Positions 1-64,000 of a stretch of DNA of 64,000 nucleotides are shown one piece after another. A program made the position numbers and the translations under genes. How positions within the stretch are numbered: position 1 is the stretch's first letter; every line of letters starts with the position of its first letter. The notes beneath the pieces are model-generated. The model made no database searches and was not told the origin of the DNA. It saw nothing but the letters and a program-made list of their open reading frames with translations. The stretch spans positions 2,029,501 through 2,093,500 of the forward strand of contig CP155577.1 in the NCBI GenBank assembly GCA_001306305.2, in the 5' to 3' direction. This DNA is from Citromicrobium bathyomarinum (lineage in GTDB: Bacteria; Pseudomonadota; Alphaproteobacteria; Sphingomonadales; Sphingomonadaceae).

Positions 1-210
1 CGCGGTCTGGCAGAACAGCTGCTAGCCCGCGCCGAACGGTTCGCCCGGGATGCGCGCGCACCGCGGCTCTATACCGAAGCAAGCGAGCTGGCCCGCCCTG
101 CGTTCGAGCGGGCAGGCTATCGCGTGGAGCACAGACGCGACTTTGCGATCGAACACGCGGGCCGCAGCGTGCCGATCCACAATTATGCGATGGAGAAGGC
201 CCTGGCCTGA
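1..210 (+). CDS. GNAT-family N-acetyltransferase, C-terminal part
   Basis: The window opens inside a reading frame that gives 69 residues before a TGA. The stretch ERAGYRVEHRRDF followed by VPIHNYAMEKAL matches the last strands of GNAT acetyltransferases, where an aromatic-Gly-Tyr/Phe turn leads into two strands ending in a conserved NYxMEK. The acetyl-CoA binding region lies outside the window, so the substrate cannot be inferred. It converges on greA with a 32-base gap that holds no clear terminator. The family call rests on the C-terminal pattern only. Confidence 0.65.
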   Translation, partial: RGLAEQLLARAERFARDARAPRLYTEASELARPAFERAGYRVEHRRDFAIEHAGRSVPIHNYAMEKALA

Positions 211-242
211 CACCGCAGTTCAAGCGGGTCAGGCCGGCAGGC

Positions 243-710
243 TCAGATAAATTCGATCTTGTCGACGAGGTAGAACTTGTCGCCCGACGGCACCGTCACC
301 TCGACCTCTTCACCCACCTTCTTCCCGATCAGCGCGCGCGCCAAAGGCGAATTGTAAGAGATGCGGGCTGACTTTGCGTCCGCTTCGGTCTGGCCGACGA
401 TCTGGTATTTGATCGGCTTGTCGTCCTCGTCCAGCAGGGTCACGGTTGCCCCGAACACCACCTTGTCGCCAGACAAGGTCGAGGGATCGATAATCTGCGC
501 GCGGGTTACGCGGTCCTCGATCTCGGCGATCTGCGCCTCGACCTGACCCTGACGTTCCTTCGCGGCGTGATATTCGGCGTTTTCCGAAAGATCGCCATGT
601 GCACGCGCTTCTTCAATCGCGTCGACGATCTTCGGACGTTCCGCGCGCAGGGCTTTAAGATCGGTCGTAAGCCGCTCATAGCCTTCTGCCAGCATCGGAA
701 CTTTTTCCAT
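243..710 (-). CDS. greA: transcription elongation factor GreA
   Basis: A 155-residue protein of the usual GreA length. The N-terminal coiled-coil finger (about residues 8-75) carries the acidic tip region [20 protein letters not shown], which reaches into the RNA polymerase secondary channel and stimulates cleavage of backtracked transcripts. The C-terminal globular FKBP-like domain (about 80-155) shows the [20 protein letters not shown] pattern. It lies downstream of carB in the same direction after a 125-base gap, so it may be read through from the car operon or have its own promoter. No competing in-frame start is seen. Confidence 0.97.
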
Positions 711-835
711 GGGTACCCCCGATCTATCCTAAATGGTCTGCACGCCCGCCACATCTTTTCCGAAAGTCCCGCCTGCGCCGCGCCCGGATCGGGGCGGTAG
801 AGGCAAGGAGCGGTTTTCGGGGAGGAGAGCGGACG

Positions 836-3800
836 TCAGGTCCCGGAATAATAGGATTGCAGAGAGCGAACTTCAAGCGGTTGAGACGTAAGGGCAGTAA
901 TCGCCTCCACAGCTGCGCGCCCGGCAGACGCCGTGGTGAAGTACGGCACCTTGTGTTCGAGCGCGCTCGCGCGGATCGACTGGCTGTCGCGCAGGCTCTG
1001 CCAGCCTTCGGTCGTGTTCAGGATCAGGTCGATTTCGTGGTCGATGATCCGGTCGACGATATGCGGGCGACCCTGAGCAACCTTGTTGACCAGCGTGACC
1101 GGGAGGCCCTGATCGGCGAGGTAGGCGTGGGTGCCACCGGTCGCGACGATCTCGAACCCGTCCTCCACCAGTTCGCGCACCGCATCGACGATTGCCGGCT
1201 TGTCGCTATCCTTTACGGACACGAACGCCCTGCCCCCGCGCGGCAAGATCATCCCTGCGCCCAACTGCGCCTTCGCAAAGGCCATCGCGAATTCGCGGTC
1301 CAGCCCCATCACCTCGCCGGTGGATTTCATCTCGGGTGAGAGAACCGGGTCCACGCCGGGGAAGCGGCCCCAGGGGAACACGGCTTCCTTGACCGCGACA
1401 TAATCCAGCTCGCGCGTGATCGGCGGCAGGTCGGCCAGTTTCTCGCCCGCCATGATCCGCGCAGCATATTTGGCGATCGGCTGCCCGATCGTCTTGGCGA
1501 CGAACGGCACCGTGCGGCTTGCGCGCGGGTTGACCTCGATCAGGTAGATTTCGCCTTCCTTGACCGCGAACTGCGCGTTCATCAGGCCAACCACCTTGAG
1601 CTCGCGCGCCAGCGCTTCGGACTGGCGCTCGATCTCCTCGACCACTTCCGCGCTCAGCGAATAGGGCGGCAGGGTGCAGGCGCTGTCGCCCGAGTGTACG
1701 CCCGCTTCCTCGACATGCTGCATCACGCCGGCGACCACGATGTCGGTCCCGTCGCACAGCACGTCGACATCGCATTCGATCGCATCGCGCAGATACTGGT
1801 CGACCAGCACCGGGCTTTCGCCCGACACCTTCACCGCGCTGGCAATGTAGTCGTCCAGCTGGGCTTCGGAATCGACCACCTGCATCGCGCTGCCGCCGAG
1901 CACGTAGGACGGGCGCAGCAGCACGGGATAGCCGATCTTGCGTGCGGCGGCGGCGGCTTCATCGCGGCTCTTGGCGATGCCGTTGTCGGGCTGCATCAGC
2001 TTCAGCTTGTTGACCAGCTTCGCGAAACGCTCACGGTCCTCGGCCAAGTCGATCGCGTCGGGGCTGGTGCCGAGGATCGGAATGCCCTCGTCCTCCAGCG
2101 CCTGCGCCAGCTTGAGGGGGGTCTGGCCGCCGAACTGGACGATCACGCCGACCAGCTCCCCCTTCACCATCTCGCGCGCGAGGATTTCGAGCACGTCTTC
2201 CGCAGTCAGCGGTTCGAAATAGAGGCGATCGGAGGTGTCGTAATCGGTCGAGACGGTTTCCGGGTTGCAGTTGACCATGATCGTCTCGAACCCGGCATCG
2301 CTCAGCGCGAAACAGGCGTGGACGCAGCAATAGTCGAACTCGATGCCCTGCCCGATGCGGTTGGGGCCACCGCCCAGAATGACGATCTTCTTGCGATCCG
2401 ACGGATCGGATTCGTCTGCCGGGGCACCGAAGGCCGGGGCCTCGTAGGTCGAATACATGTAGGGCGTGACGGCCTCGAACTCGGCGGCGCAGCTGTCGAT
2501 CCGCTTGTAGACCGGCAGCACGCCCAGCTTGTGGCGCAGCTTGCGCACTTCCTCGGCGCTGGTCGCGCCCGCCATCGCCTGCATCGCATCGTGCAGCAGG
2601 CCCGAACGGGCAGCCTGCGCACCCGGCGCCGCGCCGACCGACTGGACCGCAAGCCGTGCGAGCTGGGCATCGGAAAAGCCCATCGCCTTCAGCTTGCGCA
2701 GCTCGGCCGCATCGCGCGGCAGGCCGTTTTCGGCGACCTGCTTCTCCGCCTCAACGATGGCTTCGATCTGGCGCAGGAACCACGGATCATAGGTGGTCGT
2801 CTCGCGGATCGTTTCGAACGGCAGACCGGCGCGGAACGCCTGCCCGATGCCGAGCAGGCGCGAGGGCGTGCGGCGGCTGATCGCGGCGAGGATCTGGTCG
2901 TGCGAGGCGTCTTCCAGCTCCTCGACCGGGTCGAGCCCGTCGAGCCCGGTTTCCAGCCCGCGCAGCGCCTTCTGCAGGCTTTCGGGGAAGGAACGGCCGA
3001 TCGCCATGACCTCGCCGACAGACTTCATCGCGGTCGAGAGCACCGGCTCGGCGCCCTTGAACTTCTCGAACGCAAACCGGGGAATCTTGGTGACGACATA
3101 GTCGATCGTCGGCTCGAAGCTCGCGGGCGTCGCGCCGGTGATCTCGTTGGTGATCTCGTCCAGCGTGTAACCGACCGCCAGCTTCGCCGCGACGCGCGCG
3201 ATGGGGAAGCCAGTCGCCTTCGATGCCAGCGCAGACGAGCGCGAGACACGCGGGTTCATCTCGATCACGATCAGGCGGCCGTTCTCGGGATTGACCGCGA
3301 ACTGCACGTTCGAGCCGCCCGTCTCCACGCCGATCTCGCGCAGCACCGCGATGCTGGCGCTGCGCATGATCTGGTATTCCTTGTCGGTCAGCGTCAGCGC
3401 AGGCGCGACGGTGATCGAGTCGCCGGTGTGCACACCCATCGGATCGACGTTCTCGATCGCGCAGATGATGATGCAGTTGTCGTTGCGATCGCGGACAACC
3501 TCCATCTCGTATTCTTTCCACCCGAGCAGCGATTCCTCGATCAGCACCTCGGTGGTGGGCGACGCATCGAGCCCTTCGCGCACGATCCGCTCAAATTCCG
3601 ATTTGTTATAGGCGATCCCGCCGCCCGTCCCGCCGAGCGTGAAGCTGGGACGGATGATCGAGGGGAGTCCGGTACGCTCGAGCACCTCGAACGCCTGATC
3701 GACGCTCCGCGCGACTCCGCTGGCTGCGCTTTCGAGCCCGATCTTGTCCATCGCCTCGCGGAAGCGCTGGCGGTTCTCCGCTTTGTCGATCGCATCTGCA

Positions 3801-4156
3801 TCGGCGCCGATCATCTGCACGCCGTGCTTTTCCAGCGCGCCGCTCTCGAACAGCTTCAATGCGCAGTTCAATGCGGTCTGCCCGCCCATCGTGGGCAGCA
3901 GCGCGTCGGGCTTCTCCTTGGCGATGATCTTCTCGACCACCTCGGGCGTGATCGGCTCGATATAGGTCGCGTCGGCGAACTCGGGATCGGTCATGATCGT
4001 CGCCGGGTTCGAATTGACGAGGATGACGCGATAGCCCTCCTCCTTCAGCGCCTTGATCGCCTGCGTGCCCGAGTAATCGAACTCGCACGCCTGCCCGATG
4101 ATGATGGGGCCCGCGCCGATGACGAGGATGGAGGAAATGTCGGTACGTTTGGGCAT
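836..4156 (-). CDS. carB: carbamoyl-phosphate synthase large subunit
   Basis: A 1106-residue protein that makes carbamoyl phosphate from bicarbonate, ATP and ammonia supplied by CarA, feeding arginine and pyrimidine synthesis. Two homologous ATP-grasp halves are visible: the first with the [15 protein letters not shown] start and the [18 protein letters not shown] segment, the second with [20 protein letters not shown]. The C-terminal MGS-like allosteric domain (from about residue 950) includes [10 protein letters not shown]. The start codon overlaps the stop of the preceding small gene by one base (TGATG), so the two are translationally linked. Its partner carA lies upstream, separated by two unrelated genes. 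Confidence 0.98.
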
Positions 4157-4746
4157 CAGGACTCCGAGGGGGTTTTAGGCGCGGCGATGCGCAGGCCGGT
4201 ATAGCGATTGACGTAGGCGAGATAGTCGACCGTGCCGACCTCATAGCCATGGACGAAGGAACAATTGCGACGAATCTGGACGAGCTGCGTGTCGCGCTTG
4301 ATCGCGATGTAGCTCAGCACGTGGTGATCGTGCGGCTTGCGGCGGCGGGTGATGATGTCGAGCTCGCGCACGTCGCCGTCATAGGCGCGCGCGCGGTCTT
4401 CCTCGATATGCCCCTCGCGCTTGCGCTGGCTTTTTTCAGCTTCGTAGGTCGCTTCGAGGTCGAAGGCGGCGTCGCTGTAGCCTTGAGTGGCGGCGACCAC
4501 GCGGCAATCCATCCGCCCGCCGACGGGGTATTTGCTCTCTTCGCGAAAGAGCACCGGCCGCCAGAAGGTGACCACCGGCACCCCGCCCGGCCCCGCCTCG
4601 ATCTCGACCGAGCCATCGGCGGCGAAGATTACGCCAGGCGCGAGTTCGACCGCGGGCCATTCCTGCGCAGGCGCGGGAGCTTGGGCAAGCGCGGGGGCTG
4701 CCGCTGCAAGGCCGAGAGCCAGCATCGAGAGAGAGCGCGCGAACAT
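4156..4746 (-). CDS. secreted protein of unknown function between carA and carB
   Basis: A 196-residue protein if started at the ATG at 4746, which gives a clean signal peptide ([22 protein letters not shown]). The frame stays open further upstream, but that stretch does not look like protein. The mature part has a TonB-like '[11 protein letters not shown]' strand, a charged helix around residues 105-130 ([20 protein letters not shown]) and two cysteines (in GRMDCR and RRNCSF) that could pair in the periplasm. I do not recognise the family. It ends by overlapping the carB start, so it is probably made from the car transcript although nothing ties it to carbamoyl phosphate. Confidence 0.75.
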
Positions 4747-4862
4747 CCTGTTAGAACTCGCGATCCTGCCGCAAGACAATAGCCCCCGCAGCGATGACGA
4801 CAGAGAAGCAACTGTCAGCATATTTGCGCCTCTCGGTCCGGTGTCCGCTGTTGAAATACGCA

Positions 4863-5663
4863 TCAATCGAGCTGTGCATGCCAGCCATCCATGATCGCGT
4901 TGTGCTTCTCGGCGAGGAGATAAAGGTCCCGAAGCGTGGAGGTTCGCCAAGGCTCATCGATAATTTCTGACCTGTCCGCCATCAAACAATCCGTGCTGAC
5001 CAGCCACTCAACATCTCGCCCGGTCTCTGCGATAGAGCGATGTCTTTTATCCACGTGCCAGTATTGCTCATCGCCTTTGCGGTGAACCTGCAAGCCTAAC
5101 GATCGCAGCTCTTCGGCAAGTGCGTCGAGATCGTCCCCATAGAAGAAATAGACCACATGTCGGGCCACGGTCAGATCGCTACCCTCATCGCGAATGAGGT
5201 CCAGCGTCGCCTTGGCTCGTTCCACTTCGTTGGCAACTCGACCGCTGACCGGAATGCCCCCGCAATTTTCCCGATACTCCGAAGGGTTGGTGTCACCGAT
5301 TGGGCCGCGCTCATTTGTCGCCAGGCAGCCCCATCCATCGCACCGCACAGAGAAGGCATCTTCGATCTGCAGATAGGTTATCGCCATCTCGCGCATTGTT
5401 TCATCGTCGGTTTTCTGAGGCCGGACCAAAAAAAGCCAAGGCTTCCCGTCCTCGTCCTTTTCGATCAGTTCCAGAACCTCGAAGCCCCAGTTTGCGCTCG
5501 CTTCCGCGACTCTCTGCAAATCCGTCAGATCTCCGCGAAACGAGACATCGACAGGCCGCGTGACGTCGGAGACATCCCCATTTCTTCTCAATCTGGTCAG
5601 GACGACGCGGTCTTCATCCCACGCCTCGTCCCACCGAGCCTGATCGAGAAGAATGGACTTCAC
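4863..5663 (-). CDS. RraB-like (DUF695/RNase E regulator-type) two-half protein inside the car operon
   Basis: A 266-residue protein whose GTG start overlaps the carA stop (GTGA). It reads as two copies of one fold. Half 1 (about residues 25-105: VDVSFRGDLTDLQRVAEA..WGFEV, then LFLVRPQ and CDGWG) resembles the RraB/DUF1260 family, where a strand is followed by a helix, GFxV and a DGWG motif. Half 2 (about 170-250: VVYFFYGDDLDALAEELRSLGLQV) repeats the pattern. RraB proteins bind RNase E in enterobacteria; that role here is inference. By eye its codon use looks less GC-rich than its neighbours, which would suit later acquisition. An ordinary DUF695 protein of unknown role is the alternative. 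Confidence 0.7.
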   Translation of the reverse strand: MKSILLDQARWDEAWDEDRVVLTRLRRNGDVSDVTRPVDVSFRGDLTDLQRVAEASANWGFEVLELIEKDEDGKPWLFLVRPQKTDDETMREMAITYLQIEDAFSVRCDGWGCLATNERGPIGDTNPSEYRENCGGIPVSGRVANEVERAKATLDLIRDEGSDLTVARHVVYFFYGDDLDALAEELRSLGLQVHRKGDEQYWHVDKRHRSIAETGRDVEWLVSTDCLMADRSEIIDEPWRTSTLRDLYLLAEKHNAIMDGWHAQLD

Positions 5664-6838
5664 CCCAGCATCCCCACGAACTTTTCGAACAGGTAGAAGC
5701 TGTCCTGCGGCCCCGGGCTCGCCTCGGGGTGATATTGCACCCCGAACGCGCGCTTGCCCTTGATCGCGATGCCGCAATTGGTGCCGTCGAACAGCGAGAC
5801 GTGCGTCTGCTCGACATTCGCGGGCAGCGTGTCGCCGTCGACTGCGAAGCCGTGGTTCATGCTGGTGATCTCGACCAGTCCGGTCGCATCGCCCCAGCCC
5901 TCACCCACACGCTGCACCGGATGGTTGGCACCACGGTGGCCCTGGAACATCTTGGCGGTCTTTGCGCCCGCCGCTAGGCCGAGCAGCTGGTGGCCCAGAC
6001 AAATGCCGAAGATCGGCACGTCACGTTCCAGCAGGCCCTGAATCACCGGCACCGCATAGGCGCCGGTCGCGGCAGGGTCGCCCGGGCCGTTGGAGAGGAA
6101 CACGCCGTCGGGCTCGTGCGCCAGCACATCCTCCAGCGAGGTTTCGGCGGGCACCACCGTCACCCGCGCGCCCGCGCGGACCAGCTGGCGGAAGATATTG
6201 TCCTTCGCGCCATAGTCGATCGCGACCACGTGCGGCTTGCTCGCCGCGCTCTCGCCGTAGCCCTTGCCCAGCTCCCACGCGCCGCCGCGCCAGCCTTCGT
6301 GCGCCTTGCGCGAAACACGCCGGGCGAGGTCCATGCCCTCCAGCCCCGGCCACTCGCGCGCTTTCTGCAAGAGCGCGTCGAGGTCGAACAGGCCGTCCGC
6401 CGCATGCGCGATCACCGCATTGGGTGCGCCGTTCAGACGGATGAGGCGGGTCAGCGCGCGGGTGTCGACGCCGGCGAGGCCGATCTTGCCCTCGTCCTTC
6501 AGCCAGGTGTCGAGATCGAGCGTGGAGCGGAAATTGCTCGGGCCCGTGGGAATTTCGCGCATGATGCAGCCAAGCGCGCTCTCAACCTTGCTCTCGATGT
6601 CTTCCGGATTCGCGCCGACATTGCCGATGTGCGGGAAGGTGAAGGTGACGATCTGCCCGGCATAGCTCGGGTCGGTCATCACTTCCTGATAGCCGGTCAT
6701 CGAGGTGTTGAAACACACCTCCCCAACGGCGCTTCCCTCGGCTCCGCAGCCGATACCCCACAGGGCCGTACCATCGGCAAGAAGCAACAGGCCCGTCGCG
6801 CCTTCAGGCTGCGCAGGAGTGATCTCGGCTGAAGCCAT
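5660..6838 (-). CDS. carA: carbamoyl-phosphate synthase small (glutaminase) subunit
   Basis: A 392-residue class I glutamine amidotransferase subunit that hydrolyses glutamine and passes ammonia to CarB. The N-terminal CPSase small-chain domain covers about residues 12-150. The amidotransferase domain has the nucleophile Cys280 in PIFGICLGHQLLG and the His370/Glu372 pair in QYHPEASPGP, so the triad is complete. It is the first gene of the minus-strand run carA, RraB-like, secreted protein, carB, greA. Its promoter must lie in the 162 bases shared with the divergent yqeY gene. Confidence 0.98.
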   Translation of the reverse strand: MASAEITPAQPEGATGLLLLADGTALWGIGCGAEGSAVGEVCFNTSMTGYQEVMTDPSYAGQIVTFTFPHIGNVGANPEDIESKVESALGCIMREIPTGPSNFRSTLDLDTWLKDEGKIGLAGVDTRALTRLIRLNGAPNAVIAHAADGLFDLDALLQKAREWPGLEGMDLARRVSRKAHEGWRGGAWELGKGYGESAASKPHVVAIDYGAKDNIFRQLVRAGARVTVVPAETSLEDVLAHEPDGVFLSNGPGDPAATGAYAVPVIQGLLERDVPIFGICLGHQLLGLAAGAKTAKMFQGHRGANHPVQRVGEGWGDATGLVEITSMNHGFAVDGDTLPANVEQTHVSLFDGTNCGIAIKGKRAFGVQYHPEASPGPQDSFYLFEKFVGMLG

Positions 6839-7000
6839 GGGCTTGTCCGTTCCTTTAAATTTGTCCGGCGATGTGTGCTAAGCCATCCGGCTAGGCCTGC
6901 ACTCCGCGCCCGTCAAGCGCGTGAAGCGTCTCCCACCCACAGGAACATTTGTTATAGGCGCTCGTCTGAAGAGATAAGAGATAAAGGCAAACCGGAAACC

Positions 7001-7453
7001 ATGATTCGCGATACCATCAAGCAGGAAACGATCGCCGCAATGAAGGGCGGCAACAAGGAGCGGACGGCCGCGCTCCGCCTCATCCAGGCCAAGATCAAGG
7101 ATCGCGATATCGAGCAGCGCACCGCCAAGGGCGAGGTCAACGACGACGAGCTGGTGACCGACGTGCTGATGAAGATGGCCAAGCAGCGCAAGGAATCGAT
7201 CGCGATGTACCGCGATGGCGGGCGCGACGAGCTCGCCGCGCAGGAAGAGGCCGAACTGGCCGTGATCGAGGAATTCCTCCCCAAGCAGATGGACGAGGCC
7301 GAGACGCGCGCCGCGATCGACCAGGTGAAGACCGATCTGGGTGCAACCGATATCAAGTCGATGGGCAAGGTCATGGCCGAATTGAAGGCGCGCCACGGCG
7401 CGACGCTGGACATGACGCGCACCTCGGGCTGGGTGAAAGAGGCGTTGCAGTGA
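7001..7453 (+). CDS. yqeY: GatB/YqeY domain protein
   Basis: A 150-residue protein spanning the whole YqeY fold: an N-terminal helical bundle (IKQETIAAMKGGNKERTAALRLIQAKIKDRDIE) and the C-terminal helical domain shared with the tail of GatB (EEFLPKQMDEAETRAAIDQV...MGKVMAELKARHG). The ATG at 7001 gives the family N-terminus; the open frame to 6875 is not needed. The family is thought to bind tRNA or aid amidotransferase function, without a settled reaction. Its stop overlaps the next gene start (GTGA), and it heads the run to dnaG and rpoD, in the place rpsU takes in the enterobacterial macromolecular synthesis operon. Confidence 0.93.
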   Translation: MIRDTIKQETIAAMKGGNKERTAALRLIQAKIKDRDIEQRTAKGEVNDDELVTDVLMKMAKQRKESIAMYRDGGRDELAAQEEAELAVIEEFLPKQMDEAETRAAIDQVKTDLGATDIKSMGKVMAELKARHGATLDMTRTSGWVKEALQ

Positions 7454-8163
7454 TTTCACGCTTCGCCTGTTGTGCCGCACTGCTGGCACTGGCCGCCTGT
7501 TCGGGCGGATCGGAAGAGGCGGAGCCCGCCCCTTCTCCCTCACCCACGCTGACCAGCGATGCACCGTCGGAACCGCGCAATCTGGTGGCGTCCGATTTCG
7601 GCGAGTTGAAGATCGGGCCGAAGATCGAAGGGCCCGTGGGGCCGGAAGTTGAGGCTTCGATCGTCGCGGGCGGGCGGTCGATCGGCGATATCGTCAGCTA
7701 TGTCGCGTGCCCCGAAGAATATGACACTTGCGACCCCGAGGATATGCCCGAAGGGACGGTCTATACATATGTCCATATCGTGACCCCGGGCACGGACGAG
7801 CCCAATGATCCACCTTTCACCCGGCCCGTGGGGCTGGACGAGGTGGAGGCAGCGACGGTGTTCGCCACCGTGCGCGAGGCTTACGGCTTCACCGGCGCGA
7901 TCGGCTACGACCGAGAGCAAGCTGCAAAGGCCATCGGCCCCGATGGCGTGATCCGGGTCGAAGACGATAATGGCACACTGGTGTGGCGCGCCGTTGGCGG
8001 CAACAACTGGGGCACGGGCGAGCCGATCACCTTCTTCTGGCAGAGCACCCTGCCGCCCGAAGGCCCGGCGGAAGCCTACACGCTGCGCGCGGACGAAAAG
8101 ATCGCGCTGGCAACCGGCCCCTTCCCGCCCAAGGTCGAAAAGCAGGACGACACCGCTCCCTGA
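7450..8163 (+). CDS. putative lipoprotein of unknown function
   Basis: A 237-residue protein with a GTG start that overlaps the yqeY stop by four bases. The N-terminus MISRFACCAALLALAACSGG is a lipoprotein signal with the lipobox LAAC, so Cys17 should be acylated. A Pro/Ser/Glu-rich linker follows, then a globular part with two cysteines about six residues apart in the segment CPEEYDTCDPEDMPEGTVY. I do not recognise the domain. Its position between yqeY and dnaG suggests co-expression with replication and transcription genes, but no functional link is visible. Confidence 0.8.
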   Translation: MISRFACCAALLALAACSGGSEEAEPAPSPSPTLTSDAPSEPRNLVASDFGELKIGPKIEGPVGPEVEASIVAGGRSIGDIVSYVACPEEYDTCDPEDMPEGTVYTYVHIVTPGTDEPNDPPFTRPVGLDEVEAATVFATVREAYGFTGAIGYDREQAAKAIGPDGVIRVEDDNGTLVWRAVGGNNWGTGEPITFFWQSTLPPEGPAEAYTLRADEKIALATGPFPPKVEKQDDTAP

Positions 8164-8220
8164 TCCGGCCGGCCGTTCGTATCTCGACTTCGTCGGGTGC
8201 GAACGGCTAGAACGCATCCA

Positions 8221-10122
8221 ATGGCGCTCTCTCCACAATGGCTCGATCAGCTGCGTACGCGGGTGACGCTTTCCAGCGTCATCATGCGGACGACCAAGCT
8301 GCAGCGCGCAGGGCGCGAGTGGAAGGCGTGCTGCCCGTTTCATGACGAAAAGACGCCCAGCTTCACGGTCAACGACCAGAAGGGCTTCTACCACTGCTTC
8401 GGCTGCGGCGCGCATGGCGATGTGATCCGCTGGATGACCGACCAGCGCGGCCTCACCTTCATGGATGCGGTCAAGGAACTGGCGGTGACTGCGGGGATGG
8501 AAATGCCCGCACCCGACCCGCGAGAGGCGCAGAAGGCAAAGCGCCGCGCCGGGCTGCACGACGCGATGGGCGCAGCGCAGGAATTCTTCGTGCGCGAACT
8601 GGCCGGCCCGCGCGGCAACGCGGCGCGCGATTATCTGGACAAGCGCGGCTTCTCTCCGGCGACGATGCGGGAATTCGGCTTCGGCTATGCCCCGGACGAG
8701 CGGCAGGCACTCGCCACCGCGCTCGGCACGCTGCCGCCGCAACTGCTGGTCGAAGGCGGGCTTCGGATCGCGATCGACGGCAAGGATCCCTACGACCGTT
8801 TCCGCGACCGGCTGATGCTGCCGATCCACGATGTGCGCGGGCGGGTGATCGCGTTCGGCGGACGGATCCTCACGGCGAAGGACGGCGCGCCGAAATATCT
8901 CAACTCGCCCGAGACGCCTTTGTTCGACAAGGGGCGCACGCTCTACAACATCCATCGCGCCAGCCCGGCCGCGCGCAAGAGCGACCGGATCGTGGTGGTC
9001 GAAGGCTATATGGATGTCATCGCGCTCGCCAATGCAGGGATTGCCGAAGGCGTCGCCCCGCTCGGCACGGCGCTGACCGAGAATCACATCGCCGAGCTGT
9101 GGCGCCACGTGCCCTGCCCGATCCTGTGCTTCGATGGCGATGCCGCAGGCCAGCGCGCGGTGCGCCGCGCGATCGAGCGAGCACTGCCGCTTTTGAAGCC
9201 GGGGCACTCGCTCAAGATCGCATGGCTGCCCGCCGGGCTCGACCCGGACGACCTCATAAAGAAAAAAGGTGTTGCAGCTTTCGAACAGGTGCTGGGCAGC
9301 GCGCAGTCGCTGCTGGAGGCGTTGTGGACGCTCGAAATGCAGGCCGCGCCGCTCGACACGCCGGAGGCGAAGGCGGGGCTGAAGGCGCGCCTGATGACCC
9401 ATATCGAGTCCATCGAAGAGCCCGATGTCCGCTCGCTCTACCGCCGCGACCTGCTCGACAAATTCTCCGCCTTCGCCTTTCCGCGCCGCGAAAAAGCGCC
9501 ATTTCAGCCGCGCAAACAATGGCGCCGCGATGAGCCGGAGCCGCTTTCGCCCGAGCTTGCCAAGCGGCTCGCCAACCTTTCGCAAGGCGGCCAGCGGCAG
9601 CGCCTGCTGGCCGATGTGGTGGGCCAGCTCGCCCGGTTTCCCGAGCTGGTCGAGAGCCACCGCGAGGCGCTTGCAGAGCTGGGCGAGATCGACCCTGCGA
9701 CATTTTCTTTGTTCGATCCTGTGCTCGAACGCGCAGAAACGCTTGAAGCCGACGGTAAAAAGGCCATATTCCACGAGCGCTGGGGCTCCCGGTCCGCTGA
9801 ACAATCCGTATCTGGCTTGCCTAGAGAAGCCCACGATGCAGCGACCGCGCGCGAGGACCTGGCCGAAGCCATCGAGTTGCTGGTCGAAGGGCCGGCGCTT
9901 GAAAAGGCGCTGGCTGCCGCGACGGAGCGTTTCGAACACGATCCCGAAGGCGCGTTCGCCGAACAGCAGCGTCTGCTCAAGCGGAAGCTGGCGTTCGACG
10001 CTCGCTTGGGCCAGATGGCGACGAGACGGATCGCGCGAGCGACACCGATACGAGATTCAAAAGCCGCTGCTGTTCCTGACGAAAACGGGGAACACATCGG
10101 CAAGGAAACGGATTTTCAATAG
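8221..10122 (+). CDS. dnaG: DNA primase
   Basis: A 633-residue primase that lays RNA primers for DNA replication. The N-terminal CHC2 zinc finger has Cys38, His41, Cys59 and Cys62 (CCPFHDEKTPSF...YHCFGCGAHGDV). The TOPRIM core includes VVVEGYMDVIAL and the metal-binding DGDAAGQRA. The C-terminal helicase-binding part is less conserved, as usual. The ATG at 8221 gives the MALSPQWLDQLR start typical of relatives; an upstream GTG would add eight residues without family support. Only three bases separate its stop from rpoD. Confidence 0.97.
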   Translation: MALSPQWLDQLRTRVTLSSVIMRTTKLQRAGREWKACCPFHDEKTPSFTVNDQKGFYHCFGCGAHGDVIRWMTDQRGLTFMDAVKELAVTAGMEMPAPDPREAQKAKRRAGLHDAMGAAQEFFVRELAGPRGNAARDYLDKRGFSPATMREFGFGYAPDERQALATALGTLPPQLLVEGGLRIAIDGKDPYDRFRDRLMLPIHDVRGRVIAFGGRILTAKDGAPKYLNSPETPLFDKGRTLYNIHRASPAARKSDRIVVVEGYMDVIALANAGIAEGVAPLGTALTENHIAELWRHVPCPILCFDGDAAGQRAVRRAIERALPLLKPGHSLKIAWLPAGLDPDDLIKKKGVAAFEQVLGSAQSLLEALWTLEMQAAPLDTPEAKAGLKARLMTHIESIEEPDVRSLYRRDLLDKFSAFAFPRREKAPFQPRKQWRRDEPEPLSPELAKRLANLSQGGQRQRLLADVVGQLARFPELVESHREALAELGEIDPATFSLFDPVLERAETLEADGKKAIFHERWGSRSAEQSVSGLPREAHDAATAREDLAEAIELLVEGPALEKALAAATERFEHDPEGAFAEQQRLLKRKLAFDARLGQMATRRIARATPIRDSKAAAVPDENGEHIGKETDFQ

Positions 10123-10125
10123 CCC

Positions 10126-12129
10126 ATGGCATCCGAAGCGAAGACCAAAGAGACCGAAGATGCTCCTCTGATCGACCTCAACGAGGCGTCGATCAAGAAG
10201 CTCATCTCAAAGGCGAAAAAGCGCGGCTACGTTACCTATGACGAGCTTAACGAAGCGCTGCCGCAAGGCGAGATGAGCTCCGACCAGATCGAGGACATCC
10301 AGGCCGCGATTTCGGAAATGGGCGTTCAGATCGTCGAATCGGACGATGAGGTTGAATCCGAGAAGGACGAGGTCGAGGAAATCGCTCCTGATTCGGGTGC
10401 GAAGAAAGATACCAAGTCCGCCGCTGCCGCGCCCAAGAAAACCGTCGACGCGCGCACCGACGATCCGGTGCGTATGTACCTGCGCGAAATGGGCGCGGTC
10501 GAACTGCTCAGCCGCGAGGGCGAAATCGCCATCGCCAAGCGGATCGAGGCCGGTCGCGACACCATGATCATCGGGCTGTGCGAAAGCCCGATCACCTTCC
10601 ACGCGATCATCCAGTGGTCCGACGCGCTCAACGAAGGCGAGATGCAGCTGCGCGAGATCCTCGATCTCGACGCGATGCTGTCCAAGGAACCTCCCGTCGA
10701 CAAGATGGAGGAGGAGAACGAGGACGACAGCGGCGAAATCTCCGAAGAAACCGCTGGCCCGACCATCCGCGAGGATGACGACGACGACGATGACGAGACC
10801 GCCGAGGGCGACGAAGACGGCGACGGCGAAAGCAAACGCCGCGACGACGACGACGAAGAAGACAACACGATGTCGCTGGCCCAGATGGAGGCCGCGCTCA
10901 AGCCCGACGCGCTGGAGCGCTTCGCGCGCATCACCGACCTGTTCAAGAAGTTCGAGAAGCTTCAGGCGGAACGCGTCGACGTGCTCGGCCGCGGCGATGC
11001 CTTCCCGGCCGCCAAGGAAAAGAAGTACGAGGATCTGCGTGAGCAGCTGACGGCGGAAGTTGAAAGCGTGCAGTTCCACGCGACCAAGATCGAATTCCTG
11101 GTCGACAACCTCTACGCCTTCAACCGTCGCCTGACCGCGCTCGGCGGCCAGATGCTGCGGCTTGCCGAACGCCACAAGATCAAGCGGATCGACTTCCTCG
11201 ACGCGTATCTCGGCAATGAGATGGACGACGAGTGGCTGACCAGCCGCACCAAGGACAAGAAGTGGGCCGCCTTCGCCGAGAAGGAAGCCGAGTCGATCGA
11301 ACGCATCCGCACCGAGATTTCCGACATCGCCAGCCAGACCGGCATGGCGCTGGAAGAATTCCGCCGGATCGTGAACATGGTCCAGAAGGGCGAGCGTGAG
11401 GCACGCATCGCCAAGAAGGAAATGGTCGAGGCGAACCTGCGCCTCGTGATTTCCATCGCCAAGAAATACACCAACCGCGGGCTGCAATTCCTCGACCTGA
11501 TTCAGGAAGGGAACATCGGCCTGATGAAGGCGGTCGACAAGTTCGAGTACCGCCGCGGTTACAAGTTCAGCACCTATGCGACGTGGTGGATCCGGCAGGC
11601 GATCACCCGCTCGATCGCCGACCAGGCGCGCACGATCCGCATCCCAGTCCACATGATCGAGACGATCAACAAGCTGGTCCGCACGAGCCGCCAGTTCCTG
11701 CACGAGCAGGGCCGCGAGCCCACGCCCGAGGAAATGGCCGAGCGTCTTTCGATGCCGCTCGAAAAGGTGCGCAAGGTGATGAAGATCGCCAAGGAGCCGA
11801 TCAGCCTCGAAACGCCGATCGGCGACGAGGAAGATTCGCACCTGGGCGATTTCATCGAGGACAAGAACGCGATCATCCCCGTCGATGCCGCGATCCAGAG
11901 CAACCTCAAGGAAACCGTTACCCGCGTGCTCGCCAGCCTGACGCCGCGCGAAGAACGCGTGCTGCGCATGCGCTTCGGCATCGGGATGAACACCGATCAC
12001 ACGTTGGAAGAAGTTGGCCAGCAGTTCAGCGTGACGCGCGAACGTATCCGCCAGATCGAGGCAAAGGCGCTGCGCAAGCTCAAGCACCCGAGCCGCAGCC
12101 GCAAGATGCGCAGTTTCCTCGATCAGTAA
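10126..12129 (+). CDS. rpoD: housekeeping RNA polymerase sigma-70 factor RpoD
   Basis: A 667-residue primary sigma factor. Region 1.1 is at the N-terminus ([25 protein letters not shown]). Region 1.2 begins [21 protein letters not shown], and regions 2.1-2.4 include the strictly conserved [20 protein letters not shown]. Region 4 ends with the helix-turn-helix [21 protein letters not shown]. The non-conserved spacer after region 1.2 has a long acidic run of mainly Asp and Glu (about residues 215-250). It follows dnaG by three bases and is closed by a strong terminator. Confidence 0.98.
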
Positions 12130-12133
12130 CCAG

Positions 12134-12165
12134 AAAGGCCCCGGCAATCACCGGGGCCTTTTTTA
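12134..12165 (+). terminator. Rho-independent terminator of the dnaG-rpoD run
   Basis: A GC-rich inverted repeat, AAAGGCCCCGG and CCGGGGCCTTT with a six-base loop, runs into a T tract five bases after the rpoD stop. The A residues on the left arm mean it could also stop the converging membrane-protein gene. Confidence 0.92.
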
Positions 12166-12170
12166 AAGTG

Positions 12171-12710
12171 TCAGCTTTGCGAGGCGTTGTGGAACAACCC
12201 GGCAAGCGCAAGCCACCCCACACAGAACACGCCCGTGGCGACCCATTCGAAGCCCATGGGCTGCTGACCGACCAGCAGGATGACGAGTTGGCTCAAAGCG
12301 CAGAACAGCATCAGCACAGCCATCGCCCCTGCGCGGAAGCGCGTGACCGCTCCGCCGATCAATACAGAAGCCAGCATCGCGAAATAAGCAAGGTTCAGCG
12401 GATTTCCTTCGTCGCCGATAAAGCCGACGGCCAGGTTGATCCATACCAGCAGGAACGCCCCTAGCGCCGCGCCCATGGCGGCTACCCGATAGCTCCACCT
12501 GTCCGACAGGCGATAACCGAACTCGACCAGCACGCCGAGCGTGGCGAGCCCGACCGCAGCGACCACGAAGTCGCCGAAAGTCCAGAGCATCCCCGGATAG
12601 GTCGCCTTGGCGACTGTCGGGATCATGAAAATTGCGAGCAGGCTGCCCCATAAGGCGACCCTCAAGGGGAGCGGCATGGCGGTTCGGGCGGTCGGCGCGT
12701 CATTAGTCAT
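12171..12710 (-). CDS. multi-pass membrane protein, paralogue of the 59.6-kb gene
   Basis: A 179-residue protein from the ATG at 12710, which has GAGGA upstream. About five hydrophobic segments are visible, starting with RVALWGSLLAIFMIPTVA. I do not recognise a named family. Its first about 100 residues align with the 104-residue protein at 59556-59870: both share RVALWGS, a W-x-x-x-DF-x-VAAV stretch, an EF pair and LLVWxxxAVG. This copy adds two extra membrane segments at the C-terminus. It faces the ToxR-type membrane regulator at 12802 across a 91-base shared promoter region, which suggests a sensor/target pair, though that is inference. Confidence 0.8.
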   Translation of the reverse strand: MTNDAPTARTAMPLPLRVALWGSLLAIFMIPTVAKATYPGMLWTFGDFVVAAVGLATLGVLVEFGYRLSDRWSYRVAAMGAALGAFLLVWINLAVGFIGDEGNPLNLAYFAMLASVLIGGAVTRFRAGAMAVLMLFCALSQLVILLVGQQPMGFEWVATGVFCVGWLALAGLFHNASQS

Positions 12711-12801
12711 GAAAAAGTCCTCGCTGTTGAAGTGTTGCGGGACATCATTTGCCAAGCGCGCGGGTGAGCGGCATGAGCACAAGGTGAGGATCATCTGAGC
12801 A

Positions 12802-13899
12802 ATGGCTTCGACGCGTTATCTGTTCGGCGAATTCGCGATCGATTGCGATCAGCGCATCCTGCTGGGTGCCTCTGGCCCGGTACCGCTCAATGCCCGCTAC
12901 TTCGACGCGCTGGTGCTGCTGGTCGAAAACGCAGGGAGCCTGATTTCCAAGGACCGGTTCAACGAAGAGGTCTGGCGGTCGATGCCGGTCACTGACGAGG
13001 CGCTGACCCAGTGTATCCGCTCGCTCCGATCCGCACTGGGTGACAAGGCGTGCGATCCGCGCTTTATCGAGACCGTGCCCAAGCATGGCTATCGCTTCGT
13101 CGGCGAGGTTCGACGCGAGGAGATGGCCGAGGGACCACCCTCCACCGCATCCGCGGACCCTATCCCTTATGACTCGGCCTTCGCACTGCTCTGGCGCGCG
13201 ACGATCGGCGGCGCTGGAGCCGGCTTAATCGGCGGTGTGCTGTATGGGATGATCGGCCTGCCTGACGCGCCCGGTGCCTTGTCGGCCCTGCTTGTGATGG
13301 TGGCGTTGTGCGGTGTCGTCGGCGTCCTCGCCGGGCTCGGAGTGGGGGCTGGCCTCGGCGTCGCGGCCTTTTTCGCTCCGCAATCCCGCGCATGGCAGGT
13401 GGCAGGCGCAGCTCTTGGTGGCGGACTGGTCGGCGCGTTGAGCGAGTTGCTGGGCGTCGACGCGTTCACTCTCCTCTTCGGTAGGGCACCTTCCGATATG
13501 ACTGGCCTGCCAGAAGGGCTGACCCTCGGCCTTGCCATCGGATGCGCGTTGCTGGTTCCACAGCGGGAGAGCGACGGACGCCGTAGTCTCATGCCGCTCG
13601 CCGTCGCAGTGCCGCTGGGCCTGGTATCCGGGGCGATGATCGCATTTGCGGGCGGGCGTCTGATGGCGGGCAGCCTCGAAAAGCTGGCCGAGGCATTCGG
13701 AGACAGCCGGATCGGGCTCGGCAGAATCGCCGCGATGTTTGGCGAGCAGGACTTCGGCCCGCTTTCGCTGGCTTTCGCGACGGCGTTCGAGGCGATGCTT
13801 TTCGTCACCATGGTGGTCGCCGCGATCCGGTTGTTGCCGGACCGGCACGGCAACCGAACGCCCGCCGGGGATGTGGGCCGATATGCGGGTAGCGTCTAA
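12802..13899 (+). CDS. ToxR/CadC-type winged-helix regulator with polytopic membrane domain
   Basis: A 365-residue protein. Residues 1-105 form an OmpR-type winged helix (YLFGEFAIDCDQRILL, LNARYFDALVLLVENAG, ISKDRFNEEVW, FIETVPKHGYRFVGEV), the fold used by CadC, ToxR and related one-component regulators. After a short linker come at least six Gly/Ala-rich hydrophobic stretches (about residues 130-355) rather than the single helix plus periplasmic sensor of CadC. It therefore looks like a membrane-anchored regulator whose sensing part is the membrane domain itself. It is divergent from the membrane protein at 12171 and ends 25 bases before rpiB. The ligand is unknown. Confidence 0.85.
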   Translation: MASTRYLFGEFAIDCDQRILLGASGPVPLNARYFDALVLLVENAGSLISKDRFNEEVWRSMPVTDEALTQCIRSLRSALGDKACDPRFIETVPKHGYRFVGEVRREEMAEGPPSTASADPIPYDSAFALLWRATIGGAGAGLIGGVLYGMIGLPDAPGALSALLVMVALCGVVGVLAGLGVGAGLGVAAFFAPQSRAWQVAGAALGGGLVGALSELLGVDAFTLLFGRAPSDMTGLPEGLTLGLAIGCALLVPQRESDGRRSLMPLAVAVPLGLVSGAMIAFAGGRLMAGSLEKLAEAFGDSRIGLGRIAAMFGEQDFGPLSLAFATAFEAMLFVTMVVAAIRLLPDRHGNRTPAGDVGRYAGSV

Positions 13900-13924
13900 G
13901 GACACCAGGCACTATGTGCCCCCC

Positions 13925-14374
13925 ATGCGTATCGCGATAGCTTCAGACCATGCCGCGCTCGATATGAAGGCGGCGCTTCACGAATGGCTCGTCGAGAAGG
14001 GGCATGAGGTCGCCGACCTTGGCCCGCATACTCCCGACAGCGTCGATTATCCCGACTATGGCTACAGGCTCGCCAGCGTGGTTGCCGATGGCACTGCGAT
14101 GCGCGGCATTGCGCTTTGCGGCAGCGGTATCGGCATCTCGATGGCGGTGAACCGCAACCCGCAGGTGCGCTGCGCGCTCGTATCCGAACAGCTTTCCGCC
14201 CGCCTCGCGCGCGAGCATAACGACGCGAACGTGATCGCGATGGGCGCGCGGCTGATCGGGATCGAACAGGCCAAGGCCTGCGTCCAGACCTTCCTCGAAA
14301 CCGCATTTGCGGGTGACCGGCACCAGCGCCGTGTCGACAAGCTCTCCAACCCCACCGCTACCGAAGGCGCCTGA
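13925..14374 (+). CDS. rpiB: ribose 5-phosphate isomerase B
   Basis: A 149-residue RpiB/LacAB-family isomerase interconverting ribose 5-phosphate and ribulose 5-phosphate in the pentose phosphate pathway. The N-terminus [15 protein letters not shown], the DYPDYG motif and the active-site loop [14 protein letters not shown] (Cys near residue 64) are all present, as is the [16 protein letters not shown] segment. The ATG at 13925 is the family start; the frame runs open further upstream inside the preceding gene. Only four bases separate it from glyA, so the two are likely cotranscribed. Confidence 0.95.
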
Positions 14375-14378
14375 CACC

Positions 14379-15698
14379 ATGGCCACACAGACCGCCCCCA
14401 CCAGCGATTCGCGCACCCCGGAAGATCGCTTCTGGCACGACACCCTCGCCGATGCTGATCCCGAGATCCACGCGGCGATTCGCAGCGAGCTGGGCCGCCA
14501 GCGCGACAAGATCGAGCTGATCGCGAGCGAGAACATCGCCAGCACTGCGGTGCTGGAGGCCGCAGGCAGCGTGTTCACCAACAAGTATGCCGAAGGCTAC
14601 CCGGGCAAGCGCTATTATGGCGGCTGCGAATATGCCGACGTGATTGAAACGCTGGCGATCGACCGCGCGAAGGAGCTGTTTGGCTGCGAATTCGCCAATG
14701 TGCAGCCCAACTCCGGCAGCCAGATGAATCAGGCCGTGTTCCTCGCCATGCTGCAGCCGGGCGACACCTTCATGGGGCTCGATCTCAATTCGGGCGGGCA
14801 CCTGACCCACGGATCGCCGGTCAACATGAGTGGCAAGTGGTTCAACCCGGTACCCTATGGCGTGCGCGAGGGTGACGAGCTGATCGACATGGATGCGGTC
14901 GCGGCGACCGCGCGCGAGCACAAGCCCAAGCTGATCATCTGCGGCGGCACCGCCTATTCGCGCGTTTGGGACTTCGAGGCGTTCCGCAAGATTGCCGATG
15001 AAGTGGGCGCGATCCTGCTGTGTGACATGAGCCACATCTCGGGTCTCGTCGCGGGCGGCGCCCACCCCTCCCCCTTCCCGCATTGCGACATCGTCACCAC
15101 CACCACGCATAAGAGCCTGCGCGGTCCCCGCTCGGGCGTGATCTTGTGGAATGACGAGAAGTATTCGAAGCCGCTCAACATGGCAGTCTTCCCCGGTATG
15201 CAGGGCGGCCCGCTGATGCACATCGTCGCGGCCAAGGCGGTCGCCTTCCGCGAAGCGCTGCGGCCCGAGTTCAAGGAATACGCGAGCCGCGTGGTCGACA
15301 ACGCCCGCGCGCTGGCAGCGAGCCTCGAAGCGCATGGGCTGCGGATCGTTTCCGGCGGGACGGACAACCACTCGATGCTGGTCGATCTGACCGCCAAGGA
15401 TGTGACCGGCAAGGACGCAGAAAAAGGCCTCGATCGCGCTTTTCTCACCTGCAACAAGAACGGCATTCCGTTCGACACACGCAGCCCCTTCGTCACCAGC
15501 GGGCTCCGGCTTGGCAGCCCCGCGGGCACCACTCGGGGCTTTGGCACCGACGAGTTCACCAAGATCGGTGAACTGATCGCGCGTGTGGTCGAAGGCCTCG
15601 CCAAGAACGGGCCGGAGGGCGATGCCCAGATCGAACAGGCTGTGCGCGCCGAGGTCGGCGAATTGTGCGCCGCCTTCCCCGTCTATCCCGGGAGATAA
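14379..15698 (+). CDS. glyA: serine hydroxymethyltransferase
   Basis: A 439-residue PLP enzyme that converts serine and tetrahydrofolate to glycine and methylene-tetrahydrofolate, the main one-carbon source. Visible signatures are [11 protein letters not shown], the [12 protein letters not shown] substrate motif, and the PLP-lysine site [15 protein letters not shown]. Its length is normal. The start at 14379 gives [10 protein letters not shown] and a short linker before the conserved core. It follows rpiB closely and is followed by a small membrane protein after three bases. Confidence 0.98.
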
Positions 15699-15701
15699 GC
15701 A

Positions 15702-15923
15702 ATGGACGAAAAAGAACCCGGTAACGGCCAGGACTGGGTCGAGGACGCCCGCGCCGAACTCAGCGGCATGATGAAACAGAGGATGGATCATCCCTCCACC
15801 AAGCCGGTGCTGACCGGCGCGGCGGTCGGCGTGGTCGGTGCGGCTCTGCTGCCGGTCATCACCTGGCCGGTCGGCCTCGCGGCAGGGGCCGGCTACATGC
15901 TCTATCGCCGGATCAAGCGCTGA
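15702..15923 (+). CDS. small membrane protein between glyA and a SpoU methyltransferase
   Basis: A 73-residue protein with a charged N-terminal half (DEKEPGNGQDWVEDARAEL) and one or two hydrophobic stretches (VLTGAAVGVVGAALLPVITWPVG and LAAGAGYMLY) ending in Arg/Lys. No family is recognised. It starts three bases after glyA and its stop overlaps the likely CTG start of the next gene, so it sits in an operon and may provide translational coupling. Confidence 0.75.
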   Translation: MDEKEPGNGQDWVEDARAELSGMMKQRMDHPSTKPVLTGAAVGVVGAALLPVITWPVGLAAGAGYMLYRRIKR

Positions 15924-16663
15924 ACGAGAAACCCGTCATCGTTCTCGTCCGCCCGCAGCTGGGCGAGAATATCGGCAAGGCGGCGCGCGCGATGGCCAAT
16001 TTCGGCCTTGGCGAGATGCGGCTCGTCACCCCGCGCGATGGCTGGCCCAACCCTTCGGCCGGGCCAGCAGCGGCGGGCGCGGACTTCATCCTCGACAAGG
16101 CGCAGGTGTTCGAAAGCACCGCCGAGGCCGTGGCAGACTGCGCGCATGTCTTCGCCACCACGGTGCGCAAGCGCGGCGTGACCAAGCCGGTGGTGACGCC
16201 CGAGCAGGCCGCCGATGCGATCCACGCCGAACCGGGGCGCAGCGCGTTCCTGTTCGGGCCCGAACGTTCGGGCTTGGAAACCGAGGATGTCGCGCTCGCC
16301 CGCACGATCCTGACCGTCCCGATCGACCCGGAATTCGGATCGCTCAATCTCGCGCAGGCGGTGATCCTGTGCGCGTATGAATGGTCCAAGCGGAAGGGAC
16401 TGGCGCAGCCGCCCAAGGAAGATCTGCTGCCACCTGCGCCGCAGGACGAACTCGAAGGGCTGATCGCGCATCTCGAGCGGATGCTGGAGCCCAAGGGCTA
16501 TTTCCTGCCCGAGTCGCGGGCAGATGCGACCCGGCGCACGCTGCGCGGCGTGCTGACCAAGCCGGGCTGGAACCACCTCGAGGTGCGCACCCTGCGCGGT
16601 GTACTGTCTTCGCTGGAAAGGGAGCCTGGGCGCGGTGCCCCCGGGTCTGCGAAGAAAAGCTAA
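15920..16663 (+). CDS. TrmH/SpoU-superfamily RNA 2'-O-methyltransferase, TrmJ-like
   Basis: A 247-residue SPOUT methyltransferase. The SAM-knot motifs are clear: IVLVRPQLGENIGKAARAMANFG near the N-terminus, FLFGPERSGLETED in the middle and IPIDPEFGSLNLAQAVILCAYEW-like sequence (here VPIDPEFGSLNLAQAV) for motif 3. This order and the C-terminal helical extension fit TrmJ, which methylates position 32 of tRNAs. No ATG, GTG or TTG lies in frame between the conserved N-terminus and far upstream. The best start is a CTG at 15920 overlapping the previous stop (CTGA). Starting at the ATG at 15992 would remove the essential NIGKAAR motif. Confidence 0.88.
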   Translation: MNEKPVIVLVRPQLGENIGKAARAMANFGLGEMRLVTPRDGWPNPSAGPAAAGADFILDKAQVFESTAEAVADCAHVFATTVRKRGVTKPVVTPEQAADAIHAEPGRSAFLFGPERSGLETEDVALARTILTVPIDPEFGSLNLAQAVILCAYEWSKRKGLAQPPKEDLLPPAPQDELEGLIAHLERMLEPKGYFLPESRADATRRTLRGVLTKPGWNHLEVRTLRGVLSSLEREPGRGAPGSAKKS

Positions 16664-16772
16664 GTACCTGCAAGGCCCGAAGGTATCATTGCTAAACGCG
16701 ATTTAGACAATTGCGAAAAATACAGGTATGAAGTTCCTGATCTTACGCAAAAAGCTAGATCAGGAGAATATC

Positions 16773-17096
16773 ATGACTCCCATCGCTAAAATAGTGGCAC
16801 TCGCAATGCTTGTCGCACCCGTCGCCCTATCCGCTCAGGACGCGCCCGACGATGCGACCAATGGCTCCCAAGTCGAAGCCAAGAAAGACAAGAAGGTCTG
16901 CCGCAGGATCAAGGTGACGGGCACGCGCATGCCCCAACGTGTCTGCATGCTGCAATCGCAATGGGACGCGGCGGCGACGCGGAACGTGGACGACGAAATC
17001 ATGACCAAGGGCGATAATACGGATATGGGCGCATGGAGCCCGTTTTCCGGAAGGACCTCGAGCGTGATGGGAATGGGCAGCAAACGCCCCGACTAG
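16773..17096 (+). CDS. small secreted protein with KKVCR...RVCM motif, copy 1
   Basis: A 107-residue protein with a clear Shine-Dalgarno (AGGAG at 16762-16766) and signal peptide (TPIAKIVALAMLVAPVALSAQ). The mature part carries KKVCRRIKVTGTRMPQRVCM followed by a Trp-containing helix (LQSQWDAAA), then a Gly/Ser/Met-rich tail. The two cysteines, about 14 residues apart, could form a periplasmic disulfide. It belongs to the same family as the gene at 17285. I do not know a function for this family; its size and motif suggest a small periplasmic or surface protein. Confidence 0.8.
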   Translation: MTPIAKIVALAMLVAPVALSAQDAPDDATNGSQVEAKKDKKVCRRIKVTGTRMPQRVCMLQSQWDAAATRNVDDEIMTKGDNTDMGAWSPFSGRTSSVMGMGSKRPD

Positions 17097-17284
17097 AAAG
17101 GCATCGCCGATCTGGCTTTTTCGCGGGCGGACGCCACAGCCTCGAACTGTTGCAATCGTCCGTTGCCGGACGGCACCTCTCGGCCAGCGGAGGTTCGGCT
17201 TTTCGTTAGACAAACGCCTGCCTCTGACATAGCACAGGCAGCGGCTAACAACCGAAAACCTCCGTTATCAGAGAGTTCTATTTT

Positions 17285-17575
17285 ATGTCCTTGATTGCAC
17301 GGTCCGTCGCTCTGGCGGTCTTGATCGCTCCTGTGTCGCTGATGGCACAATCCGAACGGGATCAGAGCGATAGCAGCACGACCCAGTCGGAAGCGCAGGC
17401 CAAGCCGGCCAAGGAAAAGAAGGTTTGCCGCAAGGTCGCGAAGACCGGTTCGCGCATGGGCCGACGCGTCTGCATGACCGAGGCGCAGTGGGCTGCACTC
17501 GAATCCGGCGAAGTCGGTGCCGAGATCCAAATCAAATCTGGCGGTGCGATGACCGGCGGCGCCGGCGGAAACTGA
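17285..17575 (+). CDS. small secreted protein with KKVCR...RVCM motif, copy 2
   Basis: A 96-residue paralogue of the gene at 16773. It has a signal peptide (SLIARSVALAVLIAPVSLMAQ), a low-complexity Ser/Gln/Lys linker, then KKVCRKVAKTGSRMGRRVCM and a W-containing helix (TEAQWAALESGE) in the same order as copy 1, ending in a Gly-rich tail. A 188-base gap with no other gene separates the two copies. The ATG has no strong Shine-Dalgarno. It converges on the chorismate mutase gene with a 13-base gap. Function unknown. Confidence 0.78.
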   Translation: MSLIARSVALAVLIAPVSLMAQSERDQSDSSTTQSEAQAKPAKEKKVCRKVAKTGSRMGRRVCMTEAQWAALESGEVGAEIQIKSGGAMTGGAGGN

Positions 17576-17588
17576 CGCGAACGCGGGG

Positions 17589-17903
17589 CTAGCTGCTCCG
17601 CAACCGCTCCCATTCGACCATTTCGTAAGCGATCGACGCTTCGACCAGGGCATCCCAGATGTCGCCCAGTGCGGCTTCGGGGATGCCTTCTCTACGCGCA
17701 TCTTCGCGCACGTTGTCGATCACCTGAGCCTTGCGCGCCTCGTCGCGCACATGGCCCCGCTCCGGCTTGATCCGCGCGGCCGCTCTCATGTAGCCAAATC
17801 TTACCGCGATCAGCCGCATCAGTTCGCGGTCGAGCGTATCTACGCCGAGACGCACTTCGGCCATGGTTTCGCAGTCTTCGGGGGGCTTTACGGTTTCGCT
17901 CAT
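17589..17903 (-). CDS. chorismate mutase (AroQ type)
   Basis: A 104-residue single-domain AroQ-type chorismate mutase that turns chorismate into prephenate for phenylalanine and tyrosine synthesis. The helical pattern VRLGVDTLDRELMRLIAVRFGYMRAAARIK with downstream RDEARKAQVIDNVREDAR matches the family (Asp and Arg of helix 1, the KxxxxxxRD-like loop). The start at 17903 (SETVKPPEDCETM) is preferred because the upstream extension is Arg-rich and unlike relatives. A homologous isochorismate-pyruvate lyase (PchB-like) is the main alternative, but no siderophore genes are nearby. Confidence 0.82.
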   Translation of the reverse strand: MSETVKPPEDCETMAEVRLGVDTLDRELMRLIAVRFGYMRAAARIKPERGHVRDEARKAQVIDNVREDARREGIPEAALGDIWDALVEASIAYEMVEWERLRSS

Positions 17904-17944
17904 CACGATTGCCTCTGCCCTGACCCGGCCATCCTGTCGAGACC

Positions 17945-17972
17945 TTGACCCACGCACGAATATTGCTATGTG
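17945..17972 (+). promoter_or_regulatory. possible sigma-70 promoter for rpsD
   Basis: TTGACC, a 16-base spacer and TATGTG read toward rpsD. If used, it would give a leader of roughly 150 bases before the rpsD start, long enough for a regulatory RNA structure. Called by eye from two hexamers only. Confidence 0.4.
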
Positions 17973-18126
17973 CGCGCTTCGCTTCGCGAGCTTTCCTTAA
18001 AAGCCTCACGAGATTGGCCCCGCACCCCGGTGAAGCGGTGGCCGCGACGTGGATTTACTCCCGTCGGTGCGATGCCGGGTTCGATGCTCACCACTGGGGT
18101 GGGCCAGCAAATTGAAGGAATGGATT

Positions 18127-18741
18127 ATGTCGAAGCGCAAAAGCGCCAAGTACAAGCTCGATCGCCGGATGGGCGAGAACATCTGGGGTCGCCCGAATTC
18201 GCCCGTCAACAAGCGTTCCTACGGTCCCGGCCAGCATGGCCAGCGCCGCAAGGGCAAGATGAGCGACTTCGGACTGCAGCTGCGCGCCAAGCAGAAGCTG
18301 AAGGGCTACTACGGCGACGTCACCGAAAAGCAGTTCAAGCGCACCTATCAGGAAGCCGCGCGTATCAAGGGCGATACCGGTCAGAACCTGATCGGCCTGC
18401 TCGAACAGCGTCTGGACATGGTCGTCTACCGCGCCAAGTTCGCGCCGACGATCTTCGCCGCGCGCCAGCTGGTCAACCACGGCCACATCACCGTCAACGG
18501 CGGCAAGTGCAACATCCCGAGCCGCCGCGTGGTCGTCGGTGACGTGATCGGCCTGGGTGCCAAGGCGAAGGACATGGCGCTGGTCATCGAAGCGCAGAGC
18601 CTGCCCGAGCGTGACATTCCCGACTATGTCGCGCCCGACGGCACCGACAAGGTGACATTCACCCGCGTGCCCAAGCTCGACGAAGTGCCCTACCCGGTTA
18701 CGATGGAACCGAACCTCATCGTCGAATTCTATTCGCGCTGA
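18127..18741 (+). CDS. rpsD: 30S ribosomal protein S4
   Basis: A 204-residue S4 protein, an early-assembling 16S rRNA binder and, in many bacteria, an autogenous translational repressor. The N-terminal domain has [20 protein letters not shown] and [24 protein letters not shown]. The S4 RNA-binding domain has [30 protein letters not shown]. The N-terminus has no four-cysteine zinc site, so this is the zinc-free form. It stands alone with its own terminator, unlike the alpha-operon location in E. coli. Confidence 0.98.
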
Positions 18742-18765
18742 TCGGTTCGCTAAGCTGACAACAAG

Positions 18766-18792
18766 AGGCGGCCTCTCGGGGCCGCCTTTTTT
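18766..18792 (+). terminator. Rho-independent terminator of rpsD
   Basis: Arms AGGCGGCC and GGCCGCCT with a six-base loop are followed by a run of six T residues, 24 bases after the rpsD stop. Confidence 0.92.
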
Positions 18793-18877
18793 GTGCGTGG
18801 GATCAAGAGGTTCCGACGACAAGCGAGCGAAATTCGACGCGAACGATTTCCTAATAGTTTCCCGTTATCGCGGTCGG

Positions 18878-21505
18878 ATGGACTTACCCGATCTCGACAA
18901 GCACGCGCGCGACGAGGACCGACGCCTTGAAGCTTTGGCGGATCTGGCGGTGCTCGACACGCCGGTGGAGGCCGAATTCGACGAGCTGACCGCGCTTGCC
19001 GCGTCGACGTTCGGGGTTGAAAGTGCTGCCATCAGCTTGGTCGATCACGATCGGCAGTGGTTCAAATCACGGGTTAACCTGTCTTTTGCGGAAACGCCCC
19101 GCGATATCGCCTTCTGCCATTATACCGTCGAACAGCGCGACCTTCTGGTGGTAAACGACGCCGCGCAGGATCCGCGCTTCCGCGACAATCCGCTTGTGAC
19201 GGCCAAGGGCGGGATTCGCTTCTACGCGGGGGCTCCGCTAATCCTCGACGATGGTTCGTGCATCGGCAGCCTGTGCGTCATCGACCCCGCCCCGCGGCCC
19301 GACTTCGACGAGAAGGGTGCCGGTCTGCTCAAGGGGCTCGCCCGCCTCGCTTCGAGCCTGCTCATCGCGCGGCGCGAGCGGCTAACCGGCGAAATTGCAG
19401 CTAAGGTCATCAATGCCACCACCGACGCGATCGTCGCTGCGGATCGCGAGGGTAAGATCGTTCTCATGAATGGCGGCGCGGAGGACATGTTCGGCCACCC
19501 TGCGGCAGACGTGCTGGGCAAGAGCATCGAGATTCTCATGCCCGAACGCTATCGCCATGGGCACAAGGAACGGCTCGACCGTGCGAGCGCCTCGGGTCAG
19601 ATGGGCAAGTTGAGAACTTTCGGCGAACTGCCCGTTCAGACGGCCGACGGGGAGGAACTGCTTACCGATATGTCGCTCGCCCGCTGGGGAGGCGACGACT
19701 GCGCCGGCGGCTTCGCAGCCATTTTCCGCGATATCCGCGAGAGAAAAGCGCTGGAGACAGACCGCAACCACACCCGCAATCTGCTCGACGCGATAGTCGC
19801 CAACTTGCCCTCGCTGCTGTTCGTGAAGGATCTCTCGACCAAGAAATACGTCCTCGTGAACGACAAGGCATGTGAGATTATCGGTTTGCCGGAGAGTGAA
19901 GTCATCGGTCGAAGCGACCGTGAACTGTTCGGCGCCATCGGCGAAGAATTCGAGCGACGCGACCTGAAGGCGGCGCAGACCAAGCGACCGTTCCGCTACG
20001 AAAGCACATTTGTCAGCAAGAATGGCCAGTCCTTCGATATCCGGACAAGCCGCATCGTGATGGATGGCCCTGATCGTCTTGGGCAATATGTTCTCGGCGT
20101 GGGCGAAGACATGACCGATTTTCGCCGCACCGAAGCCGAGAAAAAGTGGCTCGCGCGCTACGACGAGCTGACTGGACTGCTCAACCGGACAAGCCTTTCG
20201 GAACTGCTTGCGGATTGTGTGGGCGAAGGCACGCCGTTCGCGATGCTGTGCGTCAACCTGGACCGGTTCAGGGCAGTAAACGAGCAATTCGGCCAGGCGG
20301 CAGGCGACGCAGTTTTGCAGGAGATCGGCACCCGGCTACAGATTCTCTGCGGCGCGCAGGCGACGATCGCCCGGGTCGGCGGCGACGAATTCATCATTCT
20401 TTTGAAGGGCGACCGGCTGGAAAGCCGGACTATTCAGCTCGCCCAGAAGATCGTTAGCACCGCTGCCGCGCCCATCGTGGCCAACGGGACCTTCTGCCAT
20501 ATCGGCGCGTCGGTGGGCGTGGCCTTCTTCCCCGAAGATGCCAGCTTCCCGCAAGCACTGCGCGACAGGGTCGAACTTGCTCTGGATCGCGCCAAGAAGC
20601 AGGGCGGCGGAAGGATATGCCTATTCGATGCGACGCTCGATGCGCAGGTTCGCGATCGCCGGATGCTGGAAAGCGATCTGCGCATCGCGATCGATCGGGA
20701 CGACATCGTGCTGCATTACCAGCCGGTGATGTCCGTCCGTACCGGGATGGTCAGCAGCGTGGAGGCGCTCGCCCGGTGGGAGCATGAGACCCGCGGACCG
20801 GTCAGTCCGGAAATCTTCATCGCGCTGGCCGAGGATTGCGGCCTGATCGACAAGCTGGGCTGTAAATTGCTCAACCGGGCGTGCGAAGACATGCTTGCCC
20901 TTCCCGACACCGTGCGGGTCGCGGTCAATCTATCGCCGCAGCAGTTCAAATCGGGCGACCTGGTTCCGACTGTGCGTGCAGCGCTCAAACGTACCGGCGC
21001 GGACCCGCGTCGGCTCCAGCTGGAAGTAACCGAGCGTCTGGTGATCGAAAATGCGCAGCAGACCTTCGCCCAACTTGAGGCATTGCGGAGCCTGGGCATT
21101 CAGATCCTGATGGATGATTTCGGGGTCGGACATTCCTCGCTCAGCTATTTTCAGATGTTTCCGTTCGACAAGGTGAAGATCGATAAGTCGTTCATCGCCG
21201 ACATCGAAACCTCGAAGACTGCGCGGGCAATCGTCGAGGCCGTGATCGGCCTCGCACACCAGCTGTCGATGGGCATCGTTGCCGAAGGCGTCGAGTGCGA
21301 AGAGCAGCGCAGCTTGCTGACCGAGCTGGGCTGCACGCATCTGCAGGGCTATTTCTTCGGCAAACCCGCACCGCTGCAAAAGGTCGCGCAACTCGTTGCG
21401 CGCAAGGGGGCGCCCGCAGTTGCCGGAGCGTTGCGCAGAAACCCACCGCATGGGGGCCACGCATTCACCTCCGGAATGCGTAGCGCAGGCTCCACCACAG
21501 GATAG
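18878..21505 (+). CDS. GAF-PAS-PAS-GGDEF-EAL cyclic-di-GMP signalling protein
   Basis: An 875-residue soluble protein without membrane segments. The order is GAF (about residues 20-165), PAS1 (from VINATTDAIVAADREGKIVLMN, about 175-290), PAS2 (LLDAIVANLPSLLFVKD, about 300-420), GGDEF (about 430-590, motif RVGGDEF near residue 502) and EAL (about 600-845, motif VEALARW near residue 628). Both signatures look intact: the EAL domain keeps NLSPQQF, EVTERL, DDFGVGHSSLSYF, KIDKSF and AEGVE. It may therefore make or degrade c-di-GMP depending on the GAF/PAS input. The ATG at 18878 is preferred over upstream in-frame starts that lie near the rpsD terminator. Its 3' end overlaps the converging peptidase gene by 41 bases. 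Confidence 0.93.
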   Translation: MDLPDLDKHARDEDRRLEALADLAVLDTPVEAEFDELTALAASTFGVESAAISLVDHDRQWFKSRVNLSFAETPRDIAFCHYTVEQRDLLVVNDAAQDPRFRDNPLVTAKGGIRFYAGAPLILDDGSCIGSLCVIDPAPRPDFDEKGAGLLKGLARLASSLLIARRERLTGEIAAKVINATTDAIVAADREGKIVLMNGGAEDMFGHPAADVLGKSIEILMPERYRHGHKERLDRASASGQMGKLRTFGELPVQTADGEELLTDMSLARWGGDDCAGGFAAIFRDIRERKALETDRNHTRNLLDAIVANLPSLLFVKDLSTKKYVLVNDKACEIIGLPESEVIGRSDRELFGAIGEEFERRDLKAAQTKRPFRYESTFVSKNGQSFDIRTSRIVMDGPDRLGQYVLGVGEDMTDFRRTEAEKKWLARYDELTGLLNRTSLSELLADCVGEGTPFAMLCVNLDRFRAVNEQFGQAAGDAVLQEIGTRLQILCGAQATIARVGGDEFIILLKGDRLESRTIQLAQKIVSTAAAPIVANGTFCHIGASVGVAFFPEDASFPQALRDRVELALDRAKKQGGGRICLFDATLDAQVRDRRMLESDLRIAIDRDDIVLHYQPVMSVRTGMVSSVEALARWEHETRGPVSPEIFIALAEDCGLIDKLGCKLLNRACEDMLALPDTVRVAVNLSPQQFKSGDLVPTVRAALKRTGADPRRLQLEVTERLVIENAQQTFAQLEALRSLGIQILMDDFGVGHSSLSYFQMFPFDKVKIDKSFIADIETSKTARAIVEAVIGLAHQLSMGIVAEGVECEEQRSLLTELGCTHLQGYFFGKPAPLQKVAQLVARKGAPAVAGALRRNPPHGGHAFTSGMRSAGSTTG

Positions 21506-22178
21506 CAATGTTGATCGCGCTGAGCACGATCGCCCAGAACCAGTAGGACAGGCCGAGCGCGGCGGAGATCGCGCCGGTGTCCGATATCTGCGGCATACCG
21601 CCCAGCATTCCGCCTTGGGTGAACAGATAGCCCGACTGCGCCCATACGCTGATGACTGCCTGAACGCCGAGCAGCTGGATCGCGAAGCGCTGCTGGTCCG
21701 CATTGGCATTGCGGGCGATGGCGAGGATGGCGATCCCGGCGATCGGCAGGACCAGCCAGCCCGTTACGCTGCGGACCCAGATCGCGGTCGTCAGCAACAG
21801 TGCTGCCCCAAGCACTGCGAGCGCGATGCGCGTGCCCTTCAGCGTGCGAGACGAAGCGATCAGCGCCGCGCCCGCCAGCGCCGGGCCGATCGGCCCGCCC
21901 GCCGCGATGATCGCATCCTGCAGCGCGGTGCGATCGGGCGAGACCAGCGACATCGCGACGCCCGATCCGTCCGGATAGATCACCAGCGAATCGAACCGCT
22001 CGCCCATCAGGATGGCGGACAGGCCATGGCCCATCTCGTGGAACCAAGTGGACAGGATGGTGAAGGGATACAGCAGCAGCGCGCCGAAGGGCGCATGCCA
22101 GATCATCAGCGATCCCAGACCGAGAATAACGAGCAGCGTGATCCGCTGCTGCCGGTCCTGTTCTGCGAGGTAACTCAT
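21465..22178 (-). CDS. M50-type membrane zinc metallopeptidase family protein
   Basis: A 237-residue membrane protein with about six hydrophobic segments. The HExxH motif (His47-Glu48-Met-Gly-His51, in [17 protein letters not shown]) lies at the edge of the second segment, as in M50B-like peptidases that cleave within or near membranes. An [11 protein letters not shown] segment follows. The second metal ligand motif (usually NxxPxxxxDG) is not obvious, so catalysis is uncertain. It starts with a 4-base ATGA overlap at the end of tgt, so it is made from the tgt transcript. Its tail overlaps the converging GGDEF-EAL gene. Confidence 0.82.
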
Positions 22179-23305
22179 CCTGTCCGCAGATAGGTATCGC
22201 GAAAGCCGCGCGCAAAGGCGGCGAAGCGATCCTGCGCGATGGCATCGCGCATCGCCTGCATCAGCTGCTGGTAGAAGCCGATATTATGCTCGGTCAGCAG
22301 CATGGCGCCCAGCATCTCGCCCGACCTGATCAGGTGATGCAGATAGGCGCGGCTGTATGTGGCACAGGTCGGGCAGGCGCATCTGCTGTCGAGCGGATCG
22401 GTATCCTCCGCGAAGCGCGCATTGCGAAGGTTCATCGGGCCATCCCAGGTGAAGGCCTGCCCGTTGCGACCGGAGCGGGTCGGCAGCACGCAGTCGAACA
22501 TATCGACCCCGCGCTCCACCGCGCCGACCAGATCGTCCGGCTTGCCGACCCCCATCAGGTAGCGCGGGGCGTTGTCGGGCAACTGGCCGGGCGCGAAGTC
22601 GAGCGTGGCGAACATCGCCTCTTGCCCTTCGCCCACGGCAAGCCCGCCGATCGCGTAGCCATCGAACCCGATTTCGCTCAGCGCCTCGGCAGAGCGGCGG
22701 CGCAGGGTCTCGTCCAGCGCACCCTGCTGGATGCCGAACAGCGCCGCGCGGGCGGCGTGCTCACCGCCTGCATCGAAGGCATCGCGGCTGCGCTTCGCCC
22801 AGCGCATCGACATCTCCATGCTCGCCTCGATCTCGGCCAGCGGGCGGTCGGCGCGCGGGCACTCGTCGAACGCCATCACGATGTCGCTGCCCAGCAGTCG
22901 CTGGATCTCCATGCTGCGTTCGGGCGTGAGCATGTGTTTCGAGCCGTCGAGATGGCTGCGGAATTCCACGCCTTCCTCGGTCAGCTTGTTGAGCTCGGAC
23001 AGGCTCATCACCTGATAGCCGCCGCTATCGGTCAGGATCGGGCGATCCCAGTTCATGAATTTGTGCAGCCCGCCCAGTCTCGCGACCCGCTCCGCCCCGG
23101 GACGCAGCATAAGGTGGTAGGTATTGCCAAGGATGATGTCCGCGCCCGCTGCGCGCACGCTTTCGGGCTTCATCCCCTTGACCGTGGCGGCCGTGCCGAC
23201 CGGCATGAAGGCGGGCGTGCGGATCTCTCCGCGCATCATCTGGATCGTGCCGGTGCGCGCGGCACCGCTGCGGGCGGAAATCTGGAACTGGAAACGGGTG
23301 CTCAT
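22175..23305 (-). CDS. tgt: queuine tRNA-ribosyltransferase (tRNA-guanine transglycosylase)
   Basis: A 376-residue enzyme that swaps guanine-34 for preQ1 in GUN-anticodon tRNAs. Motifs: [10 protein letters not shown] with the catalytic base Asp, [17 protein letters not shown] with the nucleophile Asp, and the zinc site CACPTC with a following His in AYLHHL. An in-frame ATG three codons upstream (23314) is also possible; 23305 gives the usual MSTRFQF-type N-terminus. queA, the next pathway step, lies 3.5 kb upstream on the same strand, separated by an exporter and a porin-like gene. Confidence 0.97.
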
Positions 23306-23439
23306 TGCGATCATCCGCTAATGCAGCACGGCGGCGCTGTCGATCCGCCAGCGCATTCGCTTTGTGCCCGCATTCACCTTTCGCTCAGTGCTTGCACTGC
23401 AACGCAGGCCGACCGACCAGCATGGAACCCTCGCGCCCT

Positions 23440-23955
23440 ATGATCCGCCAGCTTGCCCCCCTCGCCTGCCTGCTCGCCGCGAGCACCACTGCCGCAGCGC
23501 AAACCCCAGCGCGGCCGTGCATCTCGCCTGCGGAGAACGAGGCGCTGGTCGCCTATGTCATGCCGGAGCTTGTCGGCGCGCTGGAACAGCGGTGCGCGGG
23601 TGCCCTGCCCGCCCAGCCTTTCCTCGGCACACGCTCGGCTTCGCTCAAGACCCGGCTCGCGCCGCAGGCGGAGCGTGCGTGGCCCCGCGCGCGCAAAGTC
23701 GCACAGCGGCTCGCAGGTTCGCGCCTGCCGGTGGACGGGCCTTTCGAAGGCGTCGCCAAGGCTGCGCTCGCACCCGCCGCGGCGACCATGATCGCGCGTG
23801 GCTTCGATGGGGAACGATGCCGGATCGCCGACCGCCTGCTGGCCGAACTTGCCCCGCTGCCTCCCGAAAACCTCGCCCGCGTGATGGCGCTGTTCCTCGA
23901 GGTGGGCAGCGCCGAGCGCGACGAGGTGCCGTTCCGCGTGTGCCCCGCGAACTAG
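23440..23955 (+). CDS. secreted protein of unknown function
   Basis: A 171-residue protein with a signal peptide (MIRQLAPLACLLAASTTAAAQ) and four cysteines in the mature part (RPCISP, EQRCAG, GERCRI, FRVCPAN), spaced so that two disulfides are possible. The rest is mostly helical and rich in Ala, Leu and Pro. An alternative ATG at 23422 would add six residues; neither start has a strong Shine-Dalgarno. It is divergent from tgt and converges on the DUF481 gene with a six-base gap. The family is not recognised. Confidence 0.72.
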   Translation: MIRQLAPLACLLAASTTAAAQTPARPCISPAENEALVAYVMPELVGALEQRCAGALPAQPFLGTRSASLKTRLAPQAERAWPRARKVAQRLAGSRLPVDGPFEGVAKAALAPAAATMIARGFDGERCRIADRLLAELAPLPPENLARVMALFLEVGSAERDEVPFRVCPAN

Positions 23956-23961
23956 CTTCGG

Positions 23962-24909
23962 TCAGAAACCGTAGACCAGCGTGAAGCGGGTCAGCGTATC
24001 GGTGCTGCTCTGGTCGGCACGCACATTGCTGTTGTATTCCAGCTGATAGGAAAGGCGCGACCGCAACCGGTCGCTGACCTTGAAATCGATGCCGCTGAGC
24101 AGATTGAACGTCGTGTTCGCGCTGTCCACGATCAGCAGCGCCTCGGCCCCGGTTTCGGCCACGGCATTGGCGTCCTGCGTGAAGGTGATACGGTCGGAAA
24201 GCTTCCAGTCGAAGTCCATCCCGAAAAGCCCGGCAATCCGGTCGACGCTGGTGCCGTCGGTGCGCTGCGTCACGCGATAGGCCGGGCCAGCCTTGATCGA
24301 GAGGGTCGCGGAATCGCTATCGAGCAACGTGTAACCGATCCCTCCTGAAACCGCGTAGCGATGGTCGAAGCCCTGGAACTTGTCATGCTCGTACTGCGCG
24401 AGGCCGTAGGCGAACAGGTTCTCGCCCATCTCGAAGCGCGGTTCGTAGGCGATCAGATACCGCTCCCGGCTCGTCACCCCGTTGGAGCGCTGGTAGTCCG
24501 CGCTCGCGCGCAGCGCATGGGTCCAGTCGATTCCCTCACGCTTCAGGTTCAGCGCGACCGAGAGACCCGCATCCTCGCTGTTGCCGGTCGACAGGAAGGC
24601 ACCGACCTGTCCTTCGCCGGACCACAGGTCGAGCAGTCCGGCCTGGCGGATTTCTTCCTGCTTGTGCTGTTCGGCAAGCCGCTTGGCCTCTTCCTGATCG
24701 GCCTGCCAGGCGACCGCCAGCGCCTCGATCTCCTCGGCGTGATCGGGCTGGGTCTGCTTGGCCAGGTCGAACACGGTTTCCACCTTCGCCTTGTCGCCGG
24801 TGGCGATGGCGGCGTCGATCATCGCCTGCACATCGGGCGGGACTTCGGCGAAGGCGGGCGTTGCAAACAGGCCGCATAGTGCTGCGGCAACAATCGTTCT
24901 GGTCGGCAT
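23962..24909 (-). CDS. DUF481-family outer-membrane beta-barrel protein
   Basis: A 315-residue protein with a signal peptide (PTRTIVAAALCGLFATPAFAEV), a helical N-terminal segment rich in Glu, Lys and Gln (about residues 25-90) and then repeated amphipathic strands ending in Phe (GEGQVGAFLSTGNSEDAGLSVALNLKREG...LTRFTLVYGF). This is the DUF481/YdiY pattern of salt-stress-induced outer-membrane proteins with no known cargo. The terminal aromatic residue fits the BAM assembly signal. It lies 18 bases downstream of the ABC-2 permease. Confidence 0.9.
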   Translation of the reverse strand: MPTRTIVAAALCGLFATPAFAEVPPDVQAMIDAAIATGDKAKVETVFDLAKQTQPDHAEEIEALAVAWQADQEEAKRLAEQHKQEEIRQAGLLDLWSGEGQVGAFLSTGNSEDAGLSVALNLKREGIDWTHALRASADYQRSNGVTSRERYLIAYEPRFEMGENLFAYGLAQYEHDKFQGFDHRYAVSGGIGYTLLDSDSATLSIKAGPAYRVTQRTDGTSVDRIAGLFGMDFDWKLSDRITFTQDANAVAETGAEALLIVDSANTTFNLLSGIDFKVSDRLRSRLSYQLEYNSNVRADQSSTDTLTRFTLVYGF

Positions 24910-24927
24910 GGCGAGCCGCTTAACGCG

Positions 24928-25695
24928 TCAGTTGCGCAACCGCCACCCGGTACGGAAGATGTATGCGATGACTGCTGTACAGACCACGAGGAAGGCCAGC
25001 GTCAGCGCCAGCGAAACCCAGATGCTGACGTCGGCAGAGCCGTAGAATGTCCAGCGCAGCCCGCTGACGAGGTAGACGATCGGATTGGCCAGCGCGACCG
25101 TGTTCCACGGCGCGGGCAGGTCCGCGATCGAATAGAAGGTGCCACCCAGGAACGTGAGCGGGGTCAGGATCAGCATCGGGATGATGCCCAGCTTTTCGAA
25201 ACTGTCCGCCCAGATGCCCAGGATGAAGCCGAACAGGCTGAAACTGGCCGCGACCAGCAGGATGAACACGAAGGCGAACACCGGATGTGCGATGTCGTAA
25301 GGCACGAATATCCGCGCGGTCAGGAGGATGATCGCCGCCAGAATCAGGCTTTTGGTCGCGGCAGCACCGACGAAACCGACCAGCGTTTCCGCCACGCCCA
25401 CGGGCGCGCTCAGCAATTCGTAGATCGTGCCTGTAAAGCGCGGCATGTAGATGCCGAAGCTGGAATTGCTGGTCGTCTCGCCCAACAGGGTCAGCATCAG
25501 CAGGCCGGGAATGATGAACGCGCCGTAATCGACCGAGCCCACATCAGGCATCCGGTCGCCGATCGCGCTGCCGAAGACGAGGATATAGAGCGAGGTGGTA
25601 AGCACCGGTGCAAGCACCGACTGGAACGCCGTGCGCAGGAAGCGCCACAGCTCGCGCCGGTAGATCGACCATGCGGAACGCGCATTGAAGCTCAT
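24928..25695 (-). CDS. ABC-2 type transporter permease, YadH/NodJ-like
   Basis: A 255-residue inner-membrane protein with six hydrophobic segments. The ABC-2 signature is seen as PGLLMLTLLGETTSNSSFGIYMPRFTGTIYELLSAPV and the later LTPLTFLGGTFYSIADLPAPW. It pairs with the ATPase that overlaps it upstream by four bases (ATGA). Members export polysaccharides, drugs or lipids; the substrate cannot be read from sequence. Confidence 0.94.
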   Translation of the reverse strand: MSFNARSAWSIYRRELWRFLRTAFQSVLAPVLTTSLYILVFGSAIGDRMPDVGSVDYGAFIIPGLLMLTLLGETTSNSSFGIYMPRFTGTIYELLSAPVGVAETLVGFVGAAATKSLILAAIILLTARIFVPYDIAHPVFAFVFILLVAASFSLFGFILGIWADSFEKLGIIPMLILTPLTFLGGTFYSIADLPAPWNTVALANPIVYLVSGLRWTFYGSADVSIWVSLALTLAFLVVCTAVIAYIFRTGWRLRN

Positions 25696-26639
25696 GCCGC
25701 CTGCTCCTCTTCATCGCCCAGCAGCGAGACGAAGATGTCCTCCAGGCTGCTTTCGCGCACATCGATGCCGACATAGTCGATCCCGCTCGCGATCAGCGCC
25801 TTGGTCAGTTCGGCCACTTCCTCGCGGCCCTTGCCCGTGCCGTCGCCGCCGCGATAGCAGATCGAACGTCCGCCCTCCTCCAGCTCGACCGGGAAGGCGG
25901 CGATTGCGGGCGGCAGTGCGTCGAGCGGCTGTGCCAGCATCACATGCGCCTCGGTCCGCCCGAGCCGCGCCATCATCGCGTCTTTCTGATCGACCATAAG
26001 GATCTTGCCGCCGCGGATGATGCCGACCCGGTCGGCCATTTCCTCGGCTTCCTCGATGTAATGCGTGGTCAGGATGACGGTGACACCGCGCGCGCGCATC
26101 GCGTCGATCTGGTGCCACATATCCTTGCGTAGTTCGACGTCGACGCCCGCGGTCGGCTCGTCGAGGAACAGCAGGTCCGGCTCGTGCGCCATCGCCTTGG
26201 CGATCAGCACGCGCCGCTTCATCCCGCCGGACAGCTCCATGATCCGGTTGTTGCGCTTGTCCCACAGGCTCAGTGAGCGCAGGATTTCCTCGATCCGCGC
26301 GGGATCGGGCGCGAGGCCGAAGAGGCCGCGCGAATATTCGACCGCATGCAGGACCGGCTCGAACATGTCGGTCGACAGTTCCTGCGGCACCAGCCCGATG
26401 CGCGCGCGGGCCTGCCGCCAGTCGCTTTTGGTATCCTGACCGAACGCGCGGATCGTACCCGATGTCGGTCGCACCAATCCGCACACCGCGCCGATCAGCG
26501 TGGTCTTGCCCGCGCCGTTGGGCCCGAGCAGCGCGAAAATCTCGCCGCGATTGATGGTCAGGTCGATATTGTCGAGCGCCTTGAACCCTCCGGGAAACAC
26601 TTTTGTGAGGCCGGCAAGCTCTAGGATCGGTTCAGGCAT
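25692..26639 (-). CDS. ABC transporter ATP-binding protein, YadG/NodI-like
   Basis: A 315-residue ATPase with Walker A ([17 protein letters not shown]), signature ([17 protein letters not shown]), Walker B ([12 protein letters not shown]) and the switch His ([16 protein letters not shown]). A C-terminal extension of about 90 residues, typical of ABC-2 exporter ATPases, follows. It is the upstream partner of the permease at 24928. Together they form an exporter inserted between queA and tgt. Confidence 0.95.
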
Positions 26640-26761
26640 GCGCGACTATTTGGCGCAAGCGGCAGGCATTACAAGTGAACCGGTCAGCGATTTAACCATC
26701 AATTCGCCGATTGCCTGCAATATCGCCCCGCCCGCTCGCGCGATGCCGCCCGGGCGGCGGG

Positions 26762-27811
26762 TCATCGTGGCGGCAATAGCAGCGAGGAATCCCCGTAGGA
26801 ATAGAAGCGATATTCGTGCGCGATCGCGTATGCGTAGGCCTCCATCATCCGTTCCCGCCCCATCAGCGCGCTGACCAGCATCATCAGCGTCGATTTCGGC
26901 AGGTGGAAATTGGTCATCAGCCCGTCAACCGCGCGAAACTCATATCCCGGCGTGATGAAGATGTCGGTGTCGCCGGCGAATGGCTGGATCGTGTGGTTCT
27001 GATCCGCCGCACTTTCGAGCAGGCGCAGGCTCGTGGTGCCGACCGCAATCACTCGGCGCCCCTCAGCGCGCGCGGCGTTGAGGCGTGCGGCAGCCTCGGC
27101 GGTGATCTCGCCCCACTCGGCGTGCATCTTGTGCTGCGCGGTGTCATCCGCCTTCACCGGCAGGAAGGTGCCCGCGCCGACATGCAGCGTCAGCGTCTCG
27201 CGCACGATCCCCGCCGCATCGAGCCGCTCGACCAGTGCGGGTGTGAAATGGAGCGCGGCGGTGGGTGCAGCGACAGCACCCGCCTTGTCCGCGAACAGGG
27301 TTTGGTAATCCTGGGCGTCACGCTCGTCCGCCGCGCGGCGCTGCGCGATATAGGGCGGCAGAGGCATCGCGCCCGCCCGGGCGAGCAGTTCCTCGACCGG
27401 CTCCCCACCCGCAAAGGCCAGCGTCCAGCTGCCATCCTCGGCCCGCGCTTCCGCGGTTACCGAGATGCCATCGGGGAACCTGATCGTGTCGCCTTCGCGC
27501 AGCCGCTTGGCGTTGCGCACGAAGGCCTGCCAGCGGCGCGCGTCGATCCGCTTGTGCAGCGTCGCGCCGATCGCCGCGCCCGATGCACCCTCTCGGATAC
27601 GCTCGCCTTCGAGCTGGGCGGGAATCACGCGGGTATCGTTGAACACCAGCACGTCGCCTGCGCGCAGCAGGTCGGGCAGGTCGCGCACCTGCCGGTCGGC
27701 AAAGGGCGCAGCGCCGTCCACCACCAGCATCTTCGCCGCGTCTCGCGGGGAGACGGGACGCAGCGCTATCCTCTCCGGCGGGAGGTCGAAATCGAACAGG
27801 TCGACTTTCAT
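26762..27811 (-). CDS. queA: S-adenosylmethionine:tRNA ribosyltransferase-isomerase
   Basis: A 349-residue enzyme that transfers the ribosyl part of SAM to preQ1-modified tRNA to form epoxyqueuosine. Family signatures include [20 protein letters not shown] at the start, [14 protein letters not shown], the [11 protein letters not shown] segment and the C-terminal [18 protein letters not shown]. Length is normal. Its start codon sits at the centre of a perfect 20-base palindrome (27801-27820). Confidence 0.97.
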
Positions 27812-27820
27812 GAAAGTCGA
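27801..27820. repeat. perfect 20-base palindrome centred on the queA start codon
   Basis: TCGACTTTCATGAAAGTCGA reads identically on both strands. The queA ATG is at 27811-27809, so the first codons of queA form one arm. It could be an operator or an mRNA hairpin hiding the start. A chance product of repeat insertion next to it is also possible. Confidence 0.85.
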
Positions 27821-27828
27821 TCCCGATT

Positions 27829-27850
27829 ATCCTGAGCTTGTCGAAGGGCG
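27829..27850. repeat. single half of a dispersed CCTGAGCTTGTCGAAGG repeat
   Basis: CCTGAGCTTGTCGAAGG at 27831-27847 is a short intergenic repeat unit that I know from many sphingomonad genomes. Only one half is present here. It fills most of the spacer between ppi and queA. Confidence 0.6.
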
Positions 27851-27888
27851 CGCATGGGGGCTGCCGCTAGCGCGTCGAAGCGACCGGG

Positions 27889-28584
27889 TCACTCCCCGAT
27901 CGGGGCGTTCAGTTCGTCCACGCTCATCGTGCGCGCGTCGGTGTTCGCGGGCGCGGCCAGTTGCGCCGGGCTCGGCGCGGGGCGATTGTCCGATGCGATC
28001 GATGCCTGCACGATCCGGGTCGGATTGCTGGGCGGCTCGCCGCGTACGATCGCGTCGACCGCATCCATCCCGGCGATCACCCGGCCGAAATTGGTGTATT
28101 TCTTGTCGAGGCTGAAGCGCGGGTAGAACACGATGAAGAACTGGCTGTTCGCGCTGTCTTCCGACTGCGCGCGCGCCATGGACACGGTGCCGCGCACGTG
28201 CGGCATCGGGTTGAATTCTGCCTTGAGATCGGGGAGCTCCGATCCGCCCTGTCCGGTGCCGGTCGGATCACCGGTCTGCGCCATGAATCCGTCGATCACG
28301 CGATGGAAGATCACCCCGTCGTAAAAGCCCTCGCGCGCCAGTGTCTTGACCCGCTCGACATGGTGCGGCGCCCAGTCGGGCATCAGGCGGATCGCGACCC
28401 GCTGCCCGTTCGACAGGTCGAGGAACAGGATATTCTCCCGGTCTTCCTGCAGATTGTAGTCGATCGTCGCATAGTCGGACATCTGCCGCTGGGCCGGCGG
28501 CGCATCGGCGTCGATGTCCTGTGCCGCGAGCGGAGTGGCGGCCATCGCGGAAAGGACGGCGGCGGAAAAAAGGGTCTTGAGCAT
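27889..28584 (-). CDS. periplasmic cyclophilin-type peptidyl-prolyl isomerase
   Basis: A 231-residue protein with a signal peptide (LKTLFSAAVLSAMAATPLAAQ) from the ATG at 28584. The cyclophilin domain (about residues 40-190) has VERVKTLAREGFYDGVIFHRVIDGFMAQTGDPTGTGQGGSE, with the Arg and Phe of the active site, and SANSQFFIVFYP. It should speed folding of exported proteins. A C-terminal tail rich in Pro and Ala follows. It lies between coaD and queA, a neighbourhood common in alphaproteobacteria. Confidence 0.95.
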   Translation of the reverse strand: MLKTLFSAAVLSAMAATPLAAQDIDADAPPAQRQMSDYATIDYNLQEDRENILFLDLSNGQRVAIRLMPDWAPHHVERVKTLAREGFYDGVIFHRVIDGFMAQTGDPTGTGQGGSELPDLKAEFNPMPHVRGTVSMARAQSEDSANSQFFIVFYPRFSLDKKYTNFGRVIAGMDAVDAIVRGEPPSNPTRIVQASIASDNRPAPSPAQLAAPANTDARTMSVDELNAPIGE

Positions 28585-28674
28585 GTGTCTCACAAACGAA
28601 TTGTGGAGGAATGGCGCGGCGATACTAAGCGCGCGCTGTCGGTGCAATGAACGAATGCTGCGGGGCGGCGGCTC

Positions 28675-29187
28675 TCAATAGTCTCCCTTGAGGCCGATCT
28701 TCTCCACCCGAGCGACCACATCGTCGCGCACGGTCGGGCTGACGAAGTTGGAAATGTCGCCGCCGTACAGCGCGATTTCCTTGACCAGCTTGGACGCGAT
28801 CGGCTGCAGAGAGACGTCGGCCATCAGGAACACGGTCTCGATCTCGTCGTCGAGCTGCTGGTTCATGCCCGCCATCTGATATTCGTACTCGAAGTCCGCG
28901 ACTGCGCGCAGGCCCCGCACGATCATGCTGGCCCCCTGCGCCTCGGCAAACTTCATCAGCAGCGCGTTGAACCCGATCACCTCGACATTATCGAGGTTCA
29001 TGTTCGCGACCTCGCGCTTGACCATCACCAGACGCTCTTCGGTGTCGAACATCGGGTTCTTGGAGGGGTTGGTGGTAACTCCGATGATCAGCCGGTCGAC
29101 CAGACGCGCGGCGCGGCGGATGATGTCCGCGTGCCCCCGCGTGATCGGGTCGAAGGTGCCGGGGTAGATGCCTATACGCTCACTCAA
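28675..29187 (-). CDS. coaD: phosphopantetheine adenylyltransferase
   Basis: A 170-residue nucleotidyltransferase of coenzyme A synthesis that adenylylates 4'-phosphopantetheine. The N-terminal GIYPGTFDPITRGH holds the T/HxGH nucleotide motif. TTNPSKNPMF, IVRGLRAVADFEYE and the C-terminal NFVSPTVRDDV (ISSTxVR-like) follow. The start is a TTG at 29187 overlapping the ispA stop (TTGA). Upstream in-frame ATG codons would add residues translated from inside ispA. Confidence 0.96.
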   Translation of the reverse strand: MSERIGIYPGTFDPITRGHADIIRRAARLVDRLIIGVTTNPSKNPMFDTEERLVMVKREVANMNLDNVEVIGFNALLMKFAEAQGASMIVRGLRAVADFEYEYQMAGMNQQLDDEIETVFLMADVSLQPIASKLVKEIALYGGDISNFVSPTVRDDVVARVEKIGLKGDY

Positions 29188-30110
29188 CGATCCCGCTCCA
29201 CAATATATCTGGCAAGGTCGCACAGCACGCCCGCATCCTCGCCGTAATGGGCCAAATGTCCGCAGGCCTGTTCGACCAGCGCCTTCGCCTGCGCGCGCGC
29301 GCCCTCGGCACCCATCAGCGTCACGAAGGTCTGCTTGCCCTGCTCGTCGTCCTTGCGCAGCGCCTTGCCCGCCTTGTCCTCGTCACCCTCGTGATCGAGC
29401 AGATCGTCGGCGATCTGGAAGGCGAGGCCAATGTCGCGCGCATAGGCGATCAGGTGCCCGCGCGCATCGTGCGGCACACGCGCAAGGATCGCACCCATCT
29501 CCACGCTCGCGGTTAGCAGCGCGCCGGTTTTCAGCTGTTGCAGGCGGGTGATCGTGGGCAGATCGTAGGTCGCGCTGTCGGCGGCCATGTCCATCGCCTG
29601 CCCACCTGCCATGCCGCTCATCCCGCTCGCCTGCGCAAGGCAGCGGACCAGTTCGGCCTGGATGAAGGGATCGCTGCTCACCGAACTGTCGGTCAGAATA
29701 TCGAACGCGAGCGCATGCAGCGCATCGCCCGCCAGCACTGCAGTCGCTTCGTCGAACGCCTTGTGCACGGTCGGCTTGCCGCGGCGCATGTCGTCATCGT
29801 CCATGCACGGCAGATCGTCGTGGATCAGCGAATAGACGTGGATCGATTCGACCGCCGTACCCGCCAGCACCGCCGCTTCGCGCGACACGCCGAGCATTGT
29901 CGCGGTCGCGACCAGCAGCAGCGGGCGCACGCGCTTGCCCCCGCCGATCGCGGCGTGGCGCATCGCCTCCACCAGCGGGGCGCGGGTATCGCCGGGCACC
30001 GGGAGCAAGGCGTCGAATGCATCGTCCACATCCGTACGGATCGTGGCGAGTGCCATCTTGAGCCGGGCGCCGTGGGTATCCTCGAAATCCATGTCGGGCG
30101 CCTGCGTCAC
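29184..30110 (-). CDS. ispA: farnesyl/geranyl diphosphate synthase (IspA-type polyprenyl synthetase)
   Basis: A 308-residue trans-prenyltransferase. The first Asp-rich motif is in SLIHDDLPCMDDDDMRRGKPT and the second in FQIADDLLDHEGDE, with AIGGGKRVRPLLL before them. It condenses IPP with allylic diphosphates to farnesyl diphosphate for quinones, carotenoids and cell-wall lipids. The GTG at 30110 overlaps the xseB stop (GTGA); an ATG at 30092 is a close alternative. The long upstream open frame is noise inside xseB. Confidence 0.95.
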   Translation of the reverse strand: MTQAPDMDFEDTHGARLKMALATIRTDVDDAFDALLPVPGDTRAPLVEAMRHAAIGGGKRVRPLLLVATATMLGVSREAAVLAGTAVESIHVYSLIHDDLPCMDDDDMRRGKPTVHKAFDEATAVLAGDALHALAFDILTDSSVSSDPFIQAELVRCLAQASGMSGMAGGQAMDMAADSATYDLPTITRLQQLKTGALLTASVEMGAILARVPHDARGHLIAYARDIGLAFQIADDLLDHEGDEDKAGKALRKDDEQGKQTFVTLMGAEGARAQAKALVEQACGHLAHYGEDAGVLCDLARYIVERDR

Positions 30111-30358
30111 TCGGGGCCGTCGAACGGCTTCGTACCGTTCGGCTGGCCCTTCGCGTCGAGCACGATCGCCTCGATCCGGGCCTGCGCCGCGTCGAGCCGC
30201 GCCTGGCACGCCGCGCGCAGCTTCTCGCCCCGTTCGTACAGCGCGATCGACTGGTCGAGCGGCACCTCCCCATCTTCCAGCTGGCGCACGACCTGCTGGA
30301 GAGCCCTGAGAGCTTCCTCGAAGCTCATGTCGGAAATGTTCTGTGGATCCTCTGCCAT
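30107..30358 (-). CDS. xseB: exodeoxyribonuclease VII small subunit
   Basis: An 83-residue protein with the XseB helical pattern (MSFEEALRALQQVVRQLEDGEVPLDQSIALYERGEKL). It binds the XseA large subunit, which is not in the window, to form the single-strand exonuclease VII. It overlaps ispA by four bases, the usual xseB-ispA pairing. The start MAEDPQNIS at 30358 is preferred over an upstream ATG. Confidence 0.95.
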   Translation of the reverse strand: MAEDPQNISDMSFEEALRALQQVVRQLEDGEVPLDQSIALYERGEKLRAACQARLDAAQARIEAIVLDAKGQPNGTKPFDGPE

Positions 30359-30429
30359 CGCGGGCGAGCATTGACGCCCTGCCGATGCCGGGTCAAGCAA
30401 GCGCACGCGGGGTTTGGGGAAGAAAGCAC

Positions 30430-31077
30430 ATGTTCATCGGTCATTTCGCGCCTGCATTCGTGGCCGCGGCGCTGACGCCGAAGAGGCCAAGGCTGGCGCT
30501 CTATTTCATCGCGGCGCAGGCGGTCGACTGGGCGTTCTTCGCTTTCCTGCTGCTGGGTATCGAGCACATGCGGGTCTCCCCCGGGATCACTGCGATGAAC
30601 CCGATGGACTTGTACCACATGCCCTATACGCACAGCCTGCTCGGCAGCGCGGGGTTCGCGGTTGGCTTTGCAGTGCTTGCATGGCTGGTCACGCGCGACC
30701 GGTTGGCGAGCGTGCTGGCGGGCTGCGTCGTGTTGTCCCACTGGCTGCTCGATCTTCTCGTCCATCGCCCCGATCTGACGCTGGCAGGCAATCTGCCCAA
30801 GCTGGGCCTCGGCCTGTGGAATTATCCGGCGGTGGAAATGCCGCTGGAACTGGCGCTGACCTTCGGCGCGCTGGCATTTTTCCTCTCCCGCACGCGCGGC
30901 CCCGCGGGGCCTGCGATCGTGCTCGGCGTGCTGCTGCTGGCGTTGCAGGCGGTCAACTGGTTCGGGCCGGAGCCGGAGGCGGTGACGCCGGCGATCCCGA
31001 TCACCGCGTTCTTCGCCTACGCGCTCGCCACGCTTGGCGCATGGTGGCTGGGCCATACTCGGCGTGCGAAACGGTAG
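30430..31077 (+). CDS. polytopic membrane protein with YdjM/DUF457-like histidines
   Basis: A 215-residue inner-membrane protein with about six hydrophobic segments. Conserved polar residues sit in membrane contexts: GHFAPAF near the start, HMPYTHSLLGS in the middle and SHWLLDLLVHRPDL after it. This His/Asp pattern resembles the YdjM/DUF457 family, often called membrane-bound metal-dependent hydrolases. Activity is not proven for the family. It is divergent from xseB and followed by purL. Confidence 0.78.
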   Translation: MFIGHFAPAFVAAALTPKRPRLALYFIAAQAVDWAFFAFLLLGIEHMRVSPGITAMNPMDLYHMPYTHSLLGSAGFAVGFAVLAWLVTRDRLASVLAGCVVLSHWLLDLLVHRPDLTLAGNLPKLGLGLWNYPAVEMPLELALTFGALAFFLSRTRGPAGPAIVLGVLLLALQAVNWFGPEPEAVTPAIPITAFFAYALATLGAWWLGHTRRAKR

Positions 31078-31122
31078 CGTAGGACTGGCGCTGGCACGCG
31101 GAGCGGTTTAAGCGCGCGTGCC

Positions 31123-33375
<2,253 letters not shown>

Positions 33376-33377
33376 GC

Positions 33378-33785
33378 GTGCCCGCAGGCTACTCCGAGAC
33401 GCCGCTGGCGAAAAAGCTCAACCTGCGCGACGATCAGCGGGTGTGGTTTCACGCCATGCCCGAGAATGTGCAGGACGAGATCGGCGAATATGCGCTGGAC
33501 CTGATCTTCGTCGCCGATCCTGCGGAGGGAATCGACGCGGCGCACATCTTCGTAACCACGCGCGAAGAGCTGAGCAGCCTGCTCGCCACGTTGCGCAAGC
33601 AGATCGCAGCCGACGGCCATATCTGGGTGAGCTGGCCGAAGCAGGCATCCAAGGTGCCAACCGATGTCTCCGAAGACACGATCCGCGAGGTCGCGCTGCC
33701 GACCGGGCTGGTCGACACGAAAGTGTGCGCGGTGGACGAGACATGGTCGGGCCTCAAACTGGTGATCCGCAAGGATTTGCGGTGA
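33378..33785 (+). CDS. DUF3052-family protein
   Basis: A 135-residue protein with the DUF3052 pattern: AGYSETPLAKKLNL at the N-terminus, a middle strand ALDLIFVADPAEGIDAAHIFV, then GHIWVSWPKQASKVPTDVSEDTIREVALPTGLVDTKVCAVDETWSGLKLVIRK split over conserved blocks. Function of the family is unknown; the C-terminal block is its most conserved part. The start is a GTG two bases after purL, and the adjacency implies cotranscription. Confidence 0.85.
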   Translation: MPAGYSETPLAKKLNLRDDQRVWFHAMPENVQDEIGEYALDLIFVADPAEGIDAAHIFVTTREELSSLLATLRKQIAADGHIWVSWPKQASKVPTDVSEDTIREVALPTGLVDTKVCAVDETWSGLKLVIRKDLR

Positions 33786-33870
33786 CGCGCAGGCCGGATC
33801 GGCTTCCCGGTCGATCTGCTCGCTGCTAGATGCAGGCCCGGGTCGCCTCGATTTGGAGGGGATTCGATCT

Positions 33871-34239
33871 ATGAAACACTGGGCAATGCTCGCCGGGCTG
33901 GCGGGCAGCATGGCGCTTTGCGCGCCCGCGCTGGCGCAGGACGAGGTGCTGTCGGTCACCAACCGCACCGGCTACACCATTTCCGAAATCTACATCTCGC
34001 CCACCGGCACCGACGACTGGGAAGAAGACCTGCTCGGCTTCGATGTGCTGGAGGACGACGCTGTCCTCAACATCGACTTCTCCCGCTCTGCCGACACCTG
34101 CTGGTGGGACATTCTGGTCGTCTACGAGGTCGATGGCGAACAGGTCGCCTGGCCGGAAATCAACTTCTGCGAGATGCAAGGCCAGGTGGCGCTGTATTAT
34201 AACGGCTCCACCGGAGAGACCACGGCGCGGATGCGTTGA
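33871..34239 (+). CDS. small secreted protein with N-terminal NRTGYTISEIYISP motif
   Basis: A 122-residue exported protein (signal KHWAMLAGLAGSMALCAPALAQ; GGAGGGG upstream at a workable distance). The mature part has SVTNRTGYTISEIYISPTGTDDWEEDLLG, a DFSRSADTCWWDILVVYEVDG strand pair and a second Cys in INFCEMQGQ, so one disulfide is possible. Similar beta-rich exported proteins occur in many alphaproteobacteria, sometimes under misleading enzyme names. I do not assign a function. Confidence 0.8.
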   Translation: MKHWAMLAGLAGSMALCAPALAQDEVLSVTNRTGYTISEIYISPTGTDDWEEDLLGFDVLEDDAVLNIDFSRSADTCWWDILVVYEVDGEQVAWPEINFCEMQGQVALYYNGSTGETTARMR

Positions 34240-34279
34240 GCCTTTCGACACGCAGGAGCCGCGCGGATAAGGAGGGGCG

Positions 34280-34951
34280 ATGAGCGAGCGCCATCCCCCC
34301 TTCCCCGCACTGCCCCACCTCACCGACGAAGAGCGGAACGCGCGCGCCCGCACCGCGTACGAGCGTCTGAAGACTCGCCACTCCTGCCGCAGCTTTGCCG
34401 ATACGCCCGTTCCGCGCGAAGTGATCGAACATGCGATCCGCGCGGCAGGCACCGCGCCCAATGGCGCTAACCACCAGCCATGGCATTTCACCGTCGTCGG
34501 CTCGCCCGAGAAAAAGCGCGCGATTCGCGAGGCGGCGGAGGCAGAGGAGCGCGCGTTCTATGCCGGCAAGGCGGGTGAGCAATGGCTCGATGCGCTCGCG
34601 CCGCTGGGTACGGATGCGGACAAGCCCTTCCTCGAGATCGCGCCGTGGCTGATCGTGTGCTTCGCGCAGCGCAAGGGCGGGATCGCGGAGGATGGCACCA
34701 CGCAGAACTACTACGTCACCGAAAGCGTCGGCATCGCGTGCGGCATGCTGCTGGCGACATTGCACGAGGCAGGGCTGGCGACGCTGACGCATACACCCTC
34801 ACCAATGGGTTTCCTGCGTGAGATCTGCGGGCGGCCCGAGTGGGAGAAGCCGCTGATGATCGTGGTCGCGGGGCATCCGGCGGCCGATGCCACCGTGCCG
34901 GAGCACGCGCTCGACAAGAAGCCGCTCAGCCGGATCGCCAGCTGGCTTTGA
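34280..34951 (+). CDS. nitroreductase-family flavoprotein, IYD-like
   Basis: A 223-residue FMN enzyme. The FMN-binding start is [38 protein letters not shown], and the second half has [37 protein letters not shown], which is closest to the iodotyrosine-deiodinase/BluB-like branch of the nitroreductase superfamily. A reductive dehalogenase or quinone reductase role is possible; the substrate is not readable. It ends eight bases before a hairpin-forming inverted repeat. Confidence 0.87.
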
Positions 34952-34958
34952 AAATCTG

Positions 34959-35038
34959 GTGAGTCCCAGCGAAAGCTGGAACCTTCTACCAACCAAGCGC
35001 TCTTGCCGATGGAGGTCCCAGCTTTCGCTGGGACTCAC
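34959..35038. repeat. inverted repeat with 21-base arms between converging genes
   Basis: Perfect 21-base arms lie at 34959-34979 and 35018-35038, with a 38-base loop. Each arm also contains its own small hairpin (CCAGC-GAAA-GCTGG). It exactly fills the gap between the nitroreductase and Coq4-like gene ends, so it could work as a bidirectional terminator. The arm sequence (TCCCAGCTTTCGCTGGGA core) is a known type of sphingomonad dispersed repeat. Confidence 0.9.
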
Positions 35039-35041
35039 GAT

Positions 35042-35887
35042 TTAGGCTGCGGCGGGCGCGCCCTGCGGCTCGCTGCCGAGAAGGTCGTAGGGGTCGATAC
35101 CCTCTTCCTTCCACACCCGGTGGCATTCGCGATACCAGTGCGGTTCGGGGATGTTGAGCTTGGCGCGAGCCTCGTCCAGCGGCATGGCAAGCAATTCGCG
35201 GATCGACATGCCGACCAGCGCGGGGCACGCGGTTCCGGTCCGCTGCGCCTGACGCACAGCCTTGTACACCGGCGCCTTGCTGCGCCCGGCCATCTTCTTG
35301 ATGTTCCACGCCCCGGCATAGCCGATCAGCAAGTGGCCATGGCTGGGCTGCTGGCCATAGGTGAACAGCAGCACGCATTGCTCGCCCAGCGCATCGCGGC
35401 CGTAGCCGGTCAGCACATGCATCAGGTCGTGCGTGTCGCGGCTGCGGAAGCCGAACCACTGGACCAGGTCGTCGAACTTCTGCCGGCCCAGCTTGTCCGC
35501 CTCGGCCACCAGCCCGGCGGCCGACAGCCCTTCGCGCTCCATGAAGTCGCAATAGGCATGGGCCACGGTACCCTCCGGGAGTTTGCGCAGGGTTTCGTGG
35601 TCGTCGAGGATCGGCGGCAGATACGGCTCTTCGGCGCGCAGCCGCTCGCCCTGCTCGCTGAGCGTGAGTTCACGCACGCGCGGCATGAAGCTCTTGTGCG
35701 GCAAGGCCTCGAAAATGCGGAAGACGTGGCTGGTATCTTCCTTGTCCTTCAGCAGCTCGCGGAAGTGGTGGATCGCGGTCAGCGGGCGGTATTTGGGCAC
35801 CGGACGCGCCGGATCGCGCAGCGGCGTACCGTCGCGCGCGCATTCGACTGCAGAGGCTGCGGGATCAACAGAGCTGGCTTCAGTCAT
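35042..35887 (-). CDS. Coq4-family protein (ubiquinone biosynthesis)
   Basis: A 281-residue Coq4-like protein. The core motif RDTHDLMHVLTGYGRDALGEQCVLLFTY carries the HDxxH metal site and the conserved Gly-Glu. The family includes yeast Coq4, which organises the ubiquinone synthesis complex and was linked to C1 decarboxylation of the ring. The N-terminal region RPVPKYRPLTAIHHFRELLKDKEDTSHVFRIFEAL matches bacterial members. The ATG at 35887 is chosen; an upstream ATG would add a poor stretch. It is the downstream neighbour of serB on the minus strand. Confidence 0.87.
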   Translation of the reverse strand: MTEASSVDPAASAVECARDGTPLRDPARPVPKYRPLTAIHHFRELLKDKEDTSHVFRIFEALPHKSFMPRVRELTLSEQGERLRAEEPYLPPILDDHETLRKLPEGTVAHAYCDFMEREGLSAAGLVAEADKLGRQKFDDLVQWFGFRSRDTHDLMHVLTGYGRDALGEQCVLLFTYGQQPSHGHLLIGYAGAWNIKKMAGRSKAPVYKAVRQAQRTGTACPALVGMSIRELLAMPLDEARAKLNIPEPHWYRECHRVWKEEGIDPYDLLGSEPQGAPAAA

Positions 35888-35962
35888 GTGATTTTCCTTA
35901 CTGACACCAGTGTAAATAAACGCTCTCCGCGTCCTGTTCAAGGGCTTTTCGTACAAGCGCAC

Positions 35963-36847
35963 TCAGCGGCGGACCCAGCTCTTCCGGTCGATGCCGAGCA
36001 GCAGCAGCAGCGCGGTCATATCCTCGCAATCGATCCATCCGTTCGCCGCCGCGCGGGTCGCGGGCTTGGCGCGGTAGGCGACGCCATAATCCGCCGCGCG
36101 CAGCATCGGCGTGTCGTTCGCCCCGTCGCCAAGCGCGAGCGTGCGTGCCCCGTCGCCCAGTTCGGCGGCTTCCTCGCGCAAGGTCCGCTCCTTCGTGGCG
36201 CTGTCGCAGATCGGTTTCTGGACCTTGCCCGACAGCTTGCCATCCTCGATCAGCAGGCGATTGCCGACCACCCGATCGAACCCGAGCCGCTCCGCAATCG
36301 GATCGGCGAAGCGGTGGAACCCGCCGGTCACCAGCACGCAGCGCGCGCCGTGGGCGGAGAGCGTGGCGATCACCGTGCCCGCGCCGCGCGTGGGCGAAAT
36401 CCGCTGAGCCAGGCATTGCTCGATCGCGGTTTCCTCCAGCCCTTCGAGCAGGGCGACGCGTTCATCCAGCGCGCCCGCAAAGTCGAGTTCGCCGCGCATC
36501 GCGCGCTCGGTTATCTCGGCGACCTCATCTTTCACGCCCAGAAAATCGGCCAGTTCGTCGATGCATTCCTGCCCGATCATGGTCGAATCCATGTCGCTCA
36601 CCAGCAGGCGGGGAATCGCGATCGTATCGTCAGCGAACAGCGCGGCGATGGGTGCGAGATGCTCCTCCACCAGCGGGGCGACGACATCGCGGGTGCCCTC
36701 CGGAATGGAAATTTCGAGCACCTCGCCGCAATGTTCCAGCATCATCGCTTCGGCAAAGGGCTGTCCGGCAGCGGATAATGCGGCCTCCAGCGATTGCAGG
36801 CTTGCCTCGGAGGGCACGGGCTCTGCTAGGACACGGGCGATGAGCAC
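35963..36847 (-). CDS. serB: phosphoserine phosphatase
   Basis: About 294 residues from a GTG at 36847. This HAD phosphatase finishes serine synthesis. Motif I is [25 protein letters not shown], motif [20 protein letters not shown] and motif [28 protein letters not shown]. An N-terminal ACT-like part of about 75 residues precedes it. The start is uncertain: the frame stays open upstream to 36982 but overlaps divergent miaA, and the GTG already overlaps the miaA start by 8 bases. Confidence 0.94.
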
Positions 36848-37778
36848 GAACGAGATCTCCGGAAAAGCGGTGCAAGGGCCTCTGACGCTCATCGCAGGGC
36901 CGACCGCCAGCGGCAAGAGCGCGCTGGCGCTCGACCTGGCCGGGCGGCTGAAGAACGAAGGCCGCAAGGGCGTGATAGTCAACGCCGACAGCGCGCAGGT
37001 CTATGCCGACCTGCAGGTGCTGAGCGCGCGCCCCTCTGCAGAAGAGATCGCTCAAGCAGAGCACCGCCTTTATGGTGCGTGGGACGGGGCGGAGGCCTGC
37101 TCCGCCGCGCAATGGGCCGAGGCTGCGAAGCGCGAGATTGCCGACATCCACGCCCACGGGGATGTGCCGATCCTGGTCGGCGGCACGGGCCTCTATATCC
37201 GCACGCTGATGGAGGGGATTGCGCCCGTCCCCACCATCCCTGCGGATGTCCGCGACGCGGTGCGCGCCCTGCCCACTCCCGATGCCTTTGCCGAGCTCGC
37301 GACGGCAGACCCGGCAAGCCACGCGCGGCTCAACCCGGGCGACACGCAGCGCATCGCCCGCGCGCTGGAGGTGGTCCGCGCGACCGGGCTGACGCTGGGC
37401 GAGTGGCAACAGCGCAAGGAAGGCGGGATAGCGGACCGGGTCGCGCTGTCGCCGGTCATCCTGCTGCCAGAGCGCGAGTGGCTCTACGCCCGCTGCGATG
37501 CGCGGTTTTCGGCGATGCTGGAACAGGGCGCGGTGGCGGAGGTGGAGGCGCTGCTGGCGCGCGATCTGGACCCCGATCTGCCGGTGATGCGCGCGATCGG
37601 CGTGCGAGAGATTGCGGGCTGGCTGCGCGGCGAATGCTCGCGCGAAGAGATGATCGAGACAGGCCAGCGCGCCACCCGCAACTACGCCAAGCGGCAATAT
37701 ACCTGGCTGCGGCACCAGCCTCCGCAAGACTGGCCGCGCGTTGAAACCGCAGCGGATGCGCTGGCCGCGCTGGGATAA
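36840..37778 (+). CDS. miaA: tRNA dimethylallyltransferase
   Basis: A 312-residue enzyme that prenylates A37 of tRNAs reading UNN codons. The P-loop [40 protein letters not shown] and the [21 protein letters not shown] segment are typical. The C-terminal RNA-binding part ends with [13 protein letters not shown]. The ATG at 36840 lies at the head-to-head junction with serB, so the two promoters lie inside each other's coding sequence. Confidence 0.96.
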
Positions 37779-37857
37779 CGGCCCTTCCCTACACGGCCCG
37801 GTTGCGGCAGGCTGCGCGCCAATGGATCTACTTCACACAGAAGAGACCGGAGAGAGG

Positions 37858-38010
37858 ATGCAAACGAGGCTTCGCCCACAAAATGCGAAAGGTGACACTG
37901 CGCGGGCCGCTGTGCTGCCCATGCGATTGATCCCAAGGCGAAATCCCCTCGCAACCAGTTTTGCAGACACGCCCGGTCACTGTGCCATACGGACCAAGGA
38001 GACTGCATGA
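37858..38010 (+). CDS. possible 50-residue ORF coupled to the amidohydrolase gene
   Basis: A GGAG at 37849-37852 stands five bases before an ATG that opens 50 codons, and the TGA overlaps the next gene start (ATGA at 38007). The product is basic (QTRLRPQNAKGDTARAAVLPMRLIPRRN...), without a signal or membrane segment. It could be a small protein or a leader whose translation feeds the next gene. Coding status is unproven; the ribosome site and overlap are the only support. Confidence 0.35.
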   Translation: MQTRLRPQNAKGDTARAAVLPMRLIPRRNPLATSFADTPGHCAIRTKETA

Positions 38011-39062
38011 CCCCGCCCGAAGCGATCATCGAACCCGACCTGCCGATCATCGACCCGCACCACCACTTGTGGGATCTTCGCGCACTGCTCGGCTCGTTCC
38101 CCGAACCGCTTCATCCGTTTCTCGAAACGGTTCGCCTCTCCGCGCACTACACATTCGACCAGTTCCTGGCCGACACGAGCAGCGGCCACCGGATCATCGG
38201 CACGGTCTTCATGGAATGCGGCGCGTTCTACGATGCGTCGCGCAGCGAGGCGATGAAGGTCGTGGGCGAGGTCGAGTTCGTCCGCGGAGTCGCCGCACAG
38301 GGCGCTAGCGGCCTCTACGGACCTTACCGCCCCTGTGCGGGCATCGTCGGCCATGCGGACCTGCGCCTTGGCGCGGAGGCGGGCAACGTGCTGGATGCAC
38401 TGGCAGATGCAGGCGGCCCCCGCTTCAAGGGCATCCGCCATGCCGGCGCGTGGGATGCGGACCCAAGCGTGCTCGGCCCTGCATTCCACCATCCCGAAGG
38501 GCTCTACCGCGATGCCGCCTTCCGCGAAGGCTTTGCCGAACTGGGCAAGCGCGGGCTGACCTTCGATGCCTGGGTGCTCGAACCCCAGCTGGGCGACGTG
38601 ATCGACCTTGCGCGGGCCTTCCCCGACCAGACAATCGTGCTCGACCATTGCGGCACGCCGCTGGGTACCGCCTGCTATGCAGGCAAGCTGGACGAGAACT
38701 TCGAGCGCTGGCGTGGCTCGATCCGCGAGCTTGCCAAGTGCCAGAACGTGGTCGTGAAGCTTGGCGGTCTCGCAATGCAGTTCTGCGGGATGCCCGCCGA
38801 AGGCCCGACCGACAGCGTGTCATCCGAAGAACTGGCGCAGATGTGGCGGCCTTATGTGGACACCTGCATCGAGGCGTTCGGCCCGGATCGCGCGATGTTC
38901 GAAAGCAACTACCCGGTGGACAAGTGGGCGGGCAGCTACGCCACGGTGTGGAATGCGTTGAAACGGCTCGCTTCAGGTGCCTCGGATGAGGAGAAGCGCG
39001 CGCTGTTCGCGGGCAATGCGGCGCGGGTCTATGACATCGAGCATCTGCTCGAGTTGACGTAA
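38007..39062 (+). CDS. amidohydrolase-2 family metal-dependent hydrolase
   Basis: A 351-residue TIM-barrel hydrolase. The N-terminal metal motif is LPIIDPHHHLWD, with further ligands likely at FKGIRHAG, VLDHCGTPLG and the C-terminal MFESNYPVDKW (Asp after strand 8). This set matches the amidohydrolase_2 branch that includes lactonases and decarboxylases such as L-fuconolactonase. The substrate is not clear. The neighbouring nitronate monooxygenase, 69 bases downstream, suggests a catabolic context. Confidence 0.88.
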   Translation: MTPPEAIIEPDLPIIDPHHHLWDLRALLGSFPEPLHPFLETVRLSAHYTFDQFLADTSSGHRIIGTVFMECGAFYDASRSEAMKVVGEVEFVRGVAAQGASGLYGPYRPCAGIVGHADLRLGAEAGNVLDALADAGGPRFKGIRHAGAWDADPSVLGPAFHHPEGLYRDAAFREGFAELGKRGLTFDAWVLEPQLGDVIDLARAFPDQTIVLDHCGTPLGTACYAGKLDENFERWRGSIRELAKCQNVVVKLGGLAMQFCGMPAEGPTDSVSSEELAQMWRPYVDTCIEAFGPDRAMFESNYPVDKWAGSYATVWNALKRLASGASDEEKRALFAGNAARVYDIEHLLELT

Positions 39063-39131
39063 CGGCAATCTCGACACCGCCGGAATCGGCGCATAGACCC
39101 CTCGCAAAGAGCTTATCCGGAGAGATCACCA

Positions 39132-40106
39132 ATGCCCCTTCCCGCCCCGTTCGATCGCCTTCGCCTGCCCATCATCGGTTCGCCGATGTTCATCGTATCC
39201 GGGCCGGAACTGGTCATCGCCCAGTGCAAGGCGGGGGTCGTCGGCAGCTTCCCGGCGCTGAACGCGCGGCCTTCGGGCGTGCTCGACGAATGGCTCCACC
39301 AGATCACCGAAGAGCTGGCCGCGCACAACCGTGACAATCCCGATCGGCCCGCCGCTCCCTTCGCGGTCAACCAGATCGTCCACCGCTCCAATGCGCGCCT
39401 CGAAGAGGATATGCAGGTGTGCGAGAAGTGGCAGGTGCCGCTGGTCATCACCTCGCTTGGCGCCCGTGAAGAGGTGTTCCAGGCGGTCGACAACTGGGGC
39501 GGGATCACGCTGCACGATGTCATCAACAACCGCTTCGCCCACAAGGCGATCGAAAAGGGCGCGACCGGGCTGATCCCCGTTGCCGCCGGTGCGGGCGGCC
39601 ATGCGGGCACGCAGTCGCCCTTCGCGCTGATGCACGAGATTCGCGAATGGTTCGACGGGCTGATCGCGCTGTCCGGCTCGATCGCGACCGGTCGTTCGGT
39701 GCTCGCCGCTCAGGCGATGGGCGCTGATTTCGGCTACATCGGCAGCGCGTTCATCGCGACCGAAGAAGCCAACGCCGATCAGGGCTACAAGCAGGGGATC
39801 GTGGACAGCAGCGCTGAAGGCATCGTCTACACCAACCTGTTCACCGGCGTGCACGGCAACTACCTGCGCAGCTCCATCGAGGCGGCCGGGCTCGACCCGG
39901 ACGACCTGCCCGAAAGCGATCCGTCGAAGATGAACTTCGGCAGCGGCGGCAACTCCAAGGCCAAGGCGTGGAAGGATATCTGGGGCTCGGGCCAGGGTAT
40001 CGGCGCGGTCAAGTCCGTCGGCAGTGTGGCCGACATGGTCGACCGGTTGGAGCGTGAGTACAAGGAAGCCAAGGCCGCGCTCGACGAGGCTTCTGCACCC
40101 TACTAG
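39132..40106 (+). CDS. nitronate monooxygenase (2-nitropropane dioxygenase family)
   Basis: A 324-residue FMN TIM-barrel protein. The N-terminus LRLPIIGSPMFIVSGPELVIAQCKAGVVGSFPALNARP and the central VAAGAGGHAGTQSPFALMHEIREWFDGLIALSGSIATGRSVLAAQAMGADFGYIGS (read in blocks) are classic for the family, with the flavin-binding GGHAG. It would oxidise alkyl nitronates to carbonyl compounds and nitrite; some members serve lipid or other substrates. It converges on the next gene with a 15-base gap. Confidence 0.93.
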   Translation: MPLPAPFDRLRLPIIGSPMFIVSGPELVIAQCKAGVVGSFPALNARPSGVLDEWLHQITEELAAHNRDNPDRPAAPFAVNQIVHRSNARLEEDMQVCEKWQVPLVITSLGAREEVFQAVDNWGGITLHDVINNRFAHKAIEKGATGLIPVAAGAGGHAGTQSPFALMHEIREWFDGLIALSGSIATGRSVLAAQAMGADFGYIGSAFIATEEANADQGYKQGIVDSSAEGIVYTNLFTGVHGNYLRSSIEAAGLDPDDLPESDPSKMNFGSGGNSKAKAWKDIWGSGQGIGAVKSVGSVADMVDRLEREYKEAKAALDEASAPY

Positions 40107-40121
40107 GGGCTCACTGGCGGC

Positions 40122-40883
40122 TCAGCCGGGCCACACGCGGATCGTGCGTCCGTCTGCCGCGGGCTCGATCCGCAGCGGGTGCCCATCGGGCGTGGACAGA
40201 TTCCCGGTTTCCGACTGCGGCCCGGCATAGACCAGGTGGCGAAACAGCAGCCGGGCGAGCGTATCGACTTGCTGGGTTCCGCCGACCAGCTGGGGTTCGA
40301 TGCGGAACTCCTGCCCGGTGAAGAAGGCGAGCCCGCTGCTCTGCACCGCCCCGTCGAGCGTGGGCTGAAAGCTGGCGAGCAGCGTCACGGGCAGCTCCCC
40401 TCGCGCGGCCCAGGCCTGCAGGTTGCGGGCAAGCAGCGCGGGGCCGAGTGCAAGGCCTGCCGGGGTCCACACGATGCCCGCAGCGCCCAGCGAATCGGCC
40501 AGCGCGGCGGCAAGCGCGAACCATTCGCGCAGGATCGCAAGGTTGCCCCGCCCCGCCTCGATATGCGGGCCGAGCCGCAGCGATACAGCGGCGATGCTGG
40601 CAGGCGCGAAGTCGTCCGGCAACTCGCGCGCGGACAGCGGGTGCGGCACTGGAAGCGGCACTCCGGGGGCGAGACCGGCAAGGTCGAAGCCAAGCCCGGC
40701 ACGCTGCAACGCGATGGTGCCGCCTGCGGTGCCACCAAGCTCAGGGCCGGCATGGTCCAGCCATGGCGCATCCCGGGCCACCTGCGTGATCGCGTCGACA
40801 GTCGGCCGCGCCCCACGCGGGACCAGGATCAGCAGATCGTCGGCCGGTTCGGGTCGCGCCGGATCGTCAGTGTGAGCGGACAT
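40122..40883 (-). CDS. protein of unknown function
   Basis: A 253-residue soluble protein without signal or membrane segments. It is rich in Ala, Leu, Pro and Gly. It has a strand DDLLILVPRGARPTVDAITQVA, a Gly-rich turn (GPELGGTAGGTIAL) and a C-terminal SSGLAFFTGQEFRIEPQLVGG stretch that could be a small domain of its own. A remote similarity to DUF4261 is possible but weak. It lies downstream of the flavodoxin-like gene on the same strand after a 123-base gap in which I see no other feature. Confidence 0.7.
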   Translation of the reverse strand: MSAHTDDPARPEPADDLLILVPRGARPTVDAITQVARDAPWLDHAGPELGGTAGGTIALQRAGLGFDLAGLAPGVPLPVPHPLSARELPDDFAPASIAAVSLRLGPHIEAGRGNLAILREWFALAAALADSLGAAGIVWTPAGLALGPALLARNLQAWAARGELPVTLLASFQPTLDGAVQSSGLAFFTGQEFRIEPQLVGGTQQVDTLARLLFRHLVYAGPQSETGNLSTPDGHPLRIEPAADGRTIRVWPG

Positions 40884-41006
40884 GCAGATCCCCTAGCCCG
40901 GCGCCTCACCGCCGGAAACGCCCGGGTACATCCCTTGCGGATAACAGCGCGTTACGTCGAGTGCCGCGGCGCAGGATTGCTCCGGAGTCGAACAGGTTGA
41001 GAAAGG

Positions 41007-41492
41007 TCAGAACACGCCCATCCGCAACCCCTCGGCCATTGCCTCGCCCAGCGCCTCGCATTCTGCCAGGCGATCGTCGGGCACGGTCTTCTGCGCCAGA
41101 ATCTCTTCGGGCGTTTGCGCCTGCATGTTCACGATGATGCGATCCGCCACGCGTTTCAGCCGCCAGCCCTGCGCAATCCGGTTGATCTGCGCCTGCGCCC
41201 CCTCGCCGTCGGACCCGGCGGAGATGATCGTCGCGAAGGCGCGGCCTTCGATTCGGCCAAGCACCGGGTAATAGCAGCGATCGAACATCTCCTTCATCAT
41301 CCCGCTCATCGTCGCGAGGTTCTCCGGGCAGACGAACAGGTACCCGCTTGCCTCCAGCAGGTCTTCGGGCATCACCTCGTGCGCGGCGAGCACCTGTGCG
41401 ACGTCGCCGGCGCCTTTAGCGGCGGCCCGCGCCATCGCCTCGCTCGCACCGGTGCGGCTGTGCCATGCGATCAGAAGGGTTGCATCACTCAT
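41007..41492 (-). CDS. flavodoxin-like NAD(P)H-dependent oxidoreductase
   Basis: A 161-residue flavodoxin-fold protein. The N-terminal phosphate-binding loop is LLIAWHSRTGASEAMARAA and the second loop is FVCPENLATMSGMMKEMFDRCYYPVLGRIEGRAFATIISAGSDG read across positions 52-95, the pattern of WrbA/NADPH-dependent FMN reductase proteins. The ATG at 41492 gives the standard start; the frame continues open upstream inside divergent recJ. It probably reduces quinones or small acceptors. Confidence 0.85.
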   Translation of the reverse strand: MSDATLLIAWHSRTGASEAMARAAAKGAGDVAQVLAAHEVMPEDLLEASGYLFVCPENLATMSGMMKEMFDRCYYPVLGRIEGRAFATIISAGSDGEGAQAQINRIAQGWRLKRVADRIIVNMQAQTPEEILAQKTVPDDRLAECEALGEAMAEGLRMGVF

Positions 41493-41572
41493 GCCCCTCA
41501 CCCTCCGCCCGCGCTGTCGAAAGTCAACGGGGCCGCGCTTTGTTCTACCCGCAAGGCGCGCTAGGAAGCCCC

Positions 41573-43375
41573 ATGGCCACCACTGCTCCAAATTCCAACG
41601 CCACCCTCGTCTGTGGTGTCGAGCGCTCGCTCGGCGGGCGCAGCTGGCGCTGGCGCGGAGGTCCGAACCAGTACGATGGCCCGGCCGCCAGCCTGGGCGA
41701 CGACATCCTGACCCAGCTGCTGCTCGCCCGTGGTGTCGCGCGCGACGATCTGGAACGCCAGCGCGAACCCAAGCTTGCCGCCTTCCTCCCCGATCCGGCG
41801 ATCTTCCAGGACATGGAGGCGGCCGCAGAGCGTCTGGCGCAGGCGATCCTGACGCGCGAGAAGGTGACGATCTACGGCGATTACGACGTCGATGGCGCAA
41901 CCTCGGCGGCGCTGCTGATTCGCCTGTTCGGCATGCTGGGGCACGAAGCGGACTACTATATCCCCGACCGCCTGCTCGAAGGCTACGGCCCCAGCGGAGA
42001 GGCGCTGGTCAAGCTGGGCGAACAGGGATCGAGCCTGGTGGTCACGGTCGATTGCGGCGCGATGGCGCACGAGGCGCTGGCCGCCGCGCGCGATGCGGGC
42101 GTGGAGGTGATCGTGATCGACCACCACAAATGCTCGCACGAGCGCCCGCCCGCCCTCGCCCTCGTCAATCCCAACCGACTGGACGAGGCAGACGAAGCGG
42201 CGGCCCACGGCCATCTTGCCGCGGTCGGCGTCGCCTTTCTGGTCGCGATCGCGCTGGTCAGGAAACTGCGGACGCACGGCTATTTCAAGGACCGCAAGGA
42301 GCCGGACCTGCGCGGCCTGCTCGATCTGGTGGCGCTGGGCACGGTTGCCGATGTCGCCGCGCTCCACGGCCTCAACCGCGCGTTCGTGTCGCAGGGTCTC
42401 AAGGTGATGGCCAAGCGCGCCAATATCGGAATGAGCGCGCTGATCGATGCGAGCCGGCTGACCCGCGCGCCGATCTCGTCCGATCTGGGCTTCGCGCTCG
42501 GCCCGCGAATCAATGCTGGCGGGCGCGTGGGCGAATCGACGCTCGGCGTACGCCTGCTGACGACCGAAGACCCGGAAGAGGCCGCACAGATCGCCGCCCA
42601 GCTATCGCAGCTGAACGAAGAACGCCGCGCGATCGAGGCGGAGGTGCAGGAAGCGGGCGAGGCGCAGCTGGCCGGGCAAGGCAACCGGGCGGTGCGAATC
42701 GTCCATGGCGATGGCTGGCACCCGGGCGTGATCGGGATCGTCGCAGGGCGAATCAAGGAAAAGACCGGGCGCCCCTCACTGGTGATCGCGCGCGACAGTC
42801 AGGCCGGGCTCGGCAAGGGATCGGGCCGCTCGATTCCCGGCGTCGATCTGGGCGCGGCGATCATGGCCGCGCGCGAGGAAGGCCTGCTGGAAGCGGGCGG
42901 CGGACACGCGATGGCCGCCGGGCTGACCGTGCATGAAGACAAGATCGAGGCGTTTACCGATTGGCTCGAATCGCGCCTCGAACGACAGGTCGCTGCCGCG
43001 AGCGCGGAGGCATCGCTCGGTTTCGATCTCTCGCTCGGGCCGCGTGGGCTCACGGTCGAACTGGTCGAGACGCTGGAGCGCGGCGGTCCCTACGGCATGG
43101 GCTGGCCCGGCCCGCGAATCGCAATCGGCCCTGTGCATCTGGTGAAGGTCGACCGGGTCGGCAGCGATCATGTGCGCCTGCTTGCGGGATCGCGCGATGG
43201 CGGGTCGATCAAGGCGATCGCTTTTCGCGCAGCAGACAGCGACTGGGGGCAGGCTTTGCTCGCCGCGCATCCGGGCACGCGGATGTGGCTCGCCGGGCGC
43301 GCAAAGGTCGATACCTGGGCCAATACGCCGCGTGCGGAATTGCACCTTGAGGACGCAGCTTTCATCGAACCGTAA
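41573..43375 (+). CDS. recJ: single-stranded-DNA-specific exonuclease RecJ
   Basis: A 600-residue 5'-3' exonuclease of recombination and mismatch repair. DHH-family motifs are intact: VTIYGDYDVDGATSAALL, VTVDCGAMAHEAL, VIVIDHHKC and the later LGTVADVAALHGLNR, RINAGGRVGE, and DHHA1 GSGRSIPGVDLGAAI with GGGHAMAAG. A C-terminal OB-fold follows. AGGAAG lies upstream of the ATG at 41573. It is divergent from the flavodoxin-like gene and ends about 120 bases before tRNA-Glu. Confidence 0.97.
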   Translation: MATTAPNSNATLVCGVERSLGGRSWRWRGGPNQYDGPAASLGDDILTQLLLARGVARDDLERQREPKLAAFLPDPAIFQDMEAAAERLAQAILTREKVTIYGDYDVDGATSAALLIRLFGMLGHEADYYIPDRLLEGYGPSGEALVKLGEQGSSLVVTVDCGAMAHEALAAARDAGVEVIVIDHHKCSHERPPALALVNPNRLDEADEAAAHGHLAAVGVAFLVAIALVRKLRTHGYFKDRKEPDLRGLLDLVALGTVADVAALHGLNRAFVSQGLKVMAKRANIGMSALIDASRLTRAPISSDLGFALGPRINAGGRVGESTLGVRLLTTEDPEEAAQIAAQLSQLNEERRAIEAEVQEAGEAQLAGQGNRAVRIVHGDGWHPGVIGIVAGRIKEKTGRPSLVIARDSQAGLGKGSGRSIPGVDLGAAIMAAREEGLLEAGGGHAMAAGLTVHEDKIEAFTDWLESRLERQVAAASAEASLGFDLSLGPRGLTVELVETLERGGPYGMGWPGPRIAIGPVHLVKVDRVGSDHVRLLAGSRDGGSIKAIAFRAADSDWGQALLAAHPGTRMWLAGRAKVDTWANTPRAELHLEDAAFIEP

Positions 43376-43404
43376 AATACCTGCACAATTGCGAATGACG
43401 GGGC

Positions 43405-43433
43405 TTGACCGCTTCAAACGACGCCCCTAGATG
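43405..43433 (+). promoter_or_regulatory. likely sigma-70 promoter of tRNA-Glu
   Basis: TTGACC at 43405-43410, a 17-base spacer and TAGATG at 43428-43433 point toward the tRNA, about 60 bases downstream. Spacing is ideal and stable-RNA promoters of this group often look like this. Confidence 0.65.
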
Positions 43434-43494
43434 CGCGGCTCGCTTCGGCGGTCCCCGGCTTTTTAGCCGCTCCGCCAGAAGCAGTTCCGGATGT

Positions 43495-43569
43495 GGCCCC
43501 TTCGTCTAGCGGTTAGGACGCGGCCCTTTCACGGCTGAAACACGGGTTCGATTCCCGTAGGGGTCACCA
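43495..43569 (+). tRNA. tRNA-Glu (anticodon TTC)
   Basis: A 75-base cloverleaf with encoded CCA. The acceptor arm GGCCCCT pairs with AGGGGTC (one G-T pair), the D-loop has TCTAGCGGTTAGGA, the anticodon stem CGGCC/GGCTG encloses the loop CTTTCAC with anticodon TTC, and the T arm has CGGGTTCGATTCCCG. It matches the conserved bacterial tRNA-Glu closely. There are no tRNA neighbours and no obvious attachment-site duplication. Confidence 0.97.
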
Positions 43570-43770
43570 TCCGGATGCTGGCACGATGGCCGGCGACTTT
43601 GCTCCCGATGACATGTAGACTTCCCCTCCCCTTCAGGGGCCCGGCGAGGCTGCGTGCTGCGCATCTGCGGCCGTGCTCTTGCATGGCGCGAACCGAATTT
43701 TCCCCAAGCCAACTCCGCGTCCGTGCCCGCGCTCTGGCGCAGGCCGACAAATCACCCTAGGCAGGCCGCC

Positions 43771-45036
43771 ATGCACAAGCCGCTCACATTCCCCTGGGCC
43801 GGTGTAATCATCGCCACCTGCAGCGTCTTCCTGCTGATGCTGGCCGGGATCGGCGTTGGCTATGCACTGGCGGTCTGGCTTGTCTGGACGCTGACCCTGT
43901 GGATCACCCAGCCCGACGAACAGCGCGCAGAACCCGATCCGCGACCGGAGGGGATTTCACGCGCCCGGCTCGCAGAGATGATCGAGAACGCCTATTCCCC
44001 GCTGCTGCTGGTCGACCGCAAGCGCGTGGTGATTGCCAATGGCTCCGCCCGCAAGCTGCTCGGCCATCATGTCGTCGGGCAGGATATCCGGGTCGCGCTG
44101 CGTCACCCGCGCGCGATCGCGCTGCTCGATTCCGAAGATCACGGCGAAGCGATCGTCACCGGGCTGGTTCGCCGCAAGGATGTGTGGCGGGTCAGCCGTT
44201 ATGCGATCGACGACCGCTCGAGCGTGGTCGAGCTGGTCTCCAAGACCGCCGAATCCGATATCAGCCGCGCGCACACCGATTTCGTCGCCAATGCCAGCCA
44301 CGAACTGCGCACCCCGCTGTCCTCGATCATCGGCTATGTCGAAACGCTGAGCGAAAACCCTGAAGACATCGACCAGGCGACCGCGCGCAAGTTTCTCGAT
44401 ACCATCCACCGCGAGGCGCAGCGGCTGCAGAATCTCGTCAGCGACCTCATGTCTCTCTCGCGCGTGGAAGCGGAAAAGCATGACCGCCCCGAGCAGCCCG
44501 TGCCGCTCAACGCGCTGGTCGAACGCGCCGCGCGCGAGGGTGCTGGGCCCAACCGAATCGAGCGACTGGCTTTCGAGGCGAGCGAGGACTTCGAAGTTCT
44601 TGGCGATCCGCAGCAGCTGGAGCAGCTGGTCCGCAATCTGGTAGACAACGCGCTCAAATACGGGCGCGAGGGCACGCCGGTCACCGTCCGGTTGAGCGAA
44701 TCGGCGCTGGGCGAAGCCAAGCTTGAGGTGGAAGATCGCGGCGACGGAATCGAGGCGGAGCACCTGCCGCATCTGACGCGGCGCTTCTATCGCACCGATC
44801 CGGGCCGCAGCCGCCAGTCCGGCGGAACCGGGCTGGGCCTCGCGATCGTCAAGCATATCGTCGAACGCCACCACGGGCGGCTCGATATCGATAGCGAAGT
44901 GGGACACGGCACGATTGTCACCGTGCGCCTCCCACGGCTGGGCAGGAGCCGTCCGGCACCCGATGCGGTGCTGGAACGGTTTGCCCGAACGGCACAGCCG
45001 GACTCAATTCCAGACGAACCGGACAGACTGTCATAA
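43771..45036 (+). CDS. phoR: phosphate regulon sensor histidine kinase PhoR
   Basis: A 421-residue membrane kinase. Two hydrophobic segments lie at about residues 8-46, a PAS domain at about 70-160, then HisKA with the phosphoacceptor His177 in FVANASHELRTPLSSIIGYVETL, and HATPase with N-box LVRNLVDNALKYG, G1 EDRGDGIE and G2 SGGTGLGLAIVKHIVERHHG. It stands first in the phoR-pstC-pstA-pstB-phoU-phoB order. Under phosphate limitation it should phosphorylate PhoB. The start at 43771 removes a poor N-terminal stretch. A Pho box overlaps its last codons. Confidence 0.95.
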   Translation: MHKPLTFPWAGVIIATCSVFLLMLAGIGVGYALAVWLVWTLTLWITQPDEQRAEPDPRPEGISRARLAEMIENAYSPLLLVDRKRVVIANGSARKLLGHHVVGQDIRVALRHPRAIALLDSEDHGEAIVTGLVRRKDVWRVSRYAIDDRSSVVELVSKTAESDISRAHTDFVANASHELRTPLSSIIGYVETLSENPEDIDQATARKFLDTIHREAQRLQNLVSDLMSLSRVEAEKHDRPEQPVPLNALVERAAREGAGPNRIERLAFEASEDFEVLGDPQQLEQLVRNLVDNALKYGREGTPVTVRLSESALGEAKLEVEDRGDGIEAEHLPHLTRRFYRTDPGRSRQSGGTGLGLAIVKHIVERHHGRLDIDSEVGHGTIVTVRLPRLGRSRPAPDAVLERFARTAQPDSIPDEPDRLS

Positions 45037-45045
45037 CCCTGCCAC
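45028..45045 (+). promoter_or_regulatory. Pho box upstream of pstC
   Basis: Two 7-base repeats, CTGTCAT (45028-45034) and CTGCCAC (45039-45045), are separated by four bases (AACC). This is the PhoB binding pattern CTGTCAT-N4-CTGTCAT with two mismatches in the second half. It lies at the end of phoR and about 130 bases before the pstC ATG, so PhoB likely drives pstCAB-phoU-phoB from here. Confidence 0.75.
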
Positions 45046-45173
45046 ATAGTTTCAACAACGCGAGCCGGGGCCCGCTAGACACGCGGCATTTCACTCGCTT
45101 CTGATTCTCAAACAAGGGGATGATCGCGCTGGCGGCGGCATCTCCGAACACCACTCAAGGGGCCGCCAACCGC

Positions 45174-46559
45174 ATGTCACCCGTCTTTCTCTTCCTGCTT
45201 GCGATCGGCCTCGGGCTGGCCGGCTGGCTCGCGGGGCGCGCGAAGGCCCGTGCCTTCAGCCGCGACAAGGATGCGCCGCGGATCGTCTCGCGGCCCGGTT
45301 ATCACGCGTGGTACGTGGCGATCTGGGTAGCGGTGCCGCTCGCCCTGTTCGCCGTGTTCTGGAGCATCCTCTCGCCCATTCTGGTCGACCAGTGGGTGCT
45401 CGCAACGCCTGCGGGCCAGAGCCTGCCCACCTTCGGTTTCCAGCGTCAGTCGATGCTCGCCGAAGCGCGCGCGGTCGCCTACGGCCATGCGGCGGGCGTG
45501 TTCAATCCCGACGCTGCCGCTCTGGTCGAGCCGTTTCGCGAGGCTTCGCGCTTCTACACGCTGGTCGGCTTCGGCTTCGCCCTTGCGCTGGCGGTCATTC
45601 TGGGACTGTGGGCGTTCACCCGGGTGCGGCCCGCGTTCACCGCACGGGTGAAGGTGGAGCGCGCCGTGATGGGCGTGCTGCTGCTCGCTTCGCTGGTCGC
45701 AATCCTGACCACCTTCGGCATCCTCGCCAGCCTGGTGTTCGAGACGATCCGATTCTTCGGCATGGTCTCCCCGATCGATTTCCTGTTCGGGCTGAGCTGG
45801 AACCCCGATCCCATGTCCAATCCGGCGGCACCGCAGGGCGACCGCTATGGTGCGATTCCGCTGTTCTGGGGCACGATCTTCATCGGCGCGATCATTGCGA
45901 TGATCGTGGCCATTCCGCTGGGCATGATGAGCGCGATCTACCTGACCCAATATGCCAGCTCTCGCTGGCGCAAGATCATTAAGCCTGCTCTGGAGGTGCT
46001 CGCGGGCGTGCCGACCGTGGTCTACGGCTATTTCGCGGCGCTGACGGTCGCCCCGGCGATCCGCGACGCTGCGCAAGCGGTCGGCATTCAAAACGCATCC
46101 TCCGAAAGCGCGCTTGCCGCCGGACTGGTGATGGGAGTGATGATCATCCCCTTCGTGTCCTCGATGGCGGATGACAGTATCGCTGCCGTGCCCGGATCGA
46201 TGCGCGATGGCAGCCTGGCCATGGGCGCGACCAAGTCCGAAACGATCAAGAAGGTCCTCATCCCCGCCGCACTGCCGGGCATTGTCGGCGGCGTCATGCT
46301 GGCCGTGAGCCGCGCGATCGGTGAGACCATGATCGTGGTGATGGCCGCCTCTACCGCCGCCAATCTCACCGCCAATCCGCTGGAGGCAATGACCACGGTG
46401 ACGGTGCAGATCGTCGCCCTGCTGACCGGCGAAGGCAGTTTCGACCATCCGGCGACGCTCAGCGCCTTTGCGCTCGGCTTCGTGCTGTTCATGGTCACCC
46501 TGCTGCTCAACTTCATCGCCCTGCGCGTCGTGAAGCGCTTCCGGGAGGCGTACGAATAA
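45174..46559 (+). CDS. pstC: phosphate ABC transporter permease PstC
   Basis: A 461-residue permease, longer than the roughly 320 residues of E. coli PstC because of an extra N-terminal membrane part of about 150 residues. The permease core has PLFWGTIFIGAIIAMIVAIPLGMMSAIYL, the EVLAGVPTVVYGYFAAL segment and the coupling loop DGSLAMGATKSETIKKVLIPAALPGI. It pairs with PstA. The ATG at 45174 gives a hydrophobic start; an upstream ATG at 45120 is possible. Its stop overlaps the pstA start by one base (TAATG). Confidence 0.94.
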   Translation: MSPVFLFLLAIGLGLAGWLAGRAKARAFSRDKDAPRIVSRPGYHAWYVAIWVAVPLALFAVFWSILSPILVDQWVLATPAGQSLPTFGFQRQSMLAEARAVAYGHAAGVFNPDAAALVEPFREASRFYTLVGFGFALALAVILGLWAFTRVRPAFTARVKVERAVMGVLLLASLVAILTTFGILASLVFETIRFFGMVSPIDFLFGLSWNPDPMSNPAAPQGDRYGAIPLFWGTIFIGAIIAMIVAIPLGMMSAIYLTQYASSRWRKIIKPALEVLAGVPTVVYGYFAALTVAPAIRDAAQAVGIQNASSESALAAGLVMGVMIIPFVSSMADDSIAAVPGSMRDGSLAMGATKSETIKKVLIPAALPGIVGGVMLAVSRAIGETMIVVMAASTAANLTANPLEAMTTVTVQIVALLTGEGSFDHPATLSAFALGFVLFMVTLLLNFIALRVVKRFREAYE

Positions 46560-47824
46560 TGACCAGTCCCGCAGATACCGAAGCACGCCGGCCGACCCGC
46601 AGCGCGGCGTTCGAAAAGCGCCTGAAGCAGCGCTACGCGCAGGAACGGCGATTCAAGCTGTTCGGCCTGTTCGCGATCATCGTGTCGATCGCGATCCTGT
46701 TCGTGCTGCTGGGCAACATGACCATCAACGGCGTCGGCGGCTTCCAGCGCGCCGAGCTGCAGGTGCCGATCGACTTCGCCGAATCGGGCCTCGCCGGAGA
46801 CGCCGCCTCGCTGAGCCAGCCCGGTGCGGTGCAGACGCTCGAAATGCAGGGCCTGCCCGAGATCGTCGCCTTCGCGGCCGAACAGCGGATGGGCGCGGCA
46901 GGTGCCGAACAGCTCAGCCAGGACGCTTGGCGCGAGGTTGCCGAAGATCTTCGCGCCGACCCCGCCATGCTGCGCGGGCAGGAGACCTTCTGGCTGCCCG
47001 CCAGCGGCGATCTGGCAAGCGGAATGGACGGCGAGGGCTCGCCCGAAATGCAGGCGCTGGCCGCCCAGCTTGAACGCGAGGGCTATCTGGAAAAGCGTTT
47101 CGACTGGGGCTTCCTGACCCGCTCCGACGCGACCGACCCGCAGCAGGTAGGCGTGTGGGGCGCGCTCAAGGGATCGATCCTGACCATGATCGTGACCCTC
47201 GCGCTCGCTTTCCCGATCGGCGTGCTCTCTGCGCTCTATCTGGAAGAATACGCGCCCAAGAACCGCTGGACCGACATTATCGAGGTGTCGATCAACAACC
47301 TCGCGGCGGTCCCGTCGATCATCTTCGGCTTGCTCGGCCTCGCGGTGTTCCTGTGGATCTTCCCCAATATGCGATCCGCCCCTCTGGTCGGCGGGATGAC
47401 GCTGGCGCTGATGACAATGCCGGTGATCGTCATCTCCGGGCGCAACGCGATCAAGGCCGTGCCGCCCTCGATCCGCGACGGTGCACTGGCGGTCGGCGCA
47501 AGCCCGGTACAGGTGGTGTTCCATCATGTCCTGCCACTCGCCCTGCCCGGCATCCTCACTGGCACCATCATCGGCATGGCGCGTGCGCTGGGCGAAACCG
47601 CGCCGCTGCTGCTGATCGGGATGCGCGCCTTCGTCGCCACCCCGCCCGACGGCTTCACCTCGCCCGCCACGGTGCTGCCGGTGCAAATCTTCCTGTGGTC
47701 GGATGAAATCGACCGCGGCTTCATCGAAAGGACCAGCGCGGCGATTATCGTGCTACTGCTGTTCCTGCTGGTGATGAACGCCCTCGCCATTTATCTGCGC
47801 AACAAGTTCGAGAAAACCTGGTGA
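46559..47824 (+). CDS. pstA: phosphate ABC transporter permease PstA
   Basis: A 421-residue permease with an N-terminal DUF3333-like extension: one membrane segment (about residues 38-58) and a hydrophilic stretch of about 130 residues on the outer face before the core. The core shows [51 protein letters not shown] and the EAA-like loop [26 protein letters not shown]. This long form is usual in alphaproteobacteria. It overlaps pstB by four bases (GTGA). Confidence 0.95.
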
Positions 47825-48609
47825 CCGTAATCCACGACATGGACGACAAGGCCGAGCCCAAGATGCGCGCAAGCGACGTCTCGGTCTTCTATGGCGACAA
47901 GAAAGCGATCGACGATGTGTCGATCGACATCCCGACGAAGTTCGTCACCGCCTTTATCGGGCCGTCGGGTTGCGGAAAGTCGACCTTCCTGCGCACATTG
48001 AACCGCATGAACGACACGATCCCTTCGGCCCGCGTCGAGGGTCAGATCGAGCTCGACGGCGAGGACATCTATTCCAGCGGCATGGATGTGGTTCAGCTGC
48101 GTGCCCGGGTCGGGATGGTGTTCCAGAAGCCCAACCCCTTCCCCAAGTCGATTTACGAGAACATCGCCTACGGCCCGAAGATCCACGGCCTGGCGGAGAG
48201 CAAGGGCGAGCTGGACGAGATCGTCGAACGCTCGCTGCAGCGCGCCGGTCTGTGGAACGAGGTCAAGGATCGCCTGGGCGAATCGGGTACCGCGCTTTCG
48301 GGCGGGCAGCAGCAGCGCCTGTGCATCGCGCGCGCGATCGCGGTCGACCCCGAAGTCATCCTGATGGACGAACCGGCCTCTGCGCTGGACCCGATCGCGA
48401 CCGCCAAGATCGAGGAGCTGATCGACGATCTGGCCGGTCGCTATGCGATCGTCATCGTGACCCACTCCATGCAGCAGGCGGCGCGCGTTTCGCAGCGGAC
48501 CGCCTTTTTCCACCTCGGCAAGATGGTAGAATATGGTCCGACGGACCAGATCTTTACCAATCCGCTCGAAGAACGAACCAAAGACTATATCACCGGACGC
48601 TACGGATGA
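47821..48609 (+). CDS. pstB: phosphate ABC transporter ATPase PstB
   Basis: A 262-residue ATPase with Walker A ([21 protein letters not shown]), signature ([18 protein letters not shown]), Walker B ([13 protein letters not shown]) and switch His ([18 protein letters not shown]). The GTG at 47821 overlaps the pstA stop; an ATG at 47839 also exists. The stop overlaps the phoU start (ATGA). It energises high-affinity phosphate uptake with PstC and PstA. Confidence 0.97.
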
Positions 48610-49280
48610 TCTCGGAACACACAGTCAAAGCCTTCGATGAGGACATCACCCGGCTGCGCGGGCTCATCACGGAAATGGGCGGCCTGGCCGAAACCGCGCT
48701 GGAAGGCGCGCTCGACGCGCTGATCCGCGGGGACGAAGTCCTTGCCGAGAGGATCGTGGCAGATGACCGCAAGCTGGACGCGCTGGAGAGCGAGGTCGAC
48801 CGGCTCGCGGTGAAAATCATCGCCCTGCGCGCGCCGATGGCCGACGATTTGCGCGAAGTGATCGCCGCCCTGAAGATCGCCGGGGTGGTCGAGCGGATCG
48901 GCGACTATGCCAAGAACATCGCCAAGCGCGTCGGGCGGATCGAAGGGCGCACTCGGTTCGAACCGCTCACCCTGCTGCCCGCGATGGCCGACGTCGCGGC
49001 GGAGATGGTGCACGACGTGCTGACCGCCTATGCCGCGCGCGATGCCGCGCTGGCCCGCGAAGTGATCGCGCAGGACAAGAAGGTCGACGCCTTCTATAAC
49101 TCTATTTTCCGCAATCTTGTCAGCCACATGGTTGAAAATCCTGCGACCATTTCGAGCGCTGCGCAACTGCTGTTCGTGGCCCGCAATATCGAGCGTATCG
49201 GCGACCACGCGACCAACGTGGCGGAGATGGTCTATTTCGCCGCGACCGGCGATTACCCGCTCGACGAAGACGAGAATTGA
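48606..49280 (+). CDS. phoU: phosphate signalling protein PhoU
   Basis: A 224-residue all-helical protein with two three-helix bundles, each with the metal-binding pattern ([19 protein letters not shown] in the first half and [18 protein letters not shown] in the second). PhoU links Pst transport to PhoR and holds the regulon off when phosphate is plentiful. It starts with a four-base overlap with pstB and precedes phoB by 55 bases. Confidence 0.97.
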
Positions 49281-49335
49281 CCCACGGCTGGTCCGCCATA
49301 ACAGGCAAATCAGCCGCATATTAGCGAGACACCCA

Positions 49336-50025
49336 GTGCCTTCTGCCAAGCTGATCCTTGTCGAAGACGACCCGGCACTTGCCGAGCTGCTCGAATTCCG
49401 GTTCGCCAACGAGGGCTATCAGGTCCGTGTAACCGCCGATGGCGACGAAGCCCTGCTTATGGCGAGCGAGGACGTGCCCGACCTGATCATCCTCGACTGG
49501 ATGATCGAGGGGACCAGCGGGATCGAGGTCTGTCGCCGCCTGCGCAGGGACAAGGGGACCGCGCACGTCCCGATCATCATGCTGACCGCGCGCGAGGCGG
49601 AGGATGACCGGGTCCGCGGGCTGGAAACCGGTGCCGACGATTACCTGACCAAGCCGTTCAGCCCCCGAGAACTGCTCGCCCGGGTAGCCGCCGTCATGCG
49701 TCGCATCCGCCCGGCGCTGGCCGGCGAGACGATCGAGGTCGGCGATATCAGGCTCGACCCCGTTGCGCACAAGGTCGAACGGCGCGGGCGCAACCTGCAG
49801 CTGGGGCCGACCGAGTACCGTCTGCTCAAGTTCTTTATGGAGAGCCCGGGCCGCGTGTTCAGCCGTGGGCAGTTGCTCGACGGCGTATGGGGCACGGGCA
49901 GCGACATCGAGCTGCGCACGGTCGATGTGCATATCCGGCGGCTGCGCAAGGCGCTGGAGCTGGAAGGCGCGAGCGATCCGATCCGTACAGTCCGCTCCGC
50001 CGGATACGCGCTCGAGGCGGTGTGA
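49336..50025 (+). CDS. phoB: phosphate regulon response regulator PhoB
   Basis: A 229-residue OmpR-family regulator. The receiver has the acidic pair in LVEDDPALAELLEF, the phosphoacceptor Asp54 in DLIILDWMIEGTSG, and the switch Lys in DYLTKPFSPREL. The C-terminal winged helix ends in ELRTVDVHIRRLRKALELEG...VRSAGYALEAV. The start is a GTG at 49336 giving VPSAKLILVEDD. Its stop overlaps the next gene (GTGA). Confidence 0.96.
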   Translation: MPSAKLILVEDDPALAELLEFRFANEGYQVRVTADGDEALLMASEDVPDLIILDWMIEGTSGIEVCRRLRRDKGTAHVPIIMLTAREAEDDRVRGLETGADDYLTKPFSPRELLARVAAVMRRIRPALAGETIEVGDIRLDPVAHKVERRGRNLQLGPTEYRLLKFFMESPGRVFSRGQLLDGVWGTGSDIELRTVDVHIRRLRKALELEGASDPIRTVRSAGYALEAV

Positions 50026-50465
50026 GCACAAGTGGTTGGCCGCGCTATGCGGTCCCGGCGGTTCTGATCGCGGGCTGGACCGGGGCATTGTTCCTCCCGG
50101 TTGCGACCACCGATCACATAAACGAAAATCAGACCTTTGCGGGTTGGATGGTACTGTTTCTCGGCACGCTTTTCGGCTGGATGACCCTCCAGTTCGCAGC
50201 GTACGCCAATCCCGTGTTTTTGCTCGCTCTGGCCTATAGTGCTTGGCGCGGCGAAAAGGCCGGGCGGCGGATTTTACGGATCAGTGCGGTGCTGCTTGCG
50301 CTGGGTATCGTCAGCGCGTTGTTCTGGCGCAATGTTCCGGACGATTCAGGCATGAACGAGATCATAACCTATCATACCGGATATTATGTGTGGCTGGGTG
50401 TGATGGCTGGCGCAGTTGGCTGGCTCTGGTTCATGGCCCGGAAATCACCGGCACACACCGCCTAA
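50022..50465 (+). CDS. small multi-pass membrane protein after phoB
   Basis: A 147-residue protein with four hydrophobic segments (AVPAVLIAGWTGALFLPVA, MVLFLGTLFGWMTLQFAAY, ILRISAVLLALGIVSALFW and VWLGVMAGAVGWLWFMA). A GTG start overlaps the phoB stop. It has no recognisable domain. The overlap places it in the phosphate operon, but a role in phosphate sensing is only inference. Its end overlaps the converging extensin-like gene by 21 bases. Confidence 0.75.
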   Translation: MSTSGWPRYAVPAVLIAGWTGALFLPVATTDHINENQTFAGWMVLFLGTLFGWMTLQFAAYANPVFLLALAYSAWRGEKAGRRILRISAVLLALGIVSALFWRNVPDDSGMNEIITYHTGYYVWLGVMAGAVGWLWFMARKSPAHTA

Positions 50466-51209
50466 CCCGCGCGCCGCCTGATCGAGGTGGAAGTGGTCGC
50501 GATGCGCTTCATTGTACTCGGGTGAGAGGACGGTGCCGAAGGCCCGGCATGCCCCATCGCGCACCTCGCGAAGGAAGCGGGCCTTGTCGCCCTCCCCCTG
50601 CCAGTCGTTGACCACCGCGATCCGGGTACCGTCCGCCAGCACGAAGCCCGCGATGTCGATCGCGTTGGCGGTGGCATGTTCGCTCCACGGGCCTTCGTCG
50701 CGCCCGTACATCCGCCGACAGCTGAAACTGCCGAAATGCTCGATCCGCGCGACCTCCTGCCCGAAGATGTCTCGCGCGGCGGGCTGCACGGCATCACGCC
50801 GCCAGATTTCCATCGCGGCGGCAGTCGCACAGGTCGTGTCGGGCCGCTCGCCAGCGTAGGGAAAGTCATCGAGCCGTGTGCGGTTGGCGCGAAGGCATGG
50901 CGCCTCGCCCAGCGGCTCCAGCGCGGTGAAGGCAACCGCGCTGCGCTCCAGCACCGCGTGGCATTGCGCCGGGTCGTCCCGCAGCGCCGCAATCTTGGAG
51001 CGTGTCGCCCAGCCCGGTTCGTCGCGCAGGTCGAGCGGGGCCCACGGATTGCTGCCCGGATTCTCGGCCAGCCACGCCCGCCCGCCGACGAATAGCGCCA
51101 GCAGGACCAGGATCGCAAGCACGCGCCGATCGGTCCCGAGGCTGGCGAGCGGCCTCAGCACGCGGACGACACCACGCAGCCATCGGGAATGTCGCTTGCC
51201 CTCGCTCAT
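50445..51209 (-). CDS. extensin-like C-terminal domain protein (putative peptidoglycan D-amino-acid peptidase)
   Basis: A 254-residue protein with an N-terminal membrane anchor (VLAILVLLALFVGGRAWL). The extensin-like C domain has SFSCRRMYGRDEGPWSEHATANAIDIAGFVLADG and the late EYNEAHRDHFHLDQ, giving the SxHxxxxAxD and HxDHFH zinc-ligand pattern of M15-like D-Ala-D-Ala peptidases. Cysteines are conserved. The ATG at 51209 lies two bases after the dnaE2 stop, so it may be co-expressed with the SOS genes upstream. Confidence 0.87.
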   Translation of the reverse strand: MSEGKRHSRWLRGVVRVLRPLASLGTDRRVLAILVLLALFVGGRAWLAENPGSNPWAPLDLRDEPGWATRSKIAALRDDPAQCHAVLERSAVAFTALEPLGEAPCLRANRTRLDDFPYAGERPDTTCATAAAMEIWRRDAVQPAARDIFGQEVARIEHFGSFSCRRMYGRDEGPWSEHATANAIDIAGFVLADGTRIAVVNDWQGEGDKARFLREVRDGACRAFGTVLSPEYNEAHRDHFHLDQAARGLGGVCR

Positions 51210-51211
51210 CC

Positions 51212-54200
51212 TCAATGAAAGTCGCGCGACTTGGGAATGATCCGGACATTGCGTGGATGGCCCCCGGTGCCGGGCAATTCGTCGATCAGGTCGCGGGTGC
51301 GGATCGCCCGTCCGCCAGCGGGATCCTCCGCCCCGTCGCGCAGGTCATCGCGCGGGTTGATCTTACCTGACGGCAGCGGTGAATTGACATGGTCCGCCCG
51401 CGCCAGCTCATAGCGCAGCGCATCGTCGGACAGGCGGGCAAGCATGTGTGTCGCGTCGGTCATGTGGTGGGCGATGACGTGGATCACCTCCTCATCGTAC
51501 TCCACCCGCCCGCGCACCTCCATAAGCCGCGCGCCCATCACCACCTTGCGCTGTTTTTCCTTGAGGTCGGGCCACACGACCAGGTTCACCACCCCCGTCT
51601 CGTCCTCCAGCGTGATGAAGCATACACCCTTGGCGCTGCCCGGCCGCTGGCGGATCAGCACCACGCCCGCGACCTGTACCATGGAGCGGAACTTCCGCTC
51701 GCGCAGGTCGCACGCGCGCACGAAGCCACGCTCGGCCAGATCGGCGCGCAGGAAGGCCATCGGGTGCGCCTTCAGGCTGAGCCGGGTGGTCTGGTAATCG
51801 GCAACCACTTCTTCGGAGAGCGGCATCACGGGCAGCGCGGTTCGCACCTTCTCCGCCCCCTCCTCACGCTCTGCCGCCGCGCGAAACAGCGGCAGGTCTG
51901 GCGCGGCGATCAGGCTGCGCGCGTCCCACAGCGCCTGCCGACGCGGAAGGTCGAGCGACTGAAAGGCATCGGCGCTGGCGAGCCGTTCGACATACGAGGG
52001 AGCAAGCCCTGCGCGATCGCGTAGCTCTGCCACATCACGATAAGGGCCGTTTTCGATCCGTTCCGCCACCAGCTTGGCCGCGACATGCTCAGGGAAACCG
52101 TCGATCTGACGCAGGCCGAGGCGCAGGGCCATGTGTCTCTTATCCTCCCCGGCACGGGGAGGAATGTCCTCCAGCGTACAATCCCAGTCCGACCCATTCA
52201 CATCCGCCGGCAGCACCGCGACCCCATGCTCCGCCGCATCGCGCACGATCTGTGCGGGCGCGTAGAAGCCCATCGGCTGCGAATTGAGCAGCGCGCAGGC
52301 AAAGGCCGCCGGATAGTGGCACTTGAGCCAGCTGGAGACGTAAACAAGGTGCGCAAAGCTGGCCGCGTGACTCTCCGGGAAGCCATATTCCCCGAAACCC
52401 TTGATCTGGTCGAAGCAGCGCTGGGAGAAGTCGGGGTCGTAGCCACGCTCGATCATCCTCCCGACCATCATTTCCTCATGCGCATGCACCATTCCCCGGC
52501 TGCGGAAGGTGGCCATCGCCCGGCGCAATCGATTGGCCTCTGCCGGAGAGAATTTGGCCGCATCGATGGCGATCTTCATCGCCTGCTCCTGAAAGATCGG
52601 CACCCCGAAAGTGCGCCCAAGGATCGAGGACAATTCGTCAGGCGGTCCATGCTCGGGCGCGGGCGCGGGAAGCTGGAAATCGGTCTTTCCCGCGCGCGCC
52701 AATCGCCGTTGCTTGAGATAGGGGTGAACCATATCGCCCTGGATCGGGCCAGGACGCACGATCGCGACCTGCACCACCAGATCGTAGAATTGGCGCGGTT
52801 GCAGGCGCGGCAGCATGTTCATCTGCGCCCTGCTCTCGACCTGGAATACGCCGAGCGAGTCTCCCTTGCACAGCATGTCGTAAACCGCAGGATCCTCCTG
52901 CGGGATGGTGGCGAGGGTCAGCGGCCGCTCGTAATGGTCCTCCAGCAGATCGAGGCCCTTGCGAATGCAGGTCAGCATCCCGAGCGCGAGCACATCGACC
53001 TTGAAGATGCCAAGATCGTCGATGTCGTCCTTGTCCCATTCGATGAAACTGCGATCGGGCATTGCGCCATTACCGATCGGCACGGTCTCGGTCAGTAACC
53101 CGTCGGTGAGGATGAAACCGCCGACATGCTGGGATAGATGTCGCGGCATTCCAATCATTTGACTGGTGAGCGTGAGAACGCGCCTCAAGTGCGGATCGGT
53201 GATATCCATGCCCGTTTCGGCAACGTGATCCTCGCCGATCTCGCGCCCCCAGCCACCCCACACGGTCCGCGCGAGCGACGCGGTTACGTCTTCCGACAGG
53301 CCCATCGCCTTGCCCACCTCACGGATCGCCATGCGCGGGCGATAGTGAATGACGGTGGCGCACAGGCCGGCGCGATCCCGTCCATACTCCTTGTAGATGT
53401 GCTGGATGACTTCCTCGCGCCGCTCATGCTCGAAATCGACATCGATATCGGGCGGCTCGCTGCGCTCTTCGGAAAGAAACCGGTCGAACAGCAACTGGTG
53501 CTCGGCAGGGTCGACGCTGGTGATGCCGAGGCAGAAGCATACGGCGGAATTGGCCGCGCTGCCGCGCCCTTGGCACAGAATCGGAGGCGTCTGGCTACGC
53601 GCGAAATCGACGATTTCCTTGATGGTGAGGAAATAGGGGGCGAGATCGAGCTTGCCGATCAGCTCCAGCTCATACTCAAGCGTGGTTTTAACTTTAGCAG
53701 GTATCACGTTGGAATAACGCCAATTTGCACCCTCCCAGGTCTGCTGTTCCAGATATTGCTGCGGGGTCATGCCGTCGGGATAAGCCCGCTTCGGGTACTC
53801 GTACTTCAGATCTTCAAGGCTGAAGGTGCAGGCATCCGCGATATCGCGTGACGCCATGATGGCATGGGGCCAGCGCGCAAACAGGCGGATCATTTCTTCG
53901 GGCAATTTGAGGTGCCGCTCGGCATTGGCGTGGAGCAGGTGGCCGGCGGCCTCCACGGTCGTCTTGTGGCGGATTGCCGTCATGACGTCATTGAGCGGCC
54001 GCCGCTCGGCCGCGTGGTAATGCACATCATTGGTGGCGAGCAGCGACAGGCCGTGCTCGCGCGCCATCGCGTCCAACCGATCGATCCGCGCGATATCGTC
54101 GCCGCGATAGAGATAGGCGGCGGCAAGGTGGCGCAGCGTCGGCAACTGCGCGGTCAGGTGCGCAAGGAGCCGGGGGAATGGCGCGGTCAGTTCGACCTTG

Positions 54201-54784
54201 TCGTTACCCCGGACCTGATCCGGGCTAACGCTTCCCTTCTGCAGCTCCGAAGAAGGATGACGGAAGGGGATCACATTGCTCGGCACCGCAATCGTGAATC
54301 GTACATCGAGATCGTCCGGCGGTAGCAGGATCAGTTGCACATCCTCAGCATGGTCAGCGAGCATCGCGAGGTCGATCTCGCACACACCCTTCTCCTGCCA
54401 CTTTCCCGAAAGCGTCTGCATCCGGCCTTGGCTGATCAGACGACACAGGCACCCGTAAGCCGCGCGATCCTTCGGGTAGGCGAGAAAGGCGAGGCCTTCG
54501 ACCGTCTCGATCCGGCAACCGATCACGGGCCGCAGCTTTAGCGTCTTCGCCTCGGTGTGAATACGGACCACGCCAGCCATCGTATTGGCATCGGCAATTC
54601 CGAGCGCGTCATAGCCAAGCATTCGCGCGGTGGTAACGAGGTCGACCGCGTCCGAACTGCCGCGCAGGAAGCTGAAGCACGAGACGAGACCCAGCTCGAC
54701 GAAGGGCGCGCGGGGTGGCGGATCGACGCCATCCGGGTCGATCTCTATCCGGCGCTTGTCGGGGGTGAGTGGTGCGTCGGGCAT
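51212..54784 (-). CDS. dnaE2: error-prone DNA polymerase DnaE2
   Basis: A 1190-residue C-family polymerase without the replicative DnaE1 tail. The PHP domain begins FVELGLVSCFSFLRGSSDAVDLV. Palm motifs include PPDIDVDFEHERREEVIQHIY and CQGRGSAANSAVCFCLGIT; the C-terminal OB-fold has FRSMVQVAGVVLIRQRPGSAKGVCFITLEDETG. In the mutasome it copies damaged DNA together with ImuA and ImuB. Residues about 169-202 are unlike relatives and correspond to a palindromic repeat (54202-54266) in frame, which helps explain the greater than usual length. Confidence 0.95.
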   Translation of the reverse strand: MPDAPLTPDKRRIEIDPDGVDPPPRAPFVELGLVSCFSFLRGSSDAVDLVTTARMLGYDALGIADANTMAGVVRIHTEAKTLKLRPVIGCRIETVEGLAFLAYPKDRAAYGCLCRLISQGRMQTLSGKWQEKGVCEIDLAMLADHAEDVQLILLPPDDLDVRFTIAVPSNVIPFRHPSSELQKGSVSPDQVRGNDKVELTAPFPRLLAHLTAQLPTLRHLAAAYLYRGDDIARIDRLDAMAREHGLSLLATNDVHYHAAERRPLNDVMTAIRHKTTVEAAGHLLHANAERHLKLPEEMIRLFARWPHAIMASRDIADACTFSLEDLKYEYPKRAYPDGMTPQQYLEQQTWEGANWRYSNVIPAKVKTTLEYELELIGKLDLAPYFLTIKEIVDFARSQTPPILCQGRGSAANSAVCFCLGITSVDPAEHQLLFDRFLSEERSEPPDIDVDFEHERREEVIQHIYKEYGRDRAGLCATVIHYRPRMAIREVGKAMGLSEDVTASLARTVWGGWGREIGEDHVAETGMDITDPHLRRVLTLTSQMIGMPRHLSQHVGGFILTDGLLTETVPIGNGAMPDRSFIEWDKDDIDDLGIFKVDVLALGMLTCIRKGLDLLEDHYERPLTLATIPQEDPAVYDMLCKGDSLGVFQVESRAQMNMLPRLQPRQFYDLVVQVAIVRPGPIQGDMVHPYLKQRRLARAGKTDFQLPAPAPEHGPPDELSSILGRTFGVPIFQEQAMKIAIDAAKFSPAEANRLRRAMATFRSRGMVHAHEEMMVGRMIERGYDPDFSQRCFDQIKGFGEYGFPESHAASFAHLVYVSSWLKCHYPAAFACALLNSQPMGFYAPAQIVRDAAEHGVAVLPADVNGSDWDCTLEDIPPRAGEDKRHMALRLGLRQIDGFPEHVAAKLVAERIENGPYRDVAELRDRAGLAPSYVERLASADAFQSLDLPRRQALWDARSLIAAPDLPLFRAAAEREEGAEKVRTALPVMPLSEEVVADYQTTRLSLKAHPMAFLRADLAERGFVRACDLRERKFRSMVQVAGVVLIRQRPGSAKGVCFITLEDETGVVNLVVWPDLKEKQRKVVMGARLMEVRGRVEYDEEVIHVIAHHMTDATHMLARLSDDALRYELARADHVNSPLPSGKINPRDDLRDGAEDPAGGRAIRTRDLIDELPGTGGHPRNVRIIPKSRDFH
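54202..54266. repeat. palindromic repeat inserted in frame in dnaE2
   Basis: Two adjacent hairpins: CGTTA-C-CCCGGA, loop CCTGA, TCCGGG-C-TAACG (54202-54230), then CTTC...CCTTCT, a ten-base loop, AGAAGG...GAAG (54231-54266). The first has the CCCCGGACxTGATCCGGG core of a common sphingomonad repeat. It keeps the dnaE2 frame and encodes residues around 173-194. Confidence 0.8.
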
Positions 54785-54806
54785 GGGTGGATTGTCCTGC
54801 CCTCCC

Positions 54807-54893
54807 CGTCATTCGCGCGAAGGCGGGAATCCAGCTTTTCTCGGCGCACCGACCTGCAAAAGAAGCTGGACCCACGCCTTCGCGGGGGTGACG
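54807..54893. repeat. dispersed inverted repeat between udgX and dnaE2
   Basis: The left arm (54807-54839, CGTCATTCGCGCGAAGGCG then TCCAGCTT) and right arm (54858-54893) are imperfect reverse complements around an 18-base loop. The sequence type (CGTCACCCCCGCGAAGGCGTGGG form) is a known dispersed repeat of this bacterial group. It fills the spacer before dnaE2 and could stop or stabilise the transcript. Confidence 0.85.
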
Positions 54894-54909
54894 AGAAAAA
54901 TGGAATGGC

Positions 54910-56343
54910 TCACTGCTCGGCCAAATCCGCCAACCGCGCGCGGACTGCAGCAAGGTCGGCATCGAACAACGCGGCCTGCTTCTCGCGCGCCTCGCCATCG
55001 AGGCGCAGGAGATAGGAAGGATGAGAGGTGACCCACAGCTCGCTGCCGTCCTCAAGCGGGATGGCCTGCCCGCGAACCTTGGAAATGCTGACGGTCTTGC
55101 CCAGCATCCCGCGTGCTGCGCTGGCACCCATGGCCAGCACCAGCTTCGGCTTCACCAGTTCGCGCTCGCCCTCGATCCACCAGCGGCAGGTGTCGATCTC
55201 CTTGGCAGTGGGCGACTGGTGCAGCCGCCGCTTGCCGCGCATCGTGAACTTGAAGTGCTTGACCGCATTGGTGACGTAGGCCGCACTGCGGTTGATCCCC
55301 GCGCGTTCCAGATGCACGTCGAGCAGTTGTCCGGCAGGGCCGACGAATGGCCGCCCTTCCTGATCCTCGTGATCGCCCGGCTGCTCGCCCACGATCATCA
55401 GCGCCGCATCGGAAGGCCCCTCGCCCATCACCGCGCGATTGTCCAAGCACCCGATCGGGCATTTGCGGCAGCCTTCGATAGCCTCGCCGATCGCCTCCAG
55501 GCTTTCGGGACGTGAGCCGTCATCGCGCTCTCCTGCCGCCACCATTTCGCTTTCCCGCTGCTGCGCACCCGCGATCAGTTCCGGGATAAGCGCGGCTTCG
55601 GGCAGATTCTTCCAGTATTTGCGCGGCATTTCGGAGAGCATCGCGCCCACTTTCAGTCGCGCGGGATTGAAGATCGACGCGTAGTAGGTGCGCCACAGGT
55701 CCTCGACCGGGTCGCCGTGCGGCGCGTCGGCCTTCTGCGCGGGTGGCCCCTCGCGCATGGTCTCGCCATCCCAGTGGAGCGTGCCCTGCGGCGTCAGGAT
55801 CGACCAGCGCATGCTCGCAAACCGGCGCCGGAAGAAGCCCGCATTGGCGCGCAGGATGTGATGCTCGGGCTCGAACCAGGCGACGTAATGCTCGCCATCC
55901 TCTGCTTCGACCTGTCGGAAGCGGACGAAGGCGTGCATCTTGTGGCTGTCGCGCCGGACGTTCTTGTCGAGTTCCTCGACGCGGCCGACATCCGGATCGG
56001 CCTTGTCCTCCATGATCCGCGGATTGCGCTGGAGCCGCCAGAGCAGGCGATAGAGCAGCGCGAAACGCGCCGGATCGCGGTGCAGCGCGGCATTGCTCGC
56101 GAGGCTCAGGTAGCGCTTGCTCGCGCGGACCGGAGGGGCATCGGCGGGCGGCTCTGGCAGGCGCATGCCGCCGCTCGAAAAGAGATCGTCGGTCCCACCC
56201 GGCTCGACCCACGCGATCTTGTCGGGCGGAATATCGCATTGAATCAGCGCCCGCGCGCGTTCGCGCCAGAAAGCGAAGTCGTCGCTGCGCGGCAGCTGGA
56301 CGGTGTAATGCGCGTGGGGTTTGACGTGCTGGAGCGCGGTCAT
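54910..56343 (-). CDS. udgX: UdgX-type uracil-DNA-binding protein with N-terminal DUF4130 domain
   Basis: A 477-residue protein in two parts. The N-terminal DUF4130 domain (about residues 5-250; YRLLWRLQRNPRIMEDKADPDVGRVEELDKNVRRDSHKMHAFVRFR split across blocks) is followed by a family-4-like uracil-DNA glycosylase domain (about 275-475). The latter has the motif VGEQPGDHEDQEGRPFVGPAGQLLD, HPSYLLR and cysteines for a 4Fe-4S cluster (EGCRKCPIGC). The UdgX hallmark His is in RGKRRLHQSP, where relatives have KRRIH. UdgX forms a covalent bond with uracil DNA through that His. It is the direct downstream partner of the radical-SAM gene. Confidence 0.93.
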   Translation of the reverse strand: MTALQHVKPHAHYTVQLPRSDDFAFWRERARALIQCDIPPDKIAWVEPGGTDDLFSSGGMRLPEPPADAPPVRASKRYLSLASNAALHRDPARFALLYRLLWRLQRNPRIMEDKADPDVGRVEELDKNVRRDSHKMHAFVRFRQVEAEDGEHYVAWFEPEHHILRANAGFFRRRFASMRWSILTPQGTLHWDGETMREGPPAQKADAPHGDPVEDLWRTYYASIFNPARLKVGAMLSEMPRKYWKNLPEAALIPELIAGAQQRESEMVAAGERDDGSRPESLEAIGEAIEGCRKCPIGCLDNRAVMGEGPSDAALMIVGEQPGDHEDQEGRPFVGPAGQLLDVHLERAGINRSAAYVTNAVKHFKFTMRGKRRLHQSPTAKEIDTCRWWIEGERELVKPKLVLAMGASAARGMLGKTVSISKVRGQAIPLEDGSELWVTSHPSYLLRLDGEAREKQAALFDADLAAVRARLADLAEQ

Positions 56344-56360
56344 GACGCATGCCCCAAGCC

Positions 56361-56447
56361 CTCACCCCCGCGCAGGCGGGGGTCCAGATAAGAGTGGTGG
56401 CACGAACCGGCGGTGTTAGCTGGGGCCCTGCTTTCGCAGGGGTGACG
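56361..56447. repeat. dispersed inverted repeat between the radical-SAM gene and udgX
   Basis: Left arm CTCACCCCCGCGCAGGCGGG with GGTCCAG (56361-56387) and right arm CTGGGGCCCTGC with GCAGGGGTGACGG (56415-56447) pair imperfectly. It is the same general repeat type as at 54807-54893 and occupies most of the 115-base spacer. Confidence 0.82.
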
Positions 56448-56458
56448 GGAAATGATGG

Positions 56459-57697
56459 TCATGCCGCAAACAGCTCCAGCTGCTCGGTCTTGGGTGCGAG
56501 CAGCGTGCGCAGGTCCGCGCGGTCGGTCAGCATCGTCGGGCGCCAGTCCACGGTGCAGATGAAGGGCCGCACCTTGGTCAGCGACACGGTCAGCCGCGCC
56601 ACATCGTCGAGCCGCAAGGTCCGGTACCGACGCGAGGCGAGGATGCGGTGCACCGCTTTCACCCCCAGTCCCGGCACGCGCAGCAAATCCTCGCGGCTCG
56701 CGCGGTTGACGTCGACCGGAAAGCGTTCGCGGAATTTCAGCGCCCAGGCGAGCTTGGGATCGATGTCGAGTGGCAGGTTTCCGTCGGCCTCGGCCGCCTG
56801 CATGATCTCCTGCGGGCGGTAATCGTAGAACCGCATCAGCCAGTCGGACTGGTAGAGGCGGTGTTCGCGGATCAGCGGCGGGCGCTTCAAGGGTAGCACG
56901 GCGGAGGCATCGGGGATCGGCGAGAAGGCGCTGTAATAGACGCGGCGCAGGCCGAAACTGTCGTACAGCCGGCTCGCCCGGCCCACGATATCCGCATCGC
57001 TCGCCGCGTCGGCACCGACGATCATCTGGGTCGACTGGCCCGCGGGCGCAAAGCGCGGCGCGTGCTTGAACCGCTTCTTCGCATCCTTCGCCTCGACGAT
57101 ATCGCTACTGGTCTTGCCCAGTGCGCCCTCGATCTGGCGCGCATCCTTGTCCGGCGCGAGGCGCGTCAGCCCCGCATCGGTCGGCAGTTCGACATTGATC
57201 GAGACGCGATCGGCGTAAAACCCCGCGCGGTGAATGATCTCCGGGTCCGCCTCGGGGATCGTCTTCAGATGGATATAGCCCCGGAAATCGTGCTCCTCGC
57301 GCAGGATGCGCGCGGCCTCCACGATCATCTCCATCGTGTGGTCGGAGCTCTTGATGATGCCCGAGGAGAGGAACAGCCCCTCGATATAATTGCGGCGATA
57401 GAAACTCAGCGTCAGGTCCGCGACCTCCTGCGGTGTGAAGCGCGCGCGCTGCACATTGGAACTCTTGCGATTTATGCAATAGTGGCAATCGAAGATGCAG
57501 TGATTGGTCAGCAGGATTTTCAGCAGCGAGATACACCGGCCATCGGGCGCGTAGGCATGGCAGATACCCATCCCCTCGGTCGAGCCGATTCCCCCGCTTT
57601 TGCTGTTGCGCTTGGCCGTGCCGGACGAGGCGCACGACGCGTCATACTTGGCCGCATCGGCGAGTATTTTCAGCCGGTCGAGGATCGGAGAGCTCAT
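56459..57697 (-). CDS. radical-SAM protein paired with UdgX (putative DNA modification/repair)
   Basis: A 412-residue radical-SAM enzyme. The cluster motif is CIFDCHYC, after KILLTNH, and the SAM barrel continues with GLFLSSGIIKSSDHTMEMIVEAARILREE. The C-terminal part has a helix-hairpin-helix DNA-binding motif (VDVNRASREDLLRVPGLGVKAVHRILASRR). The family is usually found beside DUF4130-UdgX genes and called a putative DNA repair protein; no reaction has been shown that I know of. A LexA box lies two bases before its ATG, so it heads an SOS run to udgX, dnaE2 and the extensin-like gene. Confidence 0.93.
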   Translation of the reverse strand: MSSPILDRLKILADAAKYDASCASSGTAKRNSKSGGIGSTEGMGICHAYAPDGRCISLLKILLTNHCIFDCHYCINRKSSNVQRARFTPQEVADLTLSFYRRNYIEGLFLSSGIIKSSDHTMEMIVEAARILREEHDFRGYIHLKTIPEADPEIIHRAGFYADRVSINVELPTDAGLTRLAPDKDARQIEGALGKTSSDIVEAKDAKKRFKHAPRFAPAGQSTQMIVGADAASDADIVGRASRLYDSFGLRRVYYSAFSPIPDASAVLPLKRPPLIREHRLYQSDWLMRFYDYRPQEIMQAAEADGNLPLDIDPKLAWALKFRERFPVDVNRASREDLLRVPGLGVKAVHRILASRRYRTLRLDDVARLTVSLTKVRPFICTVDWRPTMLTDRADLRTLLAPKTEQLELFAA

Positions 57698-57699
57698 TT

Positions 57700-57714
57700 G
57701 TTCTTTATATGTTC
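57700..57714. promoter_or_regulatory. LexA box of the radical-SAM/udgX/dnaE2 run
   Basis: GTTC-TTTATAT-GTTC matches the alphaproteobacterial SOS box GTTC-N7-GTTC exactly. It ends two bases before the ATG at 57697. A TTGACA-type -35 lies at 57745-57740 on the same strand, so LexA would cover the transcription start. Confidence 0.9.
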
Positions 57715-57738
57715 ACTTTGCCTTCCTGCCTAGCCCCC

Positions 57739-57768
57739 TTGTCAAATCGTCCCTTTCATGCATATAGT
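57739..57768 (+). promoter_or_regulatory. likely sigma-70 promoter of the carbonic anhydrase gene
   Basis: TTGTCA (57739-57744), an 18-base spacer and TATAGT (57763-57768). The -35 overlaps the TTGACA of the opposite radical-SAM promoter, making a back-to-back pair. A start near 57775 would give a leader of about 155 bases. Confidence 0.6.
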
Positions 57769-57835
57769 GCAACTGCGGGACCGGGCCCCTCTGGCGCGTC
57801 AATGACGCGTGATGTCGGACCGCATCATTAGTCGA

Positions 57836-57912
57836 AGGGCTGCAACAGCCCTCAGGATGAAGATGCGCGTGCGACCGGGGAAAGCGATCTTTCCGATTAC
57901 TCCATCGCACGC
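57836..57912 (+). promoter_or_regulatory. hairpin-rich 5' leader of the carbonic anhydrase gene
   Basis: Three nested or adjacent hairpins are visible: AGGGCTG-CAA-CAGCCCT (57836-57852), an outer stem GCGTGCGA/TCGCACGC (57867-57874 with 57905-57912) and inside it GGAAAG-CGAT-CTTTCC (57879-57894). They lie just upstream of the ribosome site GGAG at 57922. This could be a cis-acting RNA element; it matches no riboswitch class that I recognise. Confidence 0.5.
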
Positions 57913-57931
57913 ACAAGGGATGGAGAATGAC

Positions 57932-58663
57932 GTGAAAAGTTTCGTTCTTGGTTTCACCGCAATTTCAATGATGACCGCCACCGCCGTGACTGCCCAGTCG
58001 CTCGACTGGCGCTATACCGATGGCACGGCGCCCGAACACTGGGCCAAGGCCAATGCCAGCTATGCTGCGTGCGATGCGGGCAAGATGCAAAGCCCGATCG
58101 ATCTCAACCAGGCCAATGCGATCGGCGATATCGAACTTTCGACGAATTACGGCCCGGCAAAGGCGAAGCTCAGCCTGGGCCAGCACAAGGTGCAGATCGA
58201 TGCAGCAGAAGGCCAGGGCATGGTTTCGGGCGACCGCCAGTTCAACCTGATCCAGGTGCACTTCCACACCCCCTCGGAGCATGCGATCGACGGCAAGCGC
58301 TATCCGCTGGTGGCCCACTTCGTCCACGCGACGGATGACGGCACGCTGGGTGTTCTGGGCGTGATGTTCGAGGAAGGCGAGGCCAATCCCGGGCTGCAGG
58401 CAATCATCGACGCGCTGCCGCAGGGAAACAAGGCGAGCTTCGACATAGACCTGGCCGAGATGGTGCCCGAGGAGCTGCAGGTCTATCGCTACATGGGATC
58501 GCTGACCACGCCGCCGTGCAGCGAAAACGTCAACTGGCATGTCGTCGAGGAGGTGCTGGAGGCAAGCCCGGCGCAGATCGCGGTCATGGAGCAGGCGCTC
58601 GGCATGAGCGCGCGTTCGATCCAGCCCGCCAACAACCGGCTGATTGTTGCTCCCGCAGACTGA
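57932..58663 (+). CDS. periplasmic alpha-carbonic anhydrase
   Basis: A 243-residue alpha-type carbonic anhydrase that hydrates CO2 to bicarbonate. The zinc histidines are in IQVHFHTPSEHAIDGKRYPLVAHFVH (HxH and the later His), the gatekeeper Thr in SLTTPPCSENVNWHV, and MQSPIDLN near the N-terminus is typical. A signal peptide (KSFVLGFTAISMMTATAVTAQ) fits a periplasmic enzyme. The GTG at 57932 has GGAG six bases upstream; the ATG at 57920 has no spaced ribosome site but is possible. It is divergent from the SOS run. Confidence 0.93.
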   Translation: MKSFVLGFTAISMMTATAVTAQSLDWRYTDGTAPEHWAKANASYAACDAGKMQSPIDLNQANAIGDIELSTNYGPAKAKLSLGQHKVQIDAAEGQGMVSGDRQFNLIQVHFHTPSEHAIDGKRYPLVAHFVHATDDGTLGVLGVMFEEGEANPGLQAIIDALPQGNKASFDIDLAEMVPEELQVYRYMGSLTTPPCSENVNWHVVEEVLEASPAQIAVMEQALGMSARSIQPANNRLIVAPAD

Positions 58664-58682
58664 CCGGCCATGACAACCGATG

Positions 58683-58712
58683 GGTGCCGGCCCCCTGAGC
58701 GGGGTCGGCACC
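58683..58712 (+). terminator. strong GC-rich hairpin after the carbonic anhydrase gene
   Basis: GGTGCCG-G-CCCC and GGGG-T-CGGCACC pair around a short loop, 20 bases after the stop. There is no T tract, so it may be a weak terminator, a 3'-end stabiliser or both. Confidence 0.5.
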
Positions 58713-58779
58713 TGTGTCGACATCACGCAGCGGCCCTGCGCGCGTGCCGACCGGGCCGTGTCAGCGAGGAATTGACATA

Positions 58780-59430
58780 ATGCGACATTTGGCACCTGCG
58801 ATCGCGGTGGTGGCGGCCATCGCGAGTCCCGCCCACTCGTCTGACGAGGGGTTCGAAGTGTGGCTCAACCCGTCCATCTCAACCGATCTCGACGCGGACA
58901 CCGCTGTCGAGCTGGAGACCGCTCAGCGCTTGCGCAGTGCAGACGACGGGCGGGTCGACACCTACTTCTTTCGCCTGTGGCTGAAGCAGGATCTGACCGA
59001 CGCGTTCACCCTAGCGGGCGCGGTCGAGCGACGGATCAATGATGGCGGTTGCGACGAAACCCGTACCATGCAGCAGCTTTCGGGCCGGCACGGTGTGCTG
59101 CGCACGCGGCTACGGTTCGAACAGCGTTTCGTCGACGGGGCCGACCGCAGTGGGCTGCGGCTGCGCCCGCGGGTGGGCGTGTCCTTCCCACTGGATGAAG
59201 CCGGACGCTGGTCGGCCGGTGCCAATGCGGAACTGTTCTGGACCCTTCTCAGCACACGCGCGGGCGGTGACGATGGCATTACCGGCCTGCGCACGCAGAT
59301 CGGGCTTGGATATGAAGTGAGCGACCGGGTCGAACTCAGCCTCACCTATCTGCGCCAGCAGGACTTTGAGCCGGGCGGCCCGGACAAGGTAGGACATGCG
59401 CCGCTGATCGGGCTCGAATATTCCTTCTAG
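58780..59430 (+). CDS. DUF2490-family outer-membrane protein
   Basis: A 216-residue protein with a signal peptide (RHLAPAIAVVAAIASPAHSS; AGCGAGGA upstream of the ATG). The mature part has alternating strands: VWLNPSISTDLDADTAVELETAQRLRS, then FRLWLKQDLTDAFTLAGAVERRI, LRTRLRFEQRFVDG and a final GLEYSF. This is the DUF2490 beta-barrel pattern. The family has no known cargo. It lies downstream of the carbonic anhydrase, behind the hairpin, so it may have its own promoter. Confidence 0.85.
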   Translation: MRHLAPAIAVVAAIASPAHSSDEGFEVWLNPSISTDLDADTAVELETAQRLRSADDGRVDTYFFRLWLKQDLTDAFTLAGAVERRINDGGCDETRTMQQLSGRHGVLRTRLRFEQRFVDGADRSGLRLRPRVGVSFPLDEAGRWSAGANAELFWTLLSTRAGGDDGITGLRTQIGLGYEVSDRVELSLTYLRQQDFEPGGPDKVGHAPLIGLEYSF

Positions 59431-59555
59431 CCATCACCTGGCGATCCCGGGCCTGGGGATATCGTACGCGCGGTCGGTGTACAAAAGCCCTTTGTGATCC
59501 GCATCTTGCGATCTCGTGTCCATTGACGCATGATTGCGTTGGAGGAGAGTACGAC

Positions 59556-59870
59556 ATGGATGATCTTTCGATCACGTCGGGTATTGCGAACCGCATCTGG
59601 CGCGTGGCGTTGTGGGGTTCCTTTCTCGCCATCCTGATTGCACCGCTGGTCGCGATGCAATTCACCGGCGAGGTGCACTGGACCCCCTTCGATTTTGCTG
59701 TGGCGGCGGTGCTGCTGGGCGCGACTGCGCTGGCGATCGAGTTCGCAATCCGCGCCATCGCCCGGCCCGTCTGGTGCGTGGCCGCCGTGCTCGGCATCCT
59801 CGCCGTGCTGCTGCTGGTATGGGCCGAGGTGGCGGTGGGGGTGTTCGGGACGCCTTTCTCGGGCAGCTAA
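59556..59870 (+). CDS. small membrane protein, paralogue of the 12.2-kb membrane gene
   Basis: A 104-residue protein with three hydrophobic segments and a strong ribosome site (GGAGGAG at 59541-59547). It shares RVALWGS at the start, a DF-x-VAAV block, an EF pair and LLVWxxxAVG with the N-terminal half of the protein at 12171-12710, so the two are homologous. Unlike that copy it has no regulator beside it. Function unknown. It converges on imuB. Confidence 0.82.
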   Translation: MDDLSITSGIANRIWRVALWGSFLAILIAPLVAMQFTGEVHWTPFDFAVAAVLLGATALAIEFAIRAIARPVWCVAAVLGILAVLLLVWAEVAVGVFGTPFSGS

Positions 59871-59886
59871 TAGGGCCGCGATCGCA

Positions 59887-61440
59887 TCAGGCATACAGGC
59901 CCTGCAAGAACCACTCAGGCACCCCGCCGCGTCCGTCGCCCGCAATACCGTAGCGATAAATCCAGTAGCGGCGCCCGGCATCATCCTCGATCCGGTAATA
60001 GTCGCGCAGCCGCGCGCTGCCGCGTTCGCGCCACCATTCGGGCGCGATCCGTTCCGGACCCTCGACCCGCGCGATCTCGTGCACTTCGCCGCGCCAGCGA
60101 AACCTTTGCGGAAAACCGTCGGGCGTGGCGTAGAGCACCGCGATCGGCTCCGCACGGTCGAGCAGCTTGAGCGGGCGCGCGTGGAAGCGAAAAGCTTCCT
60201 GCTCAGGTGGTTCGGGCGATAGTGGCGGCTGCCAGGCTTGCGAGCGTTCGGGCACATGGCTTCCCTTCAGCACCGGGCGGCGCACTGCCTTGGGGCCGAG
60301 ACGCGTGGTCAACCGGTCCACGAAAGCGGATAGCGAGGTGCCGTGCCGTTCGGCAGCGGCCTCGATGTCGTCCTGGCTAGCGGGCAGCGCCTCCGCCCAG
60401 CTCGCGCGCAGGCGAACCAGCTCGATCCCGAAGCCCGCGTCGATATCGCCCAGCTTTTCGCCTAACAGCCGCACGATATGGGTCGCATCGCGGGTCGCGG
60501 CGGCGAGTTCGAGCCGGCGCACGATCACCTCGCCATCCACGCGCCACATGCCCAGATCGAGCCGCCGGGCACCGGTGCCCTGCCCTTCCAGCTCGCAGAT
60601 CATGTCTTGCGCAAGATCGGCGAGCACCCGGTCGAGCAGATCGCGATGGCGAATCGGCTCCATCAATCTGCGCTGCACCAGCGGCACTTGCTGCGGCACC
60701 ACCGGCAGCAGCGGTTCGGGCACCCGGCCGAGCAGCTGGTCCATCCGGACCAGCGGGTTGGCGGCGGGCGATTTGCGGTTGCGGAAACGGCGATGGAGTG
60801 CGTCGCGGCCCACCGTGCCCAGCTCGCCGAGCCGCTTGAGCCCGAGCCGCCGCAGCACGGTGAGCACGTCGCCGTCGAGCCGCAGCGCGGCAACCGGCAG
60901 ATCGGACAGGCGCGCCTCCATATCGTCTTGGGGGGCGAGAATGCTGCGATCCGGCCCGTAATGCGCCAGCGCCCATGCCGCGCCAGAGGTAGGCGCGATC
61001 GCCGCGCGCATGGCGAAGCCGCGATGCGTGAAGGCATGATGGACATCCGCCAGCAACTTCGCCTCGCCGCCGAACAGGTGCGCCACTGCGGTCACATCGA
61101 CCAGCAGGCCGTTGGGTGGGTCGAGCGCGGACCACGGGCCCCAGCGCATGGCCCACGCGGCAAGCTTTTCCAGCTCGGCAAGATCGCCCGCCGGATCGCC
61201 GGGTACAGCGACGATCGAGGGACACAGCGTGCGCGCATCGGCGAGCATGGTGCCGATCCGCGCGCCTGCGTTTCGCGCTGCGCTGTTCGTCGCCTGGATG
61301 CGCGGGCCGTGCGCGGTCTCGGCAATCAGGACCAGCGGCTGCGCGTCCGCGCCTTCGCCCCGCGCGCAGCCTTCACCCAGACGCCAGCGGTCGATCGCGA
61401 AGGCGGCAAGCCAGATCGAGAGGATGCGGCGGGGCGCCAT
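59887..61440 (-). CDS. imuB: ImuB, inactive Y-family polymerase-like mutasome protein
   Basis: A 517-residue Y-family-like protein from ATG 61440; a TTG at 61446 overlapping the imuA stop (TTGA) is also possible. The start RRILSIWLAAFAIDRWRL replaces the catalytic Asp segment of real Y-family polymerases, so it is expected to be inactive and to recruit DnaE2 to the clamp. A helix-hairpin-helix part (LRRLGLKRLGELGTVGRDALHRRF) and the VRRLELAAATRDATHIVRLLGEKL little-finger block are visible. The C-terminal region ends WIYRYGIAGDGRGGVPEWFLQGLYA in blocks, the usual ImuB tail. Confidence 0.94.
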   Translation of the reverse strand: MAPRRILSIWLAAFAIDRWRLGEGCARGEGADAQPLVLIAETAHGPRIQATNSAARNAGARIGTMLADARTLCPSIVAVPGDPAGDLAELEKLAAWAMRWGPWSALDPPNGLLVDVTAVAHLFGGEAKLLADVHHAFTHRGFAMRAAIAPTSGAAWALAHYGPDRSILAPQDDMEARLSDLPVAALRLDGDVLTVLRRLGLKRLGELGTVGRDALHRRFRNRKSPAANPLVRMDQLLGRVPEPLLPVVPQQVPLVQRRLMEPIRHRDLLDRVLADLAQDMICELEGQGTGARRLDLGMWRVDGEVIVRRLELAAATRDATHIVRLLGEKLGDIDAGFGIELVRLRASWAEALPASQDDIEAAAERHGTSLSAFVDRLTTRLGPKAVRRPVLKGSHVPERSQAWQPPLSPEPPEQEAFRFHARPLKLLDRAEPIAVLYATPDGFPQRFRWRGEVHEIARVEGPERIAPEWWRERGSARLRDYYRIEDDAGRRYWIYRYGIAGDGRGGVPEWFLQGLYA

Positions 61441-61442
61441 AC

Positions 61443-62309
61443 TCAACCAAGAACCCTCTCCCCGTCGGGGGAGAGGATGGCGACACTTGCTCCGAAGGAG
61501 CTCACAGGGCCTAGAGAAGGGGACTTGCCATTTGGAACCTTAGTTCGCCCCTCTCCAACTCCGGCTAGGTCGCTATGCGACCAAGCCTTCGTATCCTCTC
61601 CCCGCACGGGGAGAGAGGTTTCGCGCTCCGCCACCAACGCCTCCGCATCCTCGCTCAATCGCCACAGGCCCGGCGGATGCTTGCGCGCGCGGAACAGTTC
61701 GGCCTGCCACGCAGGCACGCCCGGAGCCTGACGGTTCCATTGCGGCCTTGCCGAGGGAGCAGCCTGCACCGCCCACCGTTGCCGCGCGGACGAAAGATCG
61801 CGCGTCCCATCGAGGCGCACCAGCGTCAGCGGGACACCGTACTTTTCCGCAGCCAGCGTCAGCCGGCGCGAGGCGGTGAAATCGAGCGCGCGGGGGCTGC
61901 CCACGATCTCGCCGATCACGAAGGCAACATCGCGGCAGCGCACCGCCTCTTCCAGCGCGAACAGCGCATCCTCGTCCTTCTCGGCGAGCACGTGGATCAG
62001 GCGGTGACGAATTTCCTGCGGCAGGCCTGCCCGGAACGGGCGCCCACCGCGCTTCACCGCGGCGCGAGTCTGCACCCACACCACCGCGCGGCGATCCTCC
62101 GCCTCCTCCCCCTCTTCGCGCACCCGGTGTCGCCACGCGTCCAGCGCCAGAGCGAGCGCCGCGCCCGCCCCGCTGCCCTCTCGACCGGAGGCGAAGATTT
62201 CGCTTTGCGCGACGGCATCCAGCCCGGGCTGCCAGCGCTGTGCGGTGGCATCCGATGCAAGCTGGGCGGCGGTGGGAAGGCTGTCTTGGATCATGGCGGA
62301 ACGACTCAT
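61443..62309 (-). CDS. imuA: ImuA, RecA-like mutasome protein
   Basis: A 288-residue protein related to RecA/SulA that interacts with RecA and ImuB in damage tolerance. The core (about residues 1-228) includes ALALALDAWRHRVREEGEEAEDRRAVVWVQTR, LFALEEAVRCRDVAFVIGEIVGSPRALDFTASRRLTLAAEKYGVPLTLVRLDG in blocks. From about residue 230 the sequence is encoded by a palindromic repeat cluster (61454-61618), so the last 58 residues are probably an acquired tail. Two starts are possible (62309, 62294); the LexA box sits 2 bases before the first. Confidence 0.92.
   Translation of the reverse strand: MSRSAMIQDSLPTAAQLASDATAQRWQPGLDAVAQSEIFASGREGSGAGAALALALDAWRHRVREEGEEAEDRRAVVWVQTRAAVKRGGRPFRAGLPQEIRHRLIHVLAEKDEDALFALEEAVRCRDVAFVIGEIVGSPRALDFTASRRLTLAAEKYGVPLTLVRLDGTRDLSSARQRWAVQAAPSARPQWNRQAPGVPAWQAELFRARKHPPGLWRLSEDAEALVAERETSLPVRGEDTKAWSHSDLAGVGEGRTKVPNGKSPSLGPVSSFGASVAILSPDGERVLG
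61454..61618. repeat. palindromic repeat cluster encoding the ImuA C-terminus
   Basis: Two hairpins of the same type, CCTCTCCCC-GTC-GGGGGAGAGG (61455-61476) and CCTCTCCCC-GCA-CGGGGAGAG (61595-61616), flank a spacer with further partial complementarity (GAGAAGGGGAC versus GCCCCTCTC). This is the CCCTCTCCCC-type dispersed repeat of sphingomonads. The whole cluster stays open in the imuA frame and replaces its natural stop region. Confidence 0.85.
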
Positions 62310-62311
62310 AT

Positions 62312-62326
62312 GTTCCTTTTATGTTC
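62312..62326. promoter_or_regulatory. LexA box of imuA-imuB
   Basis: GTTC-CTTTTAT-GTTC is an exact SOS box. Read on the imuA strand it is GAACATAAAAGGAAC, so the likely Shine-Dalgarno AAGGA is inside the operator. The box ends two bases before the ATG at 62309, the same spacing as at 57700. Confidence 0.9.
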
Positions 62327-62424
62327 CATTTTATTCCGGACGGCAAGCATCCGGCGAAGGCCGTTCCATCCGGGGCTCGAAACCATCTCCCCTCCTCGCC
62401 GTTGGAGAAACAAAGGAGATCACA

Positions 62425-62910
62425 ATGAGATACAATGAAGGCAAGGCCGACGAACTGCGTGAGAAATTCTGGAAGGCGCTGGCAGACAGCCCCTACCTGT
62501 TCCTCCAGCTTGACACCGATCCCAAGAGCGCGGTGCCGATGTCGCCGCAGCTCGACAAGGATGCCAACAGCTCGATCTGGTTCTTCACCCATACCAAGAG
62601 CGATTTCGCCAAGCTGGGCGCGGCGACCGCGACCTTCGAGGGCGAAGACCACAAGATGTTCGCGCGCTTCCACGGCACGTTGACCAAGGAGACGAGCCAG
62701 GAGCGGTTCGACCAGTTCTGGAATAACTTCGTCGAAGCTTGGTACGATGGCGGCAAGGACGATCCCGACATCCTGTTCCTGCGCATGGATCTGGGCGATG
62801 CCGAAATCTGGAACGGCGACATGGGCCTGCTCGACGTCGCCAAGATGGCGCTGGGCATGAACGTCCACGAGGACGCGAAAGACAAGCACGTCAAGGAAAC
62901 GTCGCTCTAA
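62425..62910 (+). CDS. pyridoxamine 5'-phosphate oxidase-like general stress protein
   Basis: A 161-residue split-barrel flavin-binding protein of the general-stress-protein-26 type. SIWFFTHTKSDFAKLG, ARFHGTLTKETSQERFDQFWNNFVEAWYDGG and FLRMDLGDAEIWNG read as its strands and loop. The ATG at 62425 has AAGGAG at 62413. It is divergent from imuA with 115 bases between; the imuA LexA box lies about 100 bases upstream, so it might feel LexA too, though no own site is seen. The cofactor is not certain. Confidence 0.87.
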   Translation: MRYNEGKADELREKFWKALADSPYLFLQLDTDPKSAVPMSPQLDKDANSSIWFFTHTKSDFAKLGAATATFEGEDHKMFARFHGTLTKETSQERFDQFWNNFVEAWYDGGKDDPDILFLRMDLGDAEIWNGDMGLLDVAKMALGMNVHEDAKDKHVKETSL

Positions 62911-62931
62911 GCGAGCATTTCCAGCTTATGG

Positions 62932-62967
62932 AAAAGGGGCACATCCGAGAGGATTGCGCCCCTTTTT
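62932..62967. terminator. bidirectional Rho-independent terminator
   Basis: AAAAGGGGC pairs with GCCCCTTTT across a 17-base loop, and both sides carry A/T tracts, so it can stop the stress-protein gene and the converging permease gene. Confidence 0.9.
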
Positions 62968-62973
62968 CATGCA

Positions 62974-64000
62974 TCAGGCAGGCGGCGGCTCGATCGGCAC
63001 CATCGTTTGCTCACCCGCGACATCGTCGACCACTTCCACGATCCCGCGCCCCAGATGGCTGCGCGAGCGGCTGTAGGCGAAGTAGATCACGATCCCGAGC
63101 AGGCCCCAACCGGGCAGGAACAGCATCGCCTCGTATGGCAGGTTGAGGAACAGGAACACGCAGCCCGCAATCGTCAGCGGCGCAATCAACCACGCCGCAG
63201 GCACCCGGAACGCCCGTTTGCGCGAAGGATCGCGACGGCGCAGCACCAGCAGCGCGACCGCCACCATCATGAAGGCGTAAAGCGTGCCAGCGTTCGAGAT
63301 ATCGGCCAGCTTGCCGACCGGGAAGAACGCTGCACCCAGGGCCACCGCGCCGCCGGTGAGCATGGTCACGATATGCGGCGTCTTGAACTTCGGGTGCACC
63401 CGGCTGAGGCTTTCGGGCAGCAACCCGTCGCGCGCCATCACGAAGAAGATGCGCGTTTGCCCGTAGATCAGCACCAGAATGACCGATGGCAGCGCAAGGA
63501 ACGCGGCGATGCCCAGCAGGTTACCGATGCCCGACCAGCCGATCTGGCGCAGTACATGCGCCAGTGCCTCGTTCGAGCAGACCAGCGGCAGTTGGTCCGC
63601 GGCATAGGTCGCGCACTGGCGCGCGAGCTCTTCCGACCCGGTCGGGAACGGCACGCCGTTCGGCCCCATGATCGGCTGCCCGCCAATGGTGCCGATCGCG
63701 CCCGCCGCGACCAGGATGTAGAACACCGTGCAGAACAGCAGCGATCCGACCAGCCCGATGGGCACGTTGCGCTGCGGGTTCTTGGTCTCCTCCGCCGCGG
63801 TGGAGACTGCATCGAAGCCCACATAGGCGAAGAAAATCGTCGCCGCCGCGCCGACTGCGCCGAGCCCCGAGCCAAAGCCGCCGAACACGCCGGCAGGCAG
63901 GAACGGGTTGAAATGGCTCGCGTCGAAATCCGGGCTGGTGAAGGTCAGCGCAATGAACGCCGTCAGCGCGGTCACCTTGATCAGCACCAGCACCGCGTTG
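62974..64000 (-). CDS. APC-superfamily amino acid permease, C-terminal part
   Basis: At least 341 residues; the frame runs off the right edge, so the N-terminus is missing. About nine hydrophobic segments are visible. The block TIFFAYVGFDAVSTAAEETKNPQRNVPIGLVGSLLFCTV is the classic signature of cationic or general amino acid permeases (CAT/YhdG-type), and GQTRIFFVMARDGLLPESLSRVHPKFKTPH follows. The hydrophilic C-terminal tail ends VPIEPPPA. The substrate cannot be fixed. Confidence 0.92.
   Translation of the reverse strand, partial: NAVLVLIKVTALTAFIALTFTSPDFDASHFNPFLPAGVFGGFGSGLGAVGAAATIFFAYVGFDAVSTAAEETKNPQRNVPIGLVGSLLFCTVFYILVAAGAIGTIGGQPIMGPNGVPFPTGSEELARQCATYAADQLPLVCSNEALAHVLRQIGWSGIGNLLGIAAFLALPSVILVLIYGQTRIFFVMARDGLLPESLSRVHPKFKTPHIVTMLTGGAVALGAAFFPVGKLADISNAGTLYAFMMVAVALLVLRRRDPSRKRAFRVPAAWLIAPLTIAGCVFLFLNLPYEAMLFLPGWGLLGIVIYFAYSRSRSHLGRGIVEVVDDVAGEQTMVPIEPPPA

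Follow-up and report, generated by a model that had tools for sequence, protein, structure and literature searches.

Gene pairs encoding a radical-SAM protein and a uracil-DNA glycosylase (UDG), COG4277-COG1573, are reported to be under SOS control in the Bacteroidetes and, through citation of Erill 2016 and Paes da Rocha 2008, in the Verrucomicrobia and Alphaproteobacteria (PMC8565304, in the excerpts available). SOS control of the radical-SAM/UDG pair is already published. The operon described for Bacteroidetes, Verrucomicrobia and Caulobacter resembles the present locus in carrying such a pair under LexA; however, in the available parts of that paper it consists of two genes without DnaE2 and no clamp motif is mentioned, whereas the unit proposed here includes DnaE2 (PMC8565304). 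In the accessible text of another study, DUF4130 is predicted to be an enzyme related to mutagenesis and linked with radical-SAM and UDG genes, as in the present locus, within a network of SOS-linked SplB-like radical-SAM enzymes (PMC3765255). That network is centred on SRAP and ImuB-C neighbourhoods, and the accessible text did not contain the present gene order or operator. The SOS regulons of Gram-positive bacteria and Balneolaeota include a radical-SAM protein, the family of which is not stated in the sections available (PMC7739468), and CC2333 is listed as one of four Caulobacter uracil-DNA glycosylase genes (PMC1839093, available excerpt).

UdgX of Mycobacterium smegmatis removes uracil and remains attached to the resulting abasic site, and the precise physiological role of UdgX is called largely unknown (PMC10359453, text available in part). 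Mycobacterial mutasome function requires the clamp motif of ImuB, which is the mutasome hub (PMC10421592, likewise in part). The present locus is similar to the imuA-imuB-dnaE2 mutasome operon in that the three genes are on one strand, with an SOS box 2 nt before imuA; the difference is that here a radical-SAM/udgX pair with its own box lies between imuB and dnaE2. Among the matches listed in a literature search, and in such text as they offered, there was no report that placed this radical-SAM family and DnaE2 in a common unit or that described a clamp motif in the family. As far as that search reaches, four points are new: that the pair is located inside a split mutasome locus, that dnaE2 apparently takes over its operator, that the promoters share one form, and that the radical-SAM protein has a clamp-like tail.

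We propose that, in the 64-kb stretch of DNA that was analysed (the window), a LexA-type box heads an SOS unit composed of the radical-SAM gene, a DUF4130-udgX fusion and dnaE2, with the extensin-like gene as a possible further member, inside a split mutasome locus. As an explanation of the whole arrangement this proposal is judged to be likely.

Gene content of the locus

The radical-SAM, udgX, dnaE2 and extensin-like genes had been placed on one strand, with no opposing gene, in an earlier note on this DNA. All four minus-strand open reading frames were identified (Table 1), the dnaE2 product scoring above the cut-off of the error-prone polymerase model, and none of the nine overlapping plus-strand frames that were scanned (152-337 amino acids) matched Pfam at E 0.01. 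Absent from that note were the clamp-binding-like tail of the radical-SAM protein and the imuA-imuB genes, which are located upstream of the radical-SAM gene on the same strand (59887-62309). Plus-strand frames, one of which encodes a carbonic anhydrase (PF00194), lie between imuB and the radical-SAM gene. The imuA-imuB-dnaE2 genes are therefore not contiguous, imuB being separated from dnaE2 by these frames, the radical-SAM gene and udgX. By eye, a GC-rich palindromic repeat was seen in the 3' part of the imuA frame (61440-61620) and seems to give its product an odd C-terminus.

Table 1. Features of the locus, numbered from the first nucleotide of the window
Feature	Position	Strand	Remarks
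LexA-type operator ahead of imuA	62312..62326	-	exact box, 2 nt before imuA
imuA-like gene	61443..62309	-	name based on adjacency to imuB; without Pfam or NCBIfam match
imuB	59887..61446	-	PF00817, PF11799, PF20114
Predicted -35 element TAGGCA	57727..57732	-	17 nt before -10; conserved block from box offset -18
LexA-type operator GAAC-ATATAAA-GAAC	57700..57714	-	precedes radical-SAM gene; exact box in 81/81 family loci
Predicted -10 element TATAAA	57704..57709	-	inside operator; TATA conserved from box offset +5
Radical-SAM protein, TIGR03916 (rSAM_link_UDG)	56459..57697	-	574.2 bits vs cut-off 343.5; Radical_SAM PF04055
CxxxCxxC Fe-S motif C67-C71-C74	57476..57499	-	invariant in two alignments (19 rows, 48 rows)
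C-terminal QLELF, beta-clamp-binding-like motif, residues 406-410	56468..56482	-	QxxLF in 167/214 relatives
Spacer, GC-rich palindromic repeat	56344..56458	.	115 nt; repeat pieces recur in genome
DUF4130 (TIGR03915)-UdgX (TIGR03914) fusion	54910..56343	-	TIGR03915 228.4 bits, TIGR03914 316.4 bits
DUF4130 domain, residues 92-249	55597..56070	-	PF13566
UdgX domain, residues 252-467	54943..55590	-	TIGR03914
UdgX loop KRRLH with H375, counterpart of cross-linking H109 of UdgX	55219..55233	-	H375 invariant 48/48
Spacer, long palindromic repeat	54785..54909	.	125 nt; no intrinsic-terminator match
dnaE2, error-prone DNA polymerase	51212..54784	-	NF004225, 1368.9 bits vs cut-off 939
Extensin-like gene (Extensin-like_C)	50445..51215	-	PF06904; first ATG just after dnaE2 stop

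A search of 196 genomes of the same bacterial order gave 82 with a radical-SAM gene over the cut-off. One of these, G002 (contig end, 1.8 kb), was left out of the sampled loci, and 80 loci together with the window made up the 81 family loci; G239, from a separate search, was likewise left out. Within the scanned flank, 35 of the 81 had the radical-SAM, udgX and dnaE2 genes as a same-strand run; these are referred to as linked loci. A set of named loci (L154-L233) overlapped the other sets, the proteins of L169 and L032 being identical, and the counts were not summed.

The radical-SAM protein exceeded the curated cut-off of TIGR03916, a family which we take to correspond to COG4277, and carried the CxxxCxxC motif and the paired DUF4130 (TIGR03915) gene of that family. 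In 210 of 214 radical-SAM loci, tblastn placed a relative of the partner downstream on the same strand, at a distance of no more than 1.5 kb. The constant partner of the radical-SAM protein was DUF4130 and not UdgX; the UdgX domain was absent from some partners, such as those of L101, L107, L109, L137, L138 and L151 (279-324 amino acids).

The nearest solved structures of the fusion protein were those of UdgX, and DUF4130 had no solved relative by sequence. Motif A (GEQPG, G319-G323) and H375 were invariant in 48 of 48 alignment rows, and the KRRIH loop of UdgX, which holds the nucleophilic histidine, was present as KRRLH. The loop pattern GK-R-R-x-H was found in 30 of 34 linked udgX genes; L007, L013 and L033 had F or H at its first R. 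The protein shares GEQPG, the KRRxH loop histidine and approximately 44% identity over the domain with M. smegmatis UdgX (PDB 6ajp, 6iod). It differs from the latter in its fusion to DUF4130, in its place alongside a radical-SAM gene in a proposed SOS unit, and in motif B, which is HPSYLLR and departs at the fourth place from the HPS(S/A)(L/V)(L/V)R given in the published abstract. In L051 (genome G030) the udgX frame was broken, the match stopping at residue 311 and resuming in another place, which is either a mutation or an assembly error.

The LexA-type box and the predicted promoter

An exact LexA box had been noted two bases before the radical-SAM gene, and the coordinates agree: the box, GTTCTTTATATGTTC, occupies 57700-57714, and 2 bases separate it from the minus-strand radical-SAM ATG, the first base of which is 57697. 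The 64-kb window contained four exact matches to the box compared with 1.47 expected, and at least four were found in 7 of 100 shuffles; the motif count in the window alone is weak evidence, not beyond chance. Conservation gave a different result. An exact box was present within -50 to +15 of the expected start of all 81 family radical-SAM genes, window included. The family loci were first scanned from -400 to +90 and then recounted in the stretch used for the control (-250 to +60), in which the box was again found in 81 of 81 radical-SAM genes, as against 3 of 510 other open reading frames of the same loci. A chance match, although allowed by the window count, was ruled out by this conservation, and the box was therefore taken as real.

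Exact boxes were also found in 35 of 36 radical-SAM loci from other Alphaproteobacteria (control, 3/267), the exception being L107, and the GTTC-N7-GTTC box was present in 76 of the 80 named loci (control, 5/596). Neither LexA-type motif occurred in the scanned stretch of Niveispirillum sp. L193, Xanthomonas dyei L223, Limimaricola cinnabarinus L226 or the Chthoniobacteraceae MAG L232. In 17 loci of other classes the GTTC-N7-GTTC box was absent from the scanned stretch, and 12 of these 17 had CTGT-N8-ACAG, the gammaproteobacterial LexA motif (control, 0/116); L107 and the remaining five loci had neither motif there. The replacement of one box by the other suggests that the SOS link outlives a change of LexA motif. 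In the host genome, GTTC-N7-GTTC was located 43 bp before the matched lexA start and 126 bp before the matched recA start. The radical-SAM gene has at its promoter the GTTC-N7-GTTC operator, conserved among relatives, that marks the alphaproteobacterial LexA (SOS) regulon, and it is probably under LexA/SOS control in the host.

IMG/VR held two loci with viral copies. L234, an IMG/VR contig filed as viral, carried a radical-SAM gene that was 77% identical, with a box 20 nt upstream, and is perhaps a mis-sorted chromosome.

Alignment of 76 of the 81 family promoters on the box (L057, L071, L072, L077 and L080, in which the box has the other orientation, were omitted) revealed a TTGgC-like block from -18 and TATA from +5, with a spacing of 17 nt. 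The start codon followed 2 nt after the box in 65 of the 76. The commonest -35 form among the linked loci was TTGGCG, and the window's own -35 element (TAGGCA) is a poor match. The operator probably overlies the -10 element of a leaderless promoter. Since the box covers the -10 element, transcription should start approximately at the start codon, giving a leaderless mRNA from a promoter that would be blocked directly by LexA.

dnaE2 and the radical-SAM operator

The genes of the linked loci were closely packed, with a radical-SAM to udgX gap of at most 11 nt in 32 of the 35 and a udgX to dnaE2 gap of at most 19 nt in 29. None of the 35 had a box in the final 120 nt of udgX or in the gap that separates it from dnaE2. 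Both imuA and imuB were on the same strand in 34 linked loci, the exception (L051) beginning near a contig edge, and all of these 34, the window among them, had a box near imuA (-300 to +80). In L010, L020, L038, L046 and L050 imuB ended 48-63 nt before the radical-SAM gene, which kept its own box. With the radical-SAM/udgX pair and its box between imuB and dnaE2, dnaE2 would come under the radical-SAM operator.

Seven genomes that lacked the radical-SAM gene but had a close dnaE2 were picked for comparison and do not constitute a census; they were drawn from L081-L090, with L084, L086 and L090, which have a more diverged dnaE2, omitted. In four of them (L081 and L087-L089) imuB abutted dnaE2 and there was no box at dnaE2. 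In L082, L083 and L085 imuB was at least 475 nt away, and a box was located 22, 138 and 19 nt, respectively, upstream of the expected dnaE2 start. Behind the box of L083 was a frameshifted radical-SAM remnant (tblastn, residues 12-31, 55% identity, E 0.25), a match that is weak by itself but is in the expected place; box, start codon and remnant ahead of dnaE2 are probably a deletion scar. The box at dnaE2 in genomes without the pair is read as a remnant: the pair appears to have been lost and its operator to have stayed with dnaE2.

The earlier note had called the two spacers of the window repeat spacers, and palindromic repeats were confirmed in both. The repeats of the two spacers resemble each other (80% over 35 nt), with 26-nt arms that are 92% complementary, and pieces of the spacer at 56344-56458 recurred at nine further sites of the genome, including the other spacer. 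One spacer folded unusually well (z -4.55) and the other did not (z -1.28); their hairpins could weaken read-through in the window. A dnaE2 promoter of its own, or transcription ending in these spacers, had been named as findings that would overturn the shared unit, and a simple scan of the minus strand for textbook promoter and terminator forms revealed neither in either spacer.

These hairpins are one of several observations that favour another explanation, namely that only the radical-SAM/udgX pair forms an SOS operon and that dnaE2 is a bystander left by the breakup of imuA-imuB-dnaE2, with its own promoter and a neighbourhood that has no functional meaning. In the other 46 of the 81 family loci the pair, still under its box, had no dnaE2 downstream on the same strand within the scanned flank. 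L016, L027 and L041 kept the radical-SAM, udgX and extensin genes together and carried a diverged imuA-imuB-dnaE2 cassette elsewhere (L095, L096 and L093, respectively; dnaE2 49-63% identical), which looks like replacement of the mutasome. Five of the 35 linked loci, including the window (55960-55974), also had an exact box within udgX. Against a bystander dnaE2 are the lack of a box at dnaE2 in all linked loci together with the short gaps, the box upstream of dnaE2 in the three chosen loci that lack the pair and have imuB apart, and the separate occurrence, in other families, of a divergent pairing with imuA-imuB-dnaE2. This explanation is considered improbable.

The boxes inside udgX are identical or almost identical in sequence and, by eye, coincide with codons of the ELDKN stretch of DUF4130. 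As a candidate operator, the box at 55960-55974 was for that reason set aside as probable coding sequence.

In a phylogeny of 214 radical-SAM proteins, the loci with the same-strand link belonged to one clade of 67 rows, 46 of which were linked and the named members of which include Erythrobacteraceae and Novosphingobium. Nine changes of this link were needed among the decidable rows; 23 loci with short flanks were excluded from the change counts and kept in the groups table. In L115, L119, L124 and L135, which belong to another family and group with a named Bradyrhizobiaceae MAG, imuA-imuB-dnaE2 and the radical-SAM gene were in divergent orientation, and a single exact box was located within the 250 nt that precede the latter. 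Henriciella pelagia L195 had the divergent arrangement with two boxes. The divergent pairing in other families suggests that the association with the dnaE2 mutasome probably arose more than once.

The joint induction of uracil-DNA capture and mutagenic synthesis proposed in the earlier note therefore stands in part. The comparison, with the gene order in 35 of 81 loci and a box at dnaE2 in 0 of 35, supports joint SOS control of the radical-SAM gene, udgX and dnaE2, so that damage probably turns on repair and mutation together. SOS control of udgX is supported, but uracil capture as the core function is not, since the UdgX domain is missing from some partners.

The C-terminal tail and the proposed mechanism

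The radical-SAM protein ends in QLELFAA. Among 214 relatives, 167 had QxxLF in the last 16 residues and 209 had a relaxed form there; the corresponding counts were 3 and 27 of 5139 windows of 16 residues from the rest of the same proteins. The beta-clamp-binding consensus is QL[S/D]LF or QxxLF in the available part of the source (PMC12309361). QLELF matches this consensus and is located at the chain end, in a low-confidence segment of the structural model (406-412), as expected of a clamp peptide in an accessible segment. Five rows had QLGFGF or QLGFAF instead of the clamp motif, and four of these were from the divergently paired loci. This one lineage would be explained more readily if the C-terminal QxxLF were a structural or partner-binding tail rather than a clamp motif; the fit to the published consensus, the position at the chain end and the rarity of the motif elsewhere in the same proteins make that doubtful. 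Binding of the radical-SAM protein to the beta clamp through QLELF is regarded as reasonably likely.

The operator, the promoter, the clamp-like tail and the UdgX features led us to propose a damage-induced unit in which lesion processing, capture and bypass would meet at the clamp. The parts of this proposal that concern the operator, the gene order, the absence of an operator at dnaE2 and the promoter position come from sequence and comparison. RecA-driven cleavage would remove LexA, and a sigma-70-type promoter with its -10 element inside the box would fire. A leaderless, or nearly leaderless, mRNA would begin at the radical-SAM start codon and run through udgX into dnaE2, a start and read-through that we expect with considerable confidence, and imuA-imuB would fire in parallel from their own box. 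The radical-SAM protein would dock on the beta clamp via QLELF and, most likely, process a DNA lesion with DUF4130, while the UdgX domain would excise uracil and cap the abasic site covalently. DnaE2 and ImuA-ImuB, also at the clamp, would copy past the remaining damage. Joint action of the pair with the mutasome is put forward tentatively, at somewhat less than an even chance. A bolder form of the proposal, which we hold to be rather unlikely, is that a radical-SAM enzyme tethered to the clamp serves, with DUF4130-UdgX, as a fourth, catalytic arm of the mutasome; it would chemically process or cap damaged bases while sharing both clamp and transcript with DnaE2. If this were true, radical repair, uracil capture and error-prone bypass would be one SOS machine.

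The pair might instead be a stand-alone base-excision or direct-reversal system, acting on a uracil or thymine lesion and sharing only its timing with mutagenesis; COG1573-COG4277 is described as an SOS-controlled, putative base excision repair system in the excerpts available (PMC8565304). Of the 82 genomes that had the radical-SAM gene, 79 also had DnaE2 over the cut-off, as did 52 of the 114 that lacked the gene (raw counts, without correction for relatedness). The pair persisted in the three genomes with no DnaE2 over the cut-off (G134, G168 and G193); these and the three genomes with a diverged cassette elsewhere indicate that the pair can do without this dnaE2. Repeated physical pairing with imuA-imuB-dnaE2 argues against an independent system, as does the clamp-binding-like tail, which would bring the pair to the mutasome's place. 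The stand-alone system has an appreciable probability but is not the reading that we favour, which is action alongside the mutasome.

To our knowledge, no reaction has been assigned to the radical-SAM/DUF4130-UdgX pair. A near-constant SOS operator under two LexA-type motifs, the pairing with the mutasome and the predicted clamp tail are hints to its substrate, which may be sought at the sliding clamp, after DNA damage and alongside translesion synthesis. The function of the pair and the role of UdgX in living cells become directly testable.

The predicted structure of the radical-SAM protein (mean pLDDT 82.8) was a general radical-SAM barrel. A fold search with the model returned HydE, lipoyl synthase and biotin synthase at Z of approximately 16, matches to the general barrel only, and spore photoproduct lyase was absent among the best 50 matches listed, an absence from which nothing follows. 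There was no strong sequence match among solved structures (best E 0.011); helix-hairpin-helix structures such as ComEA and RuvA matched at E 0.015 to 0.78, and a helix-hairpin-helix match at residues 328-356 was below Pfam's cut-off. In addition to the Fe-S motif, C22, C46 and C55 (within 57530-57636 of the window) did not vary among the relatives in either alignment (48/48 and 19/19) and perhaps hold an auxiliary (second) iron-sulfur cluster.
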